Assembly: GCF_021495345.1 (NCBI RefSeq)
Contig: NZ_CP099397.1
Coordinates: 3,286,001 to 3,350,000, forward strand
DNA from: Pseudomonas hydrolytica
GTDB taxonomy: Bacteria > Pseudomonadota > Gammaproteobacteria > Pseudomonadales > Pseudomonadaceae
Length of the DNA: 64,000 nt
Reading direction: 5' to 3'
Each line of letters starts with the position of its first letter. Position 1 is the first letter of the stretch. This document shows positions 1 to 64,000 of the stretch, one piece after another. A program made the position numbers and the translations under genes. Below the pieces are notes generated by a model, which saw only the letters and a program-made list of their open reading frames with translations, did not search any database and was not told the origin of the DNA.

Positions 1-1697
1 AGTCCGGGGCGTGGCGCCTGGTAATCGCGCTGAACGCGCTGCGGTTCCGGCAGCGCCTTGCGCTCCAGCTTGCCATTGGGCGACAGCGGCAGACGTTCGA
101 GCGGGACGAAGTAGCTCGGCAGCATGAACTCGGGCAGGCGCTGTTTCAGCCGCGCCCGCAGCTCGACCTCGTCGTAATCGCTGCCGACCACATAGGCAAC
201 CAGTTGCTGGTCGCGCACCAGCACCACCGCCTCACGCAGCGCAGGATGTTCCAGCAGTGCTGCCTCGATCTCGCCCAGTTCGATACGCAGGCCGCGCAAC
301 TTCACCTGATGGTCGATGCGGCCCAGGTATTCCAGCACGCCCTCTTCGGTCCAGCGCGCCAGGTCGCCGCTGCGGTACAGACGCTGACCATCGCCGAAGG
401 GGCTGGCGACGAAGCGTTCGGCGGTCAGCCCCGGACGACGGTGATAACCGCGGGCCAGGCCGACGCCACCGATATACAGCTCGCCAGCCACGCCAATCGG
501 TTGCGGGTTGAGGCGTTCGTCGAGGATATGGATCTGCAGGTTGGCGATTGGTCGGCCAATCGGCACGCTGCGCCGCTCCTGGCCGCTGCAGCGCCAGTGG
601 GTGACGTCGATGGCCGCTTCGGTCGGGCCATAAAGGTTGTACAGTTCGGCCTGCGGCAAGAGTTGCCGCGTGCTGCTGGCCAGTTCCGCCGGCAGCGCTT
701 CACCGCTGCAGACGATGCGGCGCAGGCTTTCGCAGCCGTGCAAGTCACCATGACCGATGAAGGCCGCCAGCATCGAGGGCACGAAGTGCAAAGTGCTGAT
801 GCTCTCGCGCCCGATAAGCTCGACCAGTTTGGCGGGATCGCGGTGATCGCCCGGCTGCGCCATCACTAGGCGCGCACCCGTGATCAGCGGCCAGAAGAAT
901 TCCCACACCGACACATCGAAACTGAACGGGGTTTTCTGCAGCACCCGATCGTCAGCCGTCAGGTTGTAGGCCTGCTGCATCCAGGCCAGGCGGTTGTACA
1001 GCGCCGCATGGCTGTTGCCGGCCCCTTTGGGCTTGCCGGTGGAACCGGAGGTGTAGATCAGGTAGGCCAGCTGCTCGGGGTGAATCGCTACGTCGGGCGA
1101 GGTATGCGGCTCGCCGCTCACATCCAGATGATCGAGATTGAGCACCTGCACGCCGCCCACCTGCGGCAGGCTGTCGATCACCGCGTCGTGGCTCAGCAGC
1201 AGGCTGACACCGGCATCCTCGAGCATGTAGCGCAGGCGTTCGGCCGGGTATTCCGGGTCCATCGGCACGTAGGCGCCGCCGGCCTTGAGGATGGCGTACA
1301 GCGCTACCACCATCTCCACCGAACGCAGCGCCGCCACGCCCACCAGGCTGTCGCGAGTCACGCCAAACTTTTGCAGATGGTGGGCCAACTGGTTGGCACG
1401 CAGGTCCAGCTCGGCATAACTCAGCCGCTGCTCGCCGCACACCAGGGCGATGGTCTCGGGCTGCGCCTGCACACGGCGTTCGAACTGACGGTGCACCGCC
1501 TCGACCACGCCGTAATCGACGCGGGTGGCGTTGAAGCTGGTCAGGGCCAGACGATCCTGATCATCGTCCAGGCGATGCTCGCCAATGGCCAGTTGCGGCT
1601 GTTCCAGCAGTTGCTCCAGCAGGCGGATAAAGCGCTGGTGAAGGCGCTCCACCGTCGCTGCCTCGAACAGGTCCAGGGCGTAGTTCCAGTTGCCGCT
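1..1697. repeat. Long direct repeat, copy A (Ser adenylation domain, module 3)
   Basis: Positions from about 20 to 1697 match positions 7561 to 9238 with a constant offset of 7541 and only scattered differences. The repeat covers the adenylation domain and the end of the preceding condensation domain. Both copies encode the same Ser pocket. Confidence 0.88.
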
Positions 1698-4600
1698 GAA
1701 CTGACCGTAGCGATCTTCCTGGGTGTTGAGCGCCAGGTCGAACTGGCTGCCGCCATCGGCCAGGGTCAGCACCTCGGCGTGCAGATCCTGCAACTGCCCC
1801 AGCGCCTCGTGGCGCACCTGCTGATGGTCATAGGCCACCTGGAACAGCGGGTTGTGGCTGAGGCTGCGCTCGGGCTGCAACGCCTCGACCAGTTGCTCGA
1901 AGGGCAGCTCCTGGTGCGCCTGAGCCTCCAGGCTGGTGCGCCTGATCTGCTCGACCAGCGCCGTGAAGCTCTGCTGCGGAGCAACCTCGCTGCGCAGCAC
2001 CTGGCTGTTGACGAACAGGCCGATCAGCCCTTCGACCTCGGCGCGCGTACGCCCGGCGATGGGCACGCCGACGCGCAAATCGCGCTGCCCGCTCAGGCGA
2101 TGCAGCAACACCTTGTAGGCGCCCAGCAACACCATGAAGGGCGTCGCGTTCTGCGCCTGGGCCAAGTCGCGCAGGCGCTCGCCCAGGGCTGCGCCGAGAC
2201 GGAAATGCACCCGTCCACCGCGAAAGCTTTGCCGCGCCGGTCGCGGATGGTCGCAAGGCAGCTCCAGCAGCGGCTGCTCGTCGCCCAGCTGCTCGCGCCA
2301 GTAGGCCAGTTGCCGTGCGCCTTCACCGCCTGCCAGCCACTCACGCTGCCAGGCCGCGTAATCGGCGTACTGCACGGTCAGCGCCGGCAGTACAGCCGCC
2401 ACGCCAGCGCGGGCGGCGTTGTACAGGGCGGCGAATTCGGCGAGCAGAATTTGCACGGACCAGCCATCGGACAGCAGGTGATGCAAACACAACAGCAGGC
2501 GCTGCTCACCCGGCTCCAGGGTCACCAGGGCGACACGCCAGGGCGGCGACTGCTGCAGCTCGAAAGGCTTTTCCATAAATGCCCGCGCCAGGGCCTGGAA
2601 GGCGTGCTCGCCCCTGGCCTGGAGCATCTCCAGATTCACCAACGCCTGCGGCTGTATGCATTGCAGCGGCTGGCCGTCGGCGTCCTGAGTGAAGGTGGTA
2701 CGCAGAATCCAGTGACGCTCGGCCAGGGCTTCGAAGGCCTGCTGCAGCGCCTGCCGGTCCACCTCACCACGCAGACGCAGCACGCCCGGCAGGTGGTAGG
2801 CACTGCTGCTCGGCTCCAGTTGCTGGAGGAACCACAGGCGCTGCTGAGCGAAAGACTGTGGCACCTGCGCCCGCTCGCCCCTGGCCTGCAGAGGCAGGTC
2901 GACGGCCTGAGCAGCCTGTTCCAGCTGCCTGGCCAGATCGCTGAGCAGCGGCGCCTCGAACACGGCGCGTAGCGGCAGATCCAGCCCGTGCGCATGGCGC
3001 AGGCGGGAGATCAGTTGCGTCGCCAGCAGCGAGTGGCCGCCCAGCTCGAAGAAGTGATCGTCACGGCCGATGCGCGGCTGCGCCAGCAGCTCGCTCCACA
3101 GCTCGGCCAGCAGCCGTTCCTGCTCGGTGCGCGGCGCCTGGTACTCGCCCGCTTCCACCTGTGGCTCCGGCAGACTCTGCCGATCCAGCTTGCCGTTGGG
3201 CAGCAGCGGCAGTCGCTCCAGCGCCAGGATATGGCTCGGCACCATATGCGCAGGCAGGCGCTGCTTGAGCTGCGCTTTCAACTCACTCTCGCTCAGACCC
3301 TGGCCGCTGACGTAACCCACCAGACGCTTGCCTGCGGCGCTGTCCTTGACCACCACCAGCGCTTCGCCCACGCCGGCGCAGGCTTTCAGCGCCGCCTCGA
3401 CTTCGCCGATCTCGATACGGAAGCCGCGCAGCTTGATCTGCTGATCCAGCCGGCCCAGGTATTCCAACTGGCCATCAGCGCCGAGCCGTACACGGTCGCC
3501 GGTGCGGTACAGGCGCTCACCGGGGCGGTACGGATTGGGCACGAAGCGCTCGGCGGTGGCGCCCGGTCGATCCAGATAACCACGCGCCAACAATCCGCCC
3601 AGATACAGCTCGCCAGCCACGCCGACCGGCAACAGGTTGAGGTCGGCATCCAGCACGTAACCCTGGCGCGCGCCGACGCGATCACCAATCGGTGCGTAGG
3701 CCGTGGTGAAGTCGGCCGTGGCCGCCGGCACTCGCCACAGGGTCGGGGTGACCACGGTTTCGGTCGGCCCGTAGCCGTTGATGATCCATTGCGGCTGCAG
3801 GCTGCGAATCACCTGCTGCAACAGCTCGCGGCTGAAGGCTTCACCGGCGAAGCAGTAGGTTTTCACCCCGGGCGCTTTGCCGCATTGCTCGGCCCATTCG
3901 GCCAACTGGCGCAGGTAGCTCGGCGGCAAGGCCACCACGCTGATGCCTTCTGCGATCAGGCAATCGTAGGTCTGCTGCACGCTCCACAGCTGCTGGTCGC
4001 GGATCACCACCCGCGCGCCATGGCTCAGTGGCGTCAGCCAGCGCTCGTGGGCGCCGTCGAAACTGACCGAAAGGAAGTGCAGCTCGCGATCCTCGGCGGT
4101 CAGTTCGTAACGCTCGCCAATGGCCTGGCAATGCAGGGCAATGGCACCATGAGCCACCGCAACGCCCTTGGGCTTGCCGGTGGAGCCGGAGGTGTAGATC
4201 AGATAGGCCAGTTGCTCGGGGTGGATATCCACCTCGGGCGCCTCAAGCGGCTGATCATTCAGTGGCAGATGATCGAGGTCGAGCACCTCGATACCTGCCA
4301 CTTCGGGCAGGCGCGGCAAGGCCGCCTGGTGGCTCAGCAGCAGTTTTACTCCGGCGTCTTCGAGCATGTAGCGCAGGCGCTCTTCGGGGTAATCCGGGTC
4401 CAGCGGCACATAGGCACCGCCGGCCTTGAGCACCGCCAGCAGGGCAACGAACAGCTCGATGCCACGTTCCAGCGCTACACCGACGCGCACCTCGGCGCCG
4501 ACGCCACGGGCGATCAACTGATGGGCCAGACGATTGGCGCGGGCTTCCAGCTCGGCGAAGCTCAGGCGCTGCTGGCCATGCACCAGGGCAATGGCCGTCG

Positions 4601-7600
4601 GGCGCAGGCGCGCCTGCTCGGCGATACTCTGTGGCAATAGCTGAGGGGTATCGGGAGCTGGAGAAGCATCATTCCAGTCCTCGACCTCGGCCACCTCGCT
4701 TTCATCCAGCAAGGGCAGTTCGCCGATGCAGCACTGCGCATCGGCGCACAGGGCTTGCAGCAGTCGCTCGAACTGGCGACTCATGCCGGCGATCTGCCGG
4801 TCGCTGAAATGCGCGCGCTGATAGTGCCAGTGCACCTGCAGCTCGTTGCCAGCCATCACCGCCAGGCTCAGCGGGTAATGGGTCTGCTCGTGCGCCTGCA
4901 GATTGGTAAAGCGCAGGCCATCGCCCTGCCCCTGCAGCACCTGATCCACCGGGTAGTTCTCGAACACCAGCAGGGTATCGAACAGCTCGCGCCCGGCGTG
5001 GCCGGCCAGTTGTTGCAGGCGGAACAGCGGCACCTGCTCGTGCTCGCGCAACGTCAGGTTGTGCGCCTGCAACGCATCGAGCCAGTCGCCGACAGGCCCC
5101 TGAGGCTGCGGCGCCTGCACCACCGGCAGGGTATTGATGAACAGGCCAAGCATGTGTTCGATGCCCGCCACACTCGCCGGCCGCCCCGCTACGGTGGCAC
5201 CGAAGGCCACCTGGCGGCGCCCGCAATAACGCTGCAGAAGCAGCGTCCAGGTCGCCTGGATCAGGGTATTGAGGGTGATGCGTCGAGCCCTGGCAAAGGC
5301 TTCGAGTTCAGCACGCGGCAGGTTCAGGATATGCACGCCGCTGCCGCTTGCAGAGAACTCGCTGCGCAGACTGCCAGTCAGTAACGTCGGCTCATCGAAG
5401 CCCTGCAGCTGCTCACGCCAGAACGCCTCGCTGACAGCGAGATCCTGGCGTTGCAGCCAGGCCAGGTAATCCGGGTAATGCCCGACCTCGTGCGCGCCGC
5501 CCTCGCCGCGTGTGTCCTGCAGTACCTGCGCCAGCAGCGCGGCACTGCTCCAGCCGTCGAGCAGGATATGGTGCAGGGTCCAGATCAGTTGATGACGCCC
5601 TTCCCCCAGGCGTACCAGCGCCAGGCGCATCAGCGGCGGCCGCGTCAGGTCGAATGGCGTCTCGCGCTCATCGCGCAGCAGTGCCTGAAGATCGAGGTCG
5701 CTTCCCTCCAGTTCGCGAATCATCAGATGCGTCTCGCGCTGCACCAGCTGCACCGCCTGTTGATCGGCGCCCAGGCGCAGGAAGGCTGCGCGCAGCAACG
5801 GATGGCGCTGCAGCGCAGCCGCCCAGGCCGCCTTGAAACGCGCCACCGGCAAGCCCTCGACCTCCAGGCTGAGCTGATTGACGTAGGCACCATCGGCCAC
5901 CTGCAGTTCGCTGTGGAACAACAGGCCCTGCTGCATCGGTGTCAGCGGATAGATGTCTTCGATCTGCCGGGCCGGTAGCGGCAGGCTGTCGAGATCGGCC
6001 TGGCTGAGCGGCACGAAGGGGAAATCGCTGGGGGTGACAGCAGCCTGCGTGCGGCAGTGCTGCACCAGCTCGACGAGCGCGCAGTGGTACGCCTCGAGCA
6101 GCGCGATGATGCGCTCGCGCTCGAAGCGCTCATGGCTGAAGGTGCAGGTGAACTGCAGGCAGCCGCCCGTGACGCGACCGTCCAGAGCAAGGGCACAGGC
6201 CAGCGGTGCGCTGGCGTCGCGTTGCGCGCCGGACGCTTCCTCGGCCAGATCGAACAACTGCCCGCTGGTCTGCAGGCGGCCCAGGTAGTTGAACAGCAGC
6301 GCGTCGTCCAGCGCCGGCAGGTCCTCGCCCTGCAGGTATTTCAGCAGGCCGTAACCGATGCCGCCGCGCGGCACCCGGCGCAGGTTCTCCTTGGTGCCCT
6401 TGAGGGTCGCATCCCAGTCGTCACCGGCCTGCAGCAACAGCGGGTAGAGGCTGGTGAACCAGCCCAGGGTCTGGCTCAGGTCGAGCTCCTCGAACAGCGC
6501 TTCGCGGCCATGGCCTTCGAGGGCGATCAGGGTTTGCGCCTGCCCGTTCCAGTCACGCAGGGCATGGGCCAGTGCACTGAGCAGCAGGTCGTTGATCTGC
6601 GTGCGGTACGCCGCCGGAGCCTGTGTCAGCAGCGCCTCGGTGGTGGTGGGGTCGAGCTGCACCTCCAACCGTTCAGCGCAGGCCGTCAGGTTGCGCCCTT
6701 GCGGGTGGTCGCAGGGCAGCCCGCGATCAGCCGGCAGCGCCTGCCAGTAAGCACGTTCGGCGGCCACTTCGGGGCTGGACGCATAGGCCGCCAGGCGCTC
6801 GCTCCAGCTCTGCCAGGCACTACTCTTGCGCCCCAGATCGGCAGCGGCGCCCACGCCCAGCTGCGCATAGGCACGCTGCAGGTCATCGAGCAGGATGCGC
6901 CAGGAAACGCCATCGATCACCAGGTGGTGGACCACCAGCAACAGGCGCTCGCCGCCTTCGTGCAACTGCACCAGCACGGCGCGTAGCAGCGGGCCATGGC
7001 TCAGATCGAGGCTGGCCTGCACCTCGTCGCACAGCGCGCTCAGCTCGGCCAGGCTGCAGCGCTCGACGCGCAGTTCGAGCGTTTCGGCCTCGGCCGCATA
7101 GCGCTGGCGCCAGCTGTCGCCTTGCTGCTGAAAACGCAGGCGCAAGGCGTCGTGTTGCTCCAGCACGGCCTGCAGGGCAGCGTGGAGGCGCTGCGGCTGC
7201 AGCGGCTCGCGTGCACTGAGCAGCACCGACTGGTTCCAGTGCTGACGATTGTTCATCGGCTGGGCGAAGAACCAGTGTTGGATCGGCGTCAGCGGGATGT
7301 CGCGCTGACTGTCGATGATGCAGCCCGACGTCTCGGCGCTGCGGGTTGCGACCTGGGCCAGCTCGGCAATGCTCTGACGCTCGAACAGCTGCCGTGGCGT
7401 CAGCTCGATGCCCTGACGGCGGGCACGGGCAATGATCTGCAGGCTGAGAATGGAATCGCCACCCAGCTCGAAGAAGTTGTCGTCGCGCCCTACTCGTTCT
7501 ACACCCAGCAGCTCCTGCCAGATGCTTGCGAGCTGGCTTTCCAGGCTGGAGCGCGGCGCCTGGTAGTCACGCTGAACGCGCTGCGGCTCCGGCAACGCCT

Positions 7601-10546
7601 TGCGCTCCAGTTTGCCATTGGGCGACAGCGGCAGGCACTCGAGCTGCATTACATGGCTCGGCAGCATGAACTCGGGCAGGCGCTGTTTCAGACGCGCCCG
7701 TAGCTCGACTTCGTCGTAATCGCCACCGACCACATAGGCCACCAGCTGTTGATCGCGCACCAGCACCACCGCCTCACGCAGCGCCGGATGTTCCAGCAGC
7801 GCCGCTTCGATCTCGCCCAGTTCGATACGCAGGCCGCGCAGCTTCACCTGATGGTCGATACGGCCGAGGTATTCCAGCACGCCCTCTTCGGTCCAGCGCG
7901 CCAGATCACCACTGCGATATAGGCGCTGGCAATCGCCGAAGGGGCTGGCGACGAAACGCTCGGCGGTCAGTCCCGGACGACGGTGGTAACCCCGTGCCAG
8001 GCCGATGCCGCCGATATACAGCTCCCCCGCCACGCCGATTGGCTGCGGGTTGAGGCGTTCGTCGAGGATATGGATCTGCAGGTTGGCGATTGGTCGACCA
8101 ATCGGCACGCTGCGCCGTTCCTGGCCGCTGCAGCGCCAGTGGGTCACGTCGATGGCCGCCTCGGTCGGGCCATACAGGTTGTACAGCTCGGCCTGCGGCA
8201 GCAGTTGCCGCGTGCTGCTGGCCAGCTCTGCCGGCAGCGCTTCGCCGCTGCAGACGATACGTCGCAGGCTCTCGCAGCCGTGCAAGTCACCATGGCCGAC
8301 AAAGGCCGCCAGCATCGAAGGCACGAAGTGCAAGGTGCTGATGCTCTCGCGCGCGATCAGCTCGACCAGCTTGGCCGGGTCGCGGTGATCGCCCGGCTGC
8401 GCCACCACCAGACGCGCGCCCGTGATCAGCGGCCAGAAGAATTCCCACACCGACACGTCGAAACTGAACGGGGTCTTCTGCAGCACCCGATCATCCGCCG
8501 TGAGCTGGTAAGCCTCCTGCATCCAGGCCAGGCGGTTGTACAGCGCCGCATGGCTGTTGCCGGCCCCTTTGGGCTTGCCGGTGGAGCCGGAGGTGTAGAT
8601 CAGGTAGGCCAGTTGCTCGGGGTGAATCGCTACCTCGGGCGCGGTCTGCGGCTCTTGAGAAAGATCCAGATGATTGAGGTTGAGCACCTGCACGCTGCTC
8701 ACCTGCGGCAGGCTGTCGATCACCGCATCGTGGCTCAGCAGCAGGCTGACGCCAGAGTCTTCGAGCATGTAGCGCAGACGCTCGGCCGGATATTCCGGGT
8801 CCATCGGCACGTAGGCGCTGCCCGCCTTGAGGATGGCGTACAGCGCCACCACCATCTCCACCGAACGCAGCGCCGCCACGCCCACCAGGCTGTCGCGAGT
8901 TACGCCAAGCTTTTGCAAATGGTGGGCCAGTTGGTTGGCGCGCAGGTCCAGCTCGGCGTAGCTCAGACGCTGGTCGCCGAACACCAGGGCGATGGCCTGC
9001 GGCTGCACCTGTACGCGACGTTCGAACTGACGATGCACCGGCTCCACCGCACCGTAATCCACGCGAGTGGCGTTGAAGCTGGTCAGGGCCAGGCGATCCT
9101 GATCATCGTCCAGGCGGTGCTCGCCGATGGCCAGTTGCGGCTGTTCCAGCAATTGCTCCAGCAGGCGAATGAAACGCTGATGCAGACGCTCCACCGTGGC
9201 TGTTTCGAACAGATCCAGGGCGTAGTTCCAGTTGCCGGCCAGCTCCTCACCCGGGCCTTCCCAGGTGTGCAGGGCCAGGTCGAACTGCGCGCTGCCGCTG
9301 TCCAGGCCGATCAGCTCGGCACGCAGGCCGGACGTCAGTTGCAGGCTGTCCTGCGGGCGCTGCTGGTGGTTGTACAGCACCTGGAACAGCGGGTTGTGGC
9401 TGAGACTGCGCTCGGGCTGCAACGCCTCGACCAGTTGCTCGAAGGGCAGCGCCTGATTCGCCTGGGCACCCTGCGCCGTGCGCAGCACCTGCGCCAGCAG
9501 TTGCTCGAAACTCTGCTCACCGCTCAGCTCGCTGCGCAGCACCTGGGTATTGACGAAGAAGCCGATCAGCCCCTGGCTTTCGCTCTGCATACGCCCGGCA
9601 ATGGGCACGCCGACACGCAGGTCGCGCTGGCCGCTCAGGCGGTGCAGCAACACCTTGTAGGCCGCCAACAGCACGGTGAACGGCGTGCAGCCCTGTTGCC
9701 GCGCCAGCTCGCGCACGCGGGCGGCAAGCGCGGGCTCCACGCGAAAGGCCAGACGCGCGCCACGAAAGCTCTGCTGCGCCGGGCGCGAATGATCGCAAGG
9801 CAGCTCCAGCAACGGCTGCTCGTCGCCCAGTTGCTCACGCCAGTAGGCCAGCTGCCGCTCGCCTTCGCCGGCATCCAGGCAGGCGCGCTGCCACAGGGCG
9901 TGGTCGGCGTAGCTCAGCGGCAGCTCGGCGAGTGCGGCAGGCTCGCCCTGCACGCGCACGCGATAGAACTGCGCCAGCTCGGTCAACAACAGCTGGATCG
10001 ACCAGCCGTCGGCGATGATGTGGTGCAGACAGACCAGCAGCACATGCCGCTGCTCGTCCTGGCGCAGCAGGCCGATGCGCCACAGCGGCGCCTGTTCGAG
10101 GTCGAACGGGCGCTGGGCGAACTCACGCGTCAGGGCGGCAAAGTCATCGCCCTGCAGCGGTTCCAGGGTCAGTGCCGGCGCCGCGTCGACGCACTGGCGC
10201 GGGTTGCCGTCGGCATCGGCGAAGAAGCGCGTGCGCAGGCTCGCATGACGTTGCGCCAGATCGCTGAAGGCGCCCAGCAAGGCAGCCTCGTCCAATGGCC
10301 CCTGCAACTGCAGGGCGCCCGGCAGGTGATAGGCGCTGTTGCCCGGCTGCAGCTGTTCGAGGAACCACAGGCGCTGCTGCGCGTAGGACAGCACACTGCC
10401 CTCGGCATCGGCCGCTCCCGGCGGAATCGGCAGTGCCGAGGCGTCGAGCCCCTGCTCGCGCAGCTTGTCGAGGAAGGCGCGGCGCTGCTGCGGCCCCAGG
10501 CCGAGAAAGCGACGCGACAGCAGCAGGGCTTTGTCATGCAACAGAT

Positions 10547-10550
<4 letters not shown>
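1..10550 (-). CDS. Siderophore NRPS 2, C-A-T-E-C-A-T-C-A (3' part beyond window)
   Basis: A single minus-strand frame stays open for 3516 codons and leaves the left edge, so the gene is partial. It starts at a GTG (10550-10548) that overlaps the TGA of the upstream NRPS as GTGA, indicating translational coupling. Domains by approximate residue: condensation (HHIIADGW ~175), adenylation (TSGSTGKPKG ~650), carrier (FFELGGDS ~1025), epimerisation (HHLVIDGVSW ~1208), D-to-L type condensation (HHILLDGW ~1660), adenylation (~2120), carrier (FFELGGHS ~2502), condensation (HHLLSDGW ~2690), adenylation (~3167) ending at NGKLERKALPEP near position 85. Aligned by eye to GrsA, modules 1 and 3 give the pocket DVWHVSLID, the usual Ser code. 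Module 2 gives DGEACAGVT; its Glu at position 239 matches ornithine/lysine-type pockets and fits hydroxy-Orn supplied by pvdA. The long plus-strand open frames here are antisense shadows. Confidence 0.93.
7542..9238. repeat. Long direct repeat, copy B (Ser adenylation domain, module 1)
   Basis: Counterpart of 1-1697. Similarity falls abruptly near 9240, inside the condensation domain, and the carrier domains beyond the other end differ (an epimerisation domain follows here). This is recent duplication or gene conversion within one gene. Confidence 0.88.
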
Positions 10551-20212
<9,662 letters not shown>

Positions 20213-20299
20213 CTCGTCACCCGTGAAAACTCGTGCCTGCACAGCGGCCCGGCAGTGGCTGCCGACCGCTCGCAAAAGAAGGAAAACTGCGTCTGTCGA

Positions 20300-21616
20300 T
20301 CAGCTGAGCGAAGCCGCGGCCAGACGCAGCGAATCGCGCACCTGTACACCAGCGGGTTCGACGAACATCGAAGCGACCAACTCTTCGGAGCGCATGGCCA
20401 GCACCGACAGCAGGGTATCGCTGAGGCCGTGACTGCCCTCGCAGCCACCTTGCAGGAAGATCTGCGCCTGGCAGTCCGCCCGCAGCGGCAGGCGATATTG
20501 GCGGTCGACCGCATCGCCCTCGATGTAGTCGGCGAAGCCCGCCAGCAGGGTGCGGTGATAGTCGCGGCGGTAGCCGGTGGCGAGGATCACCGCATCGAAA
20601 CGCTCGCGATGCTGATCGCCACCCAGGGTGTTGCGCAGGCTCAGTTCCACACCACTGTCATCGGCGGCCACAGCCATGACTTCGCGATGGGTGAGCAAGC
20701 GGTGAGGATGCTGGCCGCGCACCTTCTGCTGGTAGAACAGGTGGTAGATCTTCTCGATCAGCTCCAGGTCGACCACCGAATAGTTGGTATTGCGGTACTC
20801 GCTGAGCATCTGTGCGCGCTGCGCGGGATCCTGGGCGAAGATGCGGTCGGTGAAGTCGGCATTGAAGATCTCGTTGACGAACGGGCTGTCGTCCGACGGC
20901 TTGAGGCTGCCGCCACGCACCAGCAGGCTGGCCTCGACCTGCGGGAAGCGGCATGCCAGGTCATGGAAGATTTCTGCGGCGCTCTGCCCGCCACCTATCA
21001 CGGCGACACGGCGCGGACGACTGCCATCGCCCAGCATGGCATCGAGCGCGCCCAGATAACGCGAGGAATGCACGATGCGCGGGTCAGTCATGCCGGTGAA
21101 GGCCGCCGGAATCTGCGCCACACCGCCGATGCCCAGCACCAGGTTGCGCGCGCGGCGCCGCGTGCTCTGCCCGTCCGCACCGCGCGAAACCACCTCGATG
21201 CCGGCACAGGTGCCGGCGCTGTAGAACGGCTCGATGCTGGTCACCTCCTCGCCGTAATGCACCTGCCCGGCGAACGCATCGGCAGCCCAGCCGAGGTAGT
21301 CGTTGAACTCTTCACGACTGGGGTAGAAGGTCTTCAGGTTGATGAAATCCTCCAGGCGCCCGCATGCCTTGAGGTAGCTGATGAAGGTGAAGCGGCTGGC
21401 GGGGTTGCGCAGCGTGGCGAGATCCTTGAGGAAGGAGATCTGCATGCTCGAGCCGTCGATCAGCATGCCTTCATGCCAGCTGAAGGCAGGCTTGCGCTCG
21501 ATAAAACAGACGTTGGGCTCTCGCCCGCTGCGCTGGGCGAACTCTTCGGTGGCGATGGCCAGAGCCAGGTTCGAGGGCCCGAAGCCAACCCCGATATAGT
21601 CGTAAACGAGCCCCAT
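20300..21616 (-). CDS. pvdA: L-ornithine N5-monooxygenase (PvdA/SidA family)
   Basis: A 438-aa FAD/NADPH-dependent N-hydroxylating monooxygenase, which converts L-Orn to N5-hydroxy-Orn for a hydroxamate siderophore. The start is the ATG at 21616, with GGGAGG six bases upstream; an in-frame ATG at 21691 has no comparable site. Family marks include the N-terminal FAD motif (YIGVGFGPSNLALA), the active-site segment ISFLKDLATLRNP, the NADPH motif VAVIGGGQSAAEIF, and ILATGYRRDY near the C-terminus. The gene lies between the exporter and the first NRPS on the same strand, so its product probably feeds the Orn-type module of NRPS 2. A Fur-like motif lies about 60-75 bp upstream. Confidence 0.95.
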   Translation of the reverse strand: MGLVYDYIGVGFGPSNLALAIATEEFAQRSGREPNVCFIERKPAFSWHEGMLIDGSSMQISFLKDLATLRNPASRFTFISYLKACGRLEDFINLKTFYPSREEFNDYLGWAADAFAGQVHYGEEVTSIEPFYSAGTCAGIEVVSRGADGQSTRRRARNLVLGIGGVAQIPAAFTGMTDPRIVHSSRYLGALDAMLGDGSRPRRVAVIGGGQSAAEIFHDLACRFPQVEASLLVRGGSLKPSDDSPFVNEIFNADFTDRIFAQDPAQRAQMLSEYRNTNYSVVDLELIEKIYHLFYQQKVRGQHPHRLLTHREVMAVAADDSGVELSLRNTLGGDQHRERFDAVILATGYRRDYHRTLLAGFADYIEGDAVDRQYRLPLRADCQAQIFLQGGCEGSHGLSDTLLSVLAMRSEELVASMFVEPAGVQVRDSLRLAAASLS

Positions 21617-21672
21617 AAATCCTCCCGATATCTGCGTGCTGAATGGGCGGTTCGCCAGCCGGAATGAACTGG

Positions 21673-21691
21673 AAAACATTCTCATTAACAC
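21673..21691. promoter_or_regulatory. Fur-box-like motif upstream of pvdA
   Basis: The top strand reads AACATTCTCATTAACA, which resembles the GAGAAT/ATTCTC core of Pseudomonas Fur boxes. It lies between the end of the exporter gene and the pvdA start. A similar core (TTCTCATTA) is found upstream of the sigma factor gene. This is a motif match by eye only. Confidence 0.45.
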
Positions 21692-21800
21692 TGACGAACG
21701 AGGGGAAGGAATGTTTAGGGCGATTGCCGGCGGAATGTGAAATCACTTCGGCAAAACGACTGCGCCCGCATGATGCGGGCGCAGCGAGGGCAATCGGCAT

Positions 21801-23477
21801 TCAGGAACGGGCAGCGCCACCGATCTCCAGCAGCGCGTTGCGACTGGCCCGGGCGCGATGTTCGCCCTGCAATTCCTGGAGCTGCCCACCGTCCATCTTC
21901 AGCAGGCGGTCGGCCTGGTCGAAGTAGTGATCGTCGTGACTGATGGCGAATACGGTCTTGCCGGCGGCCTTCAACTGCGGCAGCAGCTCGCGATAGAACA
22001 CCTGACGGAACAGCGGATCCTGATCGGCGGCCCATTCGTCGAGCAGCAGGATGTCGCGCGCTTCGAGTAACGCCAGTAGCAGCGCCAGACGCTTGCGCTG
22101 ACCGGCAGACATACGTGTGTCCCGCAGGCGCCCCGCCGCCACCTGCACCTTGTGGCGCATGTGCAAACTGCCCAGCCAGTGCTCGAGTTCTTCATCCGAT
22201 GCCGCCACGCCGCGCGGACCAAGCAGCTGCGAGAACAGGTGATAGTCGGTGAACACCGATGCGAACAGCTGACGGTACGCCGGCCACTCCTGCGGCCCGA
22301 GCACCCGGCCATCGATACGGATCTCGCCGCGTTGCGGGATGTACAGGCCCGTCAGCAGACGTGCCAGAGTCGACTTGCCGCTGCCGTTGCCGCCGACCAG
22401 AAACACCGTCTCGCCGCGCTCAAGGCGCAGACTGACCGGCCCCACGTCGAAGCCGGGCTCACCGTCCTGTGCCGGATAGCGATACTCCACCTCATGCAGT
22501 TCCAGCACCTGCCACTGTCCGCTCAAGGGGTCGGCTGGATGCTCGAAGGTCTCCACATGAGGCGCCAGCGCCAGCGACTCGACCTTGTCCAGCGCCACGC
22601 GTCCTGCGATCTGCGTCGGGATCGCCGCCACCGCCGACACCAGCGGTGTACGCATGAACAGAATGGTCAGCGCGTAGGTCGAGGCCACCGCCGTGGAGGC
22701 CCAACCCAGGCCGTTGGCCAGGTAGAACACCAGGCCGATGGTGCCCAGCACCATGATGTTGGCCCAGTTGCTGGCCAGGCCGTGGTAACGGTCGGCCAGG
22801 GTCACGTGATCGCGATAGGCGCGCGCGCTGAGGTCGAACTCGTCCTCGTACAGGCGCTGCGCGCGGTCGCGGTTTAGGGTCAGCTCCTTGCGCCCGTCGA
22901 TCACCGCCTGGTAGTCGCCGTACAGACGATCCTCGGACTCACGCAGCATGCGCAGGTGATGATTGAGGCGCCCGACCAGCAGCCAGCCCACGCCGAGGGT
23001 GAAGCTCATCCACAGCAATGTGGTGACGAACAGACCCGGCGACAGCCAGGCCAGATAGGCGAACGCCGCCAGCGTCAGCACGCTGCCGTAGATCAGTTCG
23101 GGCAGATGCACGAAGGCCAGGGTGATATTGCGGATGTCGCTGGAAAGACTCGCAATGATGTTGGAGCCACCAATGATCTCCAGACGCTCAATGCTGGTGT
23201 CCAGCACCCGCTTCACCAACGCGCGGCGCATGCGATAGACGAAGCGATGGCCCAGCGCCGTCAGCGACAGTTGCGCCGCCGAGGCCAGCACCAGCAGCAA
23301 GGCCAGCAAGGCGACGAACTGCCCCAGCGCCACCCCCGGATTGCTCGCCGGGTTAAGCATGCGCTGATTGATGAAGGCAATCACCGCCACGCTGAGCAAT
23401 GCGCTGCCCAGGCTGAGCCCCAGCACCAGCGCGATGGACCAGCGATATTCGTGGAAAACCAGACGCAGCAGTTTCAT
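21801..23477 (-). CDS. Cyclic-peptide/siderophore ABC exporter (PvdE/SyrD type)
   Basis: A 558-aa half-transporter with its membrane domain fused to its ATPase. The N-terminal half holds about six hydrophobic segments, starting with LVFHEYRWSIALVLGLSL. The C-terminal half has Walker A (GGNGSGKSTLARLL), a signature-like MSAGQRKR, Walker B with LLLDEWAADQD, and a switch His in AISHDD. This matches the cyclic-peptide export family that includes PvdE, which moves peptide siderophore precursors across the inner membrane. The start codon directly follows the sigma factor stop (TGA-ATG, no spacer), and pvdA follows on the same strand. Export of the acylated precursor to the periplasm is inferred from context. 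Confidence 0.9.
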   Translation of the reverse strand: MKLLRLVFHEYRWSIALVLGLSLGSALLSVAVIAFINQRMLNPASNPGVALGQFVALLALLLVLASAAQLSLTALGHRFVYRMRRALVKRVLDTSIERLEIIGGSNIIASLSSDIRNITLAFVHLPELIYGSVLTLAAFAYLAWLSPGLFVTTLLWMSFTLGVGWLLVGRLNHHLRMLRESEDRLYGDYQAVIDGRKELTLNRDRAQRLYEDEFDLSARAYRDHVTLADRYHGLASNWANIMVLGTIGLVFYLANGLGWASTAVASTYALTILFMRTPLVSAVAAIPTQIAGRVALDKVESLALAPHVETFEHPADPLSGQWQVLELHEVEYRYPAQDGEPGFDVGPVSLRLERGETVFLVGGNGSGKSTLARLLTGLYIPQRGEIRIDGRVLGPQEWPAYRQLFASVFTDYHLFSQLLGPRGVAASDEELEHWLGSLHMRHKVQVAAGRLRDTRMSAGQRKRLALLLALLEARDILLLDEWAADQDPLFRQVFYRELLPQLKAAGKTVFAISHDDHYFDQADRLLKMDGGQLQELQGEHRARASRNALLEIGGAARS

Positions 23478-24110
23478 TCAGAACCTCTTGGCCAGGGGAC
23501 AGTTGCGCGAGCACTGCCCGTCGAGTCGGACACGGCAATGCCCCAGGGTATCGCGCAGGATCAGGCTGATGAGCGCTGGCGAAGCGCCCAGTTGAGTCGC
23601 CACCTCGCGCTGGGTGAGGCCGTCCAGCTGACTGAGGGTGAAAACCCGGCGCATCCGCGGCGTCAGCTCCGCCAGCGCATCGAGCAACTGGCGCACGGCC
23701 TGCTGTCCGCCTACGGCCTGTTCTGGCGAGATTTCCGAAGGCTGCAGATCCGCCAGTTCGCCGGCGGCACCGTAGCGCTGCTCCAGCTGCAGGCGCCGCA
23801 AGTGGTCGATGGACAGGTTGCGTACCAGGCGAGTCAAGTAGCGCTCGGGCGCATCCACCCGGGAGAGATTGAGGCTGCCCTCCCACAGCTTGAGAAAGGC
23901 ATCCTGCAGGACATCCTCGGCTCTGCTGCGACATCCCAGAACTCGCGTCGCCAGATTGAGCAATGCATGACGCTGAGCCTGATAGGCCGCCAGCAAAGCC
24001 TTGCGGTCAAGGACCGCAGCAGAGTGGTCATAGGCAGGCGCATTCGCTGCAAAAGACCGCCGGGAACCTCTCCGGCCTGGCGCCGGCAATGACTGTCGAG
24101 AACATTCCAT
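23478..24110 (-). CDS. ECF sigma factor, PvdS/FecI-like iron-starvation sigma
   Basis: Up to 210 aa. Region 2 is seen in VLGCRSRAEDVLQDAFLKLW and RYLTRLVRNLSIDHLRR, and region 4 in LTQREVATQLGASPALISLILRD. The segments GCRSRAEDV and LVRNLSIDHLR closely resemble PvdS as I remember it. The start is uncertain: the ATG at 24110 has no clear ribosome site, and the first ~35 residues are not typical of the family, so initiation may be further in. It is the first gene of the siderophore operon and is joined without a gap to the exporter gene. No anti-sigma or TonB receptor gene is seen nearby. A Fur-like motif lies upstream, consistent with iron-repressed expression. Confidence 0.88.
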   Translation of the reverse strand: MECSRQSLPAPGRRGSRRSFAANAPAYDHSAAVLDRKALLAAYQAQRHALLNLATRVLGCRSRAEDVLQDAFLKLWEGSLNLSRVDAPERYLTRLVRNLSIDHLRRLQLEQRYGAAGELADLQPSEISPEQAVGGQQAVRQLLDALAELTPRMRRVFTLSQLDGLTQREVATQLGASPALISLILRDTLGHCRVRLDGQCSRNCPLAKRF

Positions 24111-24153
24111 GTGAGGTCACGCTCATTGGCAAGGAGCGCCAATCGTGCATGCA

Positions 24154-24175
24154 AACAGTTCTCATTACAATAATG
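24154..24175. promoter_or_regulatory. Fur-box-like motif upstream of the ECF sigma gene
   Basis: The top strand contains ACAGTTCTCATTACAATAAT, an AT-rich patch in GC-rich DNA. It shares TTCTCATTA with the motif before pvdA. It lies 45-65 bp upstream of the first possible sigma factor start, where a Fur operator would be expected. Motif match by eye. Confidence 0.45.
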
Positions 24176-24342
24176 GCGAGACGCCTTGATTTGGCGAGGC
24201 CCTGCCGACAATTGAAATGGCCGCACGGCATCACGCCGCCGTGGCATCAGCGGATGACCAACATGGCTGCAGGTGATCGAGGAATACGTGTGGAACAGCG
24301 CGTTGCGACGAGCGCTCGCTGAACGCGAAGGAAAGCAATCAG

Positions 24343-24368
24343 GATGGCGTCCCCTGCTGGAATCGAAC
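24343..24368. repeat. Left attachment repeat: copy of the tRNA-Arg 3' end
   Basis: These 26 bases are identical to 30967-30992, which is the 3' end of the tRNA-Arg(CCT) gene including its CCA and T-arm. The match ends abruptly, and no tRNA body follows here. This is the direct repeat left by site-specific integration at a tRNA 3' end, so it marks the distal border of the island. Confidence 0.88.
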
Positions 24369-24544
24369 ATAGCCACTCAAGACCAAGCCATGTCTAGCAT
24401 TTAGCGTTTCGATATTCATTGCATACCCCCAAACGTACCCCTAAAACCCGAAGTACCTCTGCTTAACTCGCAATTTCACCATCGGATGGATCGACTACTG
24501 TCTTTAGGTTGAACCCCGAATGGTGCTCACAAACCGAGGAAAGT

Positions 24545-24892
24545 ATGAAACGCGACATGGATCTGATAAGGAAAATTGTTCTGGCCGTTGAGACCGCGCC
24601 TCGCCAGGAACTGTCCGATGTTGACCAGCAGGCCTTCAATTACCATGCAAATCTGCTGATTGAGGCCGGTCTAGCAGAAGGTGCTGTTGGTCCATTACAA
24701 CGCGGTATCCCTGCAATGATCGTCCTTTGGCGGCTCACTTGGAATGGTCATGACTTCGCCGACAGCATCAAAGACGACACCATCTGGAACAAAGCCAGAG
24801 AGAACGTGTTTAAGCCGACAGCTTCGTGGTCATTCGGTGTTCTGCTGACTTACCTGAAAGCCGAGATAATTCGAAACATACCCGGGATATAG
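24545..24892 (+). CDS. DUF2513-family protein
   Basis: A 115-aa protein starting at the ATG at 24545 behind GAGGAAAG; an upstream in-frame TTG at 24509 is less likely. The pattern MKRDMDLIRKIVLAVE, then YHANLLIEAGL and RLTWNGHDFADSIKDDTIW near the C-terminus, is characteristic of DUF2513, a small family of unknown function common in phages and islands. The wHTH-like layout is an impression only. It is the first gene inside the left border and stands alone on this strand. Confidence 0.75.
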   Translation: MKRDMDLIRKIVLAVETAPRQELSDVDQQAFNYHANLLIEAGLAEGAVGPLQRGIPAMIVLWRLTWNGHDFADSIKDDTIWNKARENVFKPTASWSFGVLLTYLKAEIIRNIPGI

Positions 24893-24936
24893 GGTATCTA
24901 GCCTCCATCAAAGCCAACGCTCTGGAAGGTAGTTTT

Positions 24937-25068
24937 ATCCGAGACAACGCGACAACCCGCGTCACTGCTGGGCTGCGACGTTTTTCTATCCGCGACAGAG
25001 TGCCCGGTGTCGCGGATAAAAAATCGCTAGAGGTCGCGCCATTGCTGGGTTGTCGCGCTGTCGCGGAT
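24937..25068. repeat. Nested inverted-repeat structure
   Basis: Outer arms 24937-24958 and 25047-25068 are inverted copies that match at about 20 of 22 bases (core GCGACAACCC / GGGTTGTCGC). Inside them are perfect 11-bp arms TATCCGCGACA (24987-24997) and TGTCGCGGATA (25008-25018) around a 10-base loop. The inner hairpin is flanked by T5 on its left and A5-6 on its right, so neither strand has a terminator-type U-tract. The structure fills the gap between the DUF2513 gene and the convergent 25072-25341 gene. Its function is unknown. Confidence 0.75.
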
Positions 25069-25071
25069 GGA

Positions 25072-25341
25072 TTACCGCTCCGGCCGCGCCAGCGGCCTAG
25101 TTTCTCGAACCAAGGTGACCAAGGAAGACCCGCCTTCTTCCCGACTATCCACTCCGCTTAGAAGCTCATCACGGATAGCGGCCATGCGTATCTCGCATGG
25201 CCGCTCCTGCACGGTTCCACGATAGTAGATCCAGAGCTCATCGCTCCGGGTGTAGCGCCCTACTCTGACGGGGCCAGCCACATCATCGAGGTATCGCTCG
25301 CCAGGGCGGCGGACTTCGTGCTCGGCTTTGATTCTTGACAT
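25072..25341 (-). CDS. Hypothetical protein (89 aa)
   Basis: I start it at the ATG at 25341 because AGGAG lies about eight bases upstream; the frame itself opens at 25386. The charged protein begins MSRIKAEHEVRRPGERYL and contains YTRSDELWIYYRGTVQERPC. I recognise no domain. The 3' end of the upstream minus-strand frame overlaps it by 59 bases, which is unusual and leaves doubt about one of the two. Confidence 0.5.
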   Translation of the reverse strand: MSRIKAEHEVRRPGERYLDDVAGPVRVGRYTRSDELWIYYRGTVQERPCEIRMAAIRDELLSGVDSREEGGSSLVTLVRETRPLARPER

Positions 25342-25612
25342 GGTGACGCTCTCCTGTGTGGAAGGCTTCAGAGTGCAAGCTGTCAACCGATAGATCGACC
25401 CTACAGGGGGTCAGCGACATTCCAAGTAACTCACAGACAACTGCCCGGCGCCGCCGAGCAATACACCGGCGCATAAACGCCTGTTCACCCGCATCGAGCT
25501 TGCGGTAAAACCGCAGCAACAACCGCTCCTCTGGCGTCACCCAATCCCTATCCGGCTGCGCAACCCGCTCCGCCAGTTGCTCCCCTACAGCCGTGTTCAC
25601 ATCGATACTCAT
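25283..25612 (-). CDS. Hypothetical protein (about 109 aa)
   Basis: Starts at the ATG at 25612 (MSIDVNTAVGEQLAERV), two codons after the first ATG of the frame. The middle part, VTPEERLLLRFYRKLDAGEQAFMRR, looks like a genuine small helical protein. The last ~35 residues overlap the next gene in another frame and have low-complexity character, so the natural end may have been lost by a frameshift. No function is recognised. Confidence 0.45.
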   Translation of the reverse strand: MSIDVNTAVGEQLAERVAQPDRDWVTPEERLLLRFYRKLDAGEQAFMRRCIARRRRAVVCELLGMSLTPCRVDLSVDSLHSEAFHTGERHHVKNQSRARSPPPWRAIPR

Positions 25613-25743
25613 CTGCATACTCCGTCATTGGCAGTTGTCCGCAGACCTTACCGCCACTCTGGAATATGCAAGCCAGCCCGCAGCTTGGCAGCCTGCGCCC
25701 CAGCGGGCAAACTGCCACCTTTTATCAAGGACGTTGCCCTTAA

Positions 25744-26376
25744 ATGGATCTGCTCCAACAAGCTCAAGCCCTGATCGGTAGCCAGTACGCGCCGCTATTC
25801 ACTGCAGCCGTAACAGTGCTGTCTCTCTTCCCCAAGCTGATCGCACCGCTGCTCAGCGCCTTCGAGGCACACGACAAACACTTCGTGCGTAAGCCTCTTG
25901 AGCGACTAAAGGCTCTGCGCTCCAGCGTCGCCAAAAACCCAGACTTGTCCCATTACTTGGAAACGTCCATCGAGCTGGAGGCATTCCGCATCGCGTCTGG
26001 CGTCACCACCAGCCGATCAAAAATGGAGTTCTTGTTAGCGCTGGATAAAGACGGCAATTGGACTAAGCCGCAGCTTCGCAGCCTATGCCGACACCTGGAG
26101 GTGCCGGAAGGGAGCGATAAGCCCGAGGTCGTCATCGGCGGCTTCGAGAAATTCGCCGCGATCTGGAGTGCCGTTGCCGCAATGACCATAGGTGTAGTTG
26201 GCGCGTTGTATTTCACCGTCTCGGTGTATCAATTCAACGTCGGCGATTTCATCATTGGAGTAAGCGCGTTTGCCGCATCCATCGCGTTCGGCCGCTTCAT
26301 AGTGAGCGATTTCATCAGCTACCGGCTCGCCCGCCGCGCCCAGGCAACCCTCGCTCGCCGGCAAACCGCTCGCTAA
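25744..26376 (+). CDS. Membrane protein of unknown function (210 aa)
   Basis: The N-terminal ~130 residues include one hydrophobic stretch (LFTAAVTVLSLFPKLIAPLL) and a soluble region. Two further hydrophobic helices follow near the C-terminus (IWSAVAAMTIGVVGALYFTV and FIIGVSAFAASIAFGRFIV), ending in the basic tail RLARRAQATLARRQ. Its 3' end overlaps the convergent 26373-26909 gene by four bases. I recognise no family. Its place in the island suggests accessory function only. Confidence 0.6.
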   Translation: MDLLQQAQALIGSQYAPLFTAAVTVLSLFPKLIAPLLSAFEAHDKHFVRKPLERLKALRSSVAKNPDLSHYLETSIELEAFRIASGVTTSRSKMEFLLALDKDGNWTKPQLRSLCRHLEVPEGSDKPEVVIGGFEKFAAIWSAVAAMTIGVVGALYFTVSVYQFNVGDFIIGVSAFAASIAFGRFIVSDFISYRLARRAQATLARRQTAR

Positions 26377-26909
26377 AGCAGGTCGCCCACCAACACGGCC
26401 TTGCCGATATCCCCCTGGCAGTCACCCTCGCCTGGGCGCCATTCCAGCGTGGCGCCCTCGCCCACCAGGTCTACGTTAAGGATGCGATCGAGGCACTCGC
26501 CCATGCCGTCCTTGCTGATCGCCACCAGGTGCTGGTCATCCCACGCGCTCACCTCGTAGGCGAATGCCTGCGCCTCCAGATCCTGCCCCTCGGTGTGGTT
26601 CAGCAACGAGGCATGCGCCTCCAGGCAAGTCTGGCGCTCGCGGTTACAAATGATCTCAACACCGTTGGTAGTGCCGTAGGCGTCGCCCTCAACGGCGCGC
26701 CAACCGCCCCAGATGACCAGATTGTCACCCTGGGCAAAACGCAGTGGCGGAATGGTGGTGGCGGTACGTTCCAGCGGCGCAGGGCCGGCAAGCCAGATGG
26801 CCGCATAAGCGGCCACCAGGGCGGAAGCGAGGGCAACGCAGAGGTAGCGAAGAATGGGTATGGTCGAACTCCTTTTCGTGGGTGGTGCCGCCCCGGAAAT
26901 CCTTAGCAT
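26373..26909 (-). CDS. Hypothetical membrane-anchored protein (up to 178 aa)
   Basis: One N-terminal membrane segment (YLCVALASALVAAYAAIWLA) is followed by a soluble, probably periplasmic, domain with paired cysteines (EIICNRERQTCLEA; GECLDRIL; GDCQGDIG), which could form disulfides. The start is unclear: the ATG at 26909 has no ribosome site, while a strong AAAAGGAG lies internally with no ATG at normal spacing. No family is recognised. Confidence 0.5.
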   Translation of the reverse strand: MLRISGAAPPTKRSSTIPILRYLCVALASALVAAYAAIWLAGPAPLERTATTIPPLRFAQGDNLVIWGGWRAVEGDAYGTTNGVEIICNRERQTCLEAHASLLNHTEGQDLEAQAFAYEVSAWDDQHLVAISKDGMGECLDRILNVDLVGEGATLEWRPGEGDCQGDIGKAVLVGDLL

Positions 26910-26973
26910 AGTTTAGTATCTGATATATTCTAATAATTTAGCGCCAACCACCCAGCGCTACCTGCAAAAGCAA

Positions 26974-27813
26974 TTAGTCACAGTCATAATAAGCAGAGAG
27001 TACAGGCGCAATAAAATAAGATGGCGTCACATCGATAGATAAATTCTGCTTTAACATGCGCCCAACCCTCTTACGATAAACCGAATAATTAACAAGAACA
27101 AGTGCTTCATTAGCATCTAAGCTCGAATACGCAAGCGTCATATAGTACTTAACCTGCTCACCACTCATGCGCGCATTCTCGATCATTTTAGTCAGAATAG
27201 AAAATTGCTCTAAAAGCATAATACTACTATCGCGAGCTTCCATATCCTCAAGAGCCGTCTTTGCCGCAGATAAACTTTTACGCCACCCAATCGCATCAGC
27301 ATTTATCTTCTTTCTTTCATCATAAATAAGGTCAGCAACATACGAATACGAACTAACAATTTTTCCATCCACATCTATTTTTTGCTCTGAACGCCGCTCA
27401 CGCTGCGCAGAAAGCAAATTAAAAAATGAACTTTCAAAATTTTGAGTCTTAAAAATCAACTCTTGCGCACGCAGTGACTCGACTGTTGAGGATAGCTCTT
27501 TTTCCTGCAGCGATACCGAAGAAACAATAGCAATAAGAGCAAGAAAGCTAAGTATTGGATTAAGTATTCCACCAACAAAGTCACCTACCTGACCCAGATT
27601 GGTGGTCACGTCGATTTTCAGCCATAAGTGCAATACAAAAACACCAACCACAGCCACTATGGTAAAAAACGCAAAGGCCAATATAAATCTCTGTGCAAAG
27701 TTCATCCCTCCAAACAAACGACCGAGCGCCTGCCTAATTGGCAAAAAATATGCGATCAGGAACACCGTAACAACAGTCGAGTAAACAAGAAGCAACAGCA
27801 CTGCATTTTTCAC
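26974..27813 (-). CDS. Putative phage abortive-infection membrane protein (putAbiC-like)
   Basis: A 279-aa protein with a GTG start at 27813 behind AGGTG. Two N-terminal membrane helices are followed by GQVGDFVGGILNPILSFLALIAIV and then KTQNFESSFFNLLSAQRERR, the signature arrangement of the putAbiC family as I know it. The C-terminal half is charged and helical. The gene is AT-rich. It follows the KAP NTPase gene by 42 bases on the same strand, so the two are probably co-transcribed. A role in phage defence is inferred from family name and context, not shown by the sequence. Confidence 0.7.
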   Translation of the reverse strand: MKNAVLLLLVYSTVVTVFLIAYFLPIRQALGRLFGGMNFAQRFILAFAFFTIVAVVGVFVLHLWLKIDVTTNLGQVGDFVGGILNPILSFLALIAIVSSVSLQEKELSSTVESLRAQELIFKTQNFESSFFNLLSAQRERRSEQKIDVDGKIVSSYSYVADLIYDERKKINADAIGWRKSLSAAKTALEDMEARDSSIMLLEQFSILTKMIENARMSGEQVKYYMTLAYSSLDANEALVLVNYSVYRKRVGRMLKQNLSIDVTPSYFIAPVLSAYYDCD

Positions 27814-27855
27814 AAAGGCACCTAATCAACACACAATCAAGGCAAAGATACAAAG

Positions 27856-29286
27856 TCATTCAAGGCTATGGGAAAGATCCACCAGCGCCAGATATTGCTT
27901 CATCATTGCAATGCAATTAGGACCATTGAAAAGCCAAATCACGTGAGAGTGTAGTGTATTATGCTGATTGTCAGCATGAATCATTTCGCGCATAGACTCT
28001 GCCGTCGAGTGAAGACATGTAAAATAGCGCTTAGCAGTACTATGTACCTCCTCATTGCTACCTCCATAATACAAAGATCTGGCGGGATAGGTTTTACATA
28101 TTTCCTGCCATGCATCAGGATCATTGTGCGCAACAACCCTTCTGTAGAGGTGCGGTGCCTCATCTCTCAGGACGATTAGGTAGAAAGCGAAAAAAATCTC
28201 TACAGCTGCAGGCTTAACCGAAGAGCTAATAGCTTTTAGCTGCCTAAGGCATTTCTCCAACTCACGCGGCTTTAGCTTGAAAGTAGAAGATATGGAATAC
28301 AAAATAGCCTGAAGCTCATTCAGGTTATACTGCCCAGCCAGAACCGCGTCTGAGGCAGGAGCAACAAAGTTTCTATCGCCACTCGCCGAATATCTATGCC
28401 GAATATCATGAAGCCTTATAGGTGGCAAAGACACACTACCAAAATTTAACTCCTGGGCCTGCAACCACTTCTCGGTGTTATCAAAGCTTAGCGAGTACTC
28501 AGCATCAAAGAACCTTTTGAGATATTTATCACCTTCAAAACCCACCCCATAAATCGCACCTATGGAGTGCCTGAGCTGAGCAACATCGCATGCAATAATG
28601 AACTTGCAATTTTCGACATCAAAAAAATGCTTAATTCTTTCCAGTAGCTCGATGGAAAAAGTTGGTCTGCATCGATCTAACTCATCTATGAAGATGTAGA
28701 GCGGGCGTGATTCTGTCTCGTACTTAACAGCTTGATTGGCAGCTGCCTCTAAAGCTAATGCTGCAAATCGAACCTTGAAATTCTCAACGACCTGCATTGT
28801 TTCTTTATTACTTTGCAGCAGATTATCCAGGGCTTTTTCAGCAGCATCTGCAAGTGCTTCGGAGTCAATTTTCTCAGTTATTGCTGCAACGTCTACACCT
28901 GTAAACTTCTTAATAACCCCCTTGGCCAATGCAGGTGTAGCAGCCAGAATTACGCTAGTCGCTTTACTTCTGAAATCACGTAGAGCTTCCTCAGCCTTTC
29001 CGGTTGGGATGAACTCGAGAAGCGCATCATTGATTGCTGCGGTGAGTGCTACAAAAGCATCACCTGCATAATCATGCGTCCATGCATTGAAGTAGATAAC
29101 CGCACGCTCCTGAAGTAATGCGTCATGCCAGTTCTGCAAGAAGAATGTTTTACCTGCCCCCCAGGGGGCATTCACATTCAGAACCTTTAAGTCTTCGTTG
29201 GTATCCAGATAGTTGGTCAGGAACTTAGCCACGCCCTCCCTATCCATCTTATCCTTGAACCACGGTTCTTCTTGCAGCAATGCCAT
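27856..29286 (-). CDS. KAP-family P-loop NTPase
   Basis: A 476-aa protein; the start is the ATG at 29286, with GGAG upstream. Walker A is NAPWGAGKTFFLQNW near residue 45. Walker B and the acidic glutamate are in LYIFIDELDRCRP, followed by LLERIKHFFDVENCKFIIACD, which is typical of KAP NTPases. No membrane segment is obvious in the insertion between Walker motifs, so it may be cytoplasmic and act with the membrane protein encoded downstream. The gene is AT-rich relative to the chromosome, a sign of transfer. KAP NTPases occur in several phage-exclusion systems; that function here is inference. Confidence 0.85.
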   Translation of the reverse strand: MALLQEEPWFKDKMDREGVAKFLTNYLDTNEDLKVLNVNAPWGAGKTFFLQNWHDALLQERAVIYFNAWTHDYAGDAFVALTAAINDALLEFIPTGKAEEALRDFRSKATSVILAATPALAKGVIKKFTGVDVAAITEKIDSEALADAAEKALDNLLQSNKETMQVVENFKVRFAALALEAAANQAVKYETESRPLYIFIDELDRCRPTFSIELLERIKHFFDVENCKFIIACDVAQLRHSIGAIYGVGFEGDKYLKRFFDAEYSLSFDNTEKWLQAQELNFGSVSLPPIRLHDIRHRYSASGDRNFVAPASDAVLAGQYNLNELQAILYSISSTFKLKPRELEKCLRQLKAISSSVKPAAVEIFFAFYLIVLRDEAPHLYRRVVAHNDPDAWQEICKTYPARSLYYGGSNEEVHSTAKRYFTCLHSTAESMREMIHADNQHNTLHSHVIWLFNGPNCIAMMKQYLALVDLSHSLE

Positions 29287-29329
29287 ACAAGACTCCAAAA
29301 TAAAAAGTTAGAGTTATTGCAAGAGAAAA

Positions 29330-29602
29330 TTAATTATCGGCGGCAGCCGTAATGGCTTCACACATAGGCTTGGTGTGCGAAAACTCGCTCGCCATCCATT
29401 CCGCAGGAACGTAGTAGTGATCGTTTCGGGTATAGGTGGGCATACCATCACTAGATGCGCAGGCCCATACGAGGTACTCGGCATCGCCAGTAAGGGCTGC
29501 GGCTACGAAAACCTGGCCGGTCTCTTGATCTACGGCAAAGGTGCGCTTCCATTGCGGAAGCTTCTTACCCGGTAGCTCGAACTCATTCCATTGAAGGCCC
29601 AT
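29330..29602 (-). CDS. Hypothetical protein (90 aa), first gene of the KAP cassette
   Basis: Starts MGLQWNEFELPGKKLPQWKR with AGGAAG at normal spacing. It is small, acidic and rich in aromatics (YTRNDHYYVPAEWM). It ends 43 bases before the KAP start on the same strand and so probably leads the cassette. No family is recognised. Confidence 0.55.
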   Translation of the reverse strand: MGLQWNEFELPGKKLPQWKRTFAVDQETGQVFVAAALTGDAEYLVWACASSDGMPTYTRNDHYYVPAEWMASEFSHTKPMCEAITAAADN

Positions 29603-29772
29603 TGATCAACTTCCTTTCGTTCTCAATGGGAACAGATCATGCCAGCCTTTTGCCATCCTCGACAACGGCCTCAAGCCCCGAAACACACTGTTCGAAAGTA
29701 TTCAGGCGTTCTTTTCCTCAGCAGCTCGCTGTACTTATCGTTAGGCACCATAGGGTTATCAGCGCCCATTCA

Positions 29773-30105
29773 TTACCAGTGAGACCGCCGCCTTAGCCAT
29801 CCCCCCAACAATCGTCGCAACCGTTCCTCGTAGGGTTCTTCATGCTCCTGCTCGTCGAGGTTGTAGGCCTGGCGCTCTAGGGTGATCAGTGTCTTCAGCG
29901 TCTCGGCCAGCTCTCGCATGATCTTGGTGCGGTTCGGTAGCGCAATGATCTTGTGGTAAAGGTCGCTCAGCCGGTCGTTCCCGAAGGCGTCCGGGCTGCG
30001 CATCATCTCGCCCAATGACTCTGCCAGGTCGCGGTGATCCGTCAGTTGCTCCAACTCTTCCAGTAGCTTTTTGGTCAGGCCGCACGAGCACCGCATATCC
30101 GCACG
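29773..30105 (-). pseudogene. Truncated phage-type protein, possibly terminase small-subunit-like
   Basis: The frame contains LYHKIIALPNRTKIMRELAE followed by LKTLITLERQAYNLDE, a pattern seen in small phage packaging or DNA-associated proteins. There is no ATG start with a ribosome site. The frame opens only 30-40 bases further up at a stop, so the N-terminal part seems to be missing; GTG near 30114 or an ATG at 30096 could be used. It sits near the right border of the island and looks like phage debris. Family assignment is tentative. Confidence 0.4.
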
Positions 30106-30399
30106 GTGCGCCACGATGGCCTCGCCATACTGGCCTGAAAGCTAAGCTCCTCAAATTTTAGGAGATTTACCGCGATGACCAAGAGCAGCAACAGATCGAA
30201 TACCCCATACCGCAATTGGAAGCTCAGGACAGCTCAGATAGTCCTGGGGCGCGACCATCGCTCTTCGACGAAAAATCTTGAACAGCCCAGTTTGGAAAAG
30301 CCCCAGGATCGGCGTCTGATTCGGCTCAGAGCCTGATCCATGGTCGCTACTTGTCTCCTGGTTTAGACTCCCGGACAAACCAACAGCAAGGAAGCCGGA

Positions 30400-30828
30400 A
30401 TGGCCAAGATTTCCGCAAAAGAACAGCGTGCCCTTCTTTTCTTGGGCATCTTCGTTGGGATACCGGTATTGGTTTTCCAGAAGATCACTGACGCCGGAGC
30501 ATGGCCGTTCGTGCTCGGTGCGCTGATCATTGGCGGTGTTTCCTATGTTTTCATCAAAAAAAGCCAGCACGCTGCACGGATCGCCTATCTCCGCAAGAAA
30601 TACAGCAATGAGTCCACCGTGCAAGCGATCCTCAAGGGTTCGATCTGGGAGGGAATGAGTGAAGATCAGCTAATAGACTCCATTGGTCGCCCCGCCGCTG
30701 TAGACCAGAAGTACCTGAAGACGAAGACTCGCGAGGTCTGGAAATACTACCCGCAGGGCAAAAACCGGTACGGACTGCGCATCACCCTAGATGATGGCCA
30801 GGTGAATGGCTGGGACTCGAAGGGCTAA
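30400..30828 (+). CDS. Conserved membrane protein with SmpA/OmlA-like C-terminus
   Basis: 142 aa with two short N-terminal membrane helices (LLFLGIFVGIPVLVF and WPFVLGALIIGGVSYVFI). They are followed by a small domain, WEGMSEDQLIDSIGRPAAVD and EVWKYYPQGKNRYGLRITLDDG, which resembles outer-membrane-assembly (SmpA/OmlA-type) folds. Similar proteins are common in Pseudomonas accessory regions as I remember. A hairpin terminator lies 65 bases downstream. Confidence 0.6.
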   Translation: MAKISAKEQRALLFLGIFVGIPVLVFQKITDAGAWPFVLGALIIGGVSYVFIKKSQHAARIAYLRKKYSNESTVQAILKGSIWEGMSEDQLIDSIGRPAAVDQKYLKTKTREVWKYYPQGKNRYGLRITLDDGQVNGWDSKG

Positions 30829-30892
30829 CCTGCATTGTCAGGCTGGTAGGGAGTACGCTCCCATATCGAACCAACATATTCAGGCAAAAGAA

Positions 30893-30918
30893 AACCGGCT
30901 CGAATGGCCGGTTTGTCT
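30893..30918 (+). terminator. Rho-independent terminator after the 142-aa gene
   Basis: The stem AACCGGC / GCCGGTT has a seven-base loop and is followed by a T-rich run (TTTGTCTT). It is placed correctly to end the plus-strand gene before the tRNA. Confidence 0.65.
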
Positions 30919-30966
30919 TAGTTCCCGTCTTATTCGGGAGGATGTGGGAGCATCCGAGAAAAAATC

Positions 30967-30992
30967 GATGGCGTCCCCTGCTGGAATCGAAC
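30967..30992. repeat. Right attachment repeat (inside tRNA-Arg)
   Basis: Identical over 26 bases to 24343-24368. It covers the CCA, discriminator, 3' acceptor strand and part of the T-arm of tRNA-Arg(CCT), plus two bases beyond the CCA. It is the tRNA-proximal border of the island. Confidence 0.88.
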
Positions 30993-31043
30993 CAGCATCT
31001 AGCCCTTAGGAGGGGCTTATTCTATCCGTTGAACTAAGGGGAC
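30969..31043 (-). tRNA. tRNA-Arg (anticodon CCT)
   Basis: The minus strand folds as a complete cloverleaf: acceptor stem GTCCCCT / AGGGGAC, anticodon stem AGCCC / GGGCT with loop CTCCTAA (anticodon CCT, reads AGG), T-arm CTGGTTCGATTCCAG, discriminator G and encoded CCA. The gene is intact and is the integration target of the adjacent island. Confidence 0.96.
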
Positions 31044-31189
31044 CCAGCCCGGCGAGCGGTGTCGCAAAGGCCGGGCGCATCTTAGCGGCGTCGCGCGCTT
31101 TTGTCATGCCGCAGCCAAGCTTGCAGCGCGACAAAAGCGCGACGAGTCCACATCGAGCCCATCCGCCTCGGAGGTGGGCGCTGCCTCAC

Positions 31190-32584
31190 TCAAAACAACC
31201 CGAGGCTGTGCAGGAACACCACCAGGATGCCCAGCGGGGTGATCACGCGCAGCACCTGCCACCACAGCGAGAACAGCTGCGGCTGGTCGATGCCGATGGA
31301 CTGCTGCACGGTCTTGCGGCTCAGCGCCCAGCCGGCGAACAGCACGGTGGCCAGGCCGCCCAGCGGCATCAGCAGGTTGGTGGTGAGGAAATCCAGGCTG
31401 TCGAAGAAGGTCTTGCCCAGCAGAGTCACCTCGCTCCAGGCATTGAACGACAGCACCGTGCCCAGGCTCAGCAGCCACAGGGCGATACCGCTGAGCGCTA
31501 CCGCCTTGAAGCGGCTGATACCGAACTTCTCGGTCAGCCAGGCGATGGTCGGCTCGCTCAGGGAAATCGCCGAAGTCAGCGCGGCGATCGCCAGCATGAT
31601 GAAGAACAGCCCGCCGACCAGTTGGCCCAGGGGCATCTGGCCGAAGGCGATCGGCAGGGTGACGAAGATCAGCCCCGGCCCTGCGCCCGGCTCCAGGCCG
31701 TTGGCGAACACCAGCGGGAAGATCGCCAGGCCGGCCAGCAGCGCCACGCCGGTATCGGCCAGCGCGACCATCAGCGCGGTCTTGGCGATCGAGGTGCCGG
31801 CCGGCAGGTAGGAGCCGTAGGCCATCATCGCGCCGCTGGCCAGACTCAGGGTGAAGAAGGCATGGCCAAGCGCGGCCAGCACGCCCGCGGCGCTGAGCTT
31901 GCTGAAATCGGCGTCGAAGAGAAAGTGCACCGCCTGCATGAAATGCCCGGTGGTGGCGGCATAGCCCACCAGCACCAGCAGCAGGACGAACAGCCCCGGC
32001 ATGAGGAAACGCAGCGAGCGCTCCAGGCCGCCGCGCACGCCGAAGGCGACGATGCCGAGGGTCAGTACCAGCACCAGGGTGCCGTAGCCGGCCAGCGTCC
32101 AGGGGTCGGCCAGCATGGCGCCGAACAGTGCACCGCTGCTCTCCCCGTTCAGCCCGGCGAAGCCACCGGTCATGGCCGTGGGTGTATAGGCCACGGCCCA
32201 ACCGGCGATCACCGCATAGAAACTGAGGATGAGAAAGCCGGTCAGCACCACCAGCGTACCCAGCCAGCGCCAGTGCCGACTGGCCCGTGCTTCCCTGGCC
32301 AGCGCCGCGAAGGCGCCTTCCGGATTGGCACGACCGCGGCGGCCGATCATCACCTCGGTCATCAGCAGCGGGATGCCGATGGCGAGGATGCACGCCAGGT
32401 AGACCAGGACGAAGGCGCCGCCGCCGTTCTGTCCGGTGATATAGGGAAACTTCCAGATATTGCCCAGGCCCACGGCCGAGCCGGTGGCGGCGAGGAAGAA
32501 CACCCAGCGCGACGACCACAGGCCTCGGCCGGCGCTGCTGGAGGCACCGGCGAAGGTGCCGGTGGCGATGCTGTCTTGACTCAT
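31190..32584 (-). CDS. Neurotransmitter:sodium symporter family transporter
   Basis: A 464-aa integral membrane protein; start taken at the ATG at 32584 (MSQDSIATG). It has about eleven to twelve helices and the family hallmark in helix 1, GSAVGLGNIWKFPYITGQNGGGAF, with an unwound GLGNIWKFP substrate/sodium site. The family imports amino acids with Na+ in bacteria. The neighbouring amino-acid dehydrogenase and indolepyruvate oxidoreductase suggest uptake of branched or aromatic amino acids for catabolism, which is inference. Confidence 0.9.
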   Translation of the reverse strand: MSQDSIATGTFAGASSSAGRGLWSSRWVFFLAATGSAVGLGNIWKFPYITGQNGGGAFVLVYLACILAIGIPLLMTEVMIGRRGRANPEGAFAALAREARASRHWRWLGTLVVLTGFLILSFYAVIAGWAVAYTPTAMTGGFAGLNGESSGALFGAMLADPWTLAGYGTLVLVLTLGIVAFGVRGGLERSLRFLMPGLFVLLLVLVGYAATTGHFMQAVHFLFDADFSKLSAAGVLAALGHAFFTLSLASGAMMAYGSYLPAGTSIAKTALMVALADTGVALLAGLAIFPLVFANGLEPGAGPGLIFVTLPIAFGQMPLGQLVGGLFFIMLAIAALTSAISLSEPTIAWLTEKFGISRFKAVALSGIALWLLSLGTVLSFNAWSEVTLLGKTFFDSLDFLTTNLLMPLGGLATVLFAGWALSRKTVQQSIGIDQPQLFSLWWQVLRVITPLGILVVFLHSLGLF

Positions 32585-32659
32585 TGGGACTTGCCCTCTT
32601 GTTGTTGTGAAAAAGTCAGAAGCCTGGGGTGGTCGGGCCACCCCGCTTGGTGCGCACGA

Positions 32660-32702
32660 CGCACCTCATCTCGTAGGGTGCGCCATGCCCACCAGCGTTA
32701 TT
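32660..32702. repeat. GTAGGGTGCGC-type intergenic repeat
   Basis: Between two minus-strand genes lies CGCACGACGCACC followed by TCGTAGGGTGCGCCATGCCC. The same GTAGGGTGCGC core occurs in inverted arrangement at about 38004-38040. It looks like a dispersed Pseudomonas repeat. Confidence 0.4.
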
Positions 32703-32715
32703 GCCTATCCATGGC

Positions 32716-33774
32716 TCACAGACCGCCCTGCAGACGCTCGCGGGCCATGCGGTCGGCGATGGCGGTGGTGGTCGCGCCCTCGCGCTCGGCGCGCTGGAAG
32801 ATCTCCGTCAGGGTCGGGCCGATGCCTTCGATATGCGCCTTGAGCTGGGCGGCGCTGCCGCCGGTGCGCTCGTAGCAGACATCGATGATGCCGCCGGCGT
32901 TGATCGCGTAATCCGGCGCATACAGGCACTCGCGGCGACGCAGGGTCTCGGCCAGGCTGGCGTCGGCCAGCTGGTTGTTGGCGGCGCCGGCGATGATCGG
33001 CGCGCGCAGCGCCTCCAGGGTCTGCGGATTGACGATGGCGCCGAGGGCGCAGGGGGCGAAGACGTCCACATCGAGGCCGTAGATATCGTGCTGGCCGACC
33101 GCGGTGGCGCCGAGCTGGGCGACCGCGCGCTGCACGTTGGCGGCCTGGATATCGGTCACCCACAGCTGGGCACCGGCGTCCTTGAGCAGCTTGGCCAGGC
33201 CGAAGCCGACCTGGCCGACGCCCTGGATGGCCACGCGGATGCCGGAAAGATCCTGGCGACCGAGACGATGGGCTACCGCCGCCTGGATGCCAATGCACAC
33301 GCCATAGGCGGTGGACGGTGACGGGTCGCCATCGCGGCTGCCGCCGTCGAAGGCCTCGCGCTGGCCGGCGCCAGCCACGTGGCGGGTGCGTTCGGCCATG
33401 ATCTGCATCTCGGCCACGCCGGTGCCGGAGTCCGCCGCGGTGATGTAGCGCCCGCCGAGGCTGTCGACGAAATCGCCCATGGCCTGGAACAGCGCCGCGC
33501 TCTTGCCGGTGTGCGGATCGCCGATGATCACCGCCTTGCCGCCACCCAGCGGCAGGCGCGCCAGGGCCGACTTGTAGGTCATGCCGCGCGACAGGCGCAG
33601 CACGTCGCGCAGCGCCTCCTCGTCCGAGGCGTAGTTCCACATGCGGCAGCCGCCCAGGGCCGGGCCGAGGGTGCTGTCGTGGATGGCGATGATGGCTTTC
33701 AGGCCGCTGGCCTTGTCGTGGCCGTAGACCACCTGTTCGTGCTGATCGAAGTCGACGTGGGTGAAGACGGACAT
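32716..33774 (-). CDS. Leu/Phe/Val-type amino-acid dehydrogenase
   Basis: A 352-aa NAD-dependent enzyme that deaminates a branched-chain or aromatic amino acid to its 2-oxo acid. Substrate-binding and catalytic elements are seen in [13 protein letters not shown], then [20 protein letters not shown] (catalytic lysines). The nucleotide-binding motif is [17 protein letters not shown], and [11 protein letters not shown] and [10 protein letters not shown] are typical of leucine/phenylalanine dehydrogenases. Length fits the family. It sits next to the transporter and the 2-oxo-acid oxidoreductase, forming a plausible uptake-deamination-decarboxylation pathway. Exact substrate cannot be fixed from sequence alone. 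Confidence 0.9.
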
Positions 33775-33854
33775 CGGTTACCTCGGTTTTCTTGTTGTAA
33801 AAGGCCGCCCCGCTCCCAGACGGGAGGGGGTGGCAAGGGGTGACGGGGGAAGGA

Positions 33855-36800
33855 TCAGGCGGCCGGTTCGAACAGCTGCACCGCGGCGATTTCGCTGACG
33901 GCCATGCGCGCCTTGAGCTGCGCGGCCTGCTCGCGTGCCTTGGCCAGCGCCGCTTCCTTGACGTGGCCGTAGCCGCGGATCTGCTCGGGAATCTCGGCCA
34001 GCGCCACCGCCGTGCGGTAGTTGCCGGCATCGAGCTCGGCGAGCAGATAGGCGACGGTCGCCTCGTACTCCTCGATCAGCTCGCGTTCGAGCTTGCGCTC
34101 GGCGCTGTGGCCAAACGGATCGAGCACCGTGCCGCGCAGGAACTTGAAGCGCGCCAGCACGCCGAAGGCCTTGAGCATCCAGGGACCGAAGGCGCGCTTG
34201 CGCGGCTGACCGGTGACCGGATCGGGCTTGCTCAGCCAGCTCGGCGCCAGGTGGAACTGCAGCTGGTAGTCGCCTTCGAACTGCGCCTCGAGCTGCTTGC
34301 GGAAGGCGGCGTCGCTATACAGGCGCGCCACCTCGTACTCGTCCTTGTAGGCCAGGAGCTTGAAGTAATAGCGTGCTACGGCCTTGCTCAGGCGCTGCTC
34401 GGCGTCAGTGTCGGCCTGGCGCACGCGCTCGACCAGCTCGCGGTAGCGCGCGGCGTAGGCGGCGTTCTGGTAAGCACTCAGACGCTGCACACGATCCTCG
34501 ACGATCTCCTCCAGGCTCTGGCAACGCGGCGCCTCGACCACCTTGGGCGCGGCCAGCTTCTCCACCGCGGCCAGGTCGTGGGCCGCGCGACGGCCCCAGA
34601 GGAACGCCTGCTGATTGAGCTGCACCGCCACGCCATTGAGTTCGATGGCCTTGTTGATCGCCTCGGCGGAGACGGGAACCAAACCCTTCTGATAAGCGAA
34701 ACCGAGCATAAACAGGTTGGTGGCGATGCTGTCGCCAAGCAGGCGGGTGGCCAGGCGGGTGGCATCGACGAACTGGGTCTTGGCCGCGCCGACGGCCTCG
34801 ATGATGGCCTCGCGCATGGCGGCGCCGGGCACCTGGGCATCGGGGTTGCGGGTGAACTCGGCGGTGGCCGCCTCATGACTGTTGACCAGCGCATGGGCAA
34901 TCTTGTCGTTGAGCTTGGCCAGGGCCTCTTCGCTGGCGGAAACCACCAGGTCGCAACCGAGCAGCAGATCGGTCTCGCCGGCGGCGATGCGCACCGCGTA
35001 GATATCGTCCTGTTTGGCGGCGATGCGGATATGGGTGACCACCGGGCCGAACTTCTGCGCCAGGCCGGCCTGATCCAGCACCGTGCAGCCCTTGCCTTCG
35101 ATATGCGCGGCCATGCCCAGCAGCGCGCCGACCGTGGTCACGCCGCTGCCGCCGACGCCGGGCAGGAGGATGTTCCACGGACGCTCCAGCGCAGGCTGGC
35201 GCGGCTCCGGCAGGGCGATGAAGAGCGCGCCCAGGCCAACCGCCTCCGGCTTGCGCAGACTACCGCCATGCACGGTGACGAAGCTCGGGCAGAAGCCTTC
35301 CAGGCAGCTGAAATCCTTGTTGCAGGCGTTCTGGTCGATCTCGCGCTTGCGCCCCAGCTCGGTCTCCAGCGGCAGCACCGACAGGCAGTTGGACTTGACG
35401 CTGCAGTCGCCGCAGCCCTCGCACACCGCCGGGTTGATAAAGGCGCGCTTGGCCGGGTCGACCAGCTTGCCGCGCTTGCGCCGGCGGCGCTTCTCGGTGG
35501 CGCAGGTCTGGTCGTAGAGGATCACCGACACGCCCTTGAACTCGCGCAGCTCACGCTGCACGGCGTCCAGCTCGCGGCGATGGTGGAAGGTGACGATGGG
35601 CGCGAAGGTGGCGCGGGTCGGGTACTTGTCCGGCTCGTCGCTGACCAGGGCGATGCGCTTGACCCCCTCGGCATAGACCTGCTGGCTGAGCTGGTCGATG
35701 CGCAGCTCGCCGTCGATGGGCTGGCCGCCGGTCATGGCCACCGCGTCGTTGTAGAGAATCTTGTAGGTGATGTTGACCCCGGCGGCGACCGAGGCGCGCA
35801 GGGCCAGCTGGCCGGAATGGAAGTAGGTGCCGTCGCCGAGGTTCTGGAACACGTGCGGGGTGTCGGTGAACGGCGCCTGGCCGATCCAGGTGGCGCCCTC
35901 GCCGCCCATCTGGGTGAAGGTGTCGGTGTTGCGGTCCATCCACTGGGTCATGTAGTGGCAACCGATGCCGCCCAGGGCGCGGCTGCCTTCCGGCAGCTTG
36001 GTCGAGCTGTTGTGCGGGCAGCCGGAGCAGAAATGCGGGGTGCGCGCGGTGTGGTGCTTGGGCGCAGCCAGCGCCGCCTCCTTGGCGGCGAGGAAGGCCA
36101 GGCGTTCCTCGATCACCGGGCTGGAATAGATCGGCGCCAGACGCTTGGCAATAACCCGGGCGATCATCGCCGGGGTCAGCTCGGAGAGGTTCGGCAGCAG
36201 CGAATTGCCGCCCTCATCGAACTCGCCCACCACTCGCGGGCGCTTGCCCACCGGCCAGTTGTACAGCTGACCGGTCAGTTGGTCCTCGATGATGCTGCGC
36301 TTTTCCTCCACCACCAGGATCTCGTCCAGGCCCTCGGCGAACTCGTGCACCGACACCGGCTCCAGCGGCCAGCTCATGCCGACCTTGAGCACGCGCAGGC
36401 CGACCTGGGCACAGAGCTGCTCGTCCAGACCGAGGTCGTTGAGCGCCTGACGTACATCCAGGTAGGACTTGCCGGTGGTGATGATACCCAGGCGCGGGTT
36501 GGGCGAATCGAGCTTGATCTGGTTGAGGTTGTTGGCCAGGGCGAAGGCGCGCGCGGCGTAGATCTTGTAAGTGTTGAGGCGCTTTTCCTGGACCAGGGGC
36601 GGGTCCGGCCAGCGGATATGCACGCCGTCTTCCGGCAGCTTGAAGTCGGTGGGAATCTTCACCTCGACCCGCAGCGGGTCGACATCCACCACGGCCGAGG
36701 AATCGACGTTCTCGGCGATGGTCTTCAGCGCCACCCAGCAACCGCTGTAGCGCGACAGTTCCCAGCCGATGATGCCGTAGTCGAGGATCTCCTGAACGTT

Positions 36801-37322
36801 GGCCGGGTTCAGCACCGGGATCGAGGCGGCGATAAAAGCGTGCTCGCTCTGGTGGGCGATGCTCGAGGACTTGCAGCCATGGTCGTCGCCGGCCAGCAGC
36901 AGCACGCCGCCATGCGGCGATACGCCGGCCGAGTTGCCGTGCTTGAACACGTCGCCGCAGCGATCCACACCCGGGCCTTTGCCGTACCACATGGCGAACA
37001 CGCCGTCGTAGCGCGCGCCGGGGAACAGGCTGGTCTGCTGACTACCCCAGCAGGCGGTGGCGGCCAACTCTTCGTTGACCCCGGGCTGGAAGTGGATGTG
37101 GTTGTCCTTGAGGTACTGCTTGGCGTCCCACAGGCTCTTGTCCAGGTTGCCCAGCGGCGAGCCGCGGTAACCGGAAATGAAGCAGGCGGTGTTCAGACCA
37201 TGGGCGGCGTCACGCTGTTTCTGCAGCATGGGCAGGCGGGTCAGCGCCTGGGTGCCGGTCAGGTAGAGGTGACCGGTGGCGAGACGGTACTTGTCATCCA
37301 GGCGGATCTCGGCCAGTGACAT
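33855..37322 (-). CDS. Indolepyruvate ferredoxin oxidoreductase, fused alpha/beta
   Basis: A 1155-aa fused enzyme that oxidatively decarboxylates aryl- or branched 2-oxo acids to acyl-CoA, reducing ferredoxin and using thiamine diphosphate. N-terminal pyruvate-binding region: CFISGYRGSPLGNLD. The ThDP site is around CSGCPHNSSTKLPEGSRALGG and GGEGATWIGQAPF. Cysteine clusters follow (CEGCGDCSVKSNCLSV and CNKDFSCLEGFCPSF), then the gamma-type domain GVGGSGVTTVGALLGMAA. Length fits the single-chain proteobacterial form. It is divergent from an Lrp-family gene, a likely regulator. Confidence 0.95.
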   Translation of the reverse strand: MSLAEIRLDDKYRLATGHLYLTGTQALTRLPMLQKQRDAAHGLNTACFISGYRGSPLGNLDKSLWDAKQYLKDNHIHFQPGVNEELAATACWGSQQTSLFPGARYDGVFAMWYGKGPGVDRCGDVFKHGNSAGVSPHGGVLLLAGDDHGCKSSSIAHQSEHAFIAASIPVLNPANVQEILDYGIIGWELSRYSGCWVALKTIAENVDSSAVVDVDPLRVEVKIPTDFKLPEDGVHIRWPDPPLVQEKRLNTYKIYAARAFALANNLNQIKLDSPNPRLGIITTGKSYLDVRQALNDLGLDEQLCAQVGLRVLKVGMSWPLEPVSVHEFAEGLDEILVVEEKRSIIEDQLTGQLYNWPVGKRPRVVGEFDEGGNSLLPNLSELTPAMIARVIAKRLAPIYSSPVIEERLAFLAAKEAALAAPKHHTARTPHFCSGCPHNSSTKLPEGSRALGGIGCHYMTQWMDRNTDTFTQMGGEGATWIGQAPFTDTPHVFQNLGDGTYFHSGQLALRASVAAGVNITYKILYNDAVAMTGGQPIDGELRIDQLSQQVYAEGVKRIALVSDEPDKYPTRATFAPIVTFHHRRELDAVQRELREFKGVSVILYDQTCATEKRRRRKRGKLVDPAKRAFINPAVCEGCGDCSVKSNCLSVLPLETELGRKREIDQNACNKDFSCLEGFCPSFVTVHGGSLRKPEAVGLGALFIALPEPRQPALERPWNILLPGVGGSGVTTVGALLGMAAHIEGKGCTVLDQAGLAQKFGPVVTHIRIAAKQDDIYAVRIAAGETDLLLGCDLVVSASEEALAKLNDKIAHALVNSHEAATAEFTRNPDAQVPGAAMREAIIEAVGAAKTQFVDATRLATRLLGDSIATNLFMLGFAYQKGLVPVSAEAINKAIELNGVAVQLNQQAFLWGRRAAHDLAAVEKLAAPKVVEAPRCQSLEEIVEDRVQRLSAYQNAAYAARYRELVERVRQADTDAEQRLSKAVARYYFKLLAYKDEYEVARLYSDAAFRKQLEAQFEGDYQLQFHLAPSWLSKPDPVTGQPRKRAFGPWMLKAFGVLARFKFLRGTVLDPFGHSAERKLERELIEEYEATVAYLLAELDAGNYRTAVALAEIPEQIRGYGHVKEAALAKAREQAAQLKARMAVSEIAAVQLFEPAA

Positions 37323-37520
37323 GGGGTGCTCCTCTTATTCTTATGGAGAGCGGGGATGGCAACGGTAGGTGCCACCCTGTTCTGCCCCGCCAGGATCGCT
37401 GTACGGGACGACTGGCAAAGATCATGACCGAGGAGTTCCGCTTTTTTCTTTCTATTTGCGGGCCGGATTGCTGATACTGCGCATGATCCTTCCAACAATC
37501 ACAAGAAAATGGAAACAGTC

Positions 37521-37988
37521 ATGCAGGACAAGCTGAGCCCCATCGACCGCAAGATTCTTCGCCTGCTGCAGCACGACGCCGACCTGTCCGCCGCCGAGGT
37601 GGCGGAAAAGGTCGAGCTGTCGCAATCGCCGTGCTGGCGGCGGATTCACCGCATGCAGGAGGAAGGCCTGATCGAACGCAAGGTCGCCCTGCTCAACCCC
37701 AAGCAGCTGGGCCTGGGCATGACGGTGTTCGTCGACATCAAGCTGTCGGCCCATGGCCGCGGCAATCTGGAAGAGTTCGAGCAGGCGGTGGTGGGCTACC
37801 CGCAGGTGCTGGAGTGCTACACCATGGCCGGCGGCTCGGACTACCTGCTCAAGGTGGTGGCGCGCGACATCGCCGACTACGAGCGCTTCCTACGCGACCA
37901 CCTGCTGCAGCGCCCGCACGTGCAGGAGGCGCACTCGCATATCGCCATGAGCGAGGTCAAACGCACCACCGAGCTGCCGCTGGATTGA
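37521..37988 (+). CDS. Lrp/AsnC-family transcriptional regulator
   Basis: About 155 aa from the ATG at 37521 (MQDKLSPIDRKILRLLQ); an in-frame ATG at 37509 is also possible. The helix-turn-helix is LSAAEVAEKVELSQSPCWRRIHRM. The C-terminal ligand-binding domain includes GYPQVLECYTMAGGSDYLLKVV. It lies back-to-back with the indolepyruvate oxidoreductase gene, so amino-acid-responsive control of that gene is the natural guess. Confidence 0.92.
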   Translation: MQDKLSPIDRKILRLLQHDADLSAAEVAEKVELSQSPCWRRIHRMQEEGLIERKVALLNPKQLGLGMTVFVDIKLSAHGRGNLEEFEQAVVGYPQVLECYTMAGGSDYLLKVVARDIADYERFLRDHLLQRPHVQEAHSHIAMSEVKRTTELPLD

Positions 37989-38003
37989 CCCAAAGGTCGA
38001 GGT

Positions 38004-38040
38004 AGGGTGCGCGCAATGCGTCGCGCACGGCGCACCCTAG
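38004..38040. repeat. Inverted GTAGGGTGCGC repeat between convergent genes
   Basis: TAGGGTGCGC and GCGCACCCTA face each other across a 16-base GC-rich centre in the gap between the convergent Lrp-family and DUF2058 genes. It could act as a bidirectional terminator without U-tract or be a REP-like element. Confidence 0.5.
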
Positions 38041-38044
38041 GGCG

Positions 38045-38584
38045 TTACCACATCAGATCATCGGGAATCTGATAGGCCGCGTAGGGATCGTCGGTGTCCG
38101 GCGCTTCGACGTGGGTATTGAGCAGAACGATGCGCGAGGCATCGCGCTCCTGGATCTTCAGCGCGGCTTCACGCGGAATGACCTCATAACCACCGCCATG
38201 GCGGACGATGGCCAGCCAGCCGTTGGACAGCTTGTTGCGCATCATGGTGTTGACCGGCAGGCGTTTGACCTTCTTGTCATCGACGAAGTTGTAGTAGTCG
38301 TCGCCGTCGAGCTTGGGCAGGCGCGAGCGCTCGATCAGTTGCTTGATCTGCGCCGCACGGGCCTTCTGTTCGGCCTTTTCCTGCTGCTGACGATTGAGCT
38401 CCTGATCACGCGCGGCCTTTTCGGCCTGCGCCTGCAGCGCAGCCTGGCGTGCGCTGTCGTCCAGTTCGGCCTGGCCCTTGTGCGCCAGACGCTTCTGCTT
38501 CTGCTGCTGCTTGCCAACCTGCTTGGCCTGTTTTTCGTTGACCAGGCCGGCTTTGAGCAGCTGGTCGCGCAGGGAAAGACCCAT
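38045..38584 (-). CDS. DUF2058 (YaiL-type) protein
   Basis: 179 aa. The N-terminus is MGLSLRDQLLKAGLVNEKQAKQ, followed by a long charged coiled-coil rich in Gln, Lys and Glu, and a C-terminal domain with YYNFVDDKKVKRLPVNTMMR and GYEVIPREAALKIQERD. This is the conserved gammaproteobacterial DUF2058 layout; the biochemical role is unknown, though nucleic-acid association has been suggested. Its position next to mazG-relA matches other pseudomonads. Confidence 0.88.
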   Translation of the reverse strand: MGLSLRDQLLKAGLVNEKQAKQVGKQQQKQKRLAHKGQAELDDSARQAALQAQAEKAARDQELNRQQQEKAEQKARAAQIKQLIERSRLPKLDGDDYYNFVDDKKVKRLPVNTMMRNKLSNGWLAIVRHGGGYEVIPREAALKIQERDASRIVLLNTHVEAPDTDDPYAAYQIPDDLMW

Positions 38585-38748
38585 GGCTAAAGATCCCGAA
38601 CATGATTTTGTTGCGGCAGCGACGATTCACGCTGCCAGTCCAAGGCGCCCAGCATAAGGGCTAAGGCGCAGCGGCTCCAGCCCGAAAACCAAGCCGTAGC
38701 CGGGATGCACGTCAGGAGGGGCGAGTCAGCCGTTCCCGGATATGGCGT

Positions 38749-39579
38749 TCAGCAACCGGGCGCCTGTTTCTCCAGCTTCTTGGCCTCGCCCCACAGGGCG
38801 TCCAGCTCCTCCAGCGAGCAGCCGTCCAGGCTGCGCCCGGCTTCCCGCACGCTTTGCTCGATGAAACGAAAGCGTCGTTCGAACTTGCCATTGGCAGCGC
38901 GCAGCGCGGCTTCCGGGTCGACCTTCAGGTGCCGCGCCAGGTTGGTGACGACGAACAGCAGATCGCCGATTTCCTCGGCAACCGCCTCGGCATCGTTCTC
39001 GCTCATGGCTTCGAGCACCTCGTCCAGCTCTTCGCGCACCTTGTCCACCACCGGCAGTGCTTCGGGCCAGTCGAAACCGACCTGGGCCGCACGCTTTTGC
39101 AACTTGGCCGCGCGCGAAAGCGCCGGCAATGCGGCGGGTACGTCATCGAGCAGCGACAGCTGCTCGGGGGCGGCGGCCTTTTCGGCGCGCTCCAGGGCCT
39201 TGAGTTCTTCCCAGCGCTGCTTGACCGCGGCCTCCTCCAGCCTGGCCGCATCCGGCGCGCCATACAGGTCGCCGTCGGGGAATACGTGCGGGTGACGGCG
39301 GATCAGCTTGGCGGTGATGCCGTCGACTACCCGCGCGAAATCGAAACGCCCCTCTTCCTGCGCCAGCTGGCTGTAATAGACCACCTGAAACAGCAGGTCG
39401 CCCAGCTCGCCGGGCAGGTGCTCGAAGTCGCCGCGCTCGATGGCGTCGGCGACCTCATACGCCTCCTCCAGGGTGTAGGGCACGATGGTGGCGTAGCTTT
39501 GCTTGAGGTCCCAGGGGCAGCCGTGTTGCGGATCGCGCAGACGCGCCATCAGGTGCAGCAGGTCGTCGAGTTGGTACAT
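38749..39579 (-). CDS. mazG: Nucleoside triphosphate pyrophosphohydrolase
   Basis: 276 aa with two MazG domains. The first has CPWDLKQSYATIVPYTLEEAYE and GELGDLLFQVVYYS; the second has EELDEVLEAM and EEIGDLLFVVTNLARHL. The paired EExxE/ExxD metal-binding motifs are intact. It hydrolyses NTPs to NMP and pyrophosphate. Placed directly after relA on the same strand, as in E. coli and P. aeruginosa, which links it to nucleotide and (p)ppGpp control. Confidence 0.95.
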   Translation of the reverse strand: MYQLDDLLHLMARLRDPQHGCPWDLKQSYATIVPYTLEEAYEVADAIERGDFEHLPGELGDLLFQVVYYSQLAQEEGRFDFARVVDGITAKLIRRHPHVFPDGDLYGAPDAARLEEAAVKQRWEELKALERAEKAAAPEQLSLLDDVPAALPALSRAAKLQKRAAQVGFDWPEALPVVDKVREELDEVLEAMSENDAEAVAEEIGDLLFVVTNLARHLKVDPEAALRAANGKFERRFRFIEQSVREAGRSLDGCSLEELDALWGEAKKLEKQAPGC

Positions 39580-39591
39580 GAAAGCTTCCTG

Positions 39592-41835
39592 CTAGGCCAC
39601 GCGGTGGCGACGCGCCTCGATGATATTGGGCAACTGGCCGATACGCGCCAGCAGACGGCCAAGCGCATCGAGCCCGGGAATCTCCACGGTGATCGACATG
39701 GAGGCGGTGTTGTCCTCCTTATTCGAGCGCGTGTTGACCGCCAGCACGTTGAGCTTCTCGTTGAGCAGCACCTGGGTGACGTCACGCAGCAGACCGGAGC
39801 GGTCGTACGCCTTGATGACAATTTCCACCGGGTAGGTCTGCACCGGCACCGGCCCCCAGCTCACCTGGATCATCCGTTCCGGCTCGCGCGCGGACTGCTG
39901 CAGCGCGGTGGGGCAATCCTGGCGATGAATGGTGACGCCACGACCGAGGGTGATGTAGCCGACGATGGGATCTCCCGGCAGCGGCTGGCAGCAGCCGGCC
40001 ATCTGCGTCAACAGGTTGCCGACACCCTGGATCTGGATGTCGCCGCGCTTGCCCGGCTTGAAGCCCTGCGCCTTGCGCGGGATCAGTTCGAGCTGCTCGC
40101 TGCTGCGCTCCGGTTCGACCAGCTGCTGGGCCAGGTTGACCGCATGCGCCAGGCGCACGTCGCCGGCACCCAGCGCCGCGAACAGGTCCTCGGCGATTTT
40201 CAGGTTGGCCTTCTCGGCCAGCTTGTCGAAATCCACGCCGTGCAGGGCCAGGCGCGCCAGCTCGCGTTCGAGCAGCTGCTTGCCGGCAGCGACGTTCTGG
40301 TCGCGGTCCTGCAGCTTGAACCAGTGGACGATCTTGGCCCGCGCGCGGCTGGTGGTGACGTAGCCCAGGTTGGGGTTGAGCCAGTCGCGACTCGGCGAGC
40401 CCTGCTTGCTGGTGATGATCTCCACCTGCTCGCCGGTCTGCAGACTGTAGGTCAGCGGCACGATACGGCCGTTGATCTTGGCGCCGCGGCAGTTGTGACC
40501 GATCTCGGTGTGCACGCGGTAGGCGAAGTCCAGCGGCGTGGCCCCCTTGGGCAGGTCGATGGCGTGGCCGTCGGGGGTGAAGACGTAGACCCGATCCGGC
40601 TCGATGTCCACGCGCAGCTGTTCGGCCAGACCGCCGATATCGCCCAGCTCCTCGTGCCACTCGATAACCTGACGCAGCCAGGAAATCTTCTCTTCATAGT
40701 GGTTGGAGCCGGACTTGACGTCGGTGCCCTTGTAGCGCCAGTGCGCGCACACGCCCAGTTCGGCTTCTTCGTGCATGGAGTGGGTGCGGATCTGCACTTC
40801 CAGCACCTTGCCTTCCGGGCCGAGCACGGCAGTATGCAGCGAGCGGTAGCCGTTCTCCTTGGGGTTGGCGATGTAGTCGTCGAACTCCTTGGGAATGTGC
40901 CGCCACAGGGTGTGCACGATACCCAGGGTGGTGTAGCAGTCACGCACCTCCGGCACCAGCACGCGCACCGCACGCACGTCGTAGATCTGGCTGAACTGCA
41001 GGCCCTTGCGCTGCATCTTGCGCCAGATCGAATAGATGTGTTTCGCCCGGCCGCTGATATCGGCCTTGATGCCGGTGGCTTCCAGCTCCTGGCGCAGATG
41101 GGCCATGGCGTCGTTGATGTACTGTTCGCGATCCAGACGACGCTCGTGCAGCAGCTTGGCGATCTGCTTGTACTGCTCCGGCTCCAGGTAGCGGAAGGAC
41201 AGGTCTTCCAGCTCCCACTTGATATGGCCGATGCCCAGGCGGTGGGCCAGCGGTGCATAGATGTCGAACACCTCGCGCGCCACACGCTGGCGTTTCTCTT
41301 CGTCGGCTTCCTTGACCGCGCGGATGGCGCAGGTGCGTTCGGCCAGCTTGATCAGCGCCACGCGCACGTCGTCGACCATGGCCACCAGCATCTTGCGCAG
41401 GTTCTCTACCTGCGTCTGCGAGCCGACCACCACCGATTCACGCGGATTGATACTGGCGCTGATCGCCGCCATGCGCAGCACGCCTTCGATCAGCTTGGCC
41501 ACCACCGGACCGAAACGCTGGTGCACCGCGGCCAGGGTGATCTTGCCCTCGCGCACGCCACGATAGATGACCGCCGCGACCAGCGAATCCTGATCGAGCT
41601 TGAGGTCGGCGAGGATTTCCGCGATGTCGAGGCCGGCGCGGAACGTCGAGGCGCCCTCGCTCCAGTGATGCTGGGTGGTGTTGGCCTGCTGCTCCAGATC
41701 GCGGGCGAATTCGCAGGCCTCTTGCAGTGCCTGACGATCCAGCGCCGGGTCGACGCTGGCGACATGATCCAGCCAGGCCTCGAGATTGATGCTGCCGTCA
41801 TCGTTGACTGGCTGATGCGCTCTTACCTGAACCAT
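39592..41835 (-). CDS. relA: GTP pyrophosphokinase (ppGpp synthetase I)
   Basis: A 747-aa ribosome-associated enzyme of the stringent response that makes (p)ppGpp from GTP/GDP and ATP. The N-terminal hydrolase region is degenerate (VIYRGVREGKI where SpoT has the HD pair), as expected of RelA. The synthetase domain includes YSIWRKMQRKGLQFSQIYD and NPKENGYRSLHTAV. The TGS domain (VYVFTPDGHAIDLPKGAT) and the C-terminal ACT domain (VIKAYDRSGLLRDVTQVL) follow. Length and order match the family. Confidence 0.97.
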   Translation of the reverse strand: MVQVRAHQPVNDDGSINLEAWLDHVASVDPALDRQALQEACEFARDLEQQANTTQHHWSEGASTFRAGLDIAEILADLKLDQDSLVAAVIYRGVREGKITLAAVHQRFGPVVAKLIEGVLRMAAISASINPRESVVVGSQTQVENLRKMLVAMVDDVRVALIKLAERTCAIRAVKEADEEKRQRVAREVFDIYAPLAHRLGIGHIKWELEDLSFRYLEPEQYKQIAKLLHERRLDREQYINDAMAHLRQELEATGIKADISGRAKHIYSIWRKMQRKGLQFSQIYDVRAVRVLVPEVRDCYTTLGIVHTLWRHIPKEFDDYIANPKENGYRSLHTAVLGPEGKVLEVQIRTHSMHEEAELGVCAHWRYKGTDVKSGSNHYEEKISWLRQVIEWHEELGDIGGLAEQLRVDIEPDRVYVFTPDGHAIDLPKGATPLDFAYRVHTEIGHNCRGAKINGRIVPLTYSLQTGEQVEIITSKQGSPSRDWLNPNLGYVTTSRARAKIVHWFKLQDRDQNVAAGKQLLERELARLALHGVDFDKLAEKANLKIAEDLFAALGAGDVRLAHAVNLAQQLVEPERSSEQLELIPRKAQGFKPGKRGDIQIQGVGNLLTQMAGCCQPLPGDPIVGYITLGRGVTIHRQDCPTALQQSAREPERMIQVSWGPVPVQTYPVEIVIKAYDRSGLLRDVTQVLLNEKLNVLAVNTRSNKEDNTASMSITVEIPGLDALGRLLARIGQLPNIIEARRHRVA

Positions 41836-41962
41836 CGTCTTACCTTCCCTACGGTGCGCATAGGTCGCACCGAGCAGTCGCCGGCCTTCTCTGAGCCGGT
41901 CGGATTAACTGAAAGAACGTACCTCCTGTACGTCCCTGTGACACCGAACGTGCCACTTACCG

Positions 41963-43315
41963 CTAAATCTTTTCGAACAACGCCATGGCTTCGACATGCG
42001 CGGTCTGCGCGAACATGTCGAGAATCCCGGCACGGCGCAGCCGGTATCCCTGCTGCGCCAGCTCCGCGGCGTCGCGCGCCAGGGTGGTCGGGTTGCAGGA
42101 GACGTAGACCAGCCGCCGGGCGCCCAACGCACTCATCCCGCGCACCGCCTCCAGCGCGCCATCGCGCGGCGGATCGAGCAGCACAGCGGCAAAACCGCCA
42201 CGCGCCCAGGTTTCATTGGCCAGCGGGTTGGACAGGTCGGCACGGAAAAAGTGCGCATTGTCCAGCCCGTTGCTCCGTGCGTTGGCCGCAGCCCGCGCGA
42301 CCATCGCCTCGACACCTTCCACAGCCACCACTTCGGCTGCCTGACGCGCCAGCGGCAGGGCGAAATTGCCCAGGCCGCAGAACAGGTCCAGCACCCGCTC
42401 GCCGGGTTGCACTGACAACCAGTCTAGCGCCTGAGCGACCATGGCCTCGTTGACCGGACCGTTGACCTGCACGAAATCGCCCGGGCGATAGGCCAGCCGC
42501 AGCTGCCAGCGCGTCAACTCGAACCCCAGCTCGGCCGCCGGATCGTCGGGCTCTGGCTGTCCGTCGCCCTGCAGCCAGAGCTGCGCGCGATGCTCGCCGC
42601 AGAAGGCGCGCAGACGGCTCAGGTCGGCCTCGGGCAGTTGCGCGGTATGGCGCAGCAGCACGGCTTCGGCGGTGCCGCTGAACAGCTCCACATGCCCGAC
42701 CGCCTGCGGTTTTTCCAGGCTGCGCAACAGCGCCGGCAATGCCCTGAAAATCGGCTGCAAGGGCTGTACCAGTACCGGGCAGTCGTCGATGGCGACGATG
42801 TCCTGGCTGGCTTCGGCGCGGAAACCGACCTGTAGCTGACGCGCCTTGGCATCCCAGCGCACGGCAACCCGCGCGCGGCGGCGGTAGCCGAACTCGGGGC
42901 CAACCAAGGGCGCCGCCCATTCATCCGGCTGCACGCCACCCAAACGTGACAACTGCTCGGTGAGCGTGCGCTGTTTCAGGGCGAGCTGATCGGCATGCGG
43001 CATGTGCTGCAGGTTGCAACCGCCACAGCGCTCGGCATGCATGCAGGGCGCCTCACGGCGCTCGCTGCTGGCGACGATGATGCGTTCGGCGCGCGCCTCG
43101 ACGGTCTGGCTGCGGGCGCCGAGCACCCGCGCCTCGACCTGCTCGCCAGCCAGGGCGCCGCTGACGAACCAGGTACGCCCGCCTTCGAAGGCGATGCCGC
43201 GACCGTCACCGGCCAGGCGCTCGATGGCGAGCTTCTGCTTCTTGCCGACCGGGACCTGCGCCGCGCGACTGCCACCGCTGGGCTGAAAGCGCAGGTTGGA
43301 GCTGCGTCTGGCCAT
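41963..43315 (-). CDS. rlmD: 23S rRNA (uracil-1939-C5)-methyltransferase
   Basis: 450 aa. An N-terminal TRAM-like domain is followed by iron-sulfur cysteines in [14 protein letters not shown] with a fourth in IDDCPVL, as in RumA/RlmD. The SAM-binding motif is [16 protein letters not shown], and the catalytic cysteine lies in [14 protein letters not shown]. Its ATG overlaps the cysM stop by one base (TGATG). Function is SAM-dependent 5-methyluridine formation in 23S rRNA. Confidence 0.95.
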
Positions 43316-44220
43316 CAGTGGGTCGGTTCTTGGTAAACGCCGGTGGACAGGTAGCGGTCGCCGCGATCGCAGATGATCGCCACCAGCACCGCGTTCTCCA
43401 CCTGCTGCGACAGGCGCAGCATGCCGGCCACCGAGCCGCCGGAAGACACGCCGCAGAAGATGCCCTCTTCCCGCGCCAGACGACGCATGACGTGCTCGGC
43501 CTCGGCCTGGCCCATGTCCATCACCTGGTCGACCCGTTCGGCCTGATAGATCTTCGGCAGGTATTCCTGCGGCCAGCGACGAATGCCGGGGATGGCCGAG
43601 CCTTCCTGCGGCTGCAGGCCGACGATCTGGATCGCCGGGTTCTGCTCCTTGAGATAGCGCGAGGTGCCCATGATGGTGCCGGTGGTGCCCATGGAGCTGA
43701 TGAAGTGGGTGATGGTCCCGCCGGTCTGGCGCCAGATTTCCGGGCCGGTACCGCTGTAGTGCGCCTCGGGGTTGTCGCCATTGGCGAACTGATCGAGCAC
43801 CTTGCCACGCCCTTCGGCCTGCAGCTTCTCGGCCAGATCACGCGCGCCCTCCATGCCCTCCTCCTTGCTGACCAGGATCAGCTCGGCGCCGTAGGCGGTC
43901 ATCGCCCACTTGCGTTCGGCGGTGGAGTTGTCCGGCATGATCAGGATCATCTTGTAGCCCTTGATCGCCGCCGCCATCGCCAGGGCGATACCGGTATTGC
44001 CGCTGGTGGCTTCGATCAGGGTATCGCCAGGGCGGATATCGCCGCGCAGCTCGGCGCGGTTGATCATCGACAGCGCCGGGCGGTCCTTGACCGAGCCGGC
44101 CGGGTTGTTGCCTTCCAGCTTGACCAGCAGGGTGTTGCTGGTGTCGCCGCCCAGGCGCTGCAGGCGCACCAGGGGCGTGTTGCCGATGCAGTCGGCGATG
44201 GTGGGAAATTGCAGGGTCAT
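43315..44220 (-). CDS. cysM: Cysteine synthase B
   Basis: A 301-aa PLP enzyme converting O-acetylserine and sulfide or thiosulfate to cysteine or S-sulfocysteine. The PLP lysine is in [15 protein letters not shown], the substrate loop in [15 protein letters not shown], and the phosphate loop in [16 protein letters not shown]. CysM rather than CysK is supported by SVKDRPAL and a length near 300. Neighbours and order match P. aeruginosa. Confidence 0.94.
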
Positions 44221-44319
44221 GGGTCGCTCGAATCCAGACTGACGCGAAGGGGCGTCATGATACGCCGAACCCGCGAGCGCAGCATCCCGGCGAACGTAAC
44301 GCGGCGCTGCGCGGCAGGC

Positions 44320-45657
44320 TCAGGTCGCCGGTAGCTGGATATGCACGCGCAGCCCGGGCTCGCCGTTGTGCGCCCATACGCGGCCGCCCTGCGTTTCCAC
44401 CATGCTGCGGGCAATCGCCAGGCCCAGGCCGAAACCGTCGCCGCCGGGCCGCGCGGCACTGAGCCGGGTGAAGGGGCGGAAGATGGCTTCCAGTTCGCTC
44501 TCGGCGACTCCCGGCCCCTGGTCCTCGATCCACAGCAGCCAATCACCCGCCTCGCGCCGCCCGCCCAGGCGTACCGAGCCACCCTGCGGCGAGTGGCGAA
44601 TGGCATTGCGCAGGATGTTCTCCAGCGCTTGCGCCAGGCCGTTGAGGTGCCCGATCACGCGGCAGTCGGCGGGCAGGTCGCAGGGCATGCGCTCGACGGG
44701 CCAGCCGGTTTCGAACGCGGCATTCTCGCGCAGCACGTCCCACAGCCGGGCGACGTCCACCTCCTCGCTCGGCAGGCGGGGCCTTTCGGTGTCCAGCCAG
44801 ACCAGCTCGAGGGCGTCGCCCACCAGTTTCTCCATTTGCAGCACTTCACGCGCCAGGCGCTGGCGCAGGGCCTCGACGTCCTGTTCGCTCTCGCCGGCCA
44901 CGCGCAGGCGCGCCAGCGGCGTGCGCAGCTCGTGGGACAGGTCGCGCAGCAGCTGACGCTGAAAGGCCACGGTGCCCTGCAGACGCTCGGCCATATGGTC
45001 GAAGCTGCGCGCCAGCTCGCCCAGCTCGTCCTTGCGTTGCGTCACCCGCGGACCCAGCCTGGCCGACAGATCGCCGGAACTCAGCGCCGCGGCCTGCCTG
45101 CGCAGCATCGCCAGCGGAGCGATGAGCAGACGATAGAGCAGCACAGCCAGGGCCACGGCCAGAAGTGCCGGCAGCAGGCGCTGCAACAGCAGTTCCCAGA
45201 GCTCGACGTACTGCCGTGGATCCAGGCGCTGCGGCAGCTCCAGCACCAGGCGCGCCTGGCCATCGCTGAACGGCACATAGAAGGTGGGCGTGCTGCCCGG
45301 TCGCCCCACCGGGAAATCCAGCCTGCGCACGAAATCCAGGCGCTGCTGCTGCGCCTCGTCAAGCGGCATCGACGACAGCGAGTGCTTGTGCTCGTCGACC
45401 ACCGCCGCCCAGATTCCCTCGCGCTCGCGCAGCTGCTCGAGAAAGGTGTCCACACCGACGCTCCCGCCCTCGCGCCAGGCCGCCTCGGCCTCGCGCGCAT
45501 GCTCGCGCAGCACCTGCCGAGTCGACTCGGGCAGATAGGAAGCGGTCTGGACCAGCAGCCGACCGACATCCGCATAGAGGCTGACCAGCAGCAGGCAGAA
45601 CAGCGCAAGCGCTCCGGCCAGGCGCCAGAGCAGCGAGTGCCGACCCGGCAGGCTCAT
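44320..45657 (-). CDS. Two-component sensor histidine kinase (PirS/PfeS-like position)
   Basis: 445 aa. Membrane helix 1 is near residues 10-30, a periplasmic sensor follows, and helix 2 is at about 160-180 (LLPALLAVALAVLLYRLL). Then HAMP, HisKA with phospho-accepting His in LLRDLSHELRTPLARLR, and an ATPase with N box NILRNAIRHS, WIEDQGPGV and GFGLGLAI. Its start overlaps the regulator stop as ATGA. In P. aeruginosa this slot holds pirRS beside the receptor gene pirA; here no receptor gene is present and cysM follows directly. The signal is unknown. Confidence 0.9.
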   Translation of the reverse strand: MSLPGRHSLLWRLAGALALFCLLLVSLYADVGRLLVQTASYLPESTRQVLREHAREAEAAWREGGSVGVDTFLEQLREREGIWAAVVDEHKHSLSSMPLDEAQQQRLDFVRRLDFPVGRPGSTPTFYVPFSDGQARLVLELPQRLDPRQYVELWELLLQRLLPALLAVALAVLLYRLLIAPLAMLRRQAAALSSGDLSARLGPRVTQRKDELGELARSFDHMAERLQGTVAFQRQLLRDLSHELRTPLARLRVAGESEQDVEALRQRLAREVLQMEKLVGDALELVWLDTERPRLPSEEVDVARLWDVLRENAAFETGWPVERMPCDLPADCRVIGHLNGLAQALENILRNAIRHSPQGGSVRLGGRREAGDWLLWIEDQGPGVAESELEAIFRPFTRLSAARPGGDGFGLGLAIARSMVETQGGRVWAHNGEPGLRVHIQLPAT

Positions 45658-46364
45658 GCGCCGGCCTGCGCCAGGATGTAGCCCTTGCCCCAGACGGTGT
45701 CCACCCGCATCGCCTCGTAACCCACCGCCTGCAGCTTGCGGCGGATGTGGCTGACATGCATGTCGAGGCTGCGGTCATGCTGGGCATAGGCGCGGCGCAG
45801 CGCCTGCTGGTAAAGGAAGGGCTTGCTCAGCGCTTCGTCCTGGTGCCGCCACAGCAGCTCCAGCACCCGGTACTCGCTGGGCGTCAGACCGAGCCACTGA
45901 CCGGCGTAGGCGACGTCGCTGCGGCCATCGTCGAACTGCAGGGCATCGTCGCCAACGCCCGGCTGCGGCTCACGGCGCTCGTAGGCGACGCGGCGCAAAA
46001 TGGCCTCCACCCGCACGCTCAGCTCGCCCAGGCTGAAGGGCTTGGGCAGGTAATCGTCGGCGCCCTGGCTGAAACCGGCGATGCGATTCTGCTCATCGCC
46101 CAGCGCCGACATCAGCAACACTGGCACGCTGCGGCGCCGGCGCAGTTGCTGCAGGGCATCCAGACCGTTGATGCCCGGCAGCAGGATGTCCATCAGGATC
46201 AGGTCGAAATCTTCGCGCTCGGCCAGGCGCAACCCCTCGCTGCCATCATGGCTGAGGGTCACATCGAAGCCGCGGGCCACCAGGTGCGATTGCAGGTGAC
46301 TGGCAAGCAGGGGGTCGTCCTCGACGGCGAGAATGCGGGCCGAGGGGCAGGCGTGGGTCATCAT
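45654..46364 (-). CDS. OmpR-family response regulator
   Basis: About 236 aa from an ATG at 46364 (MMTHACPSARILAVEDD); a longer frame opens at 46394 and no clear ribosome site decides. The receiver domain has the acidic pair VEDD, phospho-acceptor Asp in LILMDILLPG, and Lys in LPKPFSLGEL. The winged-helix effector includes LGLTPSEYRVLELLWRHQ and RSLDMHVSHIRRKL. Forms an operon with the kinase. Divergent from gacS. Confidence 0.92.
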   Translation of the reverse strand: MMTHACPSARILAVEDDPLLASHLQSHLVARGFDVTLSHDGSEGLRLAEREDFDLILMDILLPGINGLDALQQLRRRRSVPVLLMSALGDEQNRIAGFSQGADDYLPKPFSLGELSVRVEAILRRVAYERREPQPGVGDDALQFDDGRSDVAYAGQWLGLTPSEYRVLELLWRHQDEALSKPFLYQQALRRAYAQHDRSLDMHVSHIRRKLQAVGYEAMRVDTVWGKGYILAQAGA

Positions 46365-46481
46365 GGTGCAAACCGGGAAGGTAGATGCGAACAATTCTAC
46401 CTATTAAACGACAATCGCTCATCTACAGATTCCGGCGCGCCGAGTCGCTACACTGCCCAGATGTCATAAAGGAGGAAAATC

Positions 46482-49232
46482 GTGTTCAAGGATCTAGGCA
46501 TCAAAGGCCGCGTGCTGCTGCTCACCCTGCTACCCACCAGCCTGCTGGCACTGGTGCTGGGTGGCTACTTCACCTGGGTGCAATTGTCCGGTCTGCAGGC
46601 GCAGCTGCTGCAACGTGGCGAGATGCTGATAGAACACCTGGCGCCCCTGGCCGCCCCCGCCCTGCAGCAGCAGGACAAGGTACTGCTCGAACGCATCGCG
46701 CGGCAGTCGCTGGAACACCCGGACGTGCGTTCGGTGAGCTTCCTCGCCGCCGAGCGGGCGCCATTGGCGCACGCCGGACCGAGCATGCTCAACCCTGCGC
46801 CCAGCGATCAGCCGGGCATCAGCCTGCTCAGCGGCCAGGATGCCACGCGCTTTCTGCTGCCGGTCTACGACCAGCACCTGCTGGCCACCCGCTCGGCAGA
46901 CAGCGAACGCAGCGCCCAGCTGCTCGGCTGGGTGGAGCTGGAGCTATCGCACCAGGGCACGCTGCTGATCGGCTACCGCAGCCTGTTCGCCAGCCTGCTG
47001 CTGATCGCCGGCGGTCTCGCCGTCACCGCCCTGCTGGCCCTGCGCATGGGCCGCAGCATCAACGAGCCGCTGCGTGCCATCAAGGCCGGCGTGGCCCAGC
47101 TCAAGGACGGCCATCTGGAAACCCGCCTGCCGCCGCTGGGCAGCCATGAGATGGACGAGCTGGCCGCCGGCATCAACCGCATGGCCGAGGCGCTGCAGAA
47201 TGCCCAGGAAGAGCTGCAGCACAGCATCGAGCAGGCCACCGAGGACGTGCGGCAGAACCTCGAAACCATCGAGATCCAGAACATCGAGCTGGACTTCGCG
47301 CGCAAGGAAGCCCTGGAGGCCAGCCGCATCAAGTCCGAGTTCCTGGCCAACATGAGCCACGAGATTCGCACCCCGCTCAACGGCATTCTCGGCTTCACCA
47401 ACCTGCTGCAGAAGAGTGAGCTCAGCCCGCGCCAGCAGGACTATCTGGCAACCATCGAGAAATCCGCCGACAGCCTGCTCGGCATCATCAACGAGGTGCT
47501 CGACTTCTCCAAGATCGAGGCCGGGCAGCTGGTGCTGGAGAGCATCCCCTTCAACCTGCGCGACCTGCTGCAGGACACCCTGACCATCCTCGCCCCCGCC
47601 GCCCACGAGAAACAGCTGGAGCTGATCAGCCTGATCTACCGCGACACGCCACTGGCCCTGCGCGGCGACCCGCTGCGCCTGAAACAGGTGCTGACCAACC
47701 TGGTCAGCAACGCCATCAAGTTCACCCGCGAAGGCACTATCGTCATGCGCGCCATGGTCGAGGACGAGAGCGTCGACAGCGCCCAGCTGCGCATCAGCGT
47801 GATGGACACCGGCATCGGCCTGTCCGACGAGGATCTGCGCGCGCTGTTCCAGGCCTTTAGCCAGGCCGACAATTCCCTCAGCCGCCAGGCCGGCGGCACC
47901 GGCCTGGGCCTGGTGATCTCCAAGCGCCTGATCGAACAGATGGGCGGCGAGATCGGCGTCGACAGCACCCCGGGCGAAGGCTCGGAATTCTGGATCAGCC
48001 TGAGCCTGCCGAAAGCCCGCGACGATGCCGACGACCTGCCGCGTACGCCGCTGCAGGGCCGCCGCGTGGCGGTGCTGGAAAGCCACGAACTGGCCCGCCA
48101 GGCGCTCACCCACCAGTTGGAAGACTGCGGTCTCGAGGTGGAAAGCTTCGCCGGCCTGCAGCCACTGCTCGAGGCCGTGAGCCAGCAGCATCAGCACGAA
48201 CGGCCGCTGAGCCTGGCAGTGCTCGGCATCACCGCCGAGCAGTTGCCGCCCGAGGCGCTGGCGCAACACATCTGGGACCTCGACCGCCTTGGCTGCAAGA
48301 CCCTGGTGCTGTGCCCGACCACCGAACTGGGGCTGTTCCACGAATCGCTGCCCGATGCCTACACCCAGCTGCAGGCCAAACCGCCGTGCACGCGCAAGCT
48401 GCACAAGGCGCTGGTCGAGATGCTCTGCCCCCAGCGCGGGCCCGGCGAGCCCAGCGCGCCGGTCAACGGCCGCAGACCGCAGATTCTCTGCGTCGACGAC
48501 AACCCGGCCAACCTGCTGCTGGTGCAAACCCTGCTGGACGATCTCGGCGCCCAGGTCACGGCCGTGGACAGCGGCTTCGCCGCCATCGAAGCGGTGCAGC
48601 ACGGCAGTTTCGATCTGGTGTTCATGGACGTGCAGATGCCGGGCATGGACGGCCGTCAGGCCACCGAGGCCATCCGCCAGTGGGAAGGCGAACAGGGCCG
48701 CAGCGCCACGCCGATCATCGCCCTGACCGCCCATGCACTGGCCAACGAGAAGCGCACCCTGCTGCAAAGCGGCATGGACGACTACCTGACCAAACCGATC
48801 AACGAGCGCCAGCTGTGCCAGGTCATCCTCAAGTGGACCGGCCTGAGCCTGCGCAACCAGCCCGCACACAAACCCGTATCGCCCGCCCCGGCGCCCTCGC
48901 AGATCAAGGTGCTCGACGCCGAGGAAGGGCTGCGTCTGGCCGCCGGCAAGGCCGATCTGGCCGCCGACATGCTGAGCATGCTGCTGGCCGGCCTGCCGGG
49001 TGATCGCCAGGCCATTCGCCAGGCTCGCGATGCCGGCGAACGCACTGCGCTGATCGAGCGCGTACACCGCCTGCATGGCGCGACCCGCTACTGCGGCGTG
49101 CCGCAACTGCGCGCCGCCTGTCAACGTAGCGAAACCCTGCTCAAGCAGGATGACCCGGAGGCTCAGCGCGCGCTGGACGAACTGGACGCAGCCATCGCCC
49201 GCCTCACCGAAGCCACGGCCCAGAGCGCCTGA
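46482..49232 (+). CDS. gacS: GacS/BarA hybrid sensor kinase
   Basis: 916 aa with a GTG start behind a near-perfect AAAGGAGG. Order: two membrane helices around a periplasmic loop (about residues 10-180), HAMP, HisKA with His in [16 protein letters not shown] (~294), ATPase ([12 protein letters not shown]), receiver with Asp in [13 protein letters not shown] (~722), and C-terminal HPt with His in [13 protein letters not shown] (~863). This is the unorthodox tripartite layout and length of GacS, which acts with GacA to drive RsmY/Z small RNAs and relieve RsmA/CsrA repression. Next to ldhA as in P. aeruginosa. Confidence 0.96.
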
Positions 49233-49241
49233 GGACTCGCC

Positions 49242-50237
49242 ATGCGCATCTGTCTGTTCAGCAGCAAGCCCTATGACCGCGACAGCTTCCTCGCCAGCGC
49301 ACGCCCGCAAGACTGGCAGCTGCAGTTCCACGAGACGCGCCTGACCGCGGCCAGTGCCGCGCTGGCCGACGGCTGCGAGGTGGTCTGCGCCTTCATCAAC
49401 GATGATCTGTCGGCACCGGTGCTGGAGCGTCTGGCGGCGGGCGGCACACGCCTGATCGCCCTGCGCTCGGCCGGCTACAACCATGTTGACCTCGCGGCAG
49501 CGCAACGCCTGCAGCTACCCGTGGTACGCGTGCCGGCCTATTCGCCGCATGCGGTAGCCGAACATGCCGTGGCGCTGATCCTGGCGCTGAACCGGCGCAT
49601 CCACCGGGCCTTCAACCGCACCCGCGAGGGGGATTTCTCGCTGCACGGGCTGAGCGGCTTCGACCTGCACGGCAAGACTGTCGGGGTGATAGGCGGCGGC
49701 AAGATCGGCCAGGCGTTCGCCCGCATCATGCATGGCTTCGGCTGCCAGGTGCTGGTCTACGATCCGTTCCCGCTCGCCGGGCTCGATGCCATCGGCGCGC
49801 GCCAGGCGCCATTGGACGAGGTGATCGGCCAGAGCGACATCCTCAGCCTGCACTGCCCGTTGACGGAGGCCAGCTACCACCTGATCGATGCCACTCGCCT
49901 GGCGCAGATGAAGCGCGGCGTCATGCTGATCAATACCGGCCGCGGCGCGCTGGTCGACACCCCGGCGCTGATCGGCGCGCTGAAAAGCGGCCGGCTCGGC
50001 TACCTGGGCCTGGACGTGTACGAAGAGGAATCGGAACTGTTCTTCGAAGACCATTCCGACCTGCCGCTGCAGGACGACACCCTGGCCCGCCTGCTGACCT
50101 TCCCCAACGTCATCATCACCGCGCACCAGGCCTTTCTTACCCATGAAGCCCTGGCCGCCATCGCCCGCACCACGCTGGACAACATCGCCGCCTGGCTCGC
50201 CGGCAGCCCGCGCAATGAGGTCAAGGCCGGCGCGTGA
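49242..50237 (+). CDS. ldhA: D-lactate dehydrogenase (2-hydroxyacid dehydrogenase)
   Basis: 331 aa. NAD-binding motif VGVIGGGKIGQAFARIM at about 145-161. The catalytic Arg, Glu and His are in INTGRGALVD, LDVYEEESELFF and IITAHQAFLTHEAL. The N-terminus MRICLFSSKPYDRDSF is typical of D-LDH (LdhA/FldH). Reduces pyruvate to D-lactate with NADH. Starts 10 bases after gacS, an arrangement shared with other pseudomonads. Confidence 0.93.
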   Translation: MRICLFSSKPYDRDSFLASARPQDWQLQFHETRLTAASAALADGCEVVCAFINDDLSAPVLERLAAGGTRLIALRSAGYNHVDLAAAQRLQLPVVRVPAYSPHAVAEHAVALILALNRRIHRAFNRTREGDFSLHGLSGFDLHGKTVGVIGGGKIGQAFARIMHGFGCQVLVYDPFPLAGLDAIGARQAPLDEVIGQSDILSLHCPLTEASYHLIDATRLAQMKRGVMLINTGRGALVDTPALIGALKSGRLGYLGLDVYEEESELFFEDHSDLPLQDDTLARLLTFPNVIITAHQAFLTHEALAAIARTTLDNIAAWLAGSPRNEVKAGA

Positions 50238-50264
50238 TAGCATGCCGGCTGATCCGGAGGACCC

Positions 50265-50696
50265 ATGGCCGAACACGATTTCCGTTATTCCCTGCTCAAC
50301 CCGCAACACACCCTCACCGAATGCCGCGCCCTGGCGCCGGGCCGCTATCAGGTCACCGGCAACGGCGGCTCGATCCAGGCAGGTGACGCGCTTCTGGTCA
50401 CCCTCAAGGGCAGCCGCGACCTGCACATGCGCCTGGAGGTGGAAAAGGTCCGCCATCTGATCAACCCGCCCGGCCAATGGCTGGCCGTGTGCAAGGGCCC
50501 GCAGTTCAAGGAACTGGCCATCCACAACTGGCAGGTGAACTGCGACGGCTGCGGCAAGCAGCTGGACTTCGAATTCGCCGTCGATGCGGCGCTCGGCAAG
50601 GCGGCGCAAGCCCCGGCCGCCGAGGCCCGCATCGCCGAGCTGGGCTGGCGCAACGACGCCGGCCGGCATCTGTGCCGCAACTGCCAGGAGGCCTGA
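50265..50696 (+). CDS. Conserved hypothetical protein with CxxC pairs
   Basis: 143 aa. Begins MAEHDFRYSLLNPQHTLTEC; the C-terminal third has CDGCGK and, near the end, HLCRNCQEA, which together could bind a metal. The N-terminal part resembles a beta-rich PilZ-sized fold only by impression. A similar protein occupies this slot between ldhA and dinB in other Pseudomonas genomes as I remember. Function unknown. Confidence 0.75.
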   Translation: MAEHDFRYSLLNPQHTLTECRALAPGRYQVTGNGGSIQAGDALLVTLKGSRDLHMRLEVEKVRHLINPPGQWLAVCKGPQFKELAIHNWQVNCDGCGKQLDFEFAVDAALGKAAQAPAAEARIAELGWRNDAGRHLCRNCQEA

Positions 50697-50700
50697 AACC

Positions 50701-51099
50701 ATGCATCGCACCCTCCCCTTCGCCCTGCTCGCCGCCGCCCTGACCGGCTGCGCCAGCGACGCACCGCAACTGGAAACCGAGCGCAGCTACCGCGTGGAAT
50801 GGATCGGCGAACGCCCGCTGATCGACCGCAGCCACCTGACCGTCACCTTCGCCGCCGACGGCCGCGCCCATGGCCATGCTGGCTGCAACCACTGGTTCGC
50901 CGGCTATTCGCTCAAGGGCGACGCGCTCAGCTTCGAGCCCGCCGGCAGCACCCGCAAGATGTGCGCACCAGCGCTGATGGAACAGGAGCAGCGCTTCCTC
51001 GCGGCGCTCGACGAGGTGCAGCGCTGGGACTTCAACGGCATTGGCCAACTGCAGCTGTGGCCGGCCAGCGGCAAGCCGATTCGCCTCTGGGCGGAGTGA
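50701..51099 (+). CDS. META/HslJ-domain lipoprotein
   Basis: 132 aa from the ATG at 50701, four bases after the preceding stop. Signal peptide with lipobox LTGCASD predicts an outer-membrane or periplasmic lipoprotein. The META domain is recognised by DGRAHGHAGCNHWFAGYSL, then STRKMCAPALMEQEQRFLAAL. HslJ-type proteins are linked to envelope stress and novobiocin resistance in E. coli; the role here is not known. Confidence 0.88.
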   Translation: MHRTLPFALLAAALTGCASDAPQLETERSYRVEWIGERPLIDRSHLTVTFAADGRAHGHAGCNHWFAGYSLKGDALSFEPAGSTRKMCAPALMEQEQRFLAALDEVQRWDFNGIGQLQLWPASGKPIRLWAE

Positions 51100-51131
51100 C
51101 ACGACGCTCGCCCTACAGGACGCACTCTGTT

Positions 51132-51190
51132 CCTGTAGGAGCGGCTTCAGCCGCGATAAAACCTCGCGGCTAAAGCCCCTCCCACAAGGG
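51132..51190. repeat. REP-type palindromic element
   Basis: CTGTAGGAGCGGCTTCAGCC, a short AT-containing centre, and CGCGGCTAAAGCCCCTCCCAC form an imperfect palindrome of the common Pseudomonas REP kind. It lies between the convergent META-lipoprotein and dinB genes and may also serve as a transcription stop. Confidence 0.8.
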
Positions 51191-51193
51191 CAA

Positions 51194-52252
51194 CTAGGCG
51201 AACAGCTCCAGCTGCTCCTGCCGGCCGCGCAGATCGTGCAGCCTGACCCCCAAGCCGAGCAGGCGCACCGGCTTGTCGCCACGGGCATAGGCACTGGCCA
51301 GCAACTGCCGATAACTGTCCAGATCGCGGCTGGCCCCCGCTTGCTCCAGTGTGGTCTGGGTAAAGTCGTGAAACTTGACCTTGACGAAGGGCTTGTCCGG
51401 CCGGTAGCTGGAATCCAGGCGCTGCAGGCGGCCGTTCATCTCCTCGAGCAGCGCCGGCAGCTTCTCCAGGCAGGCTTCCAGATCGGGCAGGTCCTGATCA
51501 TAGGTATGCTCCACGCTCAGCGACTGGCGGCGGCTGTCGACCTTGACCTCGCGCTCGTCGATGCCATGGGCCAGACGCCACAGGCGTTCGCCGAAACTGC
51601 CGAACTCGCGCACCAGCGCCAGCTTGTTCCATTCCCGCAGATCCAGACAGGTGCGAATCCCTAAGCGCGTCAGCTTGTCCGCCGTGACCTTGCCGACCCC
51701 GTGCAGCTTGCTTACCGGCAACGCCGTGACGAACTCGTCCACCTGATCGGGGGTGATCACGAACAGCCCGTTGGGCTTGCGCCAGTCGCTGGCGATCTTG
51801 GCCAGGAACTTGTTCGGCGCCACCCCGGCCGACACCGTGATGTGCAGCTCCTGCGCCACGCGCCGACGAATCTCCTGGGCGATGCGCGTGGCGCTGCCGG
51901 CGAAATGCGGCGAGTCGCTCACGTCCAGATAGGCCTCATCCAGCGACAGCGGCTCGATCAGATCGGTGAACTGGCGAAAGATGCCGTGAATCTCCCGCGA
52001 CACCGAGCGGTACACCTCGAAGCGCGGTTTGACGATCAGCAGGTCCGGGCACAGCTTCAACGCATGCCGCGACGACATCGCCGAGCGCACACCATAGGCG
52101 CGCGCTTCATAGTTGCAGGTGGCGATTACCCCGCGACGGTCCGCCGAACCGCCGACGGCCAGCGGACGATTGGCCAGGCTCGGGTCGTCACGCATCTCGA
52201 TGGCGGCGTAGAAGCAGTCGCAGTCGATGTGGACGATTTTTCTTTGCTTCAT
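51194..52252 (-). CDS. dinB: DNA polymerase IV
   Basis: A 352-aa Y-family translesion polymerase. Catalytic acidic residues are in HIDCDCFYAAIEMRDD and PLSLDEAYLDVSD, and the little-finger domain is C-terminal. Length matches DinB. The start codon lies only about 50-140 bases from prophage DNA, so the native upstream region may have been replaced or shortened. No LexA box is seen in the first 140 bases upstream. Confidence 0.95.
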   Translation of the reverse strand: MKQRKIVHIDCDCFYAAIEMRDDPSLANRPLAVGGSADRRGVIATCNYEARAYGVRSAMSSRHALKLCPDLLIVKPRFEVYRSVSREIHGIFRQFTDLIEPLSLDEAYLDVSDSPHFAGSATRIAQEIRRRVAQELHITVSAGVAPNKFLAKIASDWRKPNGLFVITPDQVDEFVTALPVSKLHGVGKVTADKLTRLGIRTCLDLREWNKLALVREFGSFGERLWRLAHGIDEREVKVDSRRQSLSVEHTYDQDLPDLEACLEKLPALLEEMNGRLQRLDSSYRPDKPFVKVKFHDFTQTTLEQAGASRDLDSYRQLLASAYARGDKPVRLLGLGVRLHDLRGRQEQLELFA

Positions 52253-52297
52253 AACGTATTGATTTAAAAGGACACCAACAAAGAAAACCGTCTATCT

Positions 52298-52318
52298 ATA
52301 CCCGCTCTGATACCCGCT
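52298..52318. repeat. Short direct repeat at the prophage/dinB junction
   Basis: ATACCCGCT occurs twice (52298-52306 and 52310-52318) with a 12-base period, next to a T-run. Such TACCC-type iterations resemble integrase arm sites near attachment sites, and similar motifs lie beside the island border near 24422. No second attachment copy is in the window. Confidence 0.35.
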
Positions 52319-52391
52319 TTTTTTGACGCTGCATTCTGCCCGGGTTTGCTCGGCTTTCGCCTGCAAATCATCCGACGAGCGGCGCACCATG

Positions 52392-53666
52392 TTACCCGCC
52401 TACAGACCAGAGAGCATCGACATCCGTCGTATAACTCCGACTCATCATCTCCCGCTTCATCCCCCATCCTGGCGCCGGCGGCACGACTCCCGGCCGCAGC
52501 GTTCCCCTGCCCCACTTCGCATTCACTGCATCCAGCACCGCCATGACCTGGCGGGAGGCCTCGGGCTGGGTCGGCGCAAACAGGTCGTCGGTGTACTCGC
52601 CGCGCTGGCAGAGATCGAGCAGCAGCACCTCTGCCTTGCTGAACGCGAAGCCGGGCCGGTAGATCTGTTCCAACCCGGCCAGGGCGGCATGGGTGATCAG
52701 CCGGGTATCGTCGCTGGGGTACGGCAGCTCGCACATCACGCCGCGCGCGAACTTGGGTTCATCCGGGTTGAACATGCCGGTGCGGATGCTCACCCGCACC
52801 CGCTTGCACACCGAGCCCTGCGCGCGCAGCTTCTCGCTAGCCCGGGCGGCGTAGGTGGCCACCGCCTCGCGTATCGGCGGCAGCTCGTGCAGGCGCTTGC
52901 CGAACATCCGGCTGCAGCAGATCTCCTGCTTCGGCGGCGCCTCCCCATCGAGCTCTAGGCAAGGTATGCCGCGCAGCTCGCGCGCAGTCTTCTCCAGCAC
53001 CACGCTGAACTGCTTGCGCAGCGTCCAGGCATCAGCCGCAGCCAGGTCGGCCGCGGTCTTGATGTTCAGCTCGCCCAGCCGGGCCGTCAGCCGGCGCCCA
53101 ACACCCCACACCTCACCGACCGGAGTGGCCGCCAGCAGCTTCGCGCGGCGCTCCGGGTCGCGAATATCGACCACCCCACCCGTCTGTTTCTGCCAGCGCT
53201 TCGCCGCGTAGTTGGCCAGCTTCGCCAGCGTCTTGCTCGGGCCGATCCCCACGCCGGTCGGGATGCCGGTGCACGCCAGCACCTGGGCGCGTATCTCTCG
53301 CCCCAGCGCATCGAGGTCACCCAGCACGCCCGTCAGCTCAGCGAAGGCTTCGTCGATGCTGTACACCTCCAGCGCCGGCACCAGCCCCTCGATGACGGTC
53401 ATCACCCGCTCGCTCATGTCGCCGTACAGCGCATAGTTGGAGCTGAACGCCATGCCGCCGGCCGCCTCGAACGCCTTGCGGATCTGGAACCACGGCTCGC
53501 CCATCTTGATGCCCAGCGCCTTGGCCTCGCTGGTGCGGCTCACCACGCAGCCATCGTTGTTCGACAGCACGACGATGGGCACGCGCGCCAAGTCGGGACG
53601 GAACACCCGCTCGCAGCTGCAGTAGAACGCATTGCAGTCGATCAGCGCGAATACGCGATCAGCCAC
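52392..53666 (-). CDS. umuC: UmuC-type DNA polymerase V subunit (phage-borne)
   Basis: 424 aa from a GTG at 53666, overlapping the umuD stop by eight bases; the longer open frame to 53831 is just umuD in another frame. Catalytic motifs: [17 protein letters not shown] and [13 protein letters not shown]. The UmuC-specific C-terminal half has [20 protein letters not shown] and [19 protein letters not shown]-family error-prone polymerase acting with cleaved UmuD. It is carried by the prophage directly beside chromosomal dinB. Confidence 0.95.
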
Positions 53667-54096
53667 AGTGGCGCCCCTGCCGGCACAGGCCGACATAGAC
53701 GCCCCATACCTGAAAATCTTCAGCCTCGAGCACGTAGCGCGGCGCGTATTTGGGATTGGCCGACAGTAGGATGACCTGGTGCTGGTCACCGCCCATGATC
53801 TTGAGCAGCGGCTCGCCGTTGACGCACGCAATCACCACGTCGCCACGCCTGGCCTTGGCCGCTTTGTCGATCAGCACCAGGTCGCCGTCGAGAATGCCCA
53901 GGCCCTGCAGGCTGTCGCCGCCTACGCGTGCCAGATAGATCTGCGGACGGTGCAGGCCGAACAGTTCGTCGAGGGAGATACGCTGCTCGATGTGATCCTG
54001 GGCCGGGCTGGGGAAACCCGCCGGCACGCTGGGGAGGAAGTAGGGAATTTCGGCGCCGCCGGTAGCGACAGGGCCGAGGATGCTGACGCTGGCCAA
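53659..54096 (-). CDS. umuD: UmuD-like self-cleaving SOS protein
   Basis: 145 aa starting at a TTG (54096) with TTTAGGTA upstream; no ATG is available in the frame before the fold begins. The autocleavage site is [16 protein letters not shown] (Ala-Gly). The nucleophile Ser is in RVGGDSLQG and the Lys in EPLLKIMGG. RecA-stimulated self-cleavage yields the active subunit for UmuC. Translationally coupled to umuC and led by a LexA box 21 bases upstream. Confidence 0.93.
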
Positions 54097-54116
54097 GGGT
54101 ATTACCTAAACTAATA

Positions 54117-54132
54117 CTGTATAGATAAACAG
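54117..54132. promoter_or_regulatory. LexA (SOS) box
   Basis: CTGTATAGATAAACAG fits the consensus CTGT-N8-ACAG exactly. It sits in the 99-bp gap between umuD (minus) and the SRAP gene (plus), so it can control both divergent units during DNA damage. Confidence 0.9.
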
Positions 54133-54195
54133 TATTTGCATTGACAGGCGCGCCGTCAATGCCATGCTCAAGGCGAGCGACAGGAGGAACAGAGG

Positions 54196-54891
54196 ATGTG
54201 CGGAAGGTTTGCCCAGTACCGAAGCATGCGCGACTACCTGCGCGAGCTCGACAGCGAGCAGGACGCCATGAGCGGCTGGGAGGGCGAGCCAATCCAGCGC
54301 TACAACGTCGCGCCAAGCACCCAGGTGCAGGTGCTGCACAGCACGGGCGGACACCTGGTGGTGGCCGAGGTGAAGTGGGGATGGGCGCCAAACTGGGCGC
54401 GAGGGAAGATGCCACCGCCGATCAACGCCAGGCTGGAGAAAGTGGCCACCGGCAAGTTCTTCAAACAGATATGGCCCCACCGCGCGCTGGTGGCCGCTGA
54501 CGGCTGGTTCGAGTGGGTCAAAGACGAAGACAACCCGAAGATCAAGCAGCCCTACTTCATTCGCCTACGCAGCGGTGACCCGCTGTTCTTCGCCGCCATC
54601 GGCAAATTCCCGCCGGCCGGCGGCGAAACCGACGAAACAGACGGCTTCGTGATCATCACCGCCGATGCCGAGGGCGGAATGGTCGACGTGCATGACCGGC
54701 GCCCGGTCGTGCTCAGCCCCGAACTGGCCCGCGAATGGATCGACCCCGCCACCACCGAGCACCGCGCCGAAATGATGCTACTACACGAAGGCACACCGCC
54801 CGAGGCGTTCGAGTGGTTCCCTGTCGACAGAGCAGTGGGGAACGTGCGGAACCAGGGGCCAGAGCTAATCAAGGCCACCTCAGGGAAGTGA
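54196..54891 (+). CDS. SRAP/YedK-family DNA-protein crosslink protein
   Basis: 231 aa with AGGAGG before the ATG. The catalytic Cys2 follows Met (MCGRFAQY). Other family residues are in RYNVAPST, ADGWFEWV (acidic residue) and MVDVHDRRPVVL (His). HMCES/YedK proteins bind abasic sites in single-stranded DNA through Cys2 and shield them. Here it is divergent from umuDC across a LexA box, so the phage carries an SOS-inducible lesion-tolerance set. Confidence 0.93.
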   Translation: MCGRFAQYRSMRDYLRELDSEQDAMSGWEGEPIQRYNVAPSTQVQVLHSTGGHLVVAEVKWGWAPNWARGKMPPPINARLEKVATGKFFKQIWPHRALVAADGWFEWVKDEDNPKIKQPYFIRLRSGDPLFFAAIGKFPPAGGETDETDGFVIITADAEGGMVDVHDRRPVVLSPELAREWIDPATTEHRAEMMLLHEGTPPEAFEWFPVDRAVGNVRNQGPELIKATSGK

Positions 54892-54968
54892 GAGATTTGG
54901 CGTTACTTCATCCAAAGAATACTGTAAAACCCGCCAACAATAAGTGAGGGCTTAGATTCTGGCACCTT

Positions 54969-55865
54969 CTATTTAAAAAGGCGCCACCAACTTTTTTTCA
55001 CCTTATTGTCAGGCTCTTCCTCCCAACCTTTCATCCAATTTTCATAATTGCCTTCTAAAGGAAAGAGACCCTCATTCTCCTCAAGTGCAGCGATCTTCCT
55101 AACTGGACGCGCCTCCCCAGATACCGCCGCAAAACGACCAGCAACCTTAGACCCCTGCAAGGTTATACACTCAGCAAGCTTTCGAGCAAAAAAAAGCACA
55201 TCATCAGTGTAAGTCGCAATCCCTTCCAGAGCTGAAACATACTCATTATGAGTAACGCCCTTGACAGGCAAAGCGAGGTAGTAATGCTCCGCCTTGAAGC
55301 CAATAGGTAAGGTTCCGCTTTCAAACATCTCCAAGATATCGTTGTACCGCACGATCATACCGTTAAGATTTTCAACGGCATCTGCCAGGGCAACCATCGA
55401 CTTGACGCCATTGGGCGATACGCTAACTTCCTTGAGAACCATAATCCGCAGTTCAGCGACTGGAGGCTTTATGAGCTGGAACTTCAAGTGATCCATTTTT
55501 AATATAAATGGTTCACCTTGGACGTTAGCTTTTTGATGCTTTTTAAACTGCTCTAAATCTGACTTATGCTTATTTTGAACAATCAATACGTGCTGCTTCT
55601 TGAATGCACCAGCCACATCCATTATTGAAGCACACAATGTCAGCGCAACATCGGCACTGCGAAGTTCTACTAAAAGCTCATCTCTTAACTTTGTATTCCT
55701 GGCAATACGGCCTGCCATCCATGCACCAAAGCCTGCGCCGAAGCCTGCACTAATTAATGCCCCGCCCAATTCAATAGCATCGATTCTAGGGAGACTATCC
55801 AACCAAGGCAGCAACGGAGTAGCAGCTGTATAAATACCGTTAACCGGCCCCCATAAATCCGCCAT
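54969..55865 (-). CDS. Hypothetical protein with one membrane segment (298 aa)
   Basis: The gene is clearly more AT-rich than its neighbours. An N-terminal glycine-rich hydrophobic stretch (IELGGALISAGFGAGFGAWMAGRIA) is followed by a long, mostly helical, soluble region with no recognised motif, ending in KVKKSWWRLFK. It lies alone between the SRAP gene and a small orphan in the prophage accessory zone. By position and composition it could be a moron gene; no function can be assigned. Confidence 0.65.
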   Translation of the reverse strand: MADLWGPVNGIYTAATPLLPWLDSLPRIDAIELGGALISAGFGAGFGAWMAGRIARNTKLRDELLVELRSADVALTLCASIMDVAGAFKKQHVLIVQNKHKSDLEQFKKHQKANVQGEPFILKMDHLKFQLIKPPVAELRIMVLKEVSVSPNGVKSMVALADAVENLNGMIVRYNDILEMFESGTLPIGFKAEHYYLALPVKGVTHNEYVSALEGIATYTDDVLFFARKLAECITLQGSKVAGRFAAVSGEARPVRKIAALEENEGLFPLEGNYENWMKGWEEEPDNKVKKSWWRLFK

Positions 55866-55971
55866 CGCAATCCCTCACACTAGAGAAATATTCATTCAAT
55901 ACACATAAAAATTACCATAACGGCAAAATGGCAATTCTCAGTACGCGCAATCTATAAATCTTGCTAGACCG

Positions 55972-56238
55972 TCAGCTGTCGGACTCGTACGCCGCAACAC
56001 CCTCGCCAAACGAGATCCACTCCGACTCAGGCGCCGAAGCCTCGCGCATGATGAACAGCTCGACAGGCTTCCCGGCAGCCGGCTCGGCCGGCCTGACTCG
56101 CGCGAGGCGGTGCGTCTTCACCCCAATGGTGTACGAGCTTTCAGCCCGGTGGAAATCCCACAGCCCCCAGCCGCCAGCCTCACTCAACTTACGCTCAAGC
56201 TTGATCGGCCTCTTGCCGTTCACCCGGATTACCAGCAC
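55972..56238 (-). CDS. Hypothetical protein (88 aa)
   Basis: Short orphan beginning MLVIRVNGKRPIKLERKLSE with GGWGLWDFHRAESSYTIGV. Beta-rich by appearance. No signal peptide or known motif. On the minus strand, downstream of the terminator at 56302-56325, so it needs its own promoter. Confidence 0.55.
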   Translation of the reverse strand: MLVIRVNGKRPIKLERKLSEAGGWGLWDFHRAESSYTIGVKTHRLARVRPAEPAAGKPVELFIMREASAPESEWISFGEGVAAYESDS

Positions 56239-56301
56239 GGCAACACCCCTTCGAGGAAGAAAGCCCGCAGTCTACCCCAACGGACCTGAAACGCCGGGCA
56301 C

Positions 56302-56325
56302 AAAAAAGGGCGCCCCCAGGCGCCC
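56302..56325 (-). terminator. Rho-independent terminator (minus strand)
   Basis: Perfect stem GGGCGCC / GGCGCCC with a four-base loop, preceded on the top strand by six A, which become the U-tract of a minus-strand transcript. It would stop late leftward transcription just beyond the plus-strand 56428-57089 operon. Confidence 0.75.
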
Positions 56326-56359
56326 TCTTCAACTACCGACGAGCGGTATTCTTCTATGC

Positions 56360-56388
56360 TTGATTAAAGCTCTAGAGCTTTATATATT
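56360..56388 (+). promoter_or_regulatory. Sigma-70 promoter with palindromic operator in its spacer
   Basis: TTGATT (56360-56365) and TATATT (56383-56388) are separated by exactly 17 bases. The spacer holds a perfect 16-bp palindrome, AAAGCTCTAGAGCTTT (56366-56381). A repressor bound there would exclude RNA polymerase. The promoter faces the 152-aa gene and the downstream TrfB-like repressor, the natural candidate for binding it. Confidence 0.8.
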
Positions 56389-56427
56389 GAGACCCATGGA
56401 AGGCGAACAAGCCGCAGGAGAAGAACC

Positions 56428-56886
56428 ATGCAACTCACCCACACCAGCCCCGCTGAAATCACCAAGATCGACACCCTCGGCCGCTACGGTGAGTTCCTGT
56501 TCTTCTCTGCAGGCGAATACGTAATGACCGCTGGCAGCCATATCGCCTACACCATCGAACTGGATGACGCTGCCGTGATCCGCGCCGGCGCCCTGTTCTA
56601 CCATGAGGGCGCCGAGAAGCTGGCCGGCCTGGTCGCCGAAGTGGCCGCCCGTTTCGACATCGACGAAGACACCGCCGAAGCGCTGATCGAGGAAAGCAAA
56701 TCCATCTACGACATCAACAGCAACGTCGACGTCGAAGACATGGCCGAAGCCTCATGGGATATTCAGCACTACACCGCCCGCGCCGCTAAGCTGCTTGGCT
56801 TCCGCGGTGTCGCAGTCAGAGACGAACAAGGCACCGCCTACCTTGTTGATATGCTCGGCCGGGAAGCCGATCTGGTGAAAGCATGA
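56428..56886 (+). CDS. AcrIF11-like protein (candidate anti-CRISPR ADP-ribosyltransferase)
   Basis: 152 aa, start behind AGGAG. It resembles AcrIF11 as I recall its sequence: an N-terminal LTHTSPAEITKI...GRYGEFLFF matching LFHGSYEEISEI...GVFGGLFG, a central YTIELDDAAVI and acidic helix, then WDIQHYTARAAKLLGFRGVAV (110-130) and RDEQGTAYLV (131-140) matching WELQRLRGVLAVRLGYTSVEM and EDEHGTTWLC. AcrIF11 inactivates type I-F Cascade by ADP-ribosylation. The match is by eye and may be to the wider fold family. The stop overlaps the next gene as ATGA. An HTH gene follows directly, the arrangement used by acr-aca operons. It is on the opposite strand to the surrounding late genes. Confidence 0.65.
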   Translation: MQLTHTSPAEITKIDTLGRYGEFLFFSAGEYVMTAGSHIAYTIELDDAAVIRAGALFYHEGAEKLAGLVAEVAARFDIDEDTAEALIEESKSIYDINSNVDVEDMAEASWDIQHYTARAAKLLGFRGVAVRDEQGTAYLVDMLGREADLVKA

Positions 56887-57089
56887 CCGCCCAGCAGTTC
56901 TCTGCCCTAGCCGAACTACTGCGCATGCGCGAGGGCGCGAGCAAGGCGGCGGCGCGCCTGGTGCTGGTCGATGGAATCACCCCGGCCGAGGCAGCGCGGC
57001 AAGTCGGCACCACCCCGCAGGCGGTCAACAGCGCGCTACGCAGCTGCGAGCGCGGCCTGGCGCTTGCGCGCATTGCAGCCGGGCTCTAA
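56883..57089 (+). CDS. TrfB/KorA-like helix-turn-helix repressor (candidate Aca)
   Basis: 68 aa, translationally coupled to the preceding gene by ATGA. The helix-turn-helix GITPAEAARQVGTTPQAVNS (31-50) and flanking LRMREGASKAAARLVLVD and SCERGLALARI match the TrfB/KorA DNA-binding family, whose operators are short palindromes. A matching palindrome lies in the operon promoter. Anti-CRISPR-associated (Aca) proteins are small HTH repressors of exactly this layout, so autorepression of the operon is the likely role. Its stop overlaps the convergent Rz1 stop by four bases. Confidence 0.82.
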   Translation: MTAQQFSALAELLRMREGASKAAARLVLVDGITPAEAARQVGTTPQAVNSALRSCERGLALARIAAGL

Positions 57090-57349
57090 TCCCGCTGCAC
57101 CCCCTGCCTCTCAATGCACGCCAGCACCTGCCCGGCGCAACTCAGCAGCGCGGCGTCGGCCGCGTCCAGGGCTTCGCCCCACTGCTCATTGACCAGCACG
57201 GGTGGGCGGTACGGCAGGCGGCACGGCACCAGGCTGCACTCCAGGCGGGGCGGCGTAGGCGGCGGGGTCGGTGGTTTCGGGGCGCTCGTACAGCCGGCCG
57301 AGAGCAGCAGGCACAGCACCAGTGAGATAATCGGCGACGGCTTTGTCAT
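57086..57349 (-). CDS. Rz1-like outer-membrane spanin lipoprotein
   Basis: 87 aa. Signal peptide with lipobox LLLSAGCTSA and a proline-rich stretch (PKPPTPPPTPPR), the hallmarks of o-spanins. It starts inside the Rz gene in another frame and extends 100 bases past its end. With Rz it fuses inner and outer membranes in the last step of lysis. Confidence 0.85.
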   Translation of the reverse strand: MTKPSPIISLVLCLLLSAGCTSAPKPPTPPPTPPRLECSLVPCRLPYRPPVLVNEQWGEALDAADAALLSCAGQVLACIERQGVQRD

Positions 57350-57656
57350 TGCGTTTCAGCTCCGCGAGGGCAGCCGCGTGGGCGGCGTGGTTACGGGCTA
57401 CCGCCTGGCCGAGCTGCTGCATGCGCCGCTCGATCTCTGCCAGATCGCCCAGGGTTTTCTGCTGCTGCGCGAGCACGCCCGCCTGCAGTTCGATCAGCTG
57501 CTCTGCCTTACCCAGATCGGCCTGGGCCTTGTCAGCGCGGCGAGCCTCGATGTCGATACGCGGCGCCATGCCCCACCAGACAACGCCGGCGGCAAGCGCC
57601 ATGAGCAGCAGCACGCCGCCAGCCTTGGCGGCCAGCTGGTACTGGGTGGGAATCAT
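57186..57656 (-). CDS. Rz-like inner-membrane spanin
   Basis: 156 aa. One N-terminal membrane helix (GGVLLLMALAAGVVWWGMA) and a long alpha-helical, coiled-coil periplasmic part rich in Ala, Gln and Glu. Its start overlaps the muralytic gene stop as ATGA. The overlapping Rz1 frame confirms the assignment. Confidence 0.82.
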   Translation of the reverse strand: MIPTQYQLAAKAGGVLLLMALAAGVVWWGMAPRIDIEARRADKAQADLGKAEQLIELQAGVLAQQQKTLGDLAEIERRMQQLGQAVARNHAAHAAALAELKRNDKAVADYLTGAVPAALGRLYERPETTDPAAYAAPPGVQPGAVPPAVPPTRAGQ

Positions 57657-58099
57657 GCCAGCGCCCTCCGCACACCTTCGTCGATCACCTCGGCGCGATA
57701 CGGCTGGCGGCCGTTCTCGTGCTTGATGATCTCGACCACCAGCGCACGCAGCACCGGCCGCTGGCGTACGTCGATGACGGTATCGGATTTCACGCCGAGC
57801 GCCCTGGCGACGGCGGAAATGTAGGCCTCGGTATCGTTTTCGTGGCCAGGCGCCCAGCGGTTAATGGTTTCGCGCACGGTGTCGATGCCAGGGCCGCCGA
57901 CGCCGGGCATACCATCCTTGCCGCGGTAGTTGAGCAGCAGCTTGCCGAGGGCGCGGATGCCATTTTCCGGCGTGTCGAAGCGGGCAAAGCGCGGCCGAGC
58001 CACCCCAAGCTCCAGGCCGAGCTGGCCCTGCCAGTTGTTGCGCGGATTGAAATCGATGTTGCCGGGGTTGTTGTTGCGGACGCCGCGTGGTGTGGACAT
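57653..58099 (-). CDS. Phage muralytic protein (endolysin / structural P5-like)
   Basis: 148 aa beginning MSTPRGVRNNNPGNIDFNPR, a pattern found in phage-encoded peptidoglycan hydrolases and in proteins annotated as structural protein P5. No signal peptide. Just upstream of the spanins in a lysis cassette, so cell-wall cleavage at lysis is likely. No holin gene is evident nearby. The exact enzyme class is not certain. Confidence 0.7.
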   Translation of the reverse strand: MSTPRGVRNNNPGNIDFNPRNNWQGQLGLELGVARPRFARFDTPENGIRALGKLLLNYRGKDGMPGVGGPGIDTVRETINRWAPGHENDTEAYISAVARALGVKSDTVIDVRQRPVLRALVVEIIKHENGRQPYRAEVIDEGVRRALA

Positions 58100-58116
58100 T
58101 GGCTTTCTCCAGGCAC

Positions 58117-58142
58117 AAAAAAGCCCGCACTCGGCGGGCTTG
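58117..58142 (-). terminator. Rho-independent terminator (minus strand)
   Basis: Stem AAGCCCGC / GCGGGCTT with a five-base loop; the top-strand A-run before it gives a U-tract on the minus strand. It ends the tail operon before the lysis genes, which would then need a promoter of their own. Confidence 0.75.
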
Positions 58143-58186
58143 GTCTAGGATGGTTTGGGAACTACTACTGCACGGAGGCAGGCGAC

Positions 58187-58390
58187 ATGGCATTGACACT
58201 TACACGACGCCCGGGCGAGCGGTTGCTTCTACGGCTAGAGCCGAACGTCACGCCAGAGGAGCTGCAGGAGCTCATCGGCCGCGGCATCATGATCGAGCTC
58301 GGTGAGTTCAATGGCGATCAGGTCAAAATCAACATCAGTGCACCACAGGCTGTGGCGATAGTTCGCGGCGAGCTATTGCGAAATCGCTAG
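58187..58390 (+). CDS. csrA: Phage-encoded CsrA/RsmA homologue
   Basis: 67 aa with GGAGG before the ATG. It shows the CsrA frame: TLTRRPGERLLL at the start, GDQVKINISAPQAVAIVRGE at the end, keeping the region around the RNA-binding Arg (VHREE in CsrA, IVRGE here). The middle has an insertion, VTPEELQELIGRGIMIELGE, absent from the ~61-aa host protein. It is plus-strand among minus-strand late genes, and its 3' end overlaps the NlpC/P60-like gene by 18 bases. It probably binds GGA-containing RNA to alter host or phage translation. Confidence 0.85.
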   Translation: MALTLTRRPGERLLLRLEPNVTPEELQELIGRGIMIELGEFNGDQVKINISAPQAVAIVRGELLRNR

Positions 58391-58834
58391 GCGACCAGAT
58401 GCCAACCAAGCACACAACTGCCCCAGCGTCGCCGGGCTGTAGCTCGGCGCGTTCGGTAGACCGAGGGCGTTCGCGCACCACTCGCTGCAGAATTGCGCAT
58501 GCCGCACAGGGCGATTGAGGTTGAGGAACTGCGAAAGAATCAGTGAAGGCCAGCCGTAGCGGTCGTCATCGCTCGCCGCGAAGTACTCCACCACCCTATT
58601 AGCGTCAGCCCAGCGCAGATCGACCAAGTCCCAATGCTGAGAGCGAAGGTCAATCTCTCCTGCGCCGAAACCGACCGGCTTGCTGCGAACGCCCTTGTCC
58701 ATGACCGAGGAGCTGTAGCAGACGCCATCTACCACTAGCTCGCAGTGACTGTAGATGCTGCCTGTCCACCAACGAATGAACACATTGCCGACCTGGCCAT
58801 GACCCTTGTACAGAGCGAGATGCACAGCCATCAT
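58373..58834 (-). CDS. Permuted NlpC/P60-like (YiiX-type) phage protein
   Basis: 153 aa; start at the ATG at 58834, overlapping the upstream TGA as ATGA. His in WWTGSIYSHCELVVDG precedes Cys in HAQFCSEWCANALGLP, the order of circularly permuted NlpC/P60 cysteine peptidases. Such proteins in tail regions may cut peptidoglycan during entry. Substrate unknown. Confidence 0.65.
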   Translation of the reverse strand: MMAVHLALYKGHGQVGNVFIRWWTGSIYSHCELVVDGVCYSSSVMDKGVRSKPVGFGAGEIDLRSQHWDLVDLRWADANRVVEYFAASDDDRYGWPSLILSQFLNLNRPVRHAQFCSEWCANALGLPNAPSYSPATLGQLCAWLASGRLAISQ

Positions 58835-59268
58835 TCGATCCCCGCTGCCGTGATGAACAGGTCGTCGATCTGCGCAGCTCCCAGGCCTAGCGCGCCACCA
58901 ATCGCCATGACGAAAGGCTTGTCTCGCCGCACCACCTGGCTGTACTCCCACTCGATACGCGCCGCTGTGCGAGCCGGTTCTGGCAGCTGATCGATAGCCG
59001 GATCTACCTGATCAAGCAGACCCGCGGCGTGCAACGCTAGGCGTGCTTGACGCATCGTCACAACTTCGGGGACCTGCACCGGCACGGGCTCTGCCTCATC
59101 CACCCAGTGGCCAGCAAACCACTCGCCGGTCGGTGGGTTATAACTGGCTCCGACGTAGCGAGGCACGCCTATCGGCTGCGGCACCGGGTCATCAGTCCAA
59201 TGTTCTGCATAACCGCCTTCCGGCAGATCGCAGATGAAGTAACCGAGGTTGTCGAGTTCGTGTCTCAT
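58831..59268 (-). CDS. Tail-fibre-associated / assembly protein
   Basis: 145 aa. The N-terminal part (GYAEHWTDDPVPQPIG and YNPPTGEWFAGHWVDE) is followed by VTMRQARLALHAAGLLDQV and GLGAAQIDDLFITAA, a pattern of phage proteins encoded just after tail fibres. Directly abuts the fibre gene (no spacer) and is coupled to the next gene. Confidence 0.6.
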   Translation of the reverse strand: MRHELDNLGYFICDLPEGGYAEHWTDDPVPQPIGVPRYVGASYNPPTGEWFAGHWVDEAEPVPVQVPEVVTMRQARLALHAAGLLDQVDPAIDQLPEPARTAARIEWEYSQVVRRDKPFVMAIGGALGLGAAQIDDLFITAAGIE

Positions 59269-60129
59269 CTATGCCACCGGGAAAGAAAAGTCCAGGGTGA
59301 AGGTCAGCGTGCCAGTGGGGGCCGTCCCGCCTGTTGCCTCGCCAGCAGCCCATGTAGCCTGGACAACGCCACCCGTATCAATCGAGAAGCGGAACGGCTG
59401 ACGCTGGTTATTTCCAGCACCAAACATTTCCCCCAAGGACTGCTGCCCCGCACTCGGGCGATACCCAGTAGGCAAGGTGAAAATCGTCAGGGCCAGCGGA
59501 ATGGCTGCACGGCTGACTTGGCCGGAGACATAGCAGATACCCCCAACCCTCCTGTACCTAAGCGGGATACCACCGAACGAGAAGCTGTTGACCAATGTCG
59601 GCGTTTGGTTACCCGTGTCGGATATACGCGCGTCCGGCAAGGTACCGGCCGCGAGGTTGCTGGCGTTCAGGGCGGACAGGCCTGCGCCGCTTCCATTGAA
59701 CTGAGCGGCAGACAGCTGCCCGCCGAACGTGACAACACCGCCGGCCGCCGTGACGTTGATGTAGGCCGAGCCGTCGAACCAGGCATGCCTGAAGTTGCTC
59801 GTCGCCCCAGCGTCACTCAATCCGTACCAATGCAGGCGGGAGAAATTCGTCGCATCGTCTCTAGCGTCGGCTCGCTGCAGCGCAGCGTCACTCGCCGATA
59901 CACGCCAACCGAACACAGCGTTCGTGAACGCGTCGCCGGTTAGTAGCCCGCCAGCCAGCGGCAACTTTGTGTCGTCCGGCACCGCATTCGGGGAATAGGC
60001 CACAACCAGGCCCGCGCCGTTCGTGACGTACAGGGTGTACCCGGCACCAGAGCGCACGAAATATAAGGCGTCCGGCTCCAGCGGGTCCGGCAGCGCCGCG
60101 ACGACCTTGTGAACCTTGAGGACGGCCAT
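59269..60129 (-). CDS. Tail fibre protein
   Basis: 286 aa. The N-terminus, LPDPLEPDALYFVRSGAGYT, is an attachment-like module shared with the preceding gene's product. The middle has LLTGDAFTNAVFG and SAAQFNGSGAGLSALNASNL, typical of fibre shafts. The C-terminal half looks beta-rich, ending YTLDF-like in FTLDFSFPVA. Likely a receptor-binding or fibre-tip protein. Confidence 0.75.
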   Translation of the reverse strand: MAVLKVHKVVAALPDPLEPDALYFVRSGAGYTLYVTNGAGLVVAYSPNAVPDDTKLPLAGGLLTGDAFTNAVFGWRVSASDAALQRADARDDATNFSRLHWYGLSDAGATSNFRHAWFDGSAYINVTAAGGVVTFGGQLSAAQFNGSGAGLSALNASNLAAGTLPDARISDTGNQTPTLVNSFSFGGIPLRYRRVGGICYVSGQVSRAAIPLALTIFTLPTGYRPSAGQQSLGEMFGAGNNQRQPFRFSIDTGGVVQATWAAGEATGGTAPTGTLTFTLDFSFPVA

Positions 60130-60130
60130 A

Positions 60131-60697
60131 TCACCAGTTCACTCCATCCCACTCGGTTGGGATGGGCTGGCCGCCATAGCGCAACAGCCCGCCCGACTCA
60201 CTGAAACCGTCGAGGGTCGCCTTGTTCGCATGGGTGTGGCTCTGCGAAACGGCCGTGTCGATCTGCGCCGGCGTGCTGCTCGGGCCGTTCTGGATCGCCG
60301 ACCATTCCAGCACCACGTCCATGCTTTCGTACTCCGCAATCTTGTAGGTCTGCACGGTCGAGTGGGCGTATGCGTATAGCGCCGACCCGGCATTTACAGT
60401 CGGGTCAGCGCTGGCGTCCACGACAAGGATCATCGCATTGCGTTCCAGCGTGGCGATCAGCGCATCACGCGCGGCGATATCCGCGACGATATCGACGGCG
60501 TTCGCCTCCACCTCAAGCTCGGCCAACGCGGCGTTGATCAGCGCGTTGACCATCGCACTGTTGCCGATGGCGCGCGCCACGCCCGCACCGTTGGTCAAGT
60601 AGGACTCGGCATAAGTGCCGTTCTCGACGTAGTAGAAGCTGTCCGGCTCCAGGGAGCCCGGAAGCGTTGAGACCTTGAAGTACTTGATCAGAGCCAT
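60131..60697 (-). CDS. Tail fibre-like protein
   Basis: 188 aa from the ATG at 60697, with GAGGTG upstream. N-terminal LPGSLEPDSFYYVENGTYAESYLTNGAG parallels the next fibre protein. An acidic helical middle (LINAALAELEVEANAVD) and C-terminal AVSQSHTHANKATLDGFSES, a fibre repeat with HTH-type metal-binding histidines (HTHAN). Likely part of the same tail tip. Confidence 0.7.
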   Translation of the reverse strand: MALIKYFKVSTLPGSLEPDSFYYVENGTYAESYLTNGAGVARAIGNSAMVNALINAALAELEVEANAVDIVADIAARDALIATLERNAMILVVDASADPTVNAGSALYAYAHSTVQTYKIAEYESMDVVLEWSAIQNGPSSTPAQIDTAVSQSHTHANKATLDGFSESGGLLRYGGQPIPTEWDGVNW

Positions 60698-60707
60698 GCT
60701 CATCACC

Positions 60708-60887
60708 TCACCATTGATTTTCAGTCCACTCGACGGCACCCGTACCGTCACGCCCTGGCGGCCCCTGCTCGCCCACCGTCGTGCTGTGCACCTCGGGCTG
60801 CTGCAGGCTCACCAGATACTCGCGCTCGACCTCGCCCGACTCGATGTCGGGGATTTCCAGCACGGCCAGGTAGGCGTCAGCATCCAT
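60708..60887 (-). CDS. Small phage protein with collagen-like segment (59 aa)
   Basis: Starts at the ATG at 60887, inside the end of the upstream gene (11-base overlap), and ends 11 bases before the next start. Sequence begins MDADAYLAVLEIPDIESGE and contains GEQGPPGRDGTGAVEW, a short Gly-X-Y stretch common in tail proteins. Too short for many gene finders. Confidence 0.65.
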   Translation of the reverse strand: MDADAYLAVLEIPDIESGEVEREYLVSLQQPEVHSTTVGEQGPPGRDGTGAVEWTENQW

Positions 60888-61449
60888 TGCGGCACTCCTG
60901 CTGCGGCCCGCCGCGGTAGTAGCGGGTCACGGTGCCGTCGCTGAACGTCACGTCGAGCGTGTACTGCCAGACGCCGGTCAGCAGCGCGGTCTGCGCGGGC
61001 GTCAGCTCGCGGGTGATGGTGCCCGGCGCTGGGCTGGCAAGGCCGGCACCGACACTGAGCGTGAGCAGCTCCTGGCCATCACGGATGAAGCGCATGGCCA
61101 CCGAGGCGCCTGCCAGGTCTACCGGCAGCTTGTACACCAGCTCACCGCCGCGCGGCTGCAGGCCGGCTCCGGACAGCGCGTTGATTTCCAGCGTCTCAGC
61201 ATCCAGCCGCTTGGCACGCCAGGGCAGCGCGTTGCGCGGGTCGCGGTTGAGGTCGGGCATGCCGTTTACACCGCGCACCCACACCGGCCAGTCACCCGCC
61301 AGCCCATGCTGGGTGGTCAGCCGCACGCCGCTCTCGCTCGCGTCGATGCTGGTGATCGGCAGGTAGATGAACTCCGGCTGCATCAGCCGGACGGTGTCGC
61401 GGTACGTTGTGCCCGGAACGACGGACAGGTCTACGCAGGCCGGCTGCAT
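60877..61449 (-). CDS. Phage tail-region hypothetical protein (190 aa)
   Basis: Begins MQPACVDLSVVPGTTYRDTV; beta-rich, with FIYLPITSIDASESGVRLTT and TGVWQYTLDVTFSDGTVTRY. Such proteins often sit before tail fibres and may form part of the tip or baseplate. No firm family. Confidence 0.6.
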   Translation of the reverse strand: MQPACVDLSVVPGTTYRDTVRLMQPEFIYLPITSIDASESGVRLTTQHGLAGDWPVWVRGVNGMPDLNRDPRNALPWRAKRLDAETLEINALSGAGLQPRGGELVYKLPVDLAGASVAMRFIRDGQELLTLSVGAGLASPAPGTITRELTPAQTALLTGVWQYTLDVTFSDGTVTRYYRGGPQQECRNGC

Positions 61450-61475
61450 GCTGGCTACTCCTGTAGTTGAATGGG

Positions 61476-62537
61476 TTACTGCAATGCAGCCCAGGCGGCG
61501 AACCGCTTCACCTGCAGCGTGCGCGGCGTGGTGCCGGCGGTCTTGAGCATGCGGGCGCTGAACGACAGCGCGCCGCTGTCTTCGTCGATGCTCGACAGAG
61601 GGATCGTCGCCAGCGTGGTCTTGCCAGCGGCGCCCCAGCTGGTGCGGCTGGCGACCTCGACCTGGCCGTCGGCGACGATCAGGTTCAGCACACGGTCGAA
61701 CGTGCCCATGGACACGCTGGTGTTCACCGTTACCTCGCTGCCGCCGCTGTAGTAGTGCACGGTCAGGTTGCCGCTGTTCTCCAGCCGGCGCTGCCGCAAC
61801 ATGATCGAGCCCAGGCCCGGCACCGTGAACTGCACCTCCAGCTCGAAATCCTGCGCCGCGGTGGGCGCGGACGGCAGGCGCAACAGTGCCCGCGCGTCCG
61901 CGCTGGCGAGCTGCGCGCGGGTCACTTCGGCCGGTTCAACGTAGCCGGCTGCCTGGCCGGGGGCGGCAGTGAGGGTGATGTCGCCAGCGGCAGTGGTGCC
62001 GGTGCTGATGCTCAGCACGCCCAGCAGCTGCTGCACGCCCACGCCGTCGCCCTCGCCGTACACGCCAACGTAGCCGTCGGCGATGTCCACCTGGCCATCG
62101 CCGCCCATGGTCACGTAGGGCGCCCAGGTGAAGAGACTGCCGAAATCCACGCGGGCATACGCGCCAACTGCGTCCGCCGCCCAGAACAGGCTGCTGCCCT
62201 GCCCCGCCATGCCCTGCTCCAGGCGCCAGACGAAGTTGGCCGGCGTCCACGCGGCGGCCTCCAGCTGCTCCAGCATGTCGCCCAGCACGCCGGCCGTGAT
62301 GCTGCAGTAGATCCAGCTGCCAGCCGGCCACTCGGCATCCTCGGTGCCCTCCAGGCCGCGCTGCAGCGTTGCAGCGCCGTCTACCACGACCGCCTGCACA
62401 TGCTCGTACCGCGTTGCATCCGCGCCGCGGCCATCGCTCAGGGTCAGCCGATAGGTGCCGTACGGCAGCGCCAGGGCCAACCCGGTGGCACCCTGGGCCA
62501 GGGCCACCTGCTGGGCGTAGTTGTTGATGAAGTCCAT
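61476..62537 (-). CDS. Phage virion/tail protein (353 aa)
   Basis: Start at the ATG at 62537 (MDFINNYAQQVALAQGATG), with GAGGA just upstream at the stop of the previous gene. The first ~90 residues (LPYGTYRLTLSDG, LQRGLEGTEDAEWPAGSWIY) resemble phage tail proteins. The C-terminal part is a beta-sandwich-like region (GLGSIMLRQRRLENSGNLTV). Located in the tail module. Confidence 0.6.
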   Translation of the reverse strand: MDFINNYAQQVALAQGATGLALALPYGTYRLTLSDGRGADATRYEHVQAVVVDGAATLQRGLEGTEDAEWPAGSWIYCSITAGVLGDMLEQLEAAAWTPANFVWRLEQGMAGQGSSLFWAADAVGAYARVDFGSLFTWAPYVTMGGDGQVDIADGYVGVYGEGDGVGVQQLLGVLSISTGTTAAGDITLTAAPGQAAGYVEPAEVTRAQLASADARALLRLPSAPTAAQDFELEVQFTVPGLGSIMLRQRRLENSGNLTVHYYSGGSEVTVNTSVSMGTFDRVLNLIVADGQVEVASRTSWGAAGKTTLATIPLSSIDEDSGALSFSARMLKTAGTTPRTLQVKRFAAWAALQ

Positions 62538-62545
62538 GGGCGTCC

Positions 62546-64000
62546 TCAAATGAATGACACCGGCGTGCCGCCGATGTTGTCGGTTACCAGGTCATGAGTC
62601 AGTGGGTGATACGCCGCCCCGGAACTGGCCGAGAGAATCCCGCGCGCCTCGGCAGTGGCGTGCGGCCAGGCCACGCACATCTCGCGAATCTGCGTCACGC
62701 CCTCGATGACCTCCCGCTCGGAGATGCTCATGCCATTGCCAGCCCGGCCCGCTTGATAGAACACCGGCGAGACGTTCAGCCCAATCGTGTCGGCGTCGCG
62801 CTGGTCGGTCCCAACGGGCACCTCCCCGGCGTACTGCGGCGCGGCCGGGCCGGTGGTCGTGCTCGGCGTCGTAACCCACTCGCGCGGCCAGGGGCCTCCC
62901 AGCTCCTGAGTGGCGACGGTCGGCACTGACACACCCGCCGCGTTCAGCAGCAGCGGCAGGGTGTAGCCACCGCCCTCGCCGACCGTGCCGAACCCGCGAA
63001 TGTCGCTCACCCCCTCCTCGGCGCTGTACAACGCGCTGAAGCACCAATCCACGCCTGGCGCGACGGGCGCGAGGGGGATGACGTGCACCGCCGAGTAGTG
63101 CTTCGCGCTGAGCGCCTCCATCACAGCCACACCGTTACGGGTCAGCCGCACGGTGCGCTCGATGCGCTCGCTGATCGTTCGGGAAACCTCGGCCGCAACG
63201 GGGGTAATCACCTCCATCGGATAGCCGATCACACCCACCAGGGCGCCTGGGGCAGACGATGCAGTGGCCGTCAGCGCCCCGCTGGCAGAGCCTGCCGGGC
63301 TCGGCATCGAGAACGTGTAACGGTACTGTGTGTCGTACGCGAACTGACAGAGCACATCGGCGTGATCAAACGCCAGGCCGATCACGCGGCCGGTTCGCCC
63401 GGAAACCACCTCGCCGCTACCCTTGCGGTACGTGGCGTAGGACGCAAAGCCGACGGTGCGCGCGGCATCCACCTCTACCAGCCCAGCCAGCGTGGCATTA
63501 ACAGTGCCGCCGCCGATGGGGAATATCGGGAAACCCTCGGCAGTCGTGTCGTGCCCCGAGATGTTCGCCTGCGGCAACATCGCGCGGTTCTGGTACAGGC
63601 TGGCGGCCGAGCTGATGCCGGGGTGCGTCGTGTTCCACTCCCCGCGCACCGCGACCTGGCTCAGCTGCACCGACATCGCCGCGCCGAGCTCATCGTCCAC
63701 GTCGGAGATATCGATCCGCAGGAAGCCTGTCGGCAACCCGCCGCCGACCGGGAACAGCCGCAGCAGGGCGACGCTGCCGGTGCTATTGATCGTCTCGAAC
63801 TCGATCAGCCGGAACGCCGTGCCCTCCTGCTGAATGTCCGCGATGCCGGCAATCAGCTCCACAGGTTCGGCAGGTGCCTCGTCGAGATAGCCGAACGGCC
63901 GGCAGTCGAGCGTCACACTGTACGGCTGACCGGCGCGTGGCTGCGGCAGAATGCCGGGCCGGATCACCCAGCGCACCCCATCGCTCGCGAAGTAAATCCA
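62546..64000 (-). CDS. Phage virion protein (N-terminus beyond window)
   Basis: The frame stays open to the right edge (translating WIYFASDGVRWVIRPG at the edge), so the gene is partial, at least 484 codons. Repetitive beta-rich composition with SAGSASGALTATASSAPGAL and VTQIREMCVAWPHATAEARG. Large structural or tail-tip protein by context. No family recognised. Confidence 0.6.
   Translation of the reverse strand, partial: WIYFASDGVRWVIRPGILPQPRAGQPYSVTLDCRPFGYLDEAPAEPVELIAGIADIQQEGTAFRLIEFETINSTGSVALLRLFPVGGGLPTGFLRIDISDVDDELGAAMSVQLSQVAVRGEWNTTHPGISSAASLYQNRAMLPQANISGHDTTAEGFPIFPIGGGTVNATLAGLVEVDAARTVGFASYATYRKGSGEVVSGRTGRVIGLAFDHADVLCQFAYDTQYRYTFSMPSPAGSASGALTATASSAPGALVGVIGYPMEVITPVAAEVSRTISERIERTVRLTRNGVAVMEALSAKHYSAVHVIPLAPVAPGVDWCFSALYSAEEGVSDIRGFGTVGEGGGYTLPLLLNAAGVSVPTVATQELGGPWPREWVTTPSTTTGPAAPQYAGEVPVGTDQRDADTIGLNVSPVFYQAGRAGNGMSISEREVIEGVTQIREMCVAWPHATAEARGILSASSGAAYHPLTHDLVTDNIGGTPVSFI

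Follow-up and report, generated by a model that had tools for sequence, protein, structure and literature searches.

A predicted acrIF11-aca4 operon with a palindrome in its promoter, located among phage genes of Pseudomonas hydrolytica

What does a pair of plus-strand genes encode when it stands as an island among minus-strand phage genes? The question arises at positions 56360-57089 of a 64-kb stretch of Pseudomonas hydrolytica DNA (the window, meaning the whole stretch analyzed), where an initial annotation had proposed a divergent acr-aca locus consisting of an AcrIF11-like gene and a TrfB/KorA-like repressor gene. The proposed layout was borne out. Minus-strand ORFs lie on both sides of the pair, the ATGA coupling of the 152-aa gene to the 68-aa helix-turn-helix (HTH) gene is an overlap of their ORFs at 56883-56886, and position 56360, given as the start of the locus, is the first base of a predicted -35 element, TTGATT. 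We consider it highly likely that the locus is an acrIF11-aca4 operon, forming a 'moron' (a self-contained accessory unit) within a Pseudomonas prophage. The features are as follows:

54969-55865 and 55972-56238, minus strand: upstream neighbor ORFs
56360-56388, plus strand: predicted sigma-70-type promoter (TTGATT at 56360-56365, 17-bp spacer, TATATT at 56383-56388), from the promoter scan
56365-56382, no strand assigned: perfect 18-bp palindrome TAAAGCTCTAGAGCTTTA, predicted operator of the HTH protein, from the palindrome scan
56416-56420, plus strand: AGGAG, likely ribosome-binding site of the acr gene, found by eye 7 nt 5' of the ATG
56428-56886, plus strand: acrIF11, predicted anti-CRISPR ADP-ribosyltransferase of 152 aa, from NCBIfam NF052490.1, PDB 8dwq and the mapped catalytic residues
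56883-57089, plus strand: aca4-like gene, KorA/TrfB-type HTH protein of 68 aa and predicted autorepressor, from Pfam KORA and the relatives' profile
57086-57349, minus strand: Rz1-like ORF, downstream of the pair
57186-57656, minus strand: Rz-like ORF, downstream of the pair
57653-58099, minus strand: endolysin-family ORF, downstream of the pair

AcrIF11 and Aca4-7 were reportedly first described by Marino et al. in 2018. By its sequence, the 152-aa protein is a member of the AcrIF11 family. Its residues 1-140 align with the full length (1-142 of 142) of the NCBIfam equivalog model AcrIF11_anti (NF052490.1) at E 5e-51 and a score of 173.4 bits, where the cut-off is 50, and PHROG family phrog_11282 matched at E 5e-23. 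The motifs by which the initial annotation had recognized the family are present as W110-D-I-Q, LGF (123-125) and DEQGT (132-136). Among solved structures the best match was PDB 8dwq (E 8.1e-51), the NMR structure of AcrIF11Pae2, which is reported to modify Csy1 in P. aeruginosa (PMC12421852). The two proteins share 82 of 150 aligned residues (55%) and differ at 45% of aligned positions. Residues H20, S22, E25, Y46, D146 and E147 of 8DWQ correspond to H5, S7, E10, Y31, D132 and E133 here, and 6/6 are identical. That paper describes D146A/E147A and H20A/Y46A double mutants that lose both Csy1 ADP-ribosylation and phage protection, and an S22A/E25A double mutant that keeps both; the two pairs reportedly needed for activity (H5/Y31 and D132/E133) are kept in the 152-aa protein. 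Because the AlphaFold2 model of the protein itself was poor (mean pLDDT 43.6, from a shallow alignment of seven rows), we infer its ADP-ribosyltransferase fold from the 55% identity to 8DWQ. PADLOC returned a weak DruL match (E 0.0062).

AcrIF11Pae1 (6KYF) belongs to the same family. Residues 103-139 of the 152-aa protein align with residues 91-127 of 6KYF, which has its own W..Q, LG and DE.GT in this segment, as the 152-aa protein does. The direct match between the two is, however, weak (phmmer E 0.91), which is consistent with the similarity of roughly 27% between Pae1 and Pae2 given in PMC12421852. The word 'divergent' therefore holds relative to AcrIF11Pae1 and fails relative to AcrIF11Pae2.

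The 68-aa protein is a small HTH protein of KORA/TrfB type, as had been suggested. It scored 27.1 bits against Pfam KORA, a small margin over the cut-off of 26.7, and also matched HTH_23. Ten relatives at 51-76% identity were combined with it into a profile, residues 20-55 of which matched KorA/TrfB chains, with E 4.1e-4 for 7bbq and E 0.019 for a chain whose sequence 2w7n shares. KORA scores of some relatives fell below the cut-off (17.8 at locus L076 and 25.4 for the S. stutzeri gene, L027), no NCBIfam model named the 68-aa protein and PADLOC had no match for it. The likeness to KorA/TrfB (PDB 2W7N, 5CLV) covers the HTH region only, and those proteins differ in being about 100 aa long. The view that an Aca of this type was undescribed had to be abandoned: Aca4, of 67 aa, has Pfam matches to HTH_23 and KORA and TrfB (2W7N) as its closest structure (PMC9410906, Table 1), and PMC9765179 names KORA as one of the Pfam families that known Acas match and lists AcrIF11 with Aca1 and Aca4-7, making AcrIF11-Aca4 a known pairing. 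A new KorA-type Aca family was rejected since Aca4 is already of that type. The 68-aa protein resembles Aca4 of P. aeruginosa in size, in its KORA and HTH_23 matches, in its position behind acrIF11 and in the palindrome inside the core promoter (compare PMC9410906); this likening is by description and through the 67%-identical gene of L076, rather than by the reference sequence WP_071533911.1. The half-sites read by eye differ, being CACCCTT/AAGGGTT at L076 and AAAGCTC/GAGCTTT in the window. The acr genes associated with aca4 include acrIC7 in P. stutzeri (PMC7913775). Both gene families have already been described together, and what is new here is a further operon of that pairing.

A scan of 56200-57200 returned one promoter-like site, at 56360-56388, with 9/12 consensus bases and a mean of 0.1 sites in shuffled sequence. 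The 17-bp spacer that separates TTGATT from TATATT lies wholly within the palindrome at 56365-56382. The window has just one other perfect palindrome of 18 bp, and a search with this one at up to three mismatches gave a single match with 0 expected. The placement of the palindrome is as expected of Aca autorepression: in PMC9410906, an inverted repeat lies inside the core promoter in all ten promoter sets studied, and repression was found in 10/10 Aca/promoter pairs tested. By analogy with the published homologues, the operon very probably makes a CRISPR-disabling enzyme and a repressor that holds the enzyme in check. The 152-aa enzyme would disable type I-F immunity by ADP-ribosylating Csy1, and the 68-aa protein would bind the spacer palindrome and, when sufficient product had accumulated, silence the operon that encodes it.

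The neighbors of the pair gave family matches to Rz, Rz1, endolysin, tail, UmuD-like and phage DNA polymerase proteins. UmuD/polymerase-like and SRAP-like genes lie on one side and lysis genes on the other and, judged by these gene families, the pair appears to be phage- or prophage-borne. At 56302-56326 there is a GC-rich inverted repeat (AGGGCGCCCCCAGGCGCCCT) followed by a T run on the minus strand, found by eye and in the palindrome scan and absent from the output of the 56200-57200 scan. It looks like a terminator of the minus-strand lysis genes, in which case lysis-gene transcription would first run antisense through acr-aca. Between the UmuD-like and SRAP-like genes and the operon, the minus-strand ORF at 54969-55865 encodes a 298-aa protein with weak matches only (PHROG E 0.011, NCBIfam E 0.075) and none in Pfam or PADLOC; it is possibly another accessory phage gene. 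At locus L003, in contrast, a different protein, of 189 aa, adjoins the umuC-like gene. The product of the plus-strand ORF at 54196-54888, near acrIF11, matched phrog_1599 (function unknown) and starts with MCGR, which is typical of SRAP/HMCES proteins. Among the loci listed, ORFs of this type also occur near acrIF11 in L012 (on a contig shared with L011), L076 and L079.

The reading as an acr-aca locus held up in related sequences. Both genes and the palindrome recur in IMGVR 3300012804 (L003/L025/L046/L072), where the proteins are 82% and 76% identical to those of the window and the palindrome is kept, lengthened to 20 bp (L003/L046). Relatives of the 68-aa protein were found at 44 loci in viral contigs, at 40-76% identity. 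Four tblastn queries (E 1e-3) placed an AcrIF11-like gene at five of these (L072, L076, L078, L079, L080), an AcrIE9-like gene at one (L084) and a 143-144-aa gene at three (L074, L084, L096); the remaining loci, several of which start at a contig end, had no match to the four queries. L076, in a P. aeruginosa-like prophage, carries an AcrIF11Pae1-type gene (6kyf, E 7.7e-54) and then a gene 67% identical to that of the 68-aa protein, and L079 has an acr 91% identical to that of L076 followed by a gene at 63%, with about 60 bp between acr and regulator in both. L078 has the same arrangement of AcrIF11Pae1-type acr and regulator, cut by the contig end. The DNA of L076 matched 106 phage records, all from Pseudomonas and mostly P. 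aeruginosa, the best with 52% coverage at 94.3%. At L014/L036 and L084, a relative of the 68-aa protein shares an operon with an AcrIE9 homologue (that of L014 matched 9wdl at E 1.2e-47), and a single 143-144-aa gene separates the two. Aca4-like genes thus stand behind more than one kind of acr gene: AcrIF11 (window, L072, L076, L079) and, one gene away, AcrIE9.

The 143-144-aa gene lies directly 5' of the Aca4-like gene at L014 (1070-1504), L032 (867-1298) and L037 (2567-3001). Residues 3-40 of the L014 product match AcrIF25 (8jdh, E 3e-9), and the gene is a candidate anti-CRISPR gene by this sequence match. A single contig, IMGVR 3300022741_000065 (L066/L080), carries an acrIF11-like gene on one strand and an Aca4-like gene on the other; small genes of unknown function precede the Aca4-like gene. 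Named genomes held relatives of the 68-aa protein at seven loci: in Pseudomonas indoloxydans, where it follows an AcrIE9 homologue and a 144-aa gene; in Stutzerimonas stutzeri KOS6; and, more distantly, in Rubrivivax, Azoarcus, two Variovorax and Acidovorax. A tblastn search of phages with the 68-aa protein gave nothing at E 0.1.

AcrIF11 loci at large bear on whether the downstream gene reads the palindrome. Seven AcrIF11 proteins used as queries found 25 viral loci. The window and five same-genus loci were added, and three loci were dropped, L048 and L049 for an acr that is an exact copy and L069 for a near copy, which left 28. Twenty of these were placed by eye in five regulator classes, namely KorA (2), MSKAQK (8), MIDA-type HTH (5), RTWQQWE-type XRE (3) and SQRAAAE-type XRE (2), with eight unclassified (L055, L059, L061, L064-L068). 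AcrIF11 genes therefore occur with at least five regulator/operator sets, and the KorA-type partner is a minority (2/28). The palindrome changes with regulator class: the two loci classed as KorA share one palindrome, and other regulators go with other palindromes. Mean agreement over the central 12 palindrome bases was 11.5/12 within classes and 5.1 between them. None of 10000 label shuffles reached the observed within-class agreement, a result that is not a true probability because the loci are related, and treated as independent, and because the labels were set by eye by the author with the palindromes visible in the same printout. For 18/20 loci the nearest Acr shares the regulator class, so that only L047 and L054 separate regulator from acr descent. 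L047 is the cleanest case: its Acr is 80% identical to that of the window, and both its regulator, of HTH_31 type, and its palindrome, CGCTCATTGAGCG, differ. This joint change supports the gene downstream of acr as the predicted reader of the promoter palindrome.

The largest class, MSKAQK, is present at 8/28 AcrIF11 loci (L007-L011, L050, L057, L063). Its members are 59-128 aa long, start with MS[KD].Q[KR] and have the first ~57 residues in common, and ATATCATATGATAT lies in the promoter of all eight loci. At L010 a 217-aa HTH-containing gene stands between acr and the MSKAQK gene, and at L011 the MSKAQK gene is behind a split acr frame. There was no significant match in Pfam (L007-L010, L050, L063; best E 0.069), in NCBIfam (L050, L063) or, by sequence, in the PDB (L008 and a five-row profile; best E 0.65). 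Read by eye, the sequence is possibly that of a ribbon-helix-helix rather than a helix-turn-helix protein. A fold model of one member (mean pLDDT 76.2) has three helices, with a best PDB fold match at E 5.8; it shows no ribbon-helix-helix and neither supports nor excludes that fold. A non-HTH 'Aca13' is mentioned in PMC9765179, and MSKAQK may coincide with it, as compared by description alone. A literature search for ribbon-helix-helix Aca and Aca13 found no name for MSKAQK, which is 'unnamed' within that limited search. The window's regulator, of the known Aca4 type, is distinct from it. Tentatively, AcrIF11 genes might move between interchangeable regulator-plus-operator sets, one of them with MSKAQK as its unrecognized regulator.

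The host itself invites a different view of the enzyme. Its assembly, which is 100% complete, consists of one 5.29-Mb contig, in which neither Csy1 nor Cas1 had a match at E 0.001. The operon would therefore have nothing of type I-F to act on in this cell and would be of use to the phage in other hosts. The same finding would suit an AcrIF11-family ADP-ribosyltransferase that, in the hosts of the phage, acts on a target different from type I-F Csy1, as would the hypothesis that a poorly conserved helical region decides which Csy ortholog is targeted (PMC12421852). We regard this as very unlikely, given the 55% identity to AcrIF11Pae2, reported to modify Csy1, and a score far above the equivalog cut-off. 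Csy1 was moreover found in 3/59 same-genus genomes searched (8/95 overall, 7 over the cut-off), which shows that the genus does include type I-F hosts. AcrIF11 is itself rare in the genus sample, the family model matching 7/398 genomes, 6 over the cut-off. A separate scan of the 398 found an AcrIF11 match in six, of which only the window's own genome also has a match to the 68-aa protein (1/6).

The 68-aa protein could also be a KorA/TrfB-like phage regulator that merely adjoins acr and does not control it. The small share of the 44 viral loci with an AcrIF11-like (5) or AcrIE9-like (1) gene by tblastn fits such a bystander, as do relatives as close as 65-68% (L077, L082) at which the four queries matched no acr, and TrfB-related proteins on plasmids, which align in part, at about 44-49% identity. 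Against these stand the ATGA coupling behind acr, the palindrome common to both AcrIF11 loci of this class and different with other regulators, and the occurrence of relatives in operons with two acr families, and we give the bystander little credence. An ADP-ribosyltransferase gene beside an autoregulating HTH gene would, we infer, look much like a toxin-antitoxin module, with the enzyme as toxin and the HTH protein as antitoxin. That module is the most improbable of these readings and was rejected on the specific, high-scoring AcrIF11 equivalog match; no toxin family was matched in Pfam or NCBIfam, and PMC12421852 reports AcrIF11 to be specific for Csy1 in cells.

The acrIF11-aca4 reading adds a well-formed operon of this pairing and a clear candidate for its operator, from a host that lacks a type I-F system by the searches above. 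The palindrome tracks the regulator class even between close acr genes, as in the window and L047. Matching palindrome to regulator is a simple route to the operators of uncharacterized Aca candidates, and it flags one unnamed family.
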